A stretch of DNA of 64,000 nt from Carex sylvatica (Eukaryota; Streptophyta; Magnoliopsida; Poales; Cyperaceae), in NCBI GenBank assembly GCA_964058845.1, contig CAXKVR010000042.1, positions 62,001 through 126,000 on the forward strand. Direction: 5' to 3'. The translations under genes and the position numbers were made by a program. Shown here in pieces: positions 1 through 64,000 of this stretch (positions within the stretch are counted from its first letter, which is position 1; every line of letters starts with the position of its first letter). The notes under the pieces are model-generated. The model saw nothing but the letters and a program-made list of their open reading frames with translations, was not told the DNA's origin and ran no database searches.

Positions 1-129
1 TTATTTTTGTGCTTTATATCTCCATCTGGAGCGAAGAAGAATTTGAAGTTCAAGTTTTTGTCATCATAAATTCATAATAACTTATTATCTCTTCCGACAA
101 ACAACCTAAAAAATGGAATATAAATATAC

Positions 130-3100
130 CTCTTTTTAGTATTTTCATCTGCTCTGAGGAGGCCGCTTTTACCAGCAACAGGAGGCTCACAAGCCAATGA
201 AAAGACTCTCTTAAGCTCTCTTGTCCAGTCACCAAGTTGCCTCACATGAATGCTTAAAAAGTCATCCCCAGGTGCTGAAGTAATTGAAAAGGGATGCCTA
301 ATAAAAATGTAACCAGGAATGGTTGAGACAATATACAAATTCATATGACAAATGTCAGTTTTAACTCAAAAATTTCATTCACACATTTGAAGTTGAATTT
401 TAAACTGTTCAAAAGCATTTCAAATCTGAATATCTATTTAGTAGTAAAGCAAAACGTTTTTGGAACTTATAGAGTTATTGAAAAAAATCGACTTTAAATG
501 CAATACTTCCAGCAAAGAGAACAAGCTTTAATGCAGTTGAATGTTTGGAGTATGAAAATAGCAAACATGATTATCATAAATATGAAGTTTTCAATTGTGA
601 GGCCTGTTTGCACCTTATCAAATAATATGAAATAAAAAGAAATGTACCATTCAAAGGGAGAAACAGCCGGGCATTGAACAAACATGTATTGGCCACTCTT
701 GTATCTGAAAGTTGGCGGCTTTGACATTTGTAGTGTTAGAACATTACCAGGGTAAATGGCAACCTACATAACACAACTATAATGTTATAATGGAATGGAC
801 ATCCTAGGGGAACGTTATGCCAAAAGGGTCTTTATTATACACACCTTTAGCAACCTGACAGAGTAGTAACCAGATCTGAGCACTCGTAGTGTCCGCTCAC
901 CTCCATATATTAAAACTGGAACAGCTAAATACATCCATGTCTGTATCACCACCAACAAAACTCATAAGGAGAAAGAAAAAGAAAAGCGTTTGCTATTAGT
1001 AAAACTTACATAAGAAGGCTAGGACGTAGTTTGGTTTCAATTAGTAAAAAACATCTGGTATATAAAACTAAACTACAAACCAAAAACTTAGACAAATGCA
1101 AAACATAACAAAGCTTACCGTCTTTTTGTACCATGTGTGGATCAGGTACAAGCATTCGCCATGCACCACCAAGCAGACATAAACAATTGCCAACAAATGG
1201 TGAGAGTACCAAAATGCATTAAACCCAGTTAGTTTGTCAAAAGGTTTTGGCAACTTAACAAGGCTCCTTCTGAACCAATGGGTTGCAAGTGTGAATGCAA
1301 TAACCATGCAAATTACCATGATAATCCCAGTGATGCCCTCAGCACCACGCACCAATGTCATATATGTCGGTTTTGTTTCTCCGAAATAGGGTTTTAATGG
1401 AGCGTATTCTTCTTCTGATGCATTTATCAGGCGAGGGAAGTCACATGCTAGATGGTTGCCAGCATGGAGGATTACACCTACCACAATTGCTGCTGCTATA
1501 GTCTGTTACAAGAACGAGTTTAAAATATACATTAGCTGACAGTCCATAATTCAGACTTCTATTGAAGCATTTTGTACACATTGTTGCAATGGCAGAGTAT
1601 GGCTCAGAAGCGACAACTGCCACGTAGGCCTTGTGCTTCAATTTGAAGTCAACTTACAATTCAGTCCCACAATTTTACAGGAAAATCTTGCAAAGATCCA
1701 AATTAACAAATATTGGTACAAAATTGATGCCTATAAAGTAGCCTAGTGATGCTGAGGTGTGAACAAATTAAAAGAAGTAATTATCTATTGAAAAGAATCT
1801 CAACTAACTGGAATAGCCTAAGCTTATTTTTCTGTGGAAAGCTCTTTTATTTATACAAGGATAAAAGAATATTCCTTGTAAAAGCTGTTCTTAAAAAAGA
1901 GTAAAGGAAAGAGTGAGGGGATACGTTCAGCACCACAATTATTTTAGCAATTAAATAAGTACTTCTAAACAATCCAGGGACTAAATTGCAAAATTTAACT
2001 AATTTTATTCTGGAGAATCCTCAGAAAACTTTTTAGTTTTCAATTAGAAAATGGTGTCCTTCATGTCCAGATGTCTCTTGATGTATGTAAGAGAAAAAAG
2101 TAGTGATAAGTGGGAAACAGTCAAACAGGGAGGGAACTCTTGGGAAACACACTAACACTAGGTCAGCTACTAAACTATCTAAAGTGGACGCAAGCAGTAT
2201 GGTCCAGTATGTGTCCCCACTGTATGAAATGTTATGTTTCCACCTAGCATAAGGATGCATAACTTGCGTATAAAAGAAATATCTTGTGTCTAAGGACCAG
2301 AAAGAGACAGATTATGTAAGTTTTAAAGTAGAGTGGCACGGTATCACTAGAGCAGAGTGGCAAACACCAAGGACTCATCTTGAAAGTTACTGAAGCCTAA
2401 CAAAATTGTGATATGTTAGAGCACAAAGGTGACAACACACATGAACAGAATAGTGAGTTCCAAAACAGAGTGACAACTATTATAAACTCACAATAAAGGA
2501 GGCCACACAATAGATTCATACAATAATTGCTGCCTGCTGGCTGCTGCCAAAGCCACATGCATTTGTTGTAAATTATAGAATGTACCAAAATTTCATGAAA
2601 GCCCCTGTAGAACGTCAAGATTATCCCATTCAACCAGTGAAGTTATGAAAATTCTATAATATGATTTCAAAACATATAAAAATATTCAATATCCTAATAA
2701 CCCCCTCTCTCACATAATTTTTGAAAATGCTGAAGATATAATTTCTGCAGGTACTTAGTGTATGAAGAATGTTTCCACACACTGGGGGTATATGATTTTT
2801 GAGGTATATATAAAATGCTTCACATTTCACAAGGTAATAACGTGCACTGTGAGATTTTTCTTGAATCATGAGTATATAGAAAATTGCACTCTCTGAAATT
2901 TCAAATAGAAGGCAATAATAAAGAAACATAGCGCTAACCTTGTGAAAGTTAATATTATCATCAAATGGAACAAATCTCGAGGCACGAGTCGATCTCAGCC
3001 ATGTAATTGTGTTTCGACAAACCGGTAACAAAATAAGAGCCATGTTAAGTTTTAAAGTCTCAGCGGCACCTTTAGCAACTGTAACGCAGTACCCCATGAC

Positions 3101-6100
3101 ATGAAAAGCGTATCGGTTTCTATACTGCATGAACTTCCAAATGAACAGGCCAATCATGACCATGATCCAAAGGGATAGGACCCACATGCGGCGCCAGTTG
3201 TCTTCTAAATAGTAGTGTAATTTGGTGCTAAGTTTACGCATCGGGCTTTTCTGTCTAAGCGCGACTAGGTTTTGACTTAGTGCCTGGCTTGTGTAGCTGA
3301 GTGCTTGGCTGTAGTTAATGTATGTGTCCTTCTGTAGCAGTAATGTCTCTAGTTGCCACAACTGTATGTCATTGTAATATATTGTTAGTTCAGAAAGTCA
3401 CAATGATACTAAAAAAAAATAATGGTCATTGTAAGGAACTTATCCTTTATGCTCTTGTAAGTAGATACTTTTTCTGGAAAATTGCTCCAATATGCGGTTT
3501 TTGTTGGATGGTTCATATTCATTTGATTGATGGTTATGCTATATTATTGATGTTTTCTATCATAAATGATGATGATATAAAAATAATTATCTAGTTATCC
3601 ATATTTATAGTGAATATTTCCTTACTAAAAGTTGGAACAAATTTAAAACGCAAATTAAACATTTCCTATTTATATTTGTTTAATCAGACGGTCAAAATTT
3701 AACACTGAACAATATTGCTCCTTTACCTCAGACCAAAATTTTATCTAGCTATATTTTTTATTTTGCAGCATACATAAACCAGTTTATTTTGAAATATATT
3801 AATTAAGCTGACTAGTATTCCAAGTTGAACTAACAATAAAACTGTAGAAAATAATTGAATTGGTACAAATAAATTAAAACCCTTAAATCATTTGGAAACC
3901 AAAGAATAAAACAAAAGAACTAGAACAAAGGAACATTTATGGCGCCACATGTATGCATTTAAGCTTACTGTTCGTTAAAAGCTGTTGGTGGTGGGGTAAG
4001 ACGTGAATAAAGGAGACAAGCAAGGGAGGTCAATTTCATAAAAATAAAAATAAAAAACCGTAGAATCACAGTTGCGTGCAGCATGTCAATTTCAATTCAT
4101 AGATTATTTCTGACAGCTGTTGAACCACTATGAAAAGGATGATGAGATTTGATTTGAAAACAAAATTATGTATTGAAATTCCACAAAAAGTTGTTGTGTG
4201 ATTTGTGGTTGTGGTTTGTAGATGGTGGGAAACTGGAATTGAATGGGAATACTTTGCTTTCAAGGAAACCCAGAGTCATGAAGAGGTCAAGGATTTGACT
4301 AAACAGTCCTGCACTCCTGCCTTTTCTTTTTTCGAGTGCATTCGTTGCCGGAGTAGCTAGAGTTAGAAGTTATTCTTAAAAATAAAAATAAGAAAGAGCT
4401 AGAGTTAGAAATTGTTGGTTCGTCAGCTTTTAAAATATGAAACATTTGCCATAGTAAACGAGAATTACTGAAAGGCAAATGTTAAAGAGATTACTAATCA
4501 TAGTGCGTTAGTTAATATGGGAACATAAATAAACTCTCCACCAGAGTACTATTCAACGAGAATATTTTTTTGGAGATCTGGAAAAAATAAGGTGAATATA
4601 TTTGGGATAGTATAGAAGATAGAATCCTCCCCAAATTCTGTTTGCAATCAAGTCTTAGATACTTATTTTAAAAATACATATTATTGAAGTTTATAATATG
4701 TAACTTTAATAAGTACTAGACAATTTAGGATGGACTTTCCTAATGTGATCTCTCGTCTCAGGAGTTCTGCTTCAAGCAAAAAAAACGAGTTGTATAAAAA
4801 AAACAACAGAAACGAAACGAAACAAAGACAAAATGCTCCGTACACGTGACAAAACTGTGTACGCAAATAGAACCATTTTGGGATAAAGCCGGAAACAATC
4901 TGACAATTTCCCAATTGCAACGCTTTATGGGAATTGGGAAGTAAGCTGTAAGCACCATTGTTATTCTAACAAAAAGAATATTATTCACATTTGGCAATGC
5001 AAGGGGAAAACAGAACTTTCTTGTGCTTTGCGTGTTTTTGTTTTTTGTATGGTTGTTTGTAGTTACCACAGAAAAAGATAATCATAATTCAAAACATTTA
5101 ATAACCAATTTTATAGGAGAATTTATGGATTATTTGAAAGCCAAAAAAATGTAATAAATGAAAGGCAGTAGGTAAATGTGGGAATTATTTCGCAGGAAAA
5201 CTTAAAAAATATATATAGTCAACCAGTGATGAGTACATTACATGGGGAGTGGATCAAGTGGACCAAGTCCCAACCAACATGGCGTTTTCACACAAGCACA
5301 ATGCGCTTTGTCCTGGCTTCCATGTTACTATTTGTATTTGAGTAGGGTTAAAATGCAGGGTTGATTTTGTGTCTCAACTATACCCCACATCTATATCTTT
5401 ATTTATAAAGTTTAAATAATTGATCCGAATCGTTCAACATAATCTCCATATTAAAATGTACTTAGAGATCAAATTTTATATTTTTTGAAACTTTTTTTAA
5501 ATAGATACAAAATCACTGTTTTTGAATGGTCAGATGTAGTGATTTTGTACCTATCTAAAAAAATAGTAAAAAAATTTCAAAAAATATAAAATTTGATCTC
5601 TAAGCACATTTTAATATGGAGATCATGTTAAGCGGTTCGGATTGACTGTTTGAACTTTGTAAACAGAGATATAGATGTGGGGTATGGTTGAGACACAAAA
5701 CCATTTTAACCATACTCTATTGTATTTTACCCCCACGAAATAATCGTTTCTTTGAAACTGGCCAGATAGAGTCAGGAAAGAGACGAACGCTTTATTTTTT
5801 TTACTGTTTCAGCTCCCAGTCGATCTCGGACGGGGAAAAGTTCAAGACCACGTATAACTTTCCGAGTATTTACTGCATTGCGTTTCAATATACTAAAATT
5901 TGTTGCTTTCTAAATTTTTTAATTTTAATAAAACACTACTAGATTAATATTTTGAAAAGTATGACAAAAAAAATAAAAATCATATTTTTTTCAACGACGT
6001 GATCAAAGCGATTGCAATTCGCAGTTTTGGGATTTGTAAACGAATATACGAGTTTAAATTTTGAAGATCTAGCCAAGATAGAAAATCAGCTTTCCCATTC

Positions 6101-8835
6101 CCAAAGGACAGACATAGGTCGACCAAGGATTTTATTTAAAAAAAAAAATAGAATTAATTTTAATTATTTTAATAGGACAAGCACCATTGAGATATTTTTT
6201 TATAAAAAACAACTCCTAGGATCAGTGGAAGAAAGAATAAGTATAAATGACCAATGCAGATTCTTTAAAATAAAATTTAAATTCTCTCTCCACCAATCCT
6301 ATGTTTTTTTGTAAAAAACAAATCAATGATACTTGTTTTAATAAAATAATTAAAACTAATTCTATTTTTTTTTTTAAATCTAGACCAAGAATGAATGAAT
6401 AAATATTCTGGAAACTACTTCTAAAGTGTTGGGTTATTTAGAGAGGGCATTATTTGATAATATGTTATTTTAATAATGTTGATAATAAAAAAAAAAATTG
6501 AACATTATACAAACGTATCATGTGTATCATATGACTTAGAATTATAATGTTCGGAAATTAATAATCTTTAAGCATCATCAGACAAATATGTAAATTGTAT
6601 GAAATCTAACTGTTAGACTATTTATATATTCAATAATATACTTATAAATTTACTTTCTCAATTTTTAACTATATTTAATATTTTTAAAATCATTAAGTTG
6701 TTAAAATAATCATTATCAAATAATTCCTCCTCTTTTATATATACTTCATATACGGATTATATATTCAATAAAATAAAGTGGGTTTACTGTGTCAAGACCT
6801 CAATGTAACCCAGGCCTTCTGGATCCAGCTCTTCCATGATAAGTGCTGCGTATTCCTCCGCTTGCTCCTTCAATCTTGACAATTTATTGGCTGACGCGCT
6901 GAGCATTATTATCTGAAAAATAATATTCATGCAGACCTTCTCAAATCAACTATATTAAATCACAAAATTTTATTTAGAGAGACTTCTTCAAAGTCTTTGA
7001 ACAATATTAAAATTCATTGGTGATAATAAATAATGTCTAGATTATTTAACAGGTATCAGACTTTGCCTGACATTGAGACCCAAAAAAGTCGAGAATTGTT
7101 GAAAAAAAGTAAAGAAAGAGTCGGTCAATCTGCCATTTATCTCTTTTGGGTAAGATGGCGAAAATACCCCTCACCCACTGCATGTATCATATATGCTTGC
7201 GATCCTAGGGTGGAAAATGTAATTTAATCTTTATTGCTTTGTAACAAAATAACAAATGGTTGATGTTGCTCGTTTCGCTCAACGACTGCAATTGGATTTA
7301 TACGGGATATTGGGAAATATTTCTTGCGCTCAAAAATCTCCAAGAAACTACAAAAGTTGCCTGGGACCCCGAACGTAATTTACAAAACAAAAAAGGAGCC
7401 AACAATACTTTTCAAAACATTTAAAGCCTAGAATTACAAAAGCTGTCTCTTATCAAAATTTATGAAAATTTCGTATATACCCACAAAGCCTACCAAAACT
7501 GCCAAATTTTCGTTTTGTGGTCTTTTCAGAGAATTTATTGCTCGTGAGCCCCGCGCCCCCGCCTAATTTTTGGAGTTGGTGAACTCGTATCTTGTCAAGT
7601 TTTACTAACCTGGGATCATTAATGAGTTCCTGGTTTATAACATACGCTATTATTCATACATGTCTTGTTCAATTTATATTCAGCACTAAGAAATTTAATG
7701 GTCTAACTATAGTAAAAAGTTAATTTCTAATGGTCAACTCTGCAAAGTAAAATGTAAAACGAACGAACCATGCCTGGTTAGCGTACCTCTTTCACTTCCG
7801 CTTCTGTTATTCTTCCATCCGCATTCTTATCAACCCTGAAATGAAATTTCCAAATCAATAAAACTAATAAGTACTTCCATTGATGCACATGCAGTAGGAG
7901 AAAACCGGGACAATTGAAATATCAATTAATACATTTCAAAGAAAATCTGGAGCCTGGAATCAAAGCTCTGATCTGTGATCTGGGACCAGATCTCTCTCAG
8001 CTCCTCTTTACAGATCTTATCCATCTTCGTCCTCCTTCGCCTTGACAATGTGTCGAACAGCTCAAATGCAAATTCCTTCGATTCCACCATCCCTATTCCC
8101 AATTCAACAAGAACTCTCAGAACACGAAAGTAAAACAAAATCACCGAAGTACAAAAAAATATCAATCATCTCACCAATGCATTGTGCAAAATCAGAGCGG
8201 GAGATGAATCCTTCCTTGGCAAGCCGATCAAAGTTGCGTTGAACCTCGGCCCACGAATTGGCACGGCTACCACTGATGAATTTGAGACCACGCAAGGCCT
8301 TGTGAGCGCCTGATTTCGTCCTATCGAGCTGTGCCCGTTGTCGTCTGGCCGCACGGGCCGCCAGAGCTGACTCAATGCCAGATTCACTGGCACCGGCAGG
8401 ACCAGCATGGCTATGAGTTCGCGATAATTTCTTGAACTCCGCCTTCAAATCCTGAGAGAATTGCTTTGCTTTCGCCACTGCCTCGGCCTTCAGTTCTTGT
8501 GAGAACTGGACGAGCTTGTAAGAAGAGGTGCGCCTGATTGAAGGAGTCCTTGATGTAGTAGTGGATCGGGATGAGACAGGGGTGCTAGTGGATTCTGATA
8601 CTGGATCCGTTCCAGCAGCTGCAGCTGTGGCCGGCTCAACACTTCGAAGTACAATTGTATTGTCATCTTGGAGATCAAGCGTGACCTCAACAAACTCCTC
8701 AGAGTCATTATCGGAACCTCTAATGGAGCTCCCAGGGGAGGATCCGGCGCTGCTGAGAACCTTACCCTTTAAATATTGATCAGAGGCGCATCTCCGCATT
8801 TGACTGGTGGAGGCGGAGTTGCCTCCTCCTCTCAT
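130..8835 (-). CDS. RBOHF-like: Respiratory burst oxidase homolog (NADPH oxidase), RBOHF-like, 3' end outside window
   Basis: Plasma-membrane enzyme that passes electrons from NADPH through FAD and two haems to apoplastic oxygen, making superoxide. Nine exons read on the minus strand: 8175-8835, 7933-8092, 7787-7835, 6799-6912, 2939-3361, 1119-1502, 845-940, 648-763 and 130-297; all phases agree (2171 nt, about 723 residues). Exon 1 gives a Ser/Arg-rich cytosolic N-terminus with [10 protein letters not shown] and RSVEPAT, as in the F-type subgroup. Exon 3 is almost exactly an EF-hand loop ([12 protein letters not shown]); a weaker second EF-hand follows in exon 4. Exons 5-6 hold the ferric-reductase membrane segments with haem histidines in FWYSHH and [10 protein letters not shown]. 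Exons 8-9 hold the FAD region ([31 protein letters not shown]). Exon 9 ends in an incomplete codon, so the NADPH-binding C-terminus (about 200 residues) must lie left of position 1. The exon 4 donor (GTCTTG) is weak. The start is the first ATG after a GA-rich leader. The family is certain; the F-type assignment rests on the N-terminus. Confidence 0.95.
5340..5717. repeat. Foldback MITE in RBOH intron 4
   Basis: A near-palindrome of about 378 bp. The left arm (TTTTGTGTCTCAAC, then CCCCACATCTATATC, then CTCCATATTAAAATGT) is repeated in reverse complement on the right, with a short A/T-rich loop near 5530. The arms differ at scattered positions, so it is not recent. The core CTCCATATTAA followed by an AGATCAAATTTTATATTTTT stretch recurs in the foldback at 29335-29719, so the two belong to one family. 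Confidence 0.8.
6120..6386. repeat. Second foldback MITE in RBOH intron 4
   Basis: Inverted arms of roughly 110 bp each: a left arm with TAGAATTAATTTTAATTATTTTAAT returns in reverse complement as TAGAATTAGTTTTAATTATTTTA on the right, both outside a shared AAGCATT/AAGTATC-type segment. Unrelated in sequence to the 5340 element. Exact ends and target duplication were not resolved. It shares the 3.4-kb intron 3362-6798 with the previous element. Confidence 0.7.
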
Positions 8836-9135
8836 GGCGAGACCAGAGAGAGAATTTAAAAGAGAGGAAGAGAGAGAGGATTGGTTGTGTGTCAGTATGC
8901 GGAGCTAAGGAGACAAGGGGTGTGGCGAGGTGGGGAGATCAAGGCGTGGTAATAGCCCGCCTGGCAGTATGTTAGTAATATATACGAGTGAAAAAAAAAA
9001 AAACAGAGGCGAGGAGATAAATGGAAAGGAATCTTTCGGATGGAGAGAGAGAGAGAATCTCTCTCTGGAGTCTGAACTGCGAGTTGATTACAGAGAGGAC
9101 GCGAATAGCGGAGAAAGAGTATATATATTTTGGTA
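8836..9135 (-). promoter_or_regulatory. Probable RBOH 5' leader and core promoter
   Basis: Directly upstream of the RBOH start codon the minus strand is strongly CT-rich (plus strand GAGA runs at 8850-8880 and 9030-9070), typical of plant 5' leaders. A TATATA string at about 8977-8985, roughly 145 nt upstream of the ATG, is the best TATA candidate. Another TATATA lies at about 9120-9130. No transcription start can be fixed from sequence. Confidence 0.4.
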
Positions 9136-9417
9136 TTAGAAACCTTTGGAAGGAGGAGAAGTTTTCACGCTGGGTTGGTCGATGTGTTAATTTTTTTTTT
9201 ACTTTTTGTAATGATTTGTTTAATTTTAAATGAAAAGGTACACCAAAAGAAAGTTTAAAAGTTTAAAAGAAAAGAAAATCAGTGTTGATAATTAGAAATT
9301 GAGAATCTGTTGGGGAATGTGAATTTTCTGTGGCGGGTGATGTCCGCTATAAACGGAATGGGTCTCTAACATTAATAGTATATTATTATTTTGTTAATAG
9401 TATACCTTAACAGCGAA

Positions 9418-9810
9418 TCCGACTAGTATAACTTATGTGTCATTTCAATTTATATAACACTAATTTTAAAATTATTGAATTGACTTCAAATAAAAAATTC
9501 AAACCATTCAAACTAATTTACTTCAATAGTTATGTCTTTACATGCAAAATGTATAATTTTTTATATTTATTTAGTATCAAATTAAATGATCAAATGTGAG
9601 AGGTTTAAAGTTAATTTAATATCTTTTGTTTTTCAACATTTTGTACTGCTTGATCTGTTATAAAATAACTCGAAAATATATACAATTAGCATGTAAACGC
9701 ATCACTCATATAATAAATTAGTTTGAATGGTTTAGATTTATTGTTTGAAATCTATCTAATAAAATTTTGAATTTAGTATCATATGACACTAATATCATAC
9801 TAGCCGGACT
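9418..9810. repeat. Foldback MITE flanked by ~37-bp direct repeats
   Basis: Inverted arms begin TCCGACTAGTATAAC on the left and read TCCGGCTAGTATGAT on the right strand. Inside them CAAACCATTCAAACTAATTTA and TTTACATGC also return inverted. Immediately outside, a ~37-bp AT-rich sequence starting CATTAATAGTATATTA (about 9370) is directly repeated at about 9811, far longer than a normal target duplication. Confidence 0.65.
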
Positions 9811-10055
9811 CATTAATAGCATATTACTATTATGTTAGTAGTGTAGATTGCAGATTCTTTGAACATAAACACTGCATTGACTTCGTTCCTTCCAGCGCGG
9901 TTGATTGTGCTTAGTCTTCTATATTTACGGAAGGGAAATTGAGTTTATAGAGTACACGTTACAGATTATTTGAGTCAAAGGGGTATGGAGGATAATGTAA
10001 GGTCTAAAAAATAATTTGTGCCCCGGACCATGGCAATGGCAAGGCCGCCTTATAG

Positions 10056-10238
10056 GGCCAATAAATCTGCTGTTATTCCTTTGGAGTAACAGGACCCTGT
10101 TATCCAAGCCGTTCAATTTCATTGAGATTCGTGTATGAAAAAGTATCTTTGTTGAGATCCGCACATGAAAAAATTGAATGACTGAATAAAGAATAACAGG
10201 TCCCGTTATCCCAAAGGAATAACAGCAGATTTATTTCC
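10056..10238. mobile_element. 183-bp Mutator-type MITE
   Basis: Terminal inverted repeats read AATAAATCTGCTGTTATTCC from both ends and continue with AAAGG/TTTGG and AACAGG. The flanks GCCTTATAG (10047-10055) and GCCTTATAA (10239-10247) match at 8 of 9 positions, which fits a 9-bp Mutator-like target duplication. No coding capacity. Confidence 0.75.
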
Positions 10239-10254
10239 GCCTTATAAGGATGAG

Positions 10255-10610
10255 AACAATATGGATAATATCCGATTAGTATTTGATTTATATTAGAAAA
10301 TTTAGATATAAATATTTAATATTCGAATATTTGTATGAATATGGATACAAATATAATTTTACGTTTCAATTATTTGTATTCAAATAGTAATATATATTAT
10401 ATAATTTAATATATATTATGAAAGAAATTATGTTATGTACCATATAATTAAATAAATGTTATGAATTTTAGTATTTTTTAATAATTTTTTTATATTTTTT
10501 TTAATAAATATCCAATCTAATTCATATTTATAACCATTTCATATCTATCTAATATCTGATTCGTATCTATATTCGAAAAAATAAAGAAATTATGGATATT
10601 ATTTTACCAC
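10255..10610. repeat. Decayed hAT-like MITE relic
   Basis: AT-rich segment bounded by inverted GGATAATATCCGATTAG / GAATCAGATATTAG sequences, with repeated GGATAC and ATATCC words. The vocabulary matches the better preserved elements at 26317-26836 and 61444-61771. The ends are too degraded to define. Confidence 0.45.
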
Positions 10611-12664
10611 TATACGCTCCGTTTTCACCCCTGGCGCCTTACCATATTTTTCTGTTACATTTTTCTCCATCTGTAATTTTTTTATTTTTAATATAAAGAA
10701 TAATACATAAATCATATCAAGACTATACATACAGATATCGAAACATAATTTTTTTTTTTTAAGGTTCGAAAGATAATATTTTACTTTATTATGATGTGTG
10801 TTATATTTTATTATATAGTATGGATTGAGAATTAATTAATTCACTAGGTGCTTTGAGTTAGAATGCATATTTTCTGCATTAACTTAAAAGATTTTTTTTG
10901 AGTTAATAAATTTTAACCGTTTAATTTTAAATGGAGCTAATCTGGTTCTTGCTTATAACATAGGGGATCTTTTAATATTAGTATAAATCTAGTCCATACG
11001 AATCTTAAAACAGATCGGACAATTGAAATTTATTAACTCAAAAGATTTTCCTTCGAGTTGTGGCTATGCTGCAACTGTTATATTGTTGATGTGCGTGAAT
11101 GTCAGCTTCTTGTTATTGTTGTCTTGATATCACACCTTATTGAAAATTAAGATTTTATAATTTTGTTTTCAGTGTATTCACTGTCTATTGAATTTTGAAT
11201 TTGTGACTTCTTATACAAAGGTAATGCTTAACATAGACATAGTTCCATATAATGTGGCATCATGATTTTTTTAGATTATGATTAAATTGTCTTTGCTCCA
11301 TTACACATTGGCCAAACATTATTACCTTATTAATAAGCTCGGTTTTATGATTAAAACAAAATAAATAATAACGATTTCCTGTTACGATATTATGCTTTGA
11401 TGTTTGCACAAAAATGCATATATACTAATTTTAGAAACTCACATAAAGATAAGAAATATACGTTTTAGTGGAATACACACATCATTGAAAAAAAAATGTG
11501 TTTGATAAGAAAATTTATATACCTATAGTCCTATAACGTAACAAATGCTGCACATAATTCCTAAAGTGAATAGCTACAATTTGAATTTTTCATTTTTTTT
11601 TTTTTAATAATTTGGCTGCTATGATTTGAATTTTTTTTCTAGCCGTCTCTCCTCTCTCTTCTTCCATTTGATCCATCTCTCTCCTAGATCTCATCTTCAG
11701 ACAACAATATCCTCTCCTCTTTCTAGTTTGTATCTTTTTAAACGGAGAGGAGAATGAGGAAGAGGGAAGGGAGCTGAGTCAAGCTGAGCTGATCGGAGCC
11801 GATAGCTCGGTATCATCGAAGCTTGAAGTGTAGTCCTTATTTGATCGAAGTTCAACAGTGAGTAAATCCGGTCGTCGAAGCGTGGTGGCAGTCGAAATAG
11901 CGGATCCGATTGTAGAGTGAGTTGAGAAATTAAGGTATTATAGTGATTATGAGTGTATATAAGTAGAATTAAAAGAGTAGATCTAAGAATTTAGAGGGTG
12001 ATTAGAGTAATTTTTTATTAATTTTGGAAATTTTGTGAGAATAAATGAGTAGATCTAAAAATTAGAGTCACTTGACTCGTTGTAAATAGATTTTTTTATC
12101 AATCGAACTGTTAGTTGGTATTAAAGCCACTAATCTTAAAAAAATTAAAAATTAAAAAATTAAAATTTTCTTATTGAATTGTCTTCGATAGTCTTCCTAT
12201 TTTTTTTTTTTATTCTATGTTATTGGTAGATTCTTTCCTTCAAAGTAAAGTTATGGTTTTATGCATATCAGTATGTGTTGTGTGCGCTAAATTATTAAAT
12301 AATAAATAAGAAGGAAAAGAAAGCGCGTACATTTATATTTTGACATATACTTTTAGTCTTTAGAAATAGTAGTTGTGTCAAGCAGATTTCATCAACTTCA
12401 TAAAATTACGTAATGAAAAAAATGTCAGAAAAGCTGTAAGAACTAGCAAACCATGTATTATTATAGATGTTTATCGCATAACATATCTTTATTCTTTAAA
12501 ATGTCATGTCTTAATCTTATGCTAGATGATCTAGTTGAAGATTTATAATTAACACCTTTAGAAGAACATGTTTTTTTGTTGATAAAAGATAATATTCACC
12601 AAGTGAGACATTACATATTTTAAATTCACATTGAAAAGATCTCATAAACATTAGATAGTTGGAT
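10611..12664. other. Intergenic, no gene recognised
   Basis: AT-rich sequence with frequent stops in all frames. A pyrimidine-rich then purine-rich patch at 11640-11780 looks like a plant 5' leader, but no recognisable open reading frame follows. Nothing else is supportable. Confidence 0.5.
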
Positions 12665-13870
12665 TATTGAATTTGGGGCACCACTAATTGCTCTAAAAAC
12701 AGAAAATAATCGCAATTAAAAGTAAATAGAAAAGTTTAGAGAAATTTGACACGTGGAATGATAACGGAGTTCGGCAAAACAAAGGCCTACGTCTCCGGGA
12801 TTTCGCAACCTCTTATAGGTGCGCTTTTCTATTACCCAATACGAAAGGATTACAACTTGTGAACCATTGAGCCCTTACAATCCAAGCAGGAAGTCAATCG
12901 GCCAACTAGAAACGAGATCCGGCGAGCCCTTACAACCAAAGGAAGCCACACGGCATCCTAGAGATGAGAACAAGGTCTCTAAGTTTAAGCTACTCAAGAG
13001 AAACACTTAATAGATCACTCTAATCTAATCTAACTTGATATTAGTGAAGTGAGTTTGAGGTTGTTTGAGAAATTTTGAAATTTTAAGCTCTCACAACAAT
13101 GGAGTAACTAAAGCTCTCAGAAAATCGCATTTTAGAAGTTTATGGTCAGCTGGAATGCTTTGGGAAGAAAGCCCAAAGCCCTATTTATAGAAACAGCTAA
13201 AAAATGAGCTAAGTGAGCTAAAACGTTACCAACGTTTTCTAAAATGTTACAACGTTTTAATTCAAAATGCGATTTAGAGTTTTAATTTTCTAAAAGTTCA
13301 GCTAATCGATCAAAACATTACCAACGATTGTTTTGCACTGACTCAAACTTGATCAAAAACAGGAATTTCTAAAGCTCAGAATTAATTTAATCGTTACAAC
13401 GTTTTATTTTGAATTCTGATACAGCTGTGCTTAAAGCTCTAACACTCTTGAAACGTTACAATGGTTGTAAAACATTGTAACGTTTCATATTGATTTGCAC
13501 AGTTATGTTACAGCTGTTCTGACAACTTAAAACGTTACAACGTTTTATTTTATTTTCTGAGTTTGATCAATTATTTCTTCAGCATTTCAGACATGCCTAA
13601 AACGTTACAACGTTTTACAAACGTTACCAACGTTTTACAAACGTTACCAACGTTTTATCCCTGTTTAAACAGCCTCAAACTTACTTTACCAAGTTTCTGA
13701 TTTTACAATTCGAATTCTTGATAAGTGTCTTCATGATTTCTTCATTCAAAGTATTCCATTTGACTTGAACCTACATATTTTTCAAAACTAAAATAAATCG
13801 TAAAATTCAATAATTGTATGTTTTTGCAAATTAGTCAAATAGACGAAAAAAATCATTGCTACAACCAACA
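12665..13870 (-). repeat. 3' LTR of the copia element
   Basis: About 1206 bp. It ends at CTACAACCAACA next to the polypurine tract; in element sense this is the TGTTGG LTR start. The terminal TG/CA at 12665 has decayed to TA. It contains the same CTATTTATAG TATA region (13178-13191) and AACGTT palindromes as the 5' copy. Confidence 0.9.
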
Positions 13871-13885
13871 ATCTCTCCCTTTTGA
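13871..13885 (-). other. Polypurine tract
   Basis: In element sense TCAAAAGGGAGAGAT lies directly before the TGTTGG start of the 3' LTR, the position and composition expected for the plus-strand primer. Confidence 0.8.
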
Positions 13886-14593
13886 CGATTTACAAAAAAC
13901 ATACAATACGAGTAAATGCATAAGTCTAATTTTGTATTGTCTAGTCATTGGTATCAATTTCTCCCCTTTTGGAAATCGACGAAAGGGAGACAAAAAAGCA
14001 CATTTTGAAAGTGCTCCCCCTCAAAATATGCACTCCTCCTCAATTTAGTAATATTATACCGATAAATAAAATATAATTGAGGGTATATTCTTCCATTATT
14101 CGCAACAAGTAACAAATACATTTTAAAAACAAAATTGTCATTCGATAAATCAATTTATGCATATTTACATATGCACACAAGTCAATTCATTTTATGCATT
14201 TCAACATTCCATATAACTTATCAAGGTTCCAAGATATACAAGTATAGGCATTCAATAATTTTGCAATTTAATCCTTGACAAGTTATCAATTCATACAATT
14301 TCTACATCACTTCCTACATTTTATACATATCATCATCAATCAACAAATTTTCATGATATAACAATTCAAGTAAGTCATGCAAATGATATTTTTGCATTTC
14401 AATCCTATCAAGAATTCACAATTCATAAGATATAATAATTATACAATTTAACCCTTAAATTCACAATTCATCAAATTTCAACAAACACAAGCTATTCAAA
14501 TAATTCATATTACAATTTAAATCTAATTAAACGTTCAAATTTAACATGCAACTAAGAGCATAAAAGTTTATTGAATTTAAAAATTAAATTTTG

Positions 14594-15950
14594 CTACTCG
14601 TTGCCTCGTTGATGTGATGGACCAGCGTCTTGAGGTTTCTCTTCTTCTTGAGGACCCGAAGTGCTTGAGTCAACTCCATACACCGCTATGAATCGAACTG
14701 TGAGACTTGATTGTGAGTCACGGAGCAAGCCAATGTTTCTTGCATTGAGATCGACTTGATTACGTATGTTCCTCATTTCGTTTCTTATTTCAGTTCTCAT
14801 TTCTTGAGTCTCTATATGTTGTGCATAGAGTTGTTGGCAAATCCAAGCCATTTGTACTTCGGTGCCTTGTGGTGGTTAAAATTCGCCCGGTATTGGAAAT
14901 TGTTGAGAGAATTGGTCTTGGTATGGTGGTACTTGTGCCGGGTTTTCTTGTTGTTCATGTTGTTCATGTTGTTCGGGATCCCAATATTGATTTAGAAGAG
15001 CATCTTGCCTATTGATCCACCGATTTATATCCCATTGATCGGGAGCATAGTGCATTAGACCCGAAGCGACAGTAACTAGAACTCAATTTATCTTAGTTAA
15101 CTGAGAAACCAAGTTAATCGGGAAGAAATAGTGTTGGTCCTCCGGTATTTCAATACCATTTGCCCGAATGATTTTATGGATGAGATGGGCATATGGCAAG
15201 TGAGCCACCATGCTTCCAAAAGCGCTGTATGTGACAAAGAATGATGTATGAGATGTTGAATTGTTTGTAATCCTTTTGAATGAGATGGCGTAGGTAGTAC
15301 ATAGGTCTCCATTCAAGGTTGGTCTTTATGGTGGATTTAGGGACAAGAATGTTATTGATGAATAGAAAAAGCAATCTATGCATGGATGGAAGATGAGGTA
15401 CATAGACTGGACCACCACCAATATTGTTCCGGTCAAACCATTTCTTATAATGATCGATCGTATCAACGGCCATTTGAGTCCAACCCCTCAAGATATATGT
15501 TTCCTTACCCTCATTCGGCAATTCAAGTCATTGTGCCACATTCTCAAGTGAGAGATTAATTTCTTTCCTGCAAACCCAAGTGGTGAGATAAAATGAGTTT
15601 TTCTTAATTGTAAGATTGGCATAGAAGGTTCGTGTAAGAAGGTCGGTATACGGTTCACAAGCAGTCAAGATTGGTTCCCACCTCTAATGGTTTATAAACT
15701 CAATAATTTTATCGTCTTCGGATTGACGAAAGGTAACCGATGACTTAGTAAAATAGTAACAATCCGATAAATGTCGGTTCTTAAAATTGAACATGAAATT
15801 CTCATATCCCGTTGCATTCTGAAACAAGTATTGGTTGGTTTGTTCAAATTTAAAATTTGGTTCAAGGTTTGCATTGCTACCTTGACCTTCCTCAATTCCT
15901 AATGGGAATCTTTTATTTTCCTTAGAAATCGCACCTTTCTTTGGAGTCAT
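14594..15950 (-). pseudogene. Extra sense ORF between pol and 3' LTR
   Basis: About 450 codons in pol orientation, starting at an ATG at 15950 after a pyrimidine-rich leader. One frame reads through a TAG (15684) and a TGA (about 15523), then a frameshift near 15180 and another TGA near 15085 lead to a C-terminus ending in a Glu/Pro-rich tail at 14594. The stretch RWEPILTACEPYTDLL followed by FYAN resembles the 'putative plant transposon protein' domain found in plant retroelements. A helical MRTEIRNEMRNIRNQ segment sits near the C-terminus. No membrane segments are obvious, so an envelope-like role is not supported. Some Sireviruses carry an additional ORF at this position; the function of this one is unknown. 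Confidence 0.6.
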
Positions 15951-16319
15951 TAGATTGAGTTAAAATTGAGAAATTATCGATTGAAGAATTAAGTACCAAT
16001 CCGAGAAGAGAATGACACTTGAAGCATAGTGGTGAAGTCGTATCTTCGATCGAATGGTCGGATTGCCAGAATTCTAACTAGGATTTTGGTTAGGGTTTAG
16101 GAGAAGAGAGGAGAGAGAGAGAGAGAAACTTAAATTTGAGGGTAGATTCGAGTAGAGGGAAGAGAGAAGAAGAGAAATCCGAAAAAAAATTCTTGATTTG
16201 GTTGATTTTGGTGGCCGGAATAGGAGAAGAGAGAGACCTGCGGAGAGAGAGAGAAAGAGAGGAGGCGTGAGAGGAAAAGAAGAGGAAGGGACGGGTCCGG
16301 ATCCGTTTAAGTGCCTTTT

Positions 16320-16860
16320 TTGCCTAAAACATTACAACGATTTATAAAACGTTACCAATATTTTCTCAATTACTGCATGATTTCTCTAAAACGTTATAAC
16401 GTTTAGCATTGACTCGAAATGACATTTTGCCAAAAAAATTATTTCTCAGATTTTTAACATTTGATTTAAATCGTTACCAACGTTGATGAAACGTTACCAA
16501 CATTTTTATACAGCGTTACAACATTTATAAAACGTTACCAATGTTTTACTCAAATACTGCATAATTTCCATAAAACGTTACAATGATTTGAAAATGTTAT
16601 GTAACGTTTAGCACTTATTCGAAATGACTTTTTTGCCAAAAATTTAATTTATCATATTTTCAACATTTGATTTAAATCGTTACCAACGATTATATAACGT
16701 TATAACATTTTCTCTATTTTACCTATATTTGATGAAAACGTTACAACGGTTGATAAACGTTACCAACGTTTTACCCGTATTGTCAGTTAATTGAGTACAT
16801 TAGATGAAAACGTTACAACGTTTTATAAATGTTACCAACGTTTTGCTTTGGCAGACAAGT
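16320..16860. repeat. Internal AACGTT-palindrome array
   Basis: Repeated variants of AACGTTACCAACGTTT and AACGTTACAACGTTT, i.e. paired AACGTT palindromes separated by AC or ACC. The array lies between the end of RNase H and the extra ORF. The same motif fills U3 of both LTRs (13210-13660 and 22995-23485). Confidence 0.85.
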
Positions 16861-16918
16861 CTTAAAATGAACTGTTTTGATTGCTATAAATTCTTTTGAA
16901 GTGAGGATTTTAATATGC

Positions 16919-19900
16919 CTTATTATCTAAGTTCTTGGTTCTATAATGGAGAACCGGATTTTTGGATATCATTATGGCACTAATATTGTCACACATTATT
17001 GGTACATTGCGGAAGCGAATTTCATAAGTATTTAGACTTTAGATCATCCAAAGAATTTGTGTGCAACAACTACCGGCTGCAATATACTCGGCTTCCGTTG
17101 TGGAAAGAGCAACCGAGGTTTGTTTGCGGCTCGACCATGAGACAAGTGATCCACCAATGAATTGGCATGTTCCACTTGTACTTTTTCTATCCATTCGATC
17201 TCCGACAAAATCGGCATCGTCATATCCTATCAAGTCTAAATCTGATTGTTTGCCATACCATAATTTCAAATTTAAACTACCCTTGACATATTTAAGTATT
17301 CTTTTAACGGCGTTCAAGTGCAATTCTTTGGGATTTGCTTGATACTTAGCACATAGACATACCGCAAATATTATATCGAGTCTACTAGCGGTTAAATAGA
17401 GTAGGCTACCTATCATAGCTCGATATTGAGTGATGTCGACCAATGTGCCGTTTGGATCCAAGTCAAGATTTGCATTGGTTGCCATTGGTGTCTTGCTCGT
17501 ATTGCTCTCGGTCATTCCAAACTTCTTAATCAATTCCTTCGCATATTTAATTTGTCTCACAAATGTGCCTTCCAAGAGTTGCTTGATTTGAAGTCCCAAG
17601 AAGAAATTCAATTCACCCATCATACTCATCTCAAATTCACTACTCATAAGAGAATAAAATTTCTCGGCAAGTGTCGCATTAGGTGAACCAAAAATTATAT
17701 CATCTACATAAATTTGCACCACCAAAAGTGATCCATATCTTTTCTTAGTGAAAAGAGTTGTATCATTTTCTCTTCTAACAAATTAATTTTCAATTAGAAA
17801 TGAACTTAGTCTACCGTACCATGCCCTTGGGGCTTGTTTGAGTCCATAGAGAGCTTTGGTGAGTGTATAGACATGAGTAGAAAATGTGGAATCAACAAAG
17901 ACTTGTGGTTGGTTTACATATATTTCCTCATCTATGAATCCATTCAAAAATGAACTTTTAACATCCATTTGAAATAGTTTGAAATTTTTATTTGATGCAT
18001 ATGCTAAAAGAATTCGAATGGATTCTAGACGAGCTACGGGTGCAAATGTTTTCTTAAAATCAATACTTTCTTGTTGTTTGTACTCTTGAGCTATCAATCT
18101 AGCTTTATTTCTAATAACATTTTCATCCTCATTTTTTTTATTTCTAAAGACCCATTTAGTACCTATTATCATTCTTTCATTTGATTTAGGTACAAGTTCC
18201 CAAACTTTGTTCCTTTCAAATTGAGCAAGTTCTTCTTGCATGGCACAAATCTAGGATCTACATTTACATCTTTAAAATTCTTAGGTTCAATATGAGATAC
18301 AAATGCACAATGTCCGATCATTTGATTTAATCCGGACCTAGTCTTAACCATTTCCCTTGGATCCCCAATTACATTAGAGAGAGGATGAAAATGTACTTTC
18401 CTTAGATCTTCGAAAATTTGATACTCAATTCGTGGAGGTTGTATCTTTTCGGTTTGCATACTATCAACTATTAGATCCAACTCAACATTTGTTGCATCCA
18501 TGTCGGGTTGAGTTTGCTCGAATGGATTCTCAATTGTGTCGGTGCTTGCCTCGACTTCATCTTGGTCAAGAGTTGGAACTTCAATACCTACAATTTGAAT
18601 ACCTTGCTCGACCTTTTGATTAGTACCTTCATCAAATTTAACATGCACGGATTCTATAACAATCCGTTGTGATGCTATGTATATTCTATAGGCTTTACTT
18701 GATATAGAATACCCAACAAACACTCTCTCAATTGATTTAGAATCAAAATTTGTTACTTTAGGGGATTCATCAAGAATAAAGCATTTAGACCCAAATACTT
18801 TAAAATGAGATATTTTTGGCTTATACCCCTTCCATAGCTCATAAGGTATTTTATTCAAAATAGACCTTATGCTTATGCGATTTACCACGTAGCATGCTGT
18901 ATTAACGGCTTCGATCCAAAGTTGTTTAGGTAAGGAATATTCATTAAGCATGGTACGGGCAAGCTCAACTAAGGTTCGGTTTTTTCTCTCAACTATCTCA
19001 TTTTGTTGAGGTGTGCGAGGAGCCGAATACTCATATTTATATCCCATTTTAGAGCATAGTTGATCAAATTTTGTATTTTCAAATTCTCCCCCATGATCAC
19101 TTCTAATCCTAATGATTTTTAACCCTTTTTATTTTCAACACGTTTGCAAAATTCGATGAAATTACTAATTGCTTCATCCTTGTGTTGTAGGAACAAAACC
19201 CAAGTAAAGCGACTATAATAATCTACAATCACATATGCATATTTCTTTTTGGCCAAAGTTGGTATGCTAATAGGTTCAAATAAGTCAATGTGTTGTAATT
19301 GTAGAAGTTCATTGGTTGAAACCATGTCTTTGGATTTAAAACTACTCTTGGTTTGTTTACCTTGAACACATGCATTACATAATCCTTCAAGTTCTAGTTT
19401 ATGTGTTGGTAACCCACGAACTAGGTCTAATTTAACTAATTTTCTAATGGTATCAATTGAAACATGACATAGTCTACGATGTCATAATCTAGATCCGATT
19501 GATATAGCACTTAGGCAAGTCTCACCGGAATCAAAATGGGTAAAGTACAAGTAATAAACATTTTTCTTTCTTTTATCCGAGTATATTAAAGCATCATCTG
19601 AAGACCTAACTATGTGACAAGCATCGATATCAAATTTTGCATAATAACCAGAGTTGCATAGCTTACTAACGCTAAGTTATAATTTAACCCATCAAAAAGG
19701 TATACATTTGATATGTTCAAGTGTTGATTACCAATTGAGCCTATTCTAATAATAGAGCTCTTCCTTTGATTATTTTCAAAGGTAACCGTACCCCCATCAT
19801 ATGGTTCTAAGAGTCTAAAAATAGATTTATAACCGGTCATATGGTGTGAGCATCCACTATCAATGATCCAAGTACTTTCCTTTTGAGTTGTAATCAAACA

Positions 19901-19925
19901 CACCTACAAAGTATATATTAGTTAT
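16919..19925 (-). pseudogene. pol: Copia pol polyprotein, broken
   Basis: In order: aspartic protease with WIIDSGCSHHMTG (about 19850); GAG-pre-integrase; integrase with QHIDLF and VIVDYYSRFTWV and the third acidic region around TPQQNEIVERKNRTL (18250-19325); reverse transcriptase with [28 protein letters not shown] and the catalytic box YVDDIIFG (17460-18241); and RNase H with STSGTCQFIGG and LSTTEAEYIAA (to about 17045). A stop truncates RNase H, but homologous sequence (CDNISAIM, KNPVLHYRTK) continues to about 16919. Stops at about 17783, 18241 and 19119 and several frameshifts split the polyprotein. Confidence 0.9.
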
Positions 19926-20059
19926 TGTTGAGATAATAACTAATATATACCTTGTTTTAATCTCCCCCTTTGTTTTTGGCAATTTGAATAAGCTATGAGA
20001 GATTAAGTGTTAATTTAAGCTAATTTAGCTTTTGGAACCCACACAATATTTTGTTTGTT

Positions 20060-22386
20060 GTATGCATTCCTAAATCTACATTCTAAAGACGTGTGACTAA
20101 TTTTACAATAATAATTACACAATGTAATTGATAGTTTTTGAGAAGTAGAATCTTGTTTGAAAGTGGAAGGGTATTGGTATTTCACTTCATGCAAATTATT
20201 ATTGTGTGTACCAAATGACTTATTTGCAACTTTAGATGATCTTTTGTGATGTTGGACAACATCTTTTGATAAACCATTTCTTTGAGTTTGATTTTGGAAA
20301 TTATTTTCATTTTTAAGTTCATAAAATCATCCATTGGGTTCCTTGAAATAAGTTTTGTTGGACTCTTTTGGATTAAAAGTGTTCCTATCATTACTTTGCA
20401 AATTATTTTTGTTCTTATAATTTTTATGACTATACTTATAGTTAAATGCATGATTTGGTTTAGCATTTGAGGATTGAGAAGTATTTTCTTTGCTTAATTT
20501 CTTTTGCAATGGAGTATTACCATTCTTGGTGTGAAATTAAAATGTAGTATACTCCTTGTAATCAAAATTAAATTTTTTTTAAAAAATTTGTTCATTAACC
20601 TTAGTTGACATTTGAGAATATTTTCCTTTTCTTTCCGGGCCTTGTATGCGGTTAGATTCGAATGAGGATTTACCCTTCTCAAATCTAAGATCAATTTTGT
20701 CTATTTTGCGATAAGATTGACCATGGATCAATTTATCCATATAGTAAGGATATAGACTAGTGACATTTGAATATTCACTAGGAGATCTTAATGCCCTTAT
20801 TTCAGTCTCATGAGTTTGAATATTCACTTTTAATATGCCTATTTCACCTATATGTGATAATTTTAAATTCCTAATCTCACATTCTAACTTGTCATTTTTA
20901 GCAATTAATTTTTGAATAATACATTCATTTTCAACCAAGATTCTATTTGACTCATCAAGTAGAGATTGCCACCTAGTTTCATCATCATACCGTGTTAGAA
21001 TTTTATTGGTGAAATTGCTTGTCTCATTGGTAATAATATAATTGGTTTCATCAACTATTCCACTATATTCTTCACCACCCTCAATTTAATTGTCAAAACC
21101 AATTTCAGTTTCATAACCATCAAGACCAGGGTTCGAATGTACCTTATTAGGAAAGCTTGTTGATGCATCAATCTCACTATCTCCTTTCTTGGTGTATCTT
21201 GATTTAGCAAGATCCATGAGAAAGTTGATGGTTGTCTCATCGGTGATGTTCTTGCTTGCAATAATTGAGTCCATGTCGATTGTAGAGGAATCTTCATCTG
21301 CACTTGCCATCAATGTAAGGTTGATCTCTTGTTCATCCTCCGACTCCGGGTCGGATTGCTCCACCTTGCTATCATCCGAAAATAATGTTTGCATTGCTTT
21401 AGCCTTCTTTTTGCCTTTGTATCCTTCGTACTTTTTCCTTGGTCTTCTATTTTGTTGCCCTTCACCATCCACATTCTTCAATTGAGGAAAGAGTTTGAAG
21501 CAAGTTTGGATAGTGTGACCCTCTATATGACAAGCAAAACACATTACTCGTTTGCTTATCTCTTCTCTTTCCTTTTGGTATTTTCTTTCGAAATCAAGCA
21601 TCCCTTGGAACATCTTGGATAAGAGAAAGGCATCTTTGGATATTTTATGGTCAATTTTGTTGATGAATTGATCATTTGATAGACGGGTATTTGAGGAGCT
21701 AGAGGGGTTACGGTTTTGGATTTTGAGCTTTGCTTTAGCTCTCCGAATTGCCGAAGCTTATCTTCAAATCTACGAAAATGTGCATAAAGGTCATCCGGTG
21801 TGAATGTGTCATGCGTGCCTTGAATTGCTTCTAGTGCACTCACCAATCCGGACTATCTATCCTTCATGAGCATCACCCTCAATAGCTTACCTACAACTTT
21901 ATTGTTAGAAAATGGTTCTCCCAATTCGGTAAATTAATTTTGAATATGCATAAGTCTATTATACATATCCTCAATGCTCTCACCATCTTCTACTTTAAAA
22001 TTTTCAAATTTGACCTCTAAATCGGTTATCTTGGTACGTTTAATTTGGGTGTTACCCTCATACCGGTTTACAAGAGCATCTCACATTTCTTTTGCGGTTG
22101 AGGAGCTACCAAAGATTGAGGTAACCGATTCACTAACCAAGTTAAATATGACATTGGTTGCAAGATCATTATCTTTCTTTATTTCTTTGGATTCGAAAGT
22201 CTCACTTTGACTATCACTTGCACCCTCGGTAAGAGTGGGGGTATAATTTGGTATGTATCTTTTTTCAATCACATATCATATCTCAAGAATGTTTAGATAG
22301 TTATGCATGGTTTTCTTTCAATGCATAAAGTTTTTGGTTGTGTTACCAAAAACTAGGGATTCCTTTACGTGTCTATAAGGTGCCAT
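20060..22386 (-). pseudogene. gag: Retrotransposon gag, broken
   Basis: Capsid/nucleocapsid region. It starts at an ATG 48 bp after the PBS and runs through a UBN2/copia-type gag segment (about 21560-22280). A CCHC zinc knuckle follows at 21500-21541 (CFACHIEGHTIQTC). Then comes a long acidic and Lys/Asn-rich part down to about 20180. A second knuckle-like stretch near 20075-20115 (YYCKISHTSLEC) seems to have lost its first cysteine. In-frame stops occur soon after the start and repeatedly later, so no full Gag can be made. The long gag with a second knuckle-like motif fits the Sirevirus lineage. Confidence 0.8.
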
Positions 22387-22433
22387 TTGTCAAGTCGATT
22401 TAACTCTAATTAAGTGTGTCTTAATTTGAGTAA

Positions 22434-22448
22434 CTTGCTCTGATACCA
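22434..22448 (-). other. Primer binding site (initiator tRNA-Met)
   Basis: Minus strand TGGTATCAGAGCAAG, complementary to the 3' end of plant initiator tRNA-Met and three bases from the LTR edge. It fixes the element's orientation and the 5' LTR boundary. Confidence 0.9.
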
Positions 22449-22965
22449 CTATGTTGAATTTGAGGCACCACTAATTGCTCTAAAATCAGAAAATAATTGC
22501 AATTAAAAGTAAATATAAGAGTTTAGAGAAATTTGACACGCAGAATGATAACGGAGTTCGGCAAAACAAAGGCCTACGTCTCCAGGGCTTCGCAACCTCT
22601 TCTAGGTGTGTCTTTCTATTATCCAATACGAAAGGATTACAACCTGTGAACCATTGAGCCCTTACAATCCAAGCGGAAAGTCAATCGGCCAACTAGAAAC
22701 GAGATCCGGCGAGCCCTTACAACCAAGGGAAGTCACACAGCCTCCTAGAGATGAGAACAAGGTCTCTAAGTTTAAGCTACTTAAGAGAAACACTCAATAG
22801 ATCACTCTAATCTAATCTAACTTGAGATTATTGAAGTGGGTTTGAGGTTGTTTGAGGAATTTTGAAGTTTTAAGCTCTCACAACAATGGAGTAACTAAAG
22901 CTCTCAGAAAATCGCGTTTTAGAAGTTTAGGGTCGGCTGGAATGCTTTGGGAAAAAAACCCAAAG

Positions 22966-22978
22966 CCCTATTTATAGA
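22966..22978 (-). promoter_or_regulatory. LTR TATA box
   Basis: On the minus strand this reads TCTATAAATAGGG, a textbook plant TATA box, placed between the U3 palindrome array and the presumed R/U5. The equivalent site in the other LTR is 13178-13191. Confidence 0.7.
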
Positions 22979-22994
22979 AACAGCTCAAAAATGA

Positions 22995-23485
22995 GCTAAG
23001 TGAGCTAAAACGTTACCAACGTTTTCTAAAACGTTACCAACGTTTTCTAAAACGTTACCAACGTTTTCTAAAACGTTACAACGTTTTAGTTCAAAATGCG
23101 ATTTATGATTTTAATTTTCTGACAGCTCAGCTAATCGATCAAAATGTTACCAACGATTGTATAACGTTATGTAACGTTTTGCACTGACTCAAACTTGATC
23201 AAAAATAGGAATTTCTAAATCTCAAAATTAATTAAATCGTTAAAACGTTTTATTTTGAATTCTGATACAGCTGTACTTAAATTTCTGACACTCTTGAAAC
23301 GTTACAACGGTTGTAAAACGTTGTAACGTTTCATATTAATTTGCACAGTTACATTATAGCTGTTCTGGCAACTTAAAATTTTACAACGTTTTATTTTGTT
23401 TTCTGAGTTTGATCAATTATTTCTTCAGTATTTCAGACATGTCTAAAACGTTACAACGTTTTACAAACGTTACCAACGTTCTTGA
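22995..23485. repeat. U3 AACGTT-palindrome array (5' LTR)
   Basis: Many copies of AAAACGTTACCAACGTTTT-type units, including a local tandem run at about 23008-23080, all just upstream of the TATA box in element orientation. The other LTR has the equivalent array at 13210-13660, with a tandem run near 13600-13655. The position suggests enhancer-like sites. Confidence 0.8.
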
Positions 23486-23652
23486 TAAATGTCTTCATGA
23501 TTTCTTCAGTTCAAGTATTCCATTATGCAATTCCATTTGACTTGAATCTACATATTTTTCAAAACTAAAAGAAATCGTAAAATTTAATAATTGTATGTTT
23601 TTTTAAATTAGTCAAATAAACAAAAAAGATTATTGCTACAACTATCATGAAT

Positions 23653-26316
23653 AACTTGATTCTAGTCTCTAAAAATAAAACATTTCTATTTCTAGTCCAT
23701 CGAGACGAATTTTGATTGAAAGTGGTACATACCGTGCAAAATGAGATCTGGGTCATTTGTTTTATTCTGACACAAATCTCAAAGCGGCCCCCTCCTTAGT
23801 ATTCTAAGTCAATTTCAAATCAATTTTAGCTCGACTGAAAATATTATACGTTATTGATACCACACAGAATATTCACTCGGTTGCAGTGGCAAAGCAACTA
23901 TAGTTCAGAGTTGGACGTCTGTCCTACGAGAACAGCTTGGGTCCAATGACTATTAGATTTAAAGTAGTTTCAATGGATTCGCACATCATTAGATTTGTTT
24001 TAGGATTTTTATGCACGAATTTTAAAGCATATGCACAAATGCGACCGCGAATCCTAAAGAAGATTCGATGGTGGGCAAATTCATTGGAACCACTTTGGGT
24101 CCAATGGCCATCAGACCCGAACTGTTCTCCTGTCCCACCCTTAATTTTGAATTTTTTTTATGAACTCATATATTATTAGATTGTTGTCTTACTAAACTTT
24201 TTTTTACCCTATACGTAAAGTCTAAATTTCTCAACACATAATACAAATTACAATTTTTGAATTTGTACTTTAATATTTTGATGAAATTAAAATTGTTACT
24301 ATTTTGCTCATTCCTGTTTCAAATTTTAACTACGCCACTGCCTGATACAACATTCCCGAAGGAATTGAGCCAATTTATAAATCAATTCCAAGAATGACAA
24401 AAGAACTCCGTATTGCCAACCTAATTTTCGATTGAAATTCGTTTAATATTAGCAAGTGAAACAAGTTGGTACTAATGTAATTCGTTCATCATATGACCAT
24501 GCAATTAATATACTGGAAATATACATTCCATGGACTAAAATTCTTTTTGGATGAAGTACAGTATGAAATTTTGTTTTTTGATGAAAAGTACAGTATGAAA
24601 TTAAAGTTATTTCACATGTATGTGTTTTTCAATTAACTGAGTACGGCTCCAAACAAATCGAACGAGCTGATTTTAGTTCTAACTTGATTTATTTATAAGT
24701 TGAGTACAATCGAATTTGAGTCAATCTTCAAATTGATTCAAACTTGAATTGAACACGAAACGTACATAAACTTAATTATTAGATTTGAAATGAGGCTATT
24801 ATCTATATTCTTATATTATTCACGTAGTTGTCCTGATCTGCCAACAGCTGAGATTGAAAGATAAATTTTCGAATTTAATATCAATCCTCTAATTACATAA
24901 TCTGTCTTCTTTTGATTAAATACATTTATTTTATGTGTATAAATTTAAATTTAGTTAAAAACATGCTCATCACACAAACTGCTACATGATTTATTACATT
25001 AAAACTAAATAAATCATTAGCAATTCGTTTCCTTATTTCTCTTTACAACTATCTTTTATTCTTGCAATTAATTTTTTTTTCTTATTTCTCCATTTCATCC
25101 TTAGCAATTTGTTTTCTTATTTCTCATTGCAACTATATTTTATTCTTGCAATTAAATTATTTTCTTATTTCTCCATTTTCTCCATTTCATTTCCCTGCCA
25201 TCTATAAAAACTAATTAATCTGCGCATGCTACGTTTTGTTAACTCTCAATGAAGATTTTAACAATAATCAATTGTCATTAATATGTGTATACTAACTTAT
25301 ATAAAAAGTTTTTTAAATATCAAAAAATTAACTCACATAATAAACAAAATAGAAAAATACAATCCAATGTATTTTATGAAATAATTAATAATACGACAAG
25401 TTATCTAGAGAATAATCATTATAATAAATATAAATAAATATAAAAAAATAATAATAAGAATATCACAAAGTATTCTTTATACGAAGTTATTAAGAGGAGA
25501 GTTTCAATATAACAAATATGAATTATAAATTTTTAAATATAAATAAAAAATAAACAAAAAAATAAATTTTGCTACAAAGTGTAGTATCATTATAGAATTT
25601 TTTTTATTTTTTACAAATTATTATTAAATAATATAAGAATATAAATTTAGTACATGAATTTTTTTATGGCTTAGAAGGCGCTGAGTGGGTAACTCGAATT
25701 TAAATTTTGAAATTGAGTTAGTAGTCTGGGTTCAAAATTTAAGTCCGAACCACTAATTCGGCTTCAAATTTTACATGTACATAGATAAAATGATGTAAAT
25801 CATATCCAACCATTTTATTTTGACTTTTAATTTTTAAATTTTAAGTTATTAAAGTTTTAAAAAATAGAGACATGATGAAGACACAAAAAATGGAGGCATT
25901 TGAACTCTCCTCAATGAATATACTTACCCTCTGATCGGAATGAAAATTTTTACGCTCAAACGAGAAATAGAATTGAAATTCTTTCTCTTCACTTGATCGG
26001 AATGAAAGCATAAAAAAGAGATGACACGATTTGAGAGGAAAAAATTCCTCCAACGAAATCACAACAAAATTAAAGGTATTTGATAAGAAATAATTTTGCC
26101 AGAATAAAATTATGTCGCTGCCCACATTACTATCTACTTGTACAGACCCAACAATTTTGCCTCGATATAAAAGAAAGAGGAACCTGAAGTCCTGAACCTT
26201 TCGTTTACTGACAAAAAATATATTGTATTTACATTTCTCACGAGAGAATAAATAGAAATGACAATATCACCCGCCCTGGAATCAAATTGTGCGTGTTGAA
26301 ACGATTGCAGGTTAGG
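23653..26316. other. Intergenic, no gene recognised
   Basis: AT-rich. A 21-bp direct repeat beginning TTGGGTCCAATG occurs at about 23937 and 24097. The segment 24785-24970 is a dispersed repeat listed separately. Low-complexity CTTATTTCTC repeats lie at 25030-25190. Open frames here have no recognisable content. Confidence 0.5.
24785..24970 (+). repeat. Dispersed repeat, possible Helitron 5' end (copy 1)
   Basis: Collinear with 31532-31715: both run from an ATCT...ATTATT...CACGT start through TGATTAAATACAT, then TTTATGTGTA, then TTTAGTTA and AACATG. A TC-led AT-rich start resembles Helitron 5' ends, but no CTRR hairpin end was located. Confidence 0.45.
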
Positions 26317-26836
26317 GGTGTAAACAGCTCGGATAATATTCGATTTCGTCCGAATTTGAATTCGAAAAAGTACTTAAATTATCTGATCCGTATCTGTATC
26401 TAAGAATATCCGTATTCGTATCCGTATCTAAAAAATTATAACTGATGTGAATACAGAAATATATTTTACTATCTGTATCTGACCGTTTACACTTTAAACC
26501 ATAACAAACATGATATATGTTTTTATATTAATTTATTAAATTACATATTGTACTAATAATTTATTAAATTGTATATAAATATATATTTAATAAACAATAT
26601 AACACTATGACATAATTAGTAACTAATATTTTAATAATATAATAGATATTTTGTAACTAACAAGCTAATTATAAAAAAATATTCGTATCTGTCTGATATC
26701 CAATTTGTATTTGTAATATTTAATATTCAATCTGTATTCGTATCTGAGACTATCCATATTCGTATTTATATTTAAAAAATTATAACGGATATAAATACAG
26801 TAAAACCATTATCTATATCCGTTTACAATTACAATA
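26317..26836. repeat. hAT-like MITE relic
   Basis: Starts TAGGGGTGTAAAC, the same type of terminus as the well-defined element at 61444. It holds many CCGTATC/GGATA words, and an internal segment around ATCTAAAAAATTATAAC is directly repeated at about 26430 and 26770. The right end (CCGTTTACA... near 26820) is decayed. It looks like two overlapping copies. Confidence 0.55.
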
Positions 26837-27091
26837 GGTACAAAAGTTCTTATCCCATTCCAAACATGTATCTGTGTGAATGGAATGGAGAAAAGATCTA
26901 TAGATTTTTGCGCTACATCGTGTGCCGACGAATACCAACTTACAAAACGGAATGGACAAGTTTCCCCACACACGTTGCACATCCATAGCAAGTATTGTTC
27001 AATGTAATTATAATTATTGTACGTAAAAAAAGGAGTGGATTTAGAATTGTCAGGTGATTGTTTTTTTTATAAATAAAATTATTTAGGAGTT

Positions 27092-27362
27092 GTCTACACG
27101 CAAAGTGATTTTAGCTGTAGTGTAACAAAATTAAAAGAAATCGCAGTCGTTAATTTTATTTGTCTGAATAGTTCAGATTAAATAGTCCATTTAACTTTTG
27201 TTATCTTATTTGACGTTAAATTAAACAGAGTATTTTTTCGGAAGGATAAAATAGTCAGTAAATTTCTTATTTTTTTACCCTCCCGTCTACGTCTCCTGCT
27301 CTTCTCCTCCTCTCCTCCTCTCCTCCGCTTCTCTCTCTTCCTTGCCGCCTCCGCCTTCACTA
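27092..27362 (+). repeat. Terminal-type repeat shared with the 37-39 kb duplication
   Basis: Reads TCTACACGCAAAGTGATTTT and then a TGTAGTG...CAAAAT...AAATC stretch into a CTCCTCTCC-rich leader and CTTGCCGCCTCCGCC. The reverse complements of 36784-37026 and 39243-39484 carry the same sequence in the same order. It may be the TIR plus subterminal region of a gene-fragment-carrying element, or a duplicated promoter and leader. No clear target duplication was found. Confidence 0.6.
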
Positions 27363-27531
27363 TTGTCTTGCGTTGGATTTCGCCGCTCCCTCTCTAAGCT
27401 CCTTCACTCTCTAAAACCCTAGGTCCTCCGCGCCACCTCTCTTCTGCTCCAACCCCACTCTCTCCACTCTGACTTGACACTCTCCTTCACAAATCGCTTT
27501 CTCCACGCAGGGCACTACCGCATCGCGACAG

Positions 27532-27876
27532 ATGGAAGTGCCTTCTTTTACTCACACCGGCGAAAACGCAGGTTTATCTACTTTCTCATCTCTAATTCTC
27601 GATTTTACTAACCTAAGTTTCAATTCTTTTTTATTTGTATTTTTTAGATTTTGATGAAATAGATACGAGGGAACTCAGTCCTTGCACTGAGATGAGAAAA
27701 CCAAAGCTTAGTCTCAATTTAATGTCTACTTCCACTCGATCTCCCCCAAACTGCATTTCTGGTATATCCAAATCAAAATTTTTGAGTCCTGCTAGTATAA
27801 TTCGAGTCAAGTTGGTACAAGTATATGATGTCTTGTGCTTTGTTTTAAATCAAACTTTTAAGCCTCTAATTATATA
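27532..27876 (+). CDS. First two exons of an unidentified gene, probably a fragment
   Basis: An ATG after a CT-rich leader opens a 40-nt exon (27532-27571, MEVPSFTHTGENA) followed by a GT donor. An AG acceptor at 27646-27647 continues in phase as an Asp/Glu- then Ser/Lys/Arg-rich exon (RKPKLSLNLM, STRSPPNCISG, SKFLSPASIIRVK) that ends at a stop at 27874-27876 or splices out near 27810-27830. I do not recognise the family. The splice phase and composition look like a true plant gene start, but no later exons of the same gene are evident before the APC10 piece at 29017. Confidence 0.4.
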
Positions 27877-29016
27877 GGTCCTAGTAACGAATTTGAAAAA
27901 TTAAAGAACAATATAGGTCCCACAATTCATGGAATTCATGGAAAAGAAAATGAAAAAAAATCAATGATTTTTTACACCAGCAAAAGAGCAAAAATCTGTC
28001 AAATGTTCCTGCAATGTCGATTGGGTCAATTAAAACTTCTTGTACTGTTCATTTATGTTTTGTGACATACCAGTAAATTTTGAGCCTTAGCATATACTGG
28101 TAAATAGAGAGAGAATGTTAGAGGCACAACAACAATGCTACCAATTCACCCATCTTTGTTCACTATTCAGAGGCATAGAAGGACATAATACGAAAGTCCT
28201 GGGATGAATACTTTAATGTCTAGTGGATAATGTGCTATGCATCAAGGTATGGTTTTAACTAGTTTGTAATTCAACTGCATGACTTGGGGGTAATTTGAAC
28301 TAAATGTGATGGTGCTCATTGAATAACATTGCACAATGCAACTTTAGTTTGAGCAAAATCATGTCACAACTGCACAGTTGTATGTATATGGTGCTTGATT
28401 GCATAAATGATGCACAATTAGGAGGGAAATTTGAGCTATTATGAAGAATAATTATGACAAACAAAATCAAATGGAGTGTCACAACTGACAAGTTATCAAG
28501 TACTGCACAACTTGAATGATAATTTAAGGTTTAAGAAAACCTATGTTTGATAGAAACTTATTTGCACAATTGAACAATAAATGGGGTTTAATAGCATAAA
28601 AGATGCTAAGTTTTAGTACCACTGCAAAAAGAAAACTGGTGCCCTATAATACTTCTTGCTTGCTAATTAGCAGTTATTTGTCAGAAAATTATTGCAAACT
28701 CCAGAATATTTACAAAAGAAGTTGAAGCAGCTGACTTAATTCAACTTAGACAGCGGTATGAATTCCAATGTAAGTCCTTTAAAGTTAGATATTATTTAAG
28801 TGTTGATTATTGAAAGGGTGTGACATGCCAAAGGTTGATCATAGAATTTACTGGGTTTTAACTTATATTGAACCATTTTAAAGTTTGAAAATAAAGATAT
28901 GGATATGTAGTACGGACCAAAGTGCATTATGCATAGTACCATAGCCTCACTCTTGTGCATTTTATGGTGTTAACCGGTACTGTCTTTTTTTTTGCTGTTA
29001 TATCGACATGACACAG

Positions 29017-29725
29017 GGAGATATTTGTGGACACATTTATTCTTCAAATTGCAATACAGTCTGATCACCGAAATGGAAGGGATACACATGTGAGGCAAAT
29101 TAAGATATACGGCCCCGGCCGTAAGTCCCTTTCTGAACTCATTTGGCACATTACCAGCACATATCATTTTCTTATTGGCATTCTCTAGTTGGTATTTAAA
29201 GTTGTCTCATGATCTCTTTCAATTTATTTTTGGCATTAATTTTGCAAATTTTATACTGGAATACTGTTAACTATTAAGAGTTCTAATTCGGTACTGGTGT
29301 ACACCAATGGAAAAAAATATATATATATATATGGAGTGGCTAATGTGCATTCGTATGCATATGGCCCAATATGCATACGGTCCAAATTTGAAATTACAAA
29401 ATCCAAAATGTCGATCTGAACCATTCATCTTGTTCTCCATATTAATATATGCTTGGAGACCAAATTTTACATTTTTATGAATTTTTTTACTATTTATTAA
29501 GTATTTTATAAAATTGTTGATCCAACGGTGGCTTAACAAAACAGTAAAATACTTAATAAATAGTAAAAAAAATTCAGAAAAATATAAAATTTGGTCTCCA
29601 AGCATATATTAATATGGAGAACAAGATGAACGGTTCGGATCGATGTTTTGAATTTTAAAATTTCAAATTTGGACCGTATGCATATCGGCCCATATGTATA
29701 CGAATGCACATTAGCCACTATATAT

Positions 29726-29758
<33 letters not shown>

Positions 29759-30089
29759 GGGGACTTGTACCAGTTGATCCCCAATTTGGTCTGTAAATTG
29801 GTCTATCTTATTATTTTTGGTGGTTTACATGGTAATTTAGGCTGTTAAGGAGATGAATTCATGGTTAAACATTGAGATATACCTAGAAATTTCCAAAACT
29901 AACACTATATTGTCATGGTGTGATAGAATAAGAATCTAAGCTACTTGTATAGTTTATTCCAGTAAAACCCTTATTTGAACTAATCTCTTTCTACACCTCT
30001 CTCTCTCTCTCCATCACAGGAACCCAGTGCCACATCAGCCATTTCATTTTACTTCTCAAGAGTTCCAGACTTATTCAACCATTAGGTAA
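29017..30089 (+). pseudogene. APC10: APC10 (anaphase-promoting complex subunit 10) 3' fragment
   Basis: APC10 is the DOC-domain subunit that helps the APC/C ubiquitin ligase bind substrates. Exon 29017-29120 encodes the end of the DOC domain (FVDTFILQIAIQSDHRNGRD, then HVRQIKIYGP). Exon 30020-30089 encodes the conserved C-terminus ([19 protein letters not shown], then TIR and stop). The intron between them contains a 385-bp foldback element. The first exon ends GGCCCCGGCC before GTAAG, where phase requires one more base, so normal splicing frameshifts the last exon; a donor four bases later would restore frame. No upstream DOC exons are found in the preceding 1.5 kb. Most likely a non-functional transposed fragment. 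Confidence 0.85.
29335..29719. repeat. Foldback MITE inside (TA)n
   Basis: Near-perfect palindrome of 385 bp: AGTGGCTAATGTGCATTCG at the left returns inverted at the right end. GGAGACCAAATTTTA and CTCCATATTAATATATGC are also mirrored around a short loop near 29515. Both flanks are (TA)n, consistent with insertion at TA. Related to 5340-5717 through the CTCCATATTAA core. Confidence 0.85.
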
Positions 30090-30772
30090 CTTCATTGCCA
30101 TAAGCAGGGCCTCAGACTGTAAACAGGTTTTGGTTTGTTAAATTTAGTTTCTTTTTTTAAAATTTGAAATGATGGTGTTCTTTGATTTGGTGAGTCTTTG
30201 CTTGTAAAATGGAAAAATGATTGTAAAGCCATTGTAAGAAGAACTATCATCTTAAAGTTTATTTGAACTTGTTTTTCTTTTTTCTTTTTTCTTACTCCAG
30301 CTTTTTTTTAGTTGACATTTCTTAATGTAATAGTTGGATAGAGAGTAAACAGTTTTTGCTGATACTGGCGATTTTGTATTTATAGGGAAGTATTTTTTTG
30401 TAAACTCATTGCTTTTGATGTTTGAACAAAATTGACAACGCTCATTTTTCATTTGAAATTTGAATTTCAAATTATTCTTTCCAAAAAAAACAAAAATTGG
30501 GGGCACGATGGAACACAAAAAGGTTAGATGTATCAATTAAGAGGAACAATATTCACACACGGATGCATCATGTGAATCAACATATAATACATGTATTCCA
30601 TGAAAATGTGTAGACATCATAATATGCTAGAATCATGCTTGTGCAACTATATAGCTGTATACTAAAATTAATGAAATTTACATATGTCTAACTGAAAAAG
30701 CACTTCAATTTCTTCAAATTGTGTCCACTTGGAGGTAAACTTTGCGTTGATCTCAATTTTACATAATTTTTT

Positions 30773-31210
30773 TTAATAATATTCTCCTTTTATGAAATCA
30801 TTCAAACGCTTCACCTCCTGATTTTGCTGGTCAACAATGTCCTTGACCACATCTACTATGGATATAACACCAACTATTCTTTTGTCTATCACTGGTACAT
30901 GTCTGATGTGCTTATCTGCTCTTATTATACAAACAAACATCTTATTATGTCAAAATCAAGAATTGGTTTCACAAATTCTAGTTTAAAAGTAGAAGCATAT
31001 TGATCAAGGTAATCAATCACCTTGGTAGTTAATTTTATGAATGTACTAACACTGCATACCAGTTTTACATAGATTATATTAGTATGCAATTTTTTTTTTT
31101 ACATATCAGCAAAAGAAATTTAAATGAGACTTTTTTTTCTATGACTTGCCTGACATTAACTCCATTGCTTTAAGAATCTTTGTATCAGAATTGACGGTAA
31201 CAAGTTTATT
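30773..31210 (-). pseudogene. CBS-domain protein 3' fragment (CBSX3-like)
   Basis: Two exons in phase. 31150-31210 encodes NKLVTVNSDTKILKAMELMS. 30773-30918 encodes a typical CBS motif (HIRHVPVIDKRIVGVISIVD) and ends LNDFIKGEYY with a stop where CBSX3-type proteins end. CBS pairs bind adenosyl ligands, and CBSX3 acts in mitochondria in known plants. The first exon ends at a GC donor (GCAAGT) rather than GT. The N-terminal exons (targeting peptide and first CBS motif) are not seen in the next 2 kb, so this is a transposed 3' fragment. It lies 0.7 kb beyond the APC10 fragment, on the opposite strand. Confidence 0.8.
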
Positions 31211-31531
31211 CTGTAATTGATGAAGAGCATTGAATAAATGAGAATTCATGAATTTATGAAAAAAAAAGTGCTTAAAAAGAATAATTGATTTTTTTTTATG
31301 TCATCAGAGTTTACCTCATCAGTCATAATTATATAAGCTATTTTAAATACTTATATAAATTTAGTTTTTCAATTACTTACGTTAACAAAACCTAAAAAAA
31401 TTAACTATTTTATTGTCTTTTATATTTTCTTCTTAGAATCAAATATTTCAAGAATTCAATTCATTTAAAAAAATAAGATCACATAAATTATTTGGACGTG
31501 ACATTGTGAAATAAAAAAAAGGAGATGAATT

Positions 31532-31715
31532 TGTTATATATCTCCATTCTATTATTAAGCACGTTGGGTGTCCGATCCGCCAACGACTACGTTTGAAAGA
31601 TGATATTTCAGATTTAATCTCAACCCTCCAATTACATAATTTGTATTATTTGATTAAATACATATGTTTTATGTGTAGAAGTCTAGATTTAGTTAGAAAC
31701 ATGTTTGCCACCAAC
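31532..31715 (+). repeat. Dispersed repeat, possible Helitron 5' end (copy 2)
   Basis: Second copy of the repeat at 24785-24970, beginning TCTCCATTCTATTATTAAGC. It lies about 320 bp from the CBS-domain gene fragment. The match ends near AGAAACATGTTTGCC. Confidence 0.45.
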
Positions 31716-33719
31716 GACTACTTGACCAATTAATCAACCTAAATGACTATTTTTTACAACACTGCTTTGAATAATACACAATATTAGGTTTATCTCTTTT
31801 TAGTTTGTGCAAATATCATATAGAATATAATCATAAAAAATATTTTTATTCGAATCAAATTTTTTTAATGATGCAAAATATTAGTTTTCTTATTTTGTGA
31901 AAATATCCTAATTTTAATTTTGAGATTAGTGCAGAAAAAATTGAATGGTCCAAATTTTGCATAAATATTCTCAAACTTTGATATATCTAAGTGGATGCGA
32001 ATTCGAAAAAGGATAGAGATCCAAATTCGAATCCCCTAAAGGGCCCTAATGTTTCAGTTTTAACACAATATTAGAGGGTCGCTTGCGTTCCATCACGGAC
32101 ATGATTGGTCCTAATTTATGATCAAACAGTCCAGATCTAAACTAAAAAAATGAGTTACTTTAGAGAAATGGACTTCTCAATCCCTGTAGATAAAAGTTGC
32201 CAATGGGATGTGATCACACGGATCGCTGATGTGGCTATAGAATCCCGCCTTCTAGGGGCTCTTGTTTCGTTTTACCCAAATTTCAAATCTGACTTTCTTC
32301 CGTTTCTCTTCCACTCTAATTAGAACCTCAAATCCCCCACCAAAATGCGAAATGGAATTTACATCGTCTCAGATTCTTTGATCAGAATGTAACCAGCGAT
32401 GAGAAATGATTTTGCTCGACACAATTTGGATGGAAATTTTCGCCCCAAAATATTATCGTCAAAATTGATGAGATTCGACAGGAATTGATTTGGTAAAAAC
32501 TAATTTTTCTTTTTTCTTCTCGCGATACCCTTGTCTTGCAATCTTTCTCTCTTCTACCAGTTTTCAATCATAGCCAAGGAGGAGGAAGAAGAGGGAGGGG
32601 GTCACCAGTGCGATTCAAACTTCAAGATCGCACGAGAACCTTCTAACCAGCTGGTACTGTTTTGTTAACCAAGTAGGAAATACTACTTCTAAGGCTTCTT
32701 ATCCCTCAATATTTCCATTTAATTGATCAATTAGTGTCATTTACTTAATGAATTTTTGTGATTTTAGAAAAATGGTAAATGATTTTAAAGGTTATAGACT
32801 ATTCATTGTCATTTTTAGGGTTTTCCATCTTATTACCTACTGGTACATTTAGGGGCAGATGTAGGATTTTGATCAGGGTAGGACAATAAATTATTGAATC
32901 GAATTTAAATATAGAGAGCATACTTGTATGGTAATTAGCAAGTCATCATACTTGTATGGTAACTAGATCATCTTTTGCTAGAGAGTTGTAACTAGATATC
33001 TCACATTGTCAGCTTATCTAAAGCTGGGTCAAATTTTTTTTCAATATCTATTCAGAATGTGGTGAGTCAGTATTATTATGATTTAAGATTTGTGTAGAAA
33101 GAATTTGAATGGCCCAAATTTTTCACAGATCAACTCAATGTCAAAGCATAATAATATACAAAACTTTGACATGGAGCTTAGATTGTCTCAGACGATGTGA
33201 ATTCATTTTTTATGTCCAGGTGCTCCCTGTCAAAGTTTAGAGCACATAAGAATTTCCAGTGGGTCTTAACTTCTCCAATGTTCTTCTCTAGTTTTTGTCG
33301 TTGCAGTTCTTGAACCATTCTTTACAAAGGTACAATTCGTTAGTACTATGGCTCTTAATACATGCAATTTCTCAGTTCATTTTATACTCGTTGAATGAAG
33401 TGCCAGAACTTCCATGTACCAAGTTGTGTTTTATCCATTATTCTATTTGTTTATGCCTTGTAATTGCGTGTGTGATGAACCCCTTTCAGTTACAAGTTAC
33501 TGGTATGGTTCTTTACCAGCGTGAAGAACTTAGTAAAATTGTGAAGTTGTTGAATTTTCTAGTAGTCTTTGTTTATTTGTACGGTTTTTACAATGGCACT
33601 ATTACTATTTAAAAAATAAATATCTAATTAGTTCACCAAATCATTTCTATTACCTATACAAGAGCAATAATTGAATTTATGATTTGTTTGTCAGATATGT
33701 ATTTTGTGGCCTAACATGG
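31716..33719. other. No gene recognised
   Basis: AT-rich sequence with stops in all frames. A purine-rich patch lies at 32570-32610. The open frame at 33295-33612 resembles no known family and has no start context or splice partners. Confidence 0.45.
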
Positions 33720-33734
33720 CCTTCCCTCATGTGG

Positions 33735-34378
33735 TCTTTACAGATGGCAGAGATAAGATCATGTGGAATGGGGTAATACTGGTGCTTACTCTTCTATTTC
33801 GATATATGAAGTTTTAATGGGGGTGGAAGGATAAAGTGGCATTTTGGAGTGTGTTGGTCTTGTAAAATTCCTCCCACAGTTCGTACATTTCCCAATATAT
33901 TGTTGCACGGAAAAATTATAACACATGACAGGATGCTGGTAAGGAAGATTCCATGTTCATTGGACTGTGTATTGTTTCAGGCTTGCTCATTTGAGACAGC
34001 GCTTCACTTACTGTTTCTCTGTCTGTACATTGTGTGGTTTGACAAAGAATCTCACAAGGGCATGGCTGTAATTTAATGGCACCAGGGGGTACTCTTCAAG
34101 AGGTATGGTGTAATTAATGGAATTTTGTAAAAGCTCAGGGGGTTATTGATAAAAGGAAGTGCGTGGCTGTCTTCCTATGCGTTTGCTGGCACGTCTGGAA
34201 GCAAATGAATAGTGTGGTATTTGGAGAAAACAGTCCGGAACCGGTTGCACTAGAAAACCAAATTATGGGAGAATTATGTGTAGTTTTCATGTAAAATGAT
34301 ATTGGAGTAAGGATGCGGATGTACAACTTTTTATTGCAATATATTCAACCTGGCAGCACCTGTCAAGCATTTAAAAAA
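33735..34378 (+). pseudogene. LINE retrotransposon 3' tail with zf-RVT domain
   Basis: Reading frames along the plus strand match the C-terminal zf-RVT region of plant non-LTR retrotransposons. They start with an Asp-Lys-Ile-Met-Trp segment at 33740. The central part (33860-34060) has KIPPTVRTF, HDRMLV, CVLFQACSFETALHLLFLC. A downstream WHVWKQMNSVVFGEN stretch is at about 34180. Frameshifts and stops break it. A short A-run at 34370-34382 may be the poly(A) tail. The reverse transcriptase proper is absent, as in a 5'-truncated LINE copy. Confidence 0.65.
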
Positions 34379-34943
34379 AAAATAACAGAATATGAGTAAA
34401 AGCTAATTTTAGAAGGAAATTTAAATGCCAGGATGGAAAACAAAAATATTGTGTTGTACTTAAAAATAAGGTAATGGAGTTAATATGAAACATAATTTGA
34501 GATATTATAACTTGTATTGATTTACCAGACCATCTACACAAACATTTTAAGTATTTATAAAATTGATAACATGCAAGAACTGACACCAAAAACCAATGCA
34601 AATATACTGTACTAGAATGATACTGTATCATTGACAACCAATTAACAACAAATATATTTGGTTCATTGTTTCGCTATATCGACATTTGAGGTTTGTATTT
34701 AGGTTTAAATTTGATTATCACAGGCCTCTAATAAAAAAACCAACAATAATTTCAAATCACGGCCATAGAATTCCAAAAATAGAGGATGAACACAAGTTCA
34801 ACAGATAATTGTAGGTGCAAATACATTTATAGGTCACCTGATTTTCCAGTACCTAGTTATTAGTTAGAACTAACATAATAAGAAAAGAGGAAAATAAAAC
34901 ACAAACATACAGATAAATTTCTTTTTTTAAAATGCAACAGGTT

Positions 34944-36867
34944 TTAAGCAATTGCTCTGTCCCTAGAAAATCTCGGGAGCTGGACTAGCGAATTGACACA
35001 CGTCACTCCATCCAGTCCCGTCCAGTCCTTGTTTGGATCAGTACCACCTCCGCCACTATCTGTCACAGGAGCTACGTAGGATTGAACTGTGAAATTACGC
35101 GTCAAGGTCGGCTCGGCATTTTGCACTTCAGTGGTGTCAGTGGAACTATCTAGGCTCTGACTATTGTCAGCAGGAGACATAAAAAAAATAAATGAAAGAC
35201 TATATTTTTTTTGTAAGGTTTGGAGGAGGGGTCAGTACCTTTTTGGTAAATTTTGGCAATAAGTTCTAGCACACCAGGGTCTTCAAGGATAACTATGACA
35301 GTTTGAATAAATTTAACAAAATGTTATCAAATTTAGTATTCCTCAAGTCAGTGAGAATTGCGACATCACAAGAGATACCAAACAAGAATTTTCAAGACAC
35401 AATATATAATCTATATTCTCACTAAAGTCTTTTTATATAAAAACTAAGATGCATACCTTCACAAGTCTTTATCCACAAAAGTGATGCATACAAAAATGAG
35501 ATATATATTTGTTCAGTTCAGAAGTTCAGACTTAATGAAAATTTAGGAACTTCATAAAATAAGCACATTAATTCCTCTGAAAGGGTCAATTTGATAGTAA
35601 CCCAAAAATGTACAGAATAAGCATTTTAAAGTTTGAAAATTTAACGACTAAATCCTTAGAAAATTATAGCATAATATATCATAAAATCAAAATGCACTGG
35701 TAATATTCAGTTCCAGTAAATTATAAAGAGGTGACATAGGCTACGCACAAAGGAAAATAATTTGGGTACAAATTTCAAAAGAAAAACAAGTTTCATAAGC
35801 AATTGAAGAGACATAGTGTGAGAGAACTAAATTTCAAAAGACCTACTTGAACCAGGAAGTCAATAATAAGAGAATGCAGTTACTAATTTTGTTACAAAAA
35901 TCAAGGCTGTACTTGTTCTAATTCTGGTTCACTCAGTTTTACCTTATTGATCCGCTCATGAATTACTGGATCTTTGACCCCATTGTTAATAAATTGCCTC
36001 TGTACAAACCAGCGAGTAGCTATTTTCTTTTGAGAAATGGTGCTACAAATCGACATTGCTGGCCCTCAAATAAAATAAGCTGTGAAAAGCTCAAGTTATT
36101 TTTTATTATTCTTTTGTTTTTGGGTGTGAGATCAGCATGCTAGCTATATCCAAGATACTTAAAAAATAGTATTCATGAATTTGAAACCATACAATTTAGG
36201 GAGTATGTCCTCGTAGACAATTGACAACATATTTGAAACTATCACAATTTGATTAGGAAACAGATTTGAAATAGAAACGAACTATTTAGTAAAGACGCTT
36301 TCGTCTCTGGCGTGCTTAAGCATCTGAATTCCTCTCTGAAATTAAAATTGAAGAACAACAAAAGCAGATCATGTCAAAATCATAATCTATACATATGGTA
36401 ACGCTCAAATGTGAAATAAAGCTTCAATTGAACTTCAGTTCGGTGTAATAAGCCATTGATCAGATACACTTTCATCAGCTAACAATGGTGTGAAAAACTA
36501 GGCCTAAAAATCCTACATATAAAACAGGTTACCTCTCAGCTAGAAAGCACAACGCCTCGTCGGAGCAGTGCCTCACTCTGACCTCCTTTAATCCACCATC
36601 GGACCACTTAGCAATCGATCGCATCATTGAATCAACCCGGCGTTGGAATGTCGGGGTCCACCACGCAGCAGCATCGGGTTGACCAGAGAGGGAGGGAGGC
36701 GTATGAAGAAATCGCGTCTGGGTGCTCAAGAGAGGGAGAGAGGCGTCGTGAGGGTCTTCTCTTGGGCGGTCGACAATGGTGAAGGAGGTGGAGGCGGCAA
36801 GGACGAGAGAGAAGCGAAGGGAGAGGAGCAGGAAACAGAGACGGAGGGTAAGAAAATAAAAGTACAA
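34944..36867 (-). pseudogene. Unidentified gene fragments in duplication unit 1
   Basis: Minus strand. A GC-rich leader leads into an exon ending near 36535 (SMMRSIAKWSDGGLKEVRVR, then HCSDEALCFLAER before a GT donor), which resembles the first LRR-side exon of F-box proteins of the SKIP19/FBW2 kind. Further on come short AG-bounded stretches: RGIQMLKHARDESVF near 36320, ILEDPGVLELIAKIYQK near 35270, and a last open stretch at 34944-35180 ending LVQLPRFSRDRAIA and a stop. These later pieces do not look like F-box sequence and I cannot name their family, so the unit may mix fragments of two genes. It is repeated in unit 2. Confidence 0.4.
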
Positions 36868-37410
36868 AATGACTATTTTACCCTTTCTAAAAAAATTTCA
36901 AAATAAATTAACGTCAGATGCAATTATTAAGCAATCTAATCTGAACCGCTCAATAGATGAAATCAACGATTGAGATTTCATTTTGATTTTGTTGCACTAC
37001 AATCAAAATCACTTTGATGCACTGTAGAACTGACACCAAAAACATTTTAAGTATTTATAAAATTGATAACATGCAAGAACTGACACCAAGAGTGACACTG
37101 TATCATTGACAACCAATTAACGACAAATATATTTGGTTCATTGTTTCGCTATATCGACATTTGAGGTTCGTATTTAGGTTTAAATTTGATTAGCATAGGC
37201 CTCTAATAAAAAAGCAACAATAATTTCAAATCACGGCCATAGAATTCCAAAAATAGAGGATGAACACAAGTTCAACAGATAATTGTAGTACATTTACAGG
37301 TCACCTGATTTTCCAGTACCTAGTTATTAGTTAGAACTAACATAATAAGAAAAGAGAAAAATAAAACACAAACATACAGATAATTTTTAAAAAAAAAAAT
37401 GCAACAGGTT

Positions 37411-39436
37411 TTAAGCAATTGCTCTGTCCCTAGAAAATCTCGGGAGCTGGACTAGCGAATTGACACACGTCACCCCATCCAGTCCCGTCCAGTCCTTGTT
37501 TGGATCAGTATCACCTCCACCACTATCTGTCACAGGAGCTATGTAGGATTGAACTGTGAAATTACGTGTCAAGGTCGGCTCGGCATTTTGCACTTCAGTG
37601 GTGTCAGTGGGACTATCCAGGCTCTGACTATTGTCAGCAGGAGACATCAAAAAAATAAATGAAAGACTATATTTTTTTTGTAAGGTTTGGAGGAGGGGAC
37701 AGTACCTTTTTGGTAAATTTTGGCAATAAGTTCTAGCACACCAGGGTCTTCAAGGATAACTATGACAGTTTGAATAAATTTAACAAAAGGTTATCAAATT
37801 TAGTATTCCTCAAGTCAGTGAGAATTGCGACATCACAAGAGATACCAAACAAGAATTTTCAAGACACAATCTATAATCTATATTCTCACTAAAGTCTTTT
37901 TATATAAAAACTAAGATGCATACCTTCACAAGTCTTTATCCACAAAAGTGATGCATACAAAAATGAGATATATATTTGTTCAGTTCAGAAGTTCAGACTT
38001 ATTTCAGATTTAGGAACTTCATAAAATAAGCACATTAATTCCTCTGAAAGGGTCAATTTGATAGTAACCCAAAAATGTACATAATAAGCATTTTAAAGTT
38101 TGAAAATTTAACGACTAAATCCTTAGAAAATTATAGCAGAATATATCAGAAAATCAAAATGCACTGGTAATATTCAGTTCCAGTAAATTGTAAAGAGGTG
38201 ACATAGGCTACGCACAAAGGAAAATAATTTGGGTACAAATTTCAAAAGGAAAACAAGTTTCATAAGCAATCGAAGAGACATAGTGTGAGAGAACTCAATT
38301 TCAAAAGACCTACTTGAACTAGGAAGTCAATAATAAGAGAATGCAGTCACTAATTTTGTTACAAAAATCAGGGCTGTACTTGTTCTAATTCTGGTTTACT
38401 CAGTTTTACCTTATTGATCAGCTCATGAATTACTGGATCTTGACCCCATTGTTAATGAATCGCCTCTGTACAAACTAGCGAGTAGCTATTTCCTTTTGAG
38501 AAATGGTGCTACAAATCAACATCGCTGGCCCTCAAATAAAAGTAAGCTGTGAAAAGCTCAAGTTATTTTTTATTATTATTTTGTTTTTGGGTGTGAGATC
38601 AGCATGCTAGCTATATCCAAGATACTTAAAAAATAGTACATGAATTTGAAACCATACAATTTAGGGAGTATGTCCTCGTAGACAATTGACAGCGTATTTG
38701 AAACCAGCACAATTTGATTAGGAAACAAATTTGAAATAGAAACGAACTATTTAGTAAAGACGCTTTCGTCTCTGGCGTGCTTAAGCATCTGAATTCCTCC
38801 CTGAAATTAAAATTGAAGAACAACAAAAGCAGATCATGTCAAAATCGTAATCTATACATATGGTAACGCTCAAATGTGAAATAAAGCTTCAATTGAACTT
38901 CACTTCGATGTAATAAGACATTGATCAGATACACTTTCATCAGCTAACAATGGTGTGAAAAACTAGGCCTAAAAATCCTACATATAAAACAGGTTACCTC
39001 TCAGCTAGAAAGCACAACGCCTCGTCGGAGCAGTGCCTCACTCTGACCTCCTTTAATCCACCATCGGACCACTCAGCAATCGATCGCATCATTGAATCAA
39101 CCCGGCGTTGGAATGTCGGGGTCCACCACGCAGCAGCATCGGGTCGGGGAGAGGCGTAGGAAGAAATCGCGTCTGGGTGCTCAAGAGAGGGAGAGAGGCG
39201 TCGTGGGGGTCTCCTCTTGGGCGGTCGACAATGGTGAAGGAGGCGGAGGCGGCAAGGACGAGAGAGAAGCGAAGGGAGAGGAGCAGGAAACGGAGACGGA
39301 GGGTAAGAAAATAAAAGTACAAAATGACTATTTTGCTCTTTCTAAAAAAATTTCGAAATAAATTAACGTCAGATGCAATTATTAAGCTATCTAATCTGAA
39401 CCGTTCAATAGATGAAATCAACGATTGAGATTTCAT
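37411..39436 (-). pseudogene. Unidentified gene fragments in duplication unit 2
   Basis: Second copy of the set described for 34944-36867: the terminal open stretch is 37411-37650 and the F-box-like exon ends near 38998. A ~12-bp deletion around 39140 shifts the frame of the leader open reading frame relative to unit 1. Most substitutions in the terminal stretch are single bases, so the copies separated recently relative to the surrounding repeats. Confidence 0.4.
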
Positions 39437-39484
39437 TTTGATTTTGCTGCACTACAATCAAAATCACTTTGATGCACTGTAGAC

Positions 39485-40807
39485 ATCCCAATTATTTATT
39501 TATTATTTACACTCTATAATATTTATCTATTCTCTTATACAAAGAAATATGGTTGGAAGTATATTTTTTCTTGAACTATGTACGCGTAACTCTGCAGTGT
39601 AAAGTTTTTACCGGATAGCAGATTTTATTTTTATTTTTTCAAAGTAATGTCACATTAAAAATGTTAAATCTGTAAGCAAACATGTAATATTTGCATTATA
39701 TATTTTTCTACCAATAAATAATAAAGTATTATATATCTGACGTGATATGTCAAACTCATTTATTTTCAACTGACAGAGCGAATTTCATATATGATTTAAA
39801 TGCAGATTTAAGTTATTTGGGAGTGACAAGAAATATCCTATGTTAAGCTGTGTAAGCCACACTTTTTGTTCAATTTTTTTTATAAATTAAAAAAATAATA
39901 ATCTATTAGAGTTAAAATTGATTTTTTTTCTTCTTCTGATAAATAGATGAAATTGTATCAATGATATTGTCCTACTGGAGAAATCAATGGAATCGAACTT
40001 AAGATTTGATCCCACTGATTTTTATAATTTACCACCTCAACGGCTACATAGTGTAAAAAATCAATAGATATGAATCATTGATTCAGATCTATATATTGAT
40101 CTCTCCCCATTGCCGTTGGGATTCAGGTAGAAGACAAACGAGGAAGGAGAAGAGGGAGGCCGTATAATTCATGGTTTCTACCGTGACCAAATCAATTGTT
40201 TAGTTCAGTTATTTTCATATTTTCTGTGACGGTGATGTAGTAAAACTCCCGAAAATTACTAGAATCATACTATTGTTTTGGTCCCATTAATTAATCTGCT
40301 CTCGTGGAACCAAACTAATAATTTATTTAATGAAAAATAATCAATTCTTTTTTCAATATTTTTTTTAAAGTTTTGTAGTGACTATCAAGATAATAATGTA
40401 ATTTTTCATTGTCAAAAATAAAAAAAATTGCTCCCTGCTCTCTCCCAGTCCGACTAGATCTTGACTGCACTAGTCCTCTCTGTTAAGACAATATATATAA
40501 CTTGTCAAATAATAAAACAAACCGAGAGAAACTAATCAGCACGTGTCTCGTAATTACTGCATTATACCAAATAACCTCGAGGCATACGGTAGGTTTTGCC
40601 CAAAACTTACTTGACAACGTCACAATAATTATTGAAATTTAAAATTAAAATTATAAATATACGTTCTAATTATTTAGATATGTTACCTATTAAATTTGAT
40701 CTAATTTACCGACTCGCCATTTATTTTGAACATCAAAATTTTATCTGTACTTCATAATTAACCATGTAATTCTCGCATCATAATAAATTTAATATACGAT
40801 CTTTCTA

Positions 40808-40841
<34 letters not shown>

Positions 40842-40898
40842 GTAATAGTAATAATAATAATAATAATAATAATATTAATAATAATAATAATAATAATA

Positions 40899-40937
<39 letters not shown>

Positions 40938-41064
40938 TAATAATAATAATAATAATAATACCTTTAGAATCCTAGTTTTCGATTTCAACAAATTCTTTAT
41001 AAAAAAAGAGATATACTGATTAAGTCTTGATTAGTCATAGAAAGTACAGTAAAAAATCATATCT
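39485..41064. other. Intergenic with AAT microsatellite
   Basis: No gene recognised. An (AAT/TAA)n microsatellite interrupted by AGT and AAAT runs from about 40806 to 40962. The rest is AT-rich unique-looking sequence. Confidence 0.6.
40806..40962. repeat. (TAA)n microsatellite
   Basis: About 157 bp of near-perfect TAA trinucleotides with a few TAG and TAAA interruptions. Confidence 0.95.
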
Positions 41065-41071
41065 ATGATAT

Positions 41072-42316
41072 AGAATTTTTTTCACAAACCATAATTAATA
41101 AATAAAAAATTAGGAAACCAATATGATTGCTTTTTTTTTTAAAAAAAACCATAAGGACCGGACGGTCCGTCCGGTCTTCAATTTTTTTTTCTCCAGACCG
41201 GACGGACCGTTCGGTCTCCACTTTTTTTTTTTTTCGTTTTTTCCATTTTTTTTTTGTTTTTCACGAAAGCTGCCGCAGAAGATCCGTATTTTTTTTCCCA
41301 GACCGGACGGACCATCCAGTCTAAAGTTTTTTTTTTTAAATTAATTTTTTTTTCCATCTGCGGCCACAGAATATCCCTTCCTGCATTTTTTTTTTCGCTC
41401 GGTCTCCCTGTTTATTTAATTTTTTTAACCTGACTCCTCTTCTCTTTTTTTTGTGTCGCACTTTTCTATTTTTTTTCTTCATTCATTTTTCCTCTTACTT
41501 TCTTCGTCATTCAATTTTTTTTGACTGAAAAACTAATTTTAACGTAAAGATAAAGTTAATTTTTTAATTTTTTTTAAAGAAATAATTATTAGTAGTTTGA
41601 CTGAACAAGTGTTATTATTGGCCCGACAATTTTAATTGGAGATCGAATTAGGGATTCGGTCTCCATGTTTTTTTTTTAATATAAATATCCATCTTCCTCC
41701 TTCCTTCAACAGACGATTGATTTCTTCTTCTCAAAAATAAAAGAATTAATACATATCTAACAAAACTTGTAGATCTGAAGCTCTTCTTATTCTCCTTTTA
41801 AAATTATACAAACCTATGTAATTATAATAGAAATTACATAAGCTTTGATAGTTAAAAAAAAAAATTGAATGAGTAGGAAAGTAAGAGGAAGAATGAAGGA
41901 AGAAAAAAAAATGGAGAAGTGCGACACAGAAAAAGGAGGAGGAGTCGGATTAAAAAAATTAAATAAACAGGGAGACCGAGCGAAAAAAAAAAGCAAGAAG
42001 GGATCTTCTGTGGCCACAGACGGAAATTAAAAAAATAAAAAAATAAAAAAAACTTGAGACCGGATGGTCAGTCTGGTCTGGGAAAAAAAAAATTCGGCGG
42101 ATCTTCTGTGGCAACTTTCGTGAAAAACAAAAAAAATAGAAAAAACGAAAAAAAAAGAAGAAAAAGTGGAGATCGAACGATCTGTCCGGTCTGGAGAAAA
42201 AAAAAATTGGAGACCGGACGGACCATCCAGTCCTTATGATTTAAAAAAAAAAAAAAAGCAATCATATTGGTTTCCTAATTTTTCATTTATTAATTATGGT
42301 TTGTGAAAAAAATTCT
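41072..42316. mobile_element. 1.25-kb foldback element with ~455-bp arms
   Basis: The left arm (41072-about 41525) and right arm (about 41858-42316) are reverse complements with roughly nine in ten bases matching by eye, around a ~330-bp loop. The arms start AGAATTTTTTTCACAAACC and carry repeated GACCGGACGGACC-type words within long T runs. ATGATAT occurs directly at both sides (41065-41071 and 42317-42323), which looks like a target duplication of at least 7 bp. Open frames inside are low-complexity Phe/Lys runs, not genes. A transcript through it would fold into a long hairpin. Confidence 0.85.
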
Positions 42317-42323
42317 ATGATAT

Positions 42324-43448
42324 ATTTAAAAGAGTACTTATTCCATAATTGGAAGTATTAAACGACTGGGGACGCATTGAGATTTGTGCCATCTGTTACT
42401 GGCATTTGTCAAGATCATCTGTACGAAACTGACGACCATGAACCTGAATGCGCTGCAAAACTTGCAGTCTCCAGAGGATAAGCATCTCACAATTGACGCA
42501 ATGTATCAGAATATGTTTTGGATAAATATAACAAAGATGTGTCAAGATAATTTCTCTGTAATTTTTTTTGCATGATTCATACTTCTTTTTTGGTAAAAAA
42601 CTTGGGAGTGACATGCATGATTTATACTCGTACAAATATTATTATCCATGTCCGGACGAAGAGTAAATTGGATGAAAGGGTGGAGGTAGACTTTCAACTT
42701 ATGATATCCAATGTAAACAAAAATTAATTATATATATTTTTTATTCTGCATAATTGATCGGACGGAATTGTGTCACAGTGTTTTTAAATTTATAACTTAG
42801 TTGTAATAGATCAAATTATAAGCGTATAATCCTATCGAGTAGTATAATCGAGTGTCGATCAGTAGAAAATAAGATCTAAGATCTTGAACAATCAAATCAC
42901 AACCCTTTAAAAGACTTGACAAAATAAAAAATTAAGAATTGTTGTGGTTATAAAAGATGCAAACTTCGAGTTTAAAGAAAACTAAAAGTAAATATAATAG
43001 TAAAATAGGAGATGTTAATTTCTAAGATTTTGACACACCATTGTTACTTCAATTTTCTTAAATTCTTACTTTGTTTAATGTTGATTTTCAATTGTTGTAA
43101 AATAATTTCTAATCTAAACATAGTGATTGCCGCTTTCGCTGTTACAGCCATACTACTAATCAAGCATTCCCATTAAGGCTTGACTTAAAAAGTATACAGA
43201 GATATATGATTAGCCCAAGTCACAATCTTTACTTGACTAGGTCACTCGATTGATTCTATAGGATGTCCCCATGGTAAGACACATGACTATACAACATTCG
43301 TTTACGAATGTCAAGACTCCCATGTATACTTTTGTTGATCCGACTATTGACTTCTTTCGTTAAGATCTCCCCCAATAGTCTAGTATATTTATTCTCCCTT
43401 TTCCAATCCGGTTAATCTAATAGTGACTAACTTCCATGTGTGGCCATC
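42324..43448. other. Intergenic, no gene recognised
   Basis: AT-rich, stops in all frames. Nothing supportable apart from a short AT run near 42730. Confidence 0.5.
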
Positions 43449-45164
43449 TGATAACGCCAAAATATATAGCGAAAATCACTACTTTTTAGTACGGAAAATG
43501 ATGAAAAAGCGTATGCAAAGTACTCATTTTTCTGAATTATTCACCACAAACGTGTTTTTATGCTATTTTGGCAGGTTTTGGAGAAAATTACTAATTTAGG
43601 CCAAAAACGGAGCAAAAATATCATATTTAGGATGATTCTGAAGAAGGCGTCAAAATGAGACAATACATTGAGTATGCAAACACCTCTTGCGAAGTGCACA
43701 ACATGCAACATGGCGAAATTCACTGAAATTTGGTTAAGTACAGTGCTCTGCGGTCTTAGCTATGTCGCATGCGGCATAAATGCCTAAGCCGTAGAGGTAC
43801 ACGGATTGAATCTTAATCCGTGGACTGTTTAGTTTGGAATAAATCTCAGCCGTTGGACAGCAACCTTCTAGAAGGACGCATTTTCAGATGTGGCAGGCCT
43901 TGCCTCGCCTTGAAGCCTAAGTTTATCGCTCCAAAAATAGCATTTTATGCTATATTTGGCACCCATGATCTCCATGTTCTCCAGGACTCCTCACCCTTAG
44001 GCTAGGCTATATATGCCTCTCTTGTAATAGGAATTAGTGTGCATGCTTTAGTTGTGTAAGTTCATAGTTTAGAGAAGAATATTGCGTGAAATATTTGGAA
44101 TCGTGGAGAACAAAAGGCGCTCAAAGTCCAAGGCGAAAAAAGAAGGAGTCTTCTAAGGAAGAGGTGTCTAGGTTCTATGTTATGTCTTTCTTTTATTACT
44201 TCTTTTATTTTTGTCATGGCTTTGAGTAGCTAAGCTTCTCCCCTCTAGAGATGGATGTAATAAATTCTAATTGCTCTTTACTATAATATTTAATTTTCTT
44301 TTATGTCTATTTGAGATTTCGTTATACTTAGAATGCAATTGAAATATGTTATTGCATACATAGTTCTGTCTACAGATGGTCTAGTGTCATCCACATACCA
44401 ATAGGTGTTATAAGTCTTTGTACCTCGGTGTTAGAGGGGCTACATGTAACTATTATAAATACTTTGGCTAACGAGGCCTGACCGCAGTTCAAAAGCTAGG
44501 GTTCGAACCTAGTGGGCTCCCTTGGTAGGACGTAGATTAGATAGCATCTCGAGGTTTAATTAGGAATTTATTTATTACTTGTAATGAATAGGGTTTAGAG
44601 TTATTACTTAGCGAGTAATAGGGAAAGATAATTATTTAGATTGGTGTGAGTGGTTTAGTTACATTATATCATGTGATACCCCACAAGCCAACTTTAGAGT
44701 CATAGAACCTTTCAAATACGCATAGAATCAAACTCAAGTATCCGTAGGGAATAGCAGTACCGGCATGCGGCTCTGCTCTGCGGGGTGGTCTATATCGTAT
44801 ACGGTAGTGACAGAAGGCCGTAGATGAGGCCGTATGCGGTAGTGACAGTGCCGTATACGGATAGACATGAGTACCATAGATATTGTATTGAGTTAATTAG
44901 AAGGAATTCATCCAAATCCCTAGATGCTCCCTAAACTTGGTTTACAACAATTAGCATTTCCACCTATAACTTTGCCAGAGTAAACTATAAAATCAACCTG
45001 TACCTTTATTATTATTAATTAATTAATTAGTATACATGTAACCCAAACAAATTCGAAAAACCTAGACTAGTGTTATTGTTGTTAAACTATTAAGATCTAT
45101 CCCTGTGGATCGACACCCGACACTACTACACGGTAGGATTATGCACTTGTAATCCGACAGAGTA
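43449..45164 (+). repeat. LTR-like relic, possibly Ty3/gypsy
   Basis: Begins TGATAACGCCAAAATATATA, a start common to plant Ty3/gypsy LTRs, contains a TATA-like GGCTATATATGCCTCTC near 44010 with a transcribed-looking region after it, and near its end has CTATCCCTGTGGATCGACAC. No gag or pol lies next to it, so it would be a solo LTR. Its end is obscured by the Mutator-like insertion at 45174. Confidence 0.4.
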
Positions 45165-45883
45165 GAATTATGGCGGCCTTTTTTATTAATACCCAAAAAA
45201 CAAAACTAAATTTTAAAAATAACCTTGACAAATTTTTTTTTTTTAAAATAACCCAATCGCCCGGGCCCGGGGCGGCCCAAAATACAAGCGACCCGCCTGG
45301 GCCTCGGGCGGGTCACATGGAGAGCAAATCGCTCCAGGGACGGGCGGTCCACTATGCATTCAACTACCCCCCTTCTCTGTCTTCTCTCCCTTCTCTGTCT
45401 CCCCTCCGCACCAGAAAAAGAAAGAGAAAAAAAAACGAAGTCAGAGAGCGATTTTACTGTAGCAGAAGGTATTTTTTATTTTTTTTTTAATTATAGTAAT
45501 TACTGTTCTATTATCTGTAACTACTGTAACTATCGTAATTACTGTAGCAAAGTTTTTTTTTTTCTAATTAGATTACTGTACCCGTTATAATACCATATTT
45601 CTTAATGAAAACCAACTAATTTTTTTCCATTTCTTAATTTTTTTTAATTTCATTTATTCAGAAATAATTTGATTAATTAATTATTGATTTTCAACAATCT
45701 AAAGTTCTATACATTGATTGAGTTATATATTTATCTTCTTCTTTTTCAATTTATTCAATTTTTTTTTAAAATGAAACTCAAAAATTGATTGAAGCGAATC
45801 TCAGATATCTTTATCTATTATTGATGTACAATTACTGTAATACTTATAAAATTATTTTTGAAATGTAGTTTGGTAAGGAAAAT

Positions 45884-46711
45884 ATGTTAGTTGCATTGTA
45901 TATGGGCGGCAAGTTACAAAAGAGTGAAGATGGCGTGCAGTACACGAAAGATGCTGCATTTGGCTTCGAGATTAATGAAAATACCACATTTCAGGTACTT
46001 AAAGAGCTAATATACGAAAAGACTGCTGTAAACTCCAACAGATATGAAATAGAATTGGCTACACGGATTGACAACTCACGTCGGGTGGGGGGTAGACCTT
46101 ACTTTGTGAGGTTTCCAATAACAGATGCGAATTTGTGGAGAGTTGTGTACACTCAAATTGCGGCCAGTGGGGTCCAGGTAATGGACATATATTCGAAGAG
46201 GGTTCCCCGGGCTAGGGCTGGACCTTCAAGTACGACTAGGGCTGGACCTTCAGGTTATGAAAATTCAGGTTATGACAGCCAGGGGTACCAGCAGGACTCC
46301 CCATATGACAGCCAGGGGTACCACCAGCACTCCCCATATGACAGCCAGGGGTACCACCAGCACTCCCCATATGACAACCAGGGGTACCACCAGCACTCCC
46401 CTTATGACAACCAGGGGTACCACCAGCACTCCCCTTATGACAACCAGGGGTACCACAACTCCCATGAAAATATTGAAGAGTTACCACCACCACCCAGACA
46501 GATACCCATAATCCCTAGATTTCCAACTATGCCAGAGTCAGGACCGGTACCCGTTAATCGAACTGATATTGATATTAATGTTGATGCTATTGATGTCATA
46601 CCAGAAAGGGAGATGGAAACGGGGGATGAATACCAAGGGGTTTGGGAATCTGATGACTTATCAGATGGTGATGCAAATGTACTAGGTTTCTCAGCAGGGA
46701 GAGGTACATAA
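45884..46711 (+). pseudogene. N-terminal part of a MURA-like MULE protein, no transposase core
   Basis: 275 codons. Residues 1-110 (MLVALYMGGKLQK, YVRF/ANLWRVVYTQ-type segments) resemble the N-terminal ubiquitin/PB1-like region that precedes the transposase in plant MULE proteins. An upstream exon probably exists, since an AG acceptor lies just before the ATG. Residues about 125-190 are 11-residue repeats (YDSQGYHQHSP). An acidic linker (VIPEREMETGDEYQGVWESD) follows, and the ORF stops at 46711, exactly where the opposite-strand PMD sequence ends. The DDE catalytic core and zinc knuckle are absent. The ORF itself has no stop, so a truncated protein could still be made. Confidence 0.55.
46271..46460 (+). 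repeat. 33-bp tandem repeat in the MURA-like ORF
   Basis: Five full and one partial copy of a 33-bp unit starting TATGACAGCCAGGGGTACCA, in frame as YDSQGYHQHSP. Copies 1-3 use AGCC and copies 4-6 use AACC (Asp-Ser versus Asp-Asn), so the array grew by local duplication. Confidence 0.9.
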
Positions 46712-47707
46712 TCGGGACCGCATCACCGCTGGAATCCTCGAACATGACAGCACCACACAAATCCAGCACATACGCCATAGTATACCTGCAATATAAAATA
46801 ATCAATATAAATAATTGAGATTGTTGATTAACTACTAAGTTACTTTAAAGAGTGTAATGGTACCTCCTGACCGCCTCAATGTCAGCAGTCTCAGGAAATA
46901 TCTGATTCTGAAAGAAGTGAGACCGGAGTGCCTTTAGAGAAATACAGTACCCAGAATACCGGAACTCCTCCTCCTCCTCCTCCCCCTTCTTCTTCTTCTT
47001 CTTCAATTTCTTCTGCAGATTCTTTGGATCACACCCTAACAACTCCGGTATCATCCTCTGCAGGTTTGGATGGTCTGAGGTGCTACCTATGGGCTCACCA
47101 TCAATGGGTAAACGCCATAATGCGCTCACATCACCAAGGGTGACTGTCATCTCCCCGACCGGGAGATGAAATGTATGGGTCTCAGGTCGCCATCTCTCCG
47201 CTAGACCATGCATCAGAGACTGATCGATCTTACTCTGCGGCATAGTGGCAAGCTGATACAACCCAAGGTTCAAGAGGCATCGCTGCATTTCTTCATGGGG
47301 GACGAACGGAATCTCAGACCTGCGGTGCCTCACCGTAAGCATACATCATCCTGTATTTATTATCAATTTATGAGACTCAAATCGTGTCATTTTTTTAGTA
47401 TTATTTATTTACATTAAGTATAAAAATCACGTACCTCAAGAGATGCCAATGAGACGCGGTGCTTAACGTGATGGGTCCATAGAAGAGGACTAAATGTATC
47501 AGGATCATGCGCACCATATGTTAAACCAGCCTGAGAACCCGCTCCAATCGGATCCTCATATGACGACGGACCCTCTCCAATCGGATCCACCGAGGACGTG
47601 CCCGCTACACTCGGATCCACGGCATCTGGACCCGCTGCAGCCGGATCCGCTGCAGCCGGATCCGCTGCAGGTGCAGCTCGTACTCCCCATCGTCTAGATC
47701 TGGGCAT
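46700..47707 (-). pseudogene. Plant mobile domain (PMD, MAIN/MAIL1-type) gene, truncated and frameshifted
   Basis: Homologous to the intact gene in the 52-58 kb element. Exon 1 is 47435-47707 (start MPRSRRWGVRAAP, Ala/Asp/Pro-rich, ending HHVKHRVSLASLE). Exon 2 is 46864-47350 with the PMD signature GLAERWRPETHTFHLPVGEM and LGDVSALWRLPIDG. Exon 3 starts at 46785 (AYVLDLCGAVMFEDSSGDAV) and runs out near 46700, where it meets the MURA-like ORF. Exon 2 is one base short of the phase needed, just after its acceptor, giving a frameshift. A low-complexity insertion encodes runs of Lys and Glu (46960-47030). The rest of the domain is deleted. Confidence 0.85.
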
Positions 47708-47719
47708 ACTACATTTACA

Positions 47720-49240
47720 AAAAAAATCCATATTAATCAACCACAAATTTTAAAAATTAAAATTAATTCAAAATTCTAAACAATTTATAAATATTTTCAA
47801 CCAAATTCAAACCCTAATTGAACTGCAAATTCAAGCAATTAAAACCCTAAAATAGTGAATTATTTATAATAAACTACTAATTATATGATATTAATACATC
47901 CAATAATTATACAATAACTATAGTATATATTTAATATATTAAGAATATACCATATTAATTTAGTAATAACAGTTAACAATCCGTAAAATAATCAATAACC
48001 ACATGAAAATAATAATAATAATAAAGGTACATAAAATTTTATCATACTATGAAATTCAATAAACTTTTATATAGTATGAAATTCACTTTTTAAAATAAAA
48101 ATTATTGTGAAAATCGACAAACAAATAAAATTTGGAAAAAACATAAGTATGCATATATTTTTTTTAAATATTGATAATTTACTTGCAAAAAAGATTGTAA
48201 TTTTTAAACAAATTTTCATATACTTTAAAATAATTAGTCAAATACATAAATTATCTATCTACGATCTTTTCTCAAAAAAAAAAATAGCTTTTATAATTTT
48301 AATAATTTTAATAGCATTTATAATTTTAAAATTTAATTCCGCAATTTCCGCAATTTAATAACATTTACATAATTTAATAGCATTTACATAATTTAATAGC
48401 ATTTACATAATTTAATAGCATTTATAATTAAAAAAAATACATAATTACCGCAATTATAATTTCAAAATTTAATCCCGCAATTTCCGTAATTTAATAGCAT
48501 TTATTAATAACCCCCAATTTTCATAATTCGTGACATTATACCAATTCTAACAATTCATAATCGAATCAAATTTAACAATTACACAACTTCATTACATTTG
48601 CATAAGTTACACAATCGAATAGAATTCAACAATTACACAATTTCATCACAATCGAGTCGAACCAAATCGATTTGAATCGAATCAAACCGAATCAACCGAA
48701 TCAATTCGATTTCAATAATTACACAATTTAATCACAATCGAATCGAACCGAATCGATTTTAACCGAATCGAACCTAATCGATTTTAACCGAATCGAACCT
48801 AATCGATTTTAACCGAATCGAACCGAACCAATTTTAACCAAATCGATTTGAATCGAATCGAACCGAATCAATCGAATCAATTCAATTTCAATAATTACAC
48901 AATTTAATCGCAATCGAATCGAATCGATTTTAACCGAATCGAATCGATTTTAACCGAACCGAATCGAACCTAATCGATTTTAACCGAATCGAATCGAATC
49001 GAACCGAATCAACTCGATTTCAACAATTACACAACTTAATCGCATTCAATCGAATCGAAAACTTACCCAAGAGAAATGGAGCAATTCCAACGAGGTAGAC
49101 CGCGGAGACGTGCGGATTCGTGAGCGGAGAGGTGCGAGCGAGCGAGAGAGTGAGCGAGCTAGGGAGAGGAGAGGAGTGGCGCAGCAGCGGGGGCGGGTCG
49201 GACTTGGCTGGGGCGGCCTTGGCTGGGTTTTTTTTTTTTC
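47720..49240. other. Repeat-rich upstream region of the element 1 PMD gene
   Basis: AT-rich 5' flank. Four copies of a 20-bp CATAATTTAATAGCATTTA repeat lie at 48356-48425. A long degenerate array of AATCGAACCGAATCGATTTT words covers 48640-49030. A GA/CT-rich leader-like patch lies at 49100-49200. The stops leave no plausible gene. Confidence 0.6.
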
Positions 49241-49560
49241 CTTTTTCTTCTTCTGGTGCGGAGGGGAGACAGAGAAGGGAGATGGGGAAGGGTTCACGGG
49301 ACCCTGTTTTGAATGCATAGCGGACCGCCCCCACTTCTGGCGGTTTCCTTCCCTTTGGACCGCCCCCACTGCTGGCGGTTTGCTCTCTGCTGGCGGTTTG
49401 CTCTCTCCATGACCCGCCCCAGGCCCAGGCGGTTCGCTTATATTTTAGGCCGCCCCGGGCCCGGGCGGTTGGGTTATTTTAAAAAAAAAAATTAATTCAA
49501 GGTTATTTTTAAAATTTGGTTTTGTTTTTGGGGTATTAATAAAAATGGCCGGAATTATGG

Positions 49561-50245
49561 TAACTAAGTATATATTTATATATACTAAAAGTTAGTAGTC
49601 TCATTTCGAGTCATCACCATCACAGTGGCGGTTTAGAATAACAATCAAAATCAAGAGAGATCGAACATAAAGCGCAAAAATAATCAAACGACAAAAGACT
49701 AAACAATGATCAAACCAAAATGTATATCAAAGCATCATGAGTAACAAGGTTTACTGCCTAGCCCTAATACATATGCTTAGCTGCGGAACAACATGATTAC
49801 AAAAGAATAGAGGAGGGATACAATCATACACGATGTACCGGCCTAAATCTCTAAACACTCCTCTCAACTAAACTATAAAAGAAAAATATAAAGTAGATCT
49901 AAGATATCTTCTTCTTCTTCTTCAGTCGAGATGGTTTTTTATAGGAGTTAGAGGCGCTGGAGATGAGTTGGAGTCCAATGGATATGATATGGATATAGTT
50001 GGAGCAGTTATTCACTAAAGGGCGCCTCTAGTTACGGTCTGTATGGTGTGATACGGACCGTACCCATACAGTGTCACTGCTGGATTTGGCTATCTCCTGG
50101 TTCGTAATGGGCTTGAATCTGTATGAGCTCATACAACCCATAACAGGGACTTAGAACTGATGTTGCGCTTTTCTGATCGACTAAATTCTTTCTCCATATG
50201 ATGTAAAATAGCTCCAAAATATGGTCCCTGCATCAAAACATAAAT
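49561..50245 (-). repeat. LTR-like relic, opposite orientation
   Basis: On the minus strand it starts near TGATGCAGGGACC, contains CTCCTATAAAAAACC as a TATA-like site followed by a leader-like region, and ends in the sequence adjoining the MULE target duplication. The style is that of a Ty3/gypsy LTR, but no internal domains accompany it. Confidence 0.35.
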
Positions 50246-52186
50246 TGTAACAATAGTAAGCAGATTAATTAATTAATTAATTAAACATAAATGTGAAAAA
50301 ACAAGAAAAAATCTAAGCTAAAAGCCTAAGTAATTCGTCATAAATATGGCTTGATCAATAATTGAATCAATTTTACAGTACACATTGCATTTACTCTTAA
50401 ATTATATACAAAATCACGCACAAGTACACAAATTTTAAAAAATATATGGGATCAAATGACCTCCACATTTACTATATATGAATCTGCTTCTGACTTCGAT
50501 ATTCTAATGGTCATGTTTGGTTGTGGAGTAAGTAATGGATTAAATCCTCTACTCTACTTTTAAGAAGTCATGTAAGAAGTAAATGTAAAAGAATAAGATG
50601 AAATAACATTTGAGAGCTCAAATTCGGAGTAAATTATTCTCTCTTTAGATGGAGTAGCTTACATGTGAATCTCATAATTAGTGTAATATCATGTAATAAT
50701 TTTCTCTTTCTTTGTGAGGTTACTCCACCAAACTTTAACTAAATATAATTATTTTAATCTAACTTAGATCGGAGATAAGTTTGAAATTAAACCACCTATC
50801 TAAGTCAACTTATTTCACCTATGAAATCCATTCTCATAGAAAATAATTTTTAGATTCGTCTCTTTTCTTCAAAGTGAAATTTAACTCATGATTAAAAAAA
50901 ACCAGTTGAATCAAACAAGAATAGTGTAAGTATCACCTAATATCTCCGTTAATATTTACTGTGATCTAATGTATATTATTTATAGATTAATCAGATATAT
51001 GCTTTTCATAAATGTAATATAATAGACATTGTCAGAATTCCGACAGACGTGGTCTTTTTTTTGCAATATAATAATATATATATTTTTGCAATTGTGGAAA
51101 GGTCCAAGTCAACATTTCGATCTCGTGCAGGATAGTGGTTCATTACCAAAACAATTTCTTAGACAAAACATGAACTAAACTTGATATTTTATTTTTATTT
51201 TTTTATAAATTTTCCATGGCGAAAGTCTCGTTGGAACGCTACAGAGTCCGTATTCGTGCATAGTATACGGTACTGTACCGCTTGCTTTTACCAACTGTTC
51301 CCACTAACAAAAAATAAGGAAAAAAGAATATGGAAACGCCTTTTCTAATACAAAAGTTTAAAGCCACTAGAAAAATATACATGCTACTAACATGCAATAG
51401 AATGATTATTTTGCAATTTGCATCATTTTATTCATTCGATTGATTCATAAAGATTTTTTGCGTGGCAAGGCAATGACTCGATAATTAGTAAGACTTACAT
51501 CATAGTAAAATGATTTCATTTTTTTTTATTTTAAAAGAGCTTTGTAATAGCCAAACTTTCCTCATTTAATGAATAAATAAATGCCGATCATGCGGTCATT
51601 ACCTTTAATGAAAAGACTCAATGAAATTAATTAAATGAGCTGTCAATTGCCGATGATCTCATCTTTGAACAGCAAAACAATAAAAGAAAACATACCATAA
51701 AGGCCAGAGTAGTAGTACAAAAAAGGAAAATAGACTATGTCTAAAAGTAAAAAATATAGTAAAAAATATATTGAAAATAAATTGTCTTGATTAAGACTCC
51801 AAATGACAAAACATATTATGATGATGTCCAGCTCGGAACAAAGGATTAGAGCATCTCAGTAAAATTAAGAAGAAGAAAAAATTAAACACAGCTGTTAAGT
51901 ACTATATAAATATTAAAAATCATTTCTTGTTTAGTGCAAAAGGGTAACTTTCTCAGTATGGGAGATATGGATTAAAAATCCAGATGGAAATCTTTTGTGG
52001 ACAATGAAATTTGAAAAGCAAAATCTTCATCTTTCTCTTTAAAAAAATACAAAATAAAGATTAATAAAAAAATACAAAATAAAAATTAAGTTAATTTAAA
52101 ATTTTAAACCTCTACACTCCTGCAATAACTTTTAATTACTTTTAACAGGCACGTCAATAATTATTATTACAAAAATAGAGCACGGA
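50246..52186. other. Intergenic, no gene recognised
   Basis: AT-rich with stops in all frames. (TTAA)n at 50266-50284 and an AT-rich run near 51060-51080. No family recognised. Confidence 0.5.
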
Positions 52187-52271
52187 ACAAAAGCCGACAT
52201 TTTTAAAAATACCCAAAAAATAAAACAAATTATTAAGAATAACCAGTTTCTGAGAAGATTTTTAAAAATGC

Positions 52272-52339
52272 CCAAACCGTAAATATTCTGTACGGTTTGG
52301 AATTTTAATTCCAAACCGTACAGAATATTTACGGTTTGG
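52272..52339. repeat. 68-bp near-palindrome, left end of element 2
   Basis: CCAAACCGTAAATATTCTG reads into its own reverse complement around an AATTTTAATT centre. The same palindrome is at 58124-58191 in the right TIR. Its half-motif ACAGAATATTTACGG also ends each of the adjacent tandem repeat units. Confidence 0.9.
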
Positions 52340-52343
52340 TTTT

Positions 52344-52375
<32 letters not shown>

Positions 52376-52383
<8 letters not shown>

Positions 52384-52487
52384 TTTAGGGTTTAATGGAA
52401 TTTAGTTTAGTTTGTGTTTGGAGATTATGTTATTCAGTTTGTTTGTGATTTAGATTAGTTTGAATTGTTAAGTTACAGAATATTTAC

Positions 52488-52529
<42 letters not shown>

Positions 52530-52633
52530 TTTTGGGTTTAATGGAATTTAGTTTAGTTTGTGTTTGGAGATTATGTTATTCAGTTTGTTTGTGATTTAGA
52601 TTAGTTTGAATTGTTAAGTTACAGAATATTTAC

Positions 52634-52677
<44 letters not shown>

Positions 52678-52781
52678 TTTAGGGTTTAATGGAATTTAGT
52701 TTAGTTTGTGTTTGGAGATTATGTTATTCAGTTTGTTTGTGATTTAGATTAGTTTGAATTGTTAAGTTACAGAATATTTAC

Positions 52782-52825
<44 letters not shown>

Positions 52826-52929
52826 TTTAGGGTTTAATGGAATTTAGTTTAGTTTGTGTTTGGAGATTATGTTATTCAGTTTGTTTGTGATTTAGATTAG
52901 TTTGAATTGTTAAGTTACAGAATATTTAC

Positions 52930-52975
<46 letters not shown>

Positions 52976-53079
52976 TTTAGGGTTTAATGGAATTTAGTTT
53001 AGTTTGTGTTTGGAGATTATGTTATTCAGTTTGTTTGTGATTTAGATTAGTTTGAATTGTTAAGTTACAGAATATTTAC

Positions 53080-53120
<41 letters not shown>

Positions 53121-53343
53121 TTTAGGGTTTAATGGAATTTAGTTTAGTTTGTGTTTGGAGATTATGTTATTCAGTTTGTTTGTGATTTATATTAGTTTGA
53201 ATTGTTAAGTTACAGAATATTTACGGTTTTTTTTTTTGTTTTTAAAGAGGGTTTAGGGTTTAATGGAATTTAGTTTAGTTTGTGTTTGGAGATTATGTTA
53301 TTCAGTTTGTTTGTGATTTAGATTAGTTTGAATTGTTAAGTTA
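52376..53343. repeat. Seven ~148-bp tandem repeats with poly-T tracts
   Basis: Units start at about 52376, 52522, 52670, 52818, 52968, 53113 and 53244. Each opens AAAGAGGGTTTAGGGTTTAA (telomere-like; copy 2 has GGGTTTTGGG) and runs through a conserved ~110-bp body. All but the last end ACAGAATATTTACGG followed by a T tract. Nearly all length variation is in the T tracts. Confidence 0.95.
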
Positions 53344-53371
53344 GAGGTTTGTATGAATTGTTTGGGCCTAG

Positions 53372-53715
53372 AAGCACTCCTTCAGTAGTTTCGGCAATTT
53401 TTGAGAGATGATATCTCACGATCTGTTTTGAGATTTTGTATGAAACTTCATAGTCTTGTTCTACGATGTTAAAACTGTATGTTGGTCAATTTTTATAATT
53501 TTTAAAGATGTCTTGCTATGTCAACCAGAGGTGCAAAGTTGGGCTCATAAGCACTCCTTCAGTAGTTTGGGTAATTTTTGAGAGATGACATCTCACGATC
53601 TGTTTTGAGATTTTGTATGAAACTTCACAGTTTTGTTCTACGATGTTAAAACTGTATGTCGGTCAATTTTCATAATTTTTGAGAGATGATATCTCACGAT
53701 CTGTTTTAACCAGAG
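53372..53715. repeat. Two-copy ~175-bp direct repeat
   Basis: AAGCACTCCTTCAGTAGTTT begins each copy (about 53372 and 53550), followed by GAGAGATGA(T/C)ATCTCACGATCTG and TACGATGTTAAAACTGTATG. A third partial GAGAGATGATATCTCACGAT occurs at about 53680. It contains a small ATGATATCTCA near-palindrome. Confidence 0.85.
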
Positions 53716-53885
53716 ATACAATTGTTTACGGTTTAGGTAGTGTTTCTCTTATTATTTTTTCTGTTGTATAAATACTACCATAAAATATATCTAAGATAAT
53801 AACATAAATCATAATAAGCTATCAGCGTACATAATACATAATAAAACATAAAACACTACAAATAAAACTATAAAAAAACTCTCTA

Positions 53886-56701
53886 TCAACGATACCGCGA
53901 ATCAGAATATCGGTCAGCTGGTCTGCCTCTGTTCTCTCTGATGAAAACTCGATGCCAGTTATTCCACTGTATTTCTCCTTCTTGCGCCACACGAGCTGGT
54001 GTGATCTCGACCTCGGGCTCAGTCTCTCTGCTCATCGTGAGTGCTGTACCCCATGGATCCTCGGCGGCGTGTGTAGCTGGCAGAGGGGTATGAAACAAGG
54101 ATAAGTCAGGCTGAGTCCCACTACCAGAGGCCTCCCAATCATGAGCCCTCGCTGGATACGGCTGACGCGGAGAGGCGGCTGTATCCCACTGATCATCTCC
54201 AACTAGATCTGCAAGGCTCAAACTGAAGCTGTCATCCTGCGTATGATGGATCCCCGGAGACTCATGCTGCTCATGTGGCTCAGGCGGTGGCGGCATGTAG
54301 GAAGGACCCTGCAAGGATACCAATAAATTAGTAAACTTTAACTATCTTGGCTTAAAATAAAAGAAGAAATTTACTAAAGTACGAAATTTTATCTTGATCT
54401 AAAATAAAATAAAGATTTACATACCGGGGGAAGAACTGGTCGTCCATGGGCGTCAAGATAGCCATGCCAACCGGACATACCATATACCCAACGATGGTAG
54501 TCCCACTCCGGCTGCTCGTGGGGTGGCGATGGCATCTGAGAAGCCATAACAGGTGGCGCGTCGGGCTCGTCCTTTTGCACTTTGCGCCAATCAATTTCCT
54601 CTCCAGCGTCTCGTAGCATGGTGACTAGCTTAGCGGACTGGCCGTGGTCATCAATGCATGGGGCAACCAAGTTCAACACATAATGCCCAAATGCTCTATA
54701 TCCGCGTTTTCCAAGACAAACGATTGCATGCCCGGCACTTTTAATCGATAGTAGCAACTAAAAAAACAAACAAACTTAGATAAAAAAAAGTTATGAAAAA
54801 AGTTAGATTAGATAAAAAAATGTGTTATTGTAGGTGCATTACCTGGCGAGCACCTTTTCGGCCAGTGGGGGTATAACCATCATCGTCGAAGATCATGGAG
54901 CGAAGAAAATTGCCGTAATCTCCCTCTATATACACTGATGCCATGCAGATCCGCTGGTACCAAGCCTGATATCTCAATAAGGGATCTCCCTGGAACTGCA
55001 TCCCATCAGTCTCCGGAATCTGCCACAAGTTGGCACTCATATTTGCTGCCCTGTTGTAGTGCTCCGAGTGATACTCACTCCAATCTCTATTGTGGTGATT
55101 AACATGGCTTATCCTGTAATTAATATATTAGTCGCAATTTAAATCCAAGAACCAATGTTAAGTACAAAAATGCTAAAGAGAACATAACTTACCCGTGTAG
55201 AGAAATAATCACCGATCTCGGGACATCTGGATCTGTGGGGATGAGTGCAGGATATCGAAACTGACGGGACACCCGGTCTGGATAGTGATGCTCCACTATC
55301 CAGAAGCACACCAGAGGACCCCTGTACAGCCACATATCATGATCATCTGCTACAATCTGCGGCAGCCTCCCCTCAGTGTATAACTCATGATACGGATCCC
55401 ATATCACTTGCGTCTCACCCAGACTCTGAATCTGAGTTCGGACCACCCTGATACCTACTGACTTTCCGTGAGGGTTGTCCTTGTAGAAGTGATGTCCGTA
55501 CCATTTCATGCCAAATGCCGGACAGTTTCCATTATCAGGCTCTCCCCATGGATCCTCGTTCGGCTCAGGTACCCCCACCGGTAGCCGTGACCATGACCAA
55601 TGCTGCAGTAAAAGAATTGGCCCATAGATTTGCTTACTTTTCAACTATAATTGGAAGAATATTAGCCGTCAGGGACAAGTTGAATAATTAAAATAAGACA
55701 ACAAGTGCATGACAAGTTAAATAATTAAAATAAGACAAAAATAGTATACTGACCTTGCAACAGTGGCACAAGTTGGAGTAAAGATGTGCTAGGACCGCCC
55801 CACCCAAGTTGTACCTGCTCGACGGCTGAAGGTCTCGCAGCAGCTCTAGATACATCATCGGGATGGTATCACCGGTCGAATCAGCAAACATGACAGAACC
55901 AAATAGGTCCATTACGAAGCCCCGTGTGTATCTGTAATATCAAAATTACAAAACAACTCATTTTCGGCATGAAATATAGTAAAAAAAATAAATGTAATAC
56001 GAATATTTTGTATGAGTACCTCTCAATCTCGAGCTCAGTGGAATCACTACCCAGACCTCTCCTAAACATAGCTCGCAACTTTGCCTTGTCCATACAGTAC
56101 TTGGACCTCCCTCCATTGCCGCGTATATCTGGCTCAGCTCCCAACAACTCTTCAAGCATGTAATTAATCGTGTTGTCATCGGTGGGGTCAGATATGCCAC
56201 CAACGGGCACGCCCTGGATAGGCAAACCCCACAGGGCACTGACGTCCTGGAGAGTCACTGTCATCTCTCCGAAAGGTAAGTGAAACGTGTGCGTCTCGGG
56301 ACGCCATCGCTCCACTAATCCTGCAATGAGGGATGCATTAATGCCCTTACTCTCTGACTCCAGAATATCGACCAAATGTTGCAACCCCAAATTTTGCAGA
56401 TATGGCTCCATGAGCGAGTAGTACTGCATGTCGTAATGCCGACTCCTGACAGTAATAATTGTCTCACTCTGCGTTGAAAAAAGTAAACAATATGAAAACC
56501 TAAAAATACGAAAAACTCAACAAAATTTAAACTTAAAAGATAAAAATAAAAGTAATAAAGTACCTCTTTAGATGCCAGTGAGACTCGATGCTCATTGTGA
56601 GGCATCCATAGTAAAGGACTGAAATGGTCATTGCTATTACTGGGAATGGGCTCATCAACCGGGTCGGCTACGGGTGGTCTCCTAGGCCGTCCTCTAGCCA
56701 T
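53886..56701 (-). CDS. Plant mobile domain protein (MAIN/MAIL1 / PP7-long-form type), 747 aa, apparently intact
   Basis: Seven exons: 56564-56701, 56020-56468, 55754-55931, 55193-55644, 54843-55113, 54425-54757 and 53886-54308. All have GT/AG borders and compatible phases; the total of 2244 nt is 747 residues plus stop, with no internal stop. Exon 2 has the PMD signature GLVERWRPETHTFHLPFGEM and LQDVSALWGLPIQG. Exon 3 holds RYTRGFVMDLFGSVMFADST. Exons 4-5 hold the aromatic-rich downstream half (LLLQHWSWSRLPVG, NRDWSEYHSEHYNRAANM). Exon 7 is a Pro/Glu-rich tail ending DRYSDSRYR. In Arabidopsis, PMD proteins MAIN and MAIL1 are nuclear and act in silencing and genome stability; many PMD genes sit in transposons. 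Here the gene is the sole cargo of a Mutator-like element, so a transposon-linked role is more likely than a host one. Confidence 0.9.
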
Positions 56702-57233
56702 CCTAATTGCAATAAAAATATGCTAAACCAAATAAAAATATACTCAAATATGCTAAAATACGCTAATTGCACTAAAAATATTTATGAACAACCGTAAAAA
56801 TAAAAGTAATATGATATTTAATATTTAATAATAAACTAAAATTTAAAGTAATATTATATTACATTTAATATTTAATTTAATATTATATTAAATTAATATT
56901 TAAAGTAATATGATATTTTATATTTTATATTTTATTTAATACTAATCTATATTTTAAAATAATATTATATTTAATTTAATATTTAAATTAATAGTTTATT
57001 TAAAACTAATCTAAGAAAATTACCGTAAATCAAGATTAGCTCATTGTTGGTAGATCCAAACGCAACCTTATAGTATGCTTAAAAAAATTAACACTTTATC
57101 TAAAAAATATACATAAAAGGTAAATTGGTTTTGTGCATAATAAAAAAATTGTAAATTTTGTTTGCATCATATGTGCACTTAAATTGACTTGATACCCGAC
57201 TCAACATGCAATATAACCACATCCGATCTAACA

Positions 57234-57660
57234 AATTCAAGCACAATTACAATTCAACCAATTCAAATTTATCACCAATTCTAATAAATTCAAGCACAAT
57301 TACAATTCAACCAATTCGAATCTATCTCCAATTCTAATAAATTCAAGCACAATTACAATTCAACCAATTCGATCTATCACCAATTCTAATAAATTCAAGC
57401 ACAATTACAATTCAACCAATTCGAATCTATCTCCAATTCTAATAAATTCAAGCACAATTACAATTCAACCAATTCGAATCTATCACCAATTCTAATAAAT
57501 TCAAGCACAATTACAATTCAACCAATTCAAATCTATCACCAATTCTAACAAATTCAAGCACAATTACAATTCAACCAATTCGAATCTATCACCAATTCTA
57601 ATAAATTCAAGCACAATTACAATTCAACAAATTCGAATCTATCACCAATTCTAATAAATT
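57234..57660. repeat. Eight 53-bp tandem repeats upstream of the PMD gene
   Basis: Units carry AATTCAAGCACAATTACAAT followed by TCAACCAATTCGAATCTATC and CACCAATTCTAATAA. The GCACAAT word recurs every 52-53 bp (57241, 57294, 57347, 57399, 57452, 57505, 57558, 57611). Confidence 0.95.
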
Positions 57661-57694
57661 CAACCAATTTAACCAATTCTAACAAATTCAAAAC

Positions 57695-57780
57695 CCTAAA
57701 CCCTAATTCCTAATTTAACCCTAAACCCTAATTTAACCCTAAACCCTAAACCCTAATTTAACCCTAAACCCTAATTCAAA
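57695..57780. repeat. Telomere-like / telo-box cluster
   Basis: Six or so AACCCTAA / CCCTAAACCCTAA units separated by TTTAA. Plant telo-box motifs of this kind are common in promoters; this one is about 1 kb upstream of the PMD start codon, followed further out by a GC-rich leader-like block (57830-58080). Confidence 0.8.
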
Positions 57781-58123
57781 ACTCTAATCGAATTTTAATG
57801 GCACTCAAAACTTACCCGAAATTTTCAGTCGAGAATACGGCGGAGTCAGTGAGGAGCACGAGCGAGCAAGAGGGAGAGGAAGGAGAGGCAGCGGGAGGGT
57901 GGCGGCGAGGGAGGGGAAGACCCGGCTGTGAAGGGGCGGAGGGCCGGAGCCTTCTGGGGTGGAGCCTTCGCTTTCCTCTTCTTTTCTGGCGGAGCGACGA
58001 AGCAACAGAGAGGGAGAAATATTTGGCGGAGCGACGGAGAAACAGAGGGAGAAGAAGGGGTTACGCGGAACCCTATTTAACAGCCGGAACCGTAAGGAAT
58101 ATATACGGTTTGGAGTTAAAATT

Positions 58124-58191
58124 CCAAACCGTACAGAATATTTACGGTTTGGAATTTTAATTCCAAACCGTAAATATTCTGTACGGTTTGG
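58124..58191. repeat. 68-bp near-palindrome, right end of element 2
   Basis: Counterpart of 52272-52339, lying about 80 bp inside the right TIR end. A further imperfect copy of the half-site (CCGTAAGGAATATATACGG) precedes it at about 58089. Confidence 0.9.
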
Positions 58192-58278
58192 GCATTTTTA
58201 AAATTTCCCCCAGAACCCGGTTATTATTAATAATTTGTTTTATTTTTTGGGTATTTTTAAAAATGTCGGACAAAAGCC

Positions 58279-60029
58279 AATACAAACAATTAAAAAGGGA
58301 TTCTTACTTTATTAAAAATTACGCTACGTCTCAAAAAATAAAAATAGAAAAATAACAGCGTACTTTTAGAAATAAAAAAAGGACCAACACAGATGCTATT
58401 AGAAGATTTCAATTCAATTCAAAGTTTCAAACAGAAGCTTAAAAGAGACGAGACGATTAAATCAAGCCCAAATATGAAATTTTCAGTAATATATGGGCCT
58501 TAAGTTGAATAAATTGTAACAGAAAACAAGGCCTTGTTTGGATCAATCCTAAACATAGCCTAGGTCCCTCTTTTGTCAGACTTCACTGAAAAAATCATAC
58601 TTTTATTTGCACAACTGCAAAGGCATCATAATATTGGATCAGAACTCTTTTCCAGGGAGCGGGGGTGTCCGATGTCCATCAGACTGAGTTCGGTCCGATG
58701 GGCAGACTAAACTGTCCGATTTTGATTTTGTGATCGATCACTTGATTAGCGGATTGCGTACCAATACTCGGATTTGAACCCGTTATCTCCGTCTGAATAG
58801 AAGCAGACATTTAATATTCTTTTTCTTCTCCCAAATTGACCCCTCCCCCCATCACTAGAGTCCGTATCCTCTGAGATATCTCATATTTTTGTGTGACCGA
58901 CGTGTCCGGTTCCTATTCGGGGATTCGCGCAGAACGTATTGCAACGGTTGAGATTTTTCAACGCAAAATATGAGATATCTCTTTTTTTGAAAACCCGTAG
59001 CTATCAGGAAAAAAATATGAGATATCTGAGAGGATGCGAATTCCCTTCACTAACTCTATTCGCCCCCACCCCATCTCTCTAATTTCTACGGCATACGACT
59101 ATGAGGGCGACCCGCAATAGAATGTTCTCTTACCTCCACACATGACCATCTGACCCGAAGTCGTTGAACACTTCTAGCGCAAGTTCTACCATCGATAGAT
59201 CGTAATATACTCCACTCCCGCTTTTCTCTAATGATTCAGTGTGTGATTTTGAATTTGAATGCTGGGTTTTGGGTAGAAAAGGCTAGAGGCTCTGACTGTT
59301 ACCTTGACCTAATTCTAACTATTACCAGATTATAAGTGCCTTGATTGGTTGGAATTTGAGCTTAGAAGTGCAGGGTTACGTAGCTTAATTTCTAAATATT
59401 AAACCAGACACATTCTGTGGTATATGTTGATGTCATTGACACTATTTTAATGCGATTGTTTTTATGAACTTAATTTGGAGAAATGTTAAAACATGAGGCA
59501 TTACATAAATGCAAAATATTACATTTTACTTGAGTAAGCTATAAAGTAGCAAGATGCCTTAGTTTAAGAAAAAATAGAAAACTGGAAAATTGGAAACTAT
59601 AGTTGTTTTACATATATATAAGTCATCTTAAAGCATAATTTATAGAAACTTCATCTTCTAAATTTTTTACTTTATTTTTCATGTTTACTTGATATCATTA
59701 GGACCCAGATACGGTGGTTGAAGTGTTGATAGCGGGACCTGCATTAACATTGACTAGTGAATTAAGTTTTAGACCGCATTCCTCAAGTCAAACATTTTTT
59801 TAAGTTTTAATTCTCAATCAATTTAAGCTCTGAAAAACATAAGGAAAATAAATAAGTAGATAAATTAATTTGTATAAACCTAAAATTTCATACAATAATG
59901 ATCATTGTACATATTTTTTTTCTCCTTTATATTACTAAATTGGACTTACTTTTTTTTATTGTTGTTTACTTTACAGGTCCAGAGAAGTAGAGTGATTAAA
60001 TTGTACCATGATATATATATTTTTATTCA
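58279..60029. other. Intergenic with a small foldback at 58858-59048
   Basis: No gene recognised. A ~190-bp foldback has inverted arms containing ATCCTCTGAGATATCTCATA / ATCCTCTCAGATATCTCATA followed by TTTTT. A third AAATATGAGATATCTC lies between them at about 58970. The remaining sequence is AT-rich with stops in all frames. Confidence 0.6.
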
Positions 60030-60391
60030 GCTATTTGTCCGAAATTTTTAAATATACTATTATTTCAAAATTAATAAACCAAAACGTTATTTTTGGCTGA
60101 GAATTATAAAAATGACATGGCCGCTGCTTAGGAAAGCGGGCAAGAAAATTGTGCCGCTTCTAGGCCCAGTGGCCATGGCCGCTTCGTGGGACAGCTGGCA
60201 CCCCAAGTCGGATCTACCCATAGATGAGGACAGCGGGTACCCCACGTCCAGCTGGCATCCGCTACCAACCTACTCATAGCTGAGGAGCATTGTCGCATGG
60301 ATGTACCGCCAGTGTAAGAATCTCTCTTTTTTAATGTCTTTATTGAATGGATGAGACGTCGCATGGATGACTTATTTTAAAAAAAATACAG

Positions 60392-61430
60392 GCCTTATAG
60401 AGATTGGTATCAGGAGTGTGGCGCATACACGGTGTACTTAGAGGGGTGTATCACCGACAACCCTCACGAGCGCGCACCGAGGCCGAGGGATCTGAGATGA
60501 CGAGTTCATGGTATCATTCTAGCTGGTGCACCGTTTGCATCTGCGGTATGTTTACTTTAAAAAACTTGTAATATTTACATCTGTACAACATTTATATATT
60601 GTTTTACTTATATTTTTGCAGGCCTTATATCTGGTGAAGAGCTGTGTCATAGCGGCAATAATGGCCACAGTGCGAGGCTGGAAGAGACTTGGGAAAGCCA
60701 TTCTCAAGCACAATGTACCTGCAGTCTGCCAATGTGGGTACAAGACGTGCCTTGACTCTCTCATGAGATGTGCAGGATTGCCTGGATGTGATTAGATTGA
60801 TGACATATTGGATGAGCCTGATATCTACGTCCGATACGCTGGTGACGAGGCATTGTGGGCTTCAGTCCATGATGCTCAGATTGTCGGTCAGGCATTCGAC
60901 AGAGAACAAGAGATGCTTAGGAGGCGCGCCGCAGAGCAGACTGACCCTAATCAGGAGCAGGCCGTCCCAACTCAGGAGTAGATCTCTACTCAGGCATTTC
61001 CTATGTAGGTAAGTTTTTTTTAAAATATACAGCTTGTGCATTTAAAAAAAAAAATTACATAACTTGCTTGTAGGAGGACGATGGACTGGGCTTCAATATC
61101 GACCCAGATCCCGATGGTTTGTATTTTCTGAGTTATGATCCGACTCAGTCGATGCCTCCTGCATATCTACTAGGGTTCACTATGCCGAACCCCTTTTCGC
61201 AGTTTCCTGGCAGCTCACAGTCGACGTAGTATCCTTCCATTCCAGACTTTCCTGGCACCTCCACATAGTATCCTCTCGTCTCGTACTTTTCTAGTATCTC
61301 CATGGATGATCCTATCATGAGAGCTGCCTACGATATGTTACTGACGGTTGAGTCTGGACAGACAGTTGTATTTGGGCCTACAGTCCAGCAGACAACCGAG
61401 ATTGAGGAGGTTCAGGCCGCATAGTTAGAT
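60392..61430 (+). pseudogene. Probable PMD-family remnant
   Basis: AG-bounded stretches in order: AYRDWYQECGAYTVYLEG (from 60392, compare RYQAWYQRICMASVYIEG in exon 5 of the intact gene); VIAAIMATVRGWKRLGKAIL ... GYKTCLDSL (60622-60793, position of exon 6); an Asp/Glu/Gln-rich stretch to a stop near 60981; and a Pro/Ser-rich tail with YDMLLTVESGQTVVFGPTVQ (61320-61424). Stops interrupt several of these. The PMD signature exon itself is missing, so the family call leans on order, the first stretch and the element type. Confidence 0.45.
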
Positions 61431-61443
61431 GATTCTCTCGACC

Positions 61444-61771
61444 TAGGGGTGCAAACGGATGCGGATCGAATAGTGGTGAAACCATATTCGTATCTACTTT
61501 TAATTTTCAGATACGGATACGAATCGGATATTAGACGGATACATACGGATATGGATCGGATAGCGGATATCCGTAGATGTATATATAAATATTTTCATAA
61601 TTTATGGTAAACTATATGATATATATCTACTATTCGGATACGGATAATTGAAATTCAAAACCATATCCGTATCTGTATCTGCACGGATATTCGAATATCG
61701 GATATCCGTATCTAATTTTTGGATACAGATGCCGATACGGTCGGATAATATCCAACCCATTTGCACCCCTA
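61444..61771. mobile_element. 328-bp hAT-type MITE nested in element 3
   Basis: Ends TAGGGGTGCAAAC and GTTTGCACCCCTA-like (right end TTTGCACCCCTA) with the perfect 8-bp target duplication TCTCGACC at 61436-61443 and 61772-61779. The interior is rich in inverted CGGATAT/ATATCCG words. Non-coding. It interrupts the decayed coding tail, so it is younger than element 3. Confidence 0.93.
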
Positions 61772-62247
61772 TCTCGACCACACGCCACTCAAAGTACAGA
61801 TTCAGGGTTTGAGGGCCAAGAGGGCGAGGCAGCCATTCAGTCCATCTGACTTTTAGGTTGTAGTTTATTTTTGTACTTTTTTTTACTCTAGTGTTGTCAG
61901 ATACTGTGATTTATTATATCATGATTCTTATTTTTGTCAGATACAGTTTATTTATTGTACTATTTTACTTTTATCTTTCATCATTTTTTTGTCACAGTAA
62001 ATCTAAACGTAACGATTTTTAAAACAAACAAAAAAACAACAAATAAATCAAAACACACCTGTCAGAGTGGCTGCTGCCCCCAGAAGCGGTCCAAGAATAG
62101 TGGTCGTTTGGCCTAGAGGCGGGCATCTGAAAGGTGGTCGCTTCCCCTAGAAGTGGCCATATCAAATTTGTAATTTCTCCAGAAAAATGGCGTTTTGATT
62201 TATTTATTTTGAGATAATGGTGTTTTTAAAAATTTTGGGCTATTTGC

Positions 62248-63238
62248 ACATGGCTTAGCGCAAATAATTTAGGGTATAAATTATAGAAGTTGATGTTTTG
62301 ATGATATTAACAATTGTGCAACTGCATATTGCACCTTTGATATAGATTACTTTAACCAATTTATTTCTGTGTTGTATATTTCTCTCCAATATATAATTTT
62401 TTCATAGTTTATCTTCATTTATGAAAATTTATTCATTAATTAAAATCCATTGTTGTATTATTCTTGTTTTACTTTGATGGTATGATTGCATCAAAAATGT
62501 ATTTAAGGGTGTATATCATATCAAAGGCTGTGTCAAAGAGATCTTTCTCTTCTCAAAACTAACTCTAGATGTTTCATTGATCACGGGTGAATTCAAATTG
62601 TGGTGGAGAGTAACAATGAGTTGTTCATTTAAATTGTTATGAAAGTTCATACCATCTCAATTAGGTTGCTTAGGGAGGCAATATATTTTGTTGAGGGTGT
62701 TATGGAAATTGAGCTATACATGCATTTGTTGCTAACACATGTACTTTGACTATTTATGGTGTAATAATCTGTCTTTAGTCACAGTTTTACGACATTATCA
62801 AGGTCGTCTATTTCAATATAACAAGAATTGCAATACCAAATAACAAGAGTTGCATCACAAAAAAGAAGTCATCACAACACCAACTATATTACAACATAAT
62901 ACACCAACAATAAAGTTATGAAAAATAAAAATGCTTGCCTACGAAATTTGGATGACAACAACAAAAAAAAAAAAACTAAAAATGCCTCTTTAGCTCTGCG
63001 TGTGAAATATCGACATCTTATAGTACCAATAAATGTTCTCTTTTAATATCCTCTCCATCAACTGATAGCTCCTACAATATAAAATTTGTCATTGATTTTG
63101 TAGCATCTATATATTTAATTAATTGGTGCTTTAAATGTTATCAAAATATTTAGAATAATTATAGAAATCCCTCACCCCAGTCCCCCCATTTATGCCCACA
63201 CTCTCTCTCGATATTAACTTCTTTAACTGCCATTTATT
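62248..63238. other. Intergenic, no gene recognised
   Basis: AT-rich, stops in all frames. Nothing supportable. Confidence 0.5.
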
Positions 63239-64000
63239 CACTAGTACAAATAACCCCTTTACTGACTGTTAAAAGACCCATTTATTGACTGTTATTGAGG
63301 CGTTAATGATGGCGCCGTCAGTATAGGTACTCAACACTAACGAGTAAAAAACAGTCAGTGTAGGTACTGATGGTTAAAAAACAGTCACTGTAGGGTACCT
63401 ACACTGACGGTTTAAAAAATAGTCACTGTAGGTCCTAAAAATAATCAATGTTGGCGTAAAATTTTTGGCATGATTTTGCTTGTATCGGGGCTAGCCTCCA
63501 TATTTTTGCTAGTCATATATATTACTATACGACATTCATTGACATTAAATAAAATATCATGAAAATAACGTAGACAACATAAACAAAAGACAAAGCAATT
63601 TAATAACATAAGATATTAATTTACAAAAAACCACACTATAGCAAAATTTACATAACACATAATAACAAAATATGCATTTGAAATTAACAACATTGCATTT
63701 GTTGTAAATAGTTTACAAGTGGCGAGGAGGTTGGTAACATTGGGGAGGTTCTGACGATAGAAGGCCTCGCATAGGGCCCACACCTTGTCGGTTCAGGTTA
63801 TTAACAGGTGAAACAGAGCAATCACAGCACCCTCAAACTCTGCACCACAGCCGATGTTGATTGTTGTTGGGCTAAAGGCCTTCCATATAAATGTTCTCAC
63901 TGCATTGTTGACAAAGACACCAGAAATAACTAAGATTAATATTCTCCCTGTTGATATTTAAAATAAGAAGAGGCAGCTATTGAAGAAATTCTTTGTATTG
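63239..64000. mobile_element. CACTA (CMC) transposon end, continuing beyond the window
   Basis: Starts CACTAGTACAAATAACCCC, a classic CACTA terminus. Over the next 240 bp there are repeated subterminal words in both orientations (ACAGTCAGTGTAGG, ACAGTCACTGTAGG, CTACACTGACGG, TTTAAAAAATAGTCACTG). The other end and any transposase lie outside. The SEC61-alpha fragment at 63713 falls inside it if the element extends rightwards. Confidence 0.75.
63713..63905 (-). pseudogene. SEC61 alpha translocon fragment
   Basis: Encodes a segment of the ER protein-translocation channel: [47 protein letters not shown] and LLAT. An in-frame TGA replaces an Arg codon after HLLIT (CGA to TGA), two further Arg positions read Trp and Cys (CGG-to-TGG and CGC-to-TGC type), and an extra T near 63890 shifts frame upstream of WKAF. 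The C-to-T pattern fits decay of methylated DNA. Only about 60 residues of a ~475-residue protein are present. It lies about 470 bp inside a CACTA end. Confidence 0.85.

Follow-up and report, generated by a model that had tools for sequence, protein, structure and literature searches.

The window analysed here, a 64,000-nucleotide stretch (C42:62001-126000) of a 64-Mb assembly in 950 contigs, carries three Mutator-like elements (MULEs), which we denote E1, E2 and E3; no strand is assigned to the elements or to their tandem arrays. Comparing each left end with the reverse-complemented right end by blastn, we found terminal inverted repeats (TIRs) that align in all three, with 237/336 identities in E1 (71%, 58 gaps, E 7e-51), 126/146 in E2 (86%, E 2e-41) and 127/183 in E3 (69%, E 3e-21). 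A preliminary description had assigned each element a target site duplication (TSD) of about 9 bp. This holds for E1, where GAATTATGG is found at 45165-45173 and 49552-49560 (9/9), and for E3, with GCTATTTGT at 60030-60038 and GCTATTTGC at 62239-62247 (8/9), but not for E2: the duplication proposed there, ACAAAAGCC, would need unequal ends, and the symmetric CCGAC...GTCGG ends are flanked instead by ACAAAAG at 52187-52193 and 58270-58276 (7/7). The TIR blastn, the borders and the TSDs in family copies rule out chance as the source of these matches. The proposed kinship between the TIRs of the first two elements was borne out, as 45 bp of the E1 TIR align at 84% with the TIR of an E2 sibling. 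It was also correct that all three lack a full transposase; E1 has an N-terminal remnant, and tblastn with three MURAs found no match in E2 or E3.

E1 (45174..49551), recognised by TIR blastn, borders and TSD, belongs to the TIR1 family of MULEs and has lost an internal segment. On its forward strand the ORF 45869-46711 includes the N-terminal remnant of MURA (45869..46693, 275 aa), which is 96.7% identical to the 711-aa MURA ORF of the element L061. On the reverse strand lie the first exons of a truncated PMD gene (46686..47707), traced by exon landmarks and ending at the deletion junction at about 46686-46699; the ORF 46845-47345 matches PF10536 with an E-value of 1.2e-24. L061, located on C149 and 9.9 kb long, has TIRs as in E1 and an 8/9 TSD, and its forward strand carries the MURA ORF and another ORF with a SWIM finger, convergent with PMD exons on the reverse strand that contain one stop and one frameshifted segment. 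A MURA with the MULE domain (PF10551) is present in L061 (E 1.2e-11) and in L066 (E 1.2e-17), and absent from E1-E3, which are deletion derivatives. E1 aligns with L061 in two blocks, the left 1.5 kb at 95.8% and the right 2.9 kb at 91.3%, which overlap by 14 bp at the deletion junction, and about 5.5 kb between them is absent from E1. A single deletion therefore took the 3' parts of both MURA and PMD.

E2 (52194..58269), delimited by TIR blastn, its borders and siblings with TSDs, is a PMD-only MULE of the TIR2 family. Its PMD gene (53886..56701, reverse strand) is complete, with seven exons (56701-56564, 56468-56020, 55931-55754, 55644-55193, 55113-54843, 54757-54425, 54308-53886) joined across six GT-AG introns into a single open frame of 747 aa, and the protein matches PF10536 with an E-value of 2.5e-68. 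Its best protein matches come from Carex, which makes the host probably a sedge or close kin of one. Four siblings (C184, C212, C99 and C8) measure 5.3-6.3 kb and have both TIRs and, judged by eye, 9-bp TSDs; a fifth copy, on C405, is interrupted by the contig end. The PMDs of these five are 86-97% identical to that of E2 at the protein level, and the same three MURAs gave no tblastn match in the four siblings. The arm between the TIR and the 3' end of PMD is common to five E2-type copies, which is most simply explained by a single loss of MURA that preceded the spread of these copies. A more distant element on C506 (8238-18684), whose TIR begins with the same 27 bp as in E2 and which has the TSD TTCGTACCT, bears a 665-aa MURA ORF and a convergent PMD; read with the exon map of E2, this PMD has two in-frame stops.

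E3 (60039..62238), a TIR3-family MULE with an internal deletion, was defined by TIR blastn, borders and DNA matches to L069 (C8:469380-476800). L069 is 7.4 kb long and has TIRs as in E3, with PMD on the forward and MURA (recognised by tblastn) on the reverse strand, each broken by stops; its matches to E3 (87% and 92%) cover the TIRs and the PMD C-terminal exons. In E3 these exons (60390..61430, forward strand; reading frames and L069 comparison) are broken and without the PMD domain, and E3 is tied to PMD because one of them, of 56 aa, is 86% identical to C8:472243-472410 in L069, where the upstream exons are PMD. PF10536 had no match in the two E3 ORFs scanned and the E2 PMD protein gave no tblastn match to E3 at E 0.01, which together rule out a PMD domain in this element. 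E3 also holds an insertion (61444-61771), absent from L069, that has TAGGGGTGCAAA ends and the 8-bp TSD TCTCGACC.

The cargo of the three elements had been described as PMD rather than MURA. That is accurate for E2, but E1 holds a MURA N-terminus beside its truncated PMD, and E3 has no PMD domain. A PF10536 gene lies inside the TIRs of E1 and E2, and is convergent with MURA in L061, L069 and the C506 element. The comparisons with L061 and L069 rule out that the window copies descend from elements that never had MURA. The three elements arose separately by internal deletion, each from a different family of two-gene MULEs in which MURA and PMD face each other between the TIRs.

We then counted family copies in the assembly among the best-scoring candidates only, and these counts are therefore lower bounds. 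The best 40 of 210 TIR1 candidates contain at least 15 TIR pairs, E1 included, 12 with PMD and 3 with neither PMD nor MURA. Eight of these 12 have a MULE match, and the other four (E1, C140, C69 and C221) have a MURA N-terminus by tblastn. In a comparison of 12 TIR1 pairs, E1 included, the TSDs are 9/9 in seven and 8/9 in two by script and 9/9 by eye in C137, with none found for C69 and C344. For TIR2, the best 40 of 394 candidates gave at least 16 pairs, five with PMD (E2 included) and 11, measuring 0.98-1.87 kb, with neither gene; no MULE match fell in the 16 pairs among the best 150 of 305 MULE candidates. TIR3 has nine pairs besides E3, and a PMD C-terminal exon was found in one of them (L069, also with MURA) and in E3. 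Copies mostly lacking PMD, which had been named as evidence against a PMD payload kept after loss of the transposase, are thus what we see for TIR2 and TIR3, though not for TIR1. PMD kept after loss of the transposase holds for the E2 family only; in the PMD-bearing pairs of TIR1, and in L069 of TIR3, it is accompanied by MURA or its remnant. PMD is thus a partner of MURA that usually decays along with it, rather than a payload that generally outlives it.

Among the best 150 of 305 MULE matches, 87 have a PMD within 10 kb, in convergent orientation in 84 cases, divergent in two and tandem in one (the PMD list, the best 117 of 610 candidates, was scored without the window's own PMDs). The remaining 63, among them 29 of the 30 top-scoring matches, have none; these top-scoring matches may be host genes. 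The pairing of PMD with MURA recurs across several diverged families. PMD is a common partner of MULE transposases in this genome; small copies lose both genes, and the E2 family keeps PMD.

The E2-type PMDs differ in decay: the frame is open in E2, interrupted by a single stop in L062 and in L065, and by four in each of L063 and L064. Plain Nei-Gojobori dN/dS was 0.29-0.34 among E2, L062 and L065, and 0.61 for L063 versus L064. Since methylated transposons mutate C to T, we re-dealt the changes among sites of equal base and CG/CHG/CHH context. The resulting context-matched omega was 0.42-0.49 among E2, L062 and L065 (p 0.0015-0.007; pairs not independent), 0.59-0.85 between these three and L063 or L064 (p 0.0015-0.22), and 1.0-1.05 for L063/L064. 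The E2-type PMD was probably under some constraint after the loss of MURA, to judge from these substitution patterns. Two of the three copies in the constrained trio bear a stop. Of the 17 PMD genes in the TIR1 family, seven have a frame open over 799 codons, and omega across the 21 pairs of these seven was 0.15-0.81. It reached 0.15-0.22 (p at most 0.003) in the six comparisons of L011, L013 and L015 with L016 and L017; many close pairs hold too few changes for significance, and five decayed copies (ten pairs) gave 0.66-1.31. These omega values indicate that PMD in the TIR1 family is under purifying selection.

VANC proteins are reported to bind short motifs of tandem repeats in the non-coding parts of VANDAL elements and to induce methylation loss there (PMC5735166, PMC10398659). 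Tandem arrays with a period of at least 10 (TRF) take up 8-30% of the sequence in nine elements or element loci of this genome (E1 20%, E2 29%, L061 11%, C506 30%, L070 13%, L062 24%, L063 8%, L064 18%, L065 20%), versus 0-2.3% of four 10-kb window blocks; E3 (0%) and L069 (0.6%) nearly lack them. They lie partly within exons, as does a 33-bp array in the E1 MURA remnant. The TIR1 family array is CGAATCGAACCGAATCGATTTTAAC. E2 has an array of period 148 (52346..53343, 6.9 copies, TRF) in the arm that holds MURA in the C506 relative, and a 53-bp minisatellite (57227..57663, 8.3 copies, TRF) in the opposite arm.

The conserved unit of a repeat of about 177 bp, identified by genome search and unit alignment, occurs twice on the forward strand of E2 (53396..53690; copies at 53396-53510 and 53571-53690). 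It is present in seven copies in the C506 element (77-78%) and in all four E2 siblings, and had no match in E1, E3, L061, L069 or L070. It is carried by seven or more of the 11 TIR2 pairs without genes (C118, C16, C246, C25, C40 and C473 by genome search, C684 by alignment), and in two gene-less copies it lies once per half in inverted orientation; it was not seen in C170, C276, C49 or C6 among the best 40 of 207 matches. That a non-coding unit is kept after the loss of both genes suggests a function in cis, and the unit is a candidate target of PMD. The unit is also found at many loci beyond those examined for TIRs.

Structure models predict for PMD a shape that matches the fold of VANC21, a MULE anti-silencing protein whose structure with its target DNA is deposited as 9lnj. 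VANC21 was the only clear fold relative among solved structures, with Foldseek E-values above 0.001, TM-scores of at most 0.43 and 7-9% identity over the fold; sequence searches of the PDB with PMD did not find it. The VANC domain DUF1985 was listed for 25 of 64 PMDs at E-values up to 10 (best 2.9e-4), none passing the Pfam cut-off (L001 scored 12.2 bits against 35.1), and PMD's own model fits far better. We therefore regard PMD as a relative of VANC, not as a VANC. The model of Setaria MAIN-LIKE 1 also has a VANC21-like fold, which is thus predicted for host and MULE-borne PMDs alike. This predicted match lends real, though indirect, support to the suggestion that PMD protects its element from silencing. 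A shared fold by itself shows no function, and host PMDs act in the opposite direction, in silencing; the match makes PMD function directly testable.

By analogy, we lean towards the view that PMD acts for these MULEs as VANC does for VANDALs, binding family repeats and relieving silencing so that MURA can work. The repeats bound by PMD would be specific to each family and lie in the non-coding arms of the elements themselves; host silencing would be relieved at these arms, and MURA could then act in cis or in trans. E2-type elements would have given up MURA while still supplying PMD, making them anti-silencing suppliers without a transposase, and gene-less copies, which retain TIRs and an arm, often with a repeat unit, would be mobilised by both proteins in trans. 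The constrained PMD of the E2 family hints that the protein may favour the copy from which it is expressed. If this holds, it would give a reason why PMD accompanies so many plant MULE transposases. We give about even weight to the broader proposal that PMD and the VANC domain form one family, in which MULE PMDs are sequence-specific anti-silencers of their own non-coding repeats and MAIN/MAIL1 share the fold. One kind of protein would then be used by host and transposon in opposite directions, and a single fold would connect MAIN/MAIL1 silencing with transposon counter-silencing.

An unlikely but serious alternative is that PMD is a transposition accessory that aids MURA in cutting or integration, with no role in silencing, as a second gene that we liken to mudrB. 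Convergent position and constraint are both expected of such a gene, and the tight pairing with MURA (84/87, within the best 150 of 305 MULE matches) and the constraint in TIR1 elements that also hold MURA fit it well. It is harder to reconcile with the PMD constrained in E2-type elements after MURA loss, with an anti-silencing protein as the only clear solved fold relative, and with 29 of the 30 best-scoring MULE matches lacking a nearby PMD, though those may be host genes. Still less probable, in our judgement, is that MULE PMDs mimic MAIN/MAIL1 and poison their PP7L complex, relieving silencing without binding element DNA. The fold common to host and MULE-borne models would suit this, as would a counter-silencing role of TE-encoded PMD suggested in a review (PMC8616336), but family-specific repeats and a unit kept in gene-less copies are left unexplained. 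That PMD is a captured host gene without element function, its open frames merely recent and E2 a passive passenger, is very improbable: MULEs are known to capture genes (PMC5418596), most E2-type copies are decaying, and constraint is not significant in several close TIR1 pairs, but context-matched omega stays under 1 for the E2 trio and for comparisons across TIR1 subclades, strongly decayed controls lie near 1.0, and PMD is paired with MURA in several diverged families.

The VANC-like role that we favour builds on known systems. Dupeyron et al. 2019 (PMC6446971) tabulate PMD in MULEs, often antisense, in the groups MUDR, MUDRAVI2, MDR, MULE-Monocots and MULE-Solanaceae_1; as portrayed there, these share a SWIM-finger MURA, a 9-bp TSD and long TIRs, into which our TIR1 and C506 elements fit, whereas the E2 family is PMD-only following one MURA loss. 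Like VANDAL21 of Arabidopsis with VANC21 (PMC5735166, PMC10398659), the elements here are MULEs with non-coding tandem repeats and a second protein of the same predicted fold, but that protein is PMD and not DUF1985. Fusions of MULE and PMD are described for grasses and Amborella by Ikeda et al. 2017 (PMC5418596), who raise an anti-silencing role as a speculation; PMD is likewise linked with a MULE transposase here, but as a separate convergent gene. The architecture is therefore already known, and so is the anti-silencing idea, which a review takes up again (PMC8616336). PMD is termed a domain of unknown function (PMC7156037, PMC8616336). As far as our literature search tells, the link between PMD and VANC in fold and sequence is new, though the paper describing 9lnj may anticipate the fold, as are a PMD-only subfamily with a constrained PMD and its common repeat unit.

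MAIN and MAIL1 are host PMD genes described as needed for TE silencing (PMC7156037, PMC5418596); they share the PMD domain with the MULE proteins. In a tree of 43 PMD proteins, in which several long branches are unsure, the Setaria host sequence falls outside the part that holds the MULE PMDs of this genome. PMDs of four MULE families cluster with Carex proteins and one further sequence in the monocot part of the tree. Carex P0002 joins the TIR1 PMDs (support 100/100) and Carex P0001 joins those of E2 and C506 (92/71), a grouping which suggests that these MULE-PMD families arose before the split from the Carex of P0001 and P0002.

Two gene-less copies of about 1 kb carry the TIR2 ends of E2, the PMD-only Mutator-like element (MULE) of the window: L074 (C16:291760-292800) and L075 (C684:10165-11225). 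In both, the left arm of E2 is duplicated in inverted orientation, with one unit of its ~177-bp repeat in each half; these copies are fold-back elements. Among the best 40 of 207 candidates in the genome search, several other loci (contigs C22, C28, C79, C130, C167, C170, C177, C188, C377 and C448) harbour at least two repeat units per strand within ~1-2 kb. This clustering on two strands suggests that the assembly contains many additional fold-back copies.

Nine MULE matches, among the best 150 of 305, had an identical score, all of them in open frames of 900 aa, and each is accompanied by a convergent PMD gene (9/9). One of them, L070 (C35:127800-135785), extends to a contig end; the other eight lie on C190, C321, C387, C584, C665, C700, C843 and C877. 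The set may have arisen in a burst of recent date, or it may be an effect of the assembly. On C170, both DUF1985 and PMD match the same stretch of a 104-aa ORF (L072, match 70924-71145), which may represent a sequence bridge between the two families.

The MURA remnant of E1 contains an in-frame tandem array (46271-46456; period 33 bp, 5.6 copies), from which the N-terminal part of MURA acquires a repeat of 11 residues; L061, the longer relative of E1, has it as well. Comparison of E3 with its longer relative L069 showed that a 328-bp insertion in E3 (61444-61771) has no counterpart there. Its ends (TAGGGGTGCAAA.../...TTTGCACCCCTA) and 8-bp TSD (TCTCGACC) delimit a sequence that resembles a hAT-type MITE.
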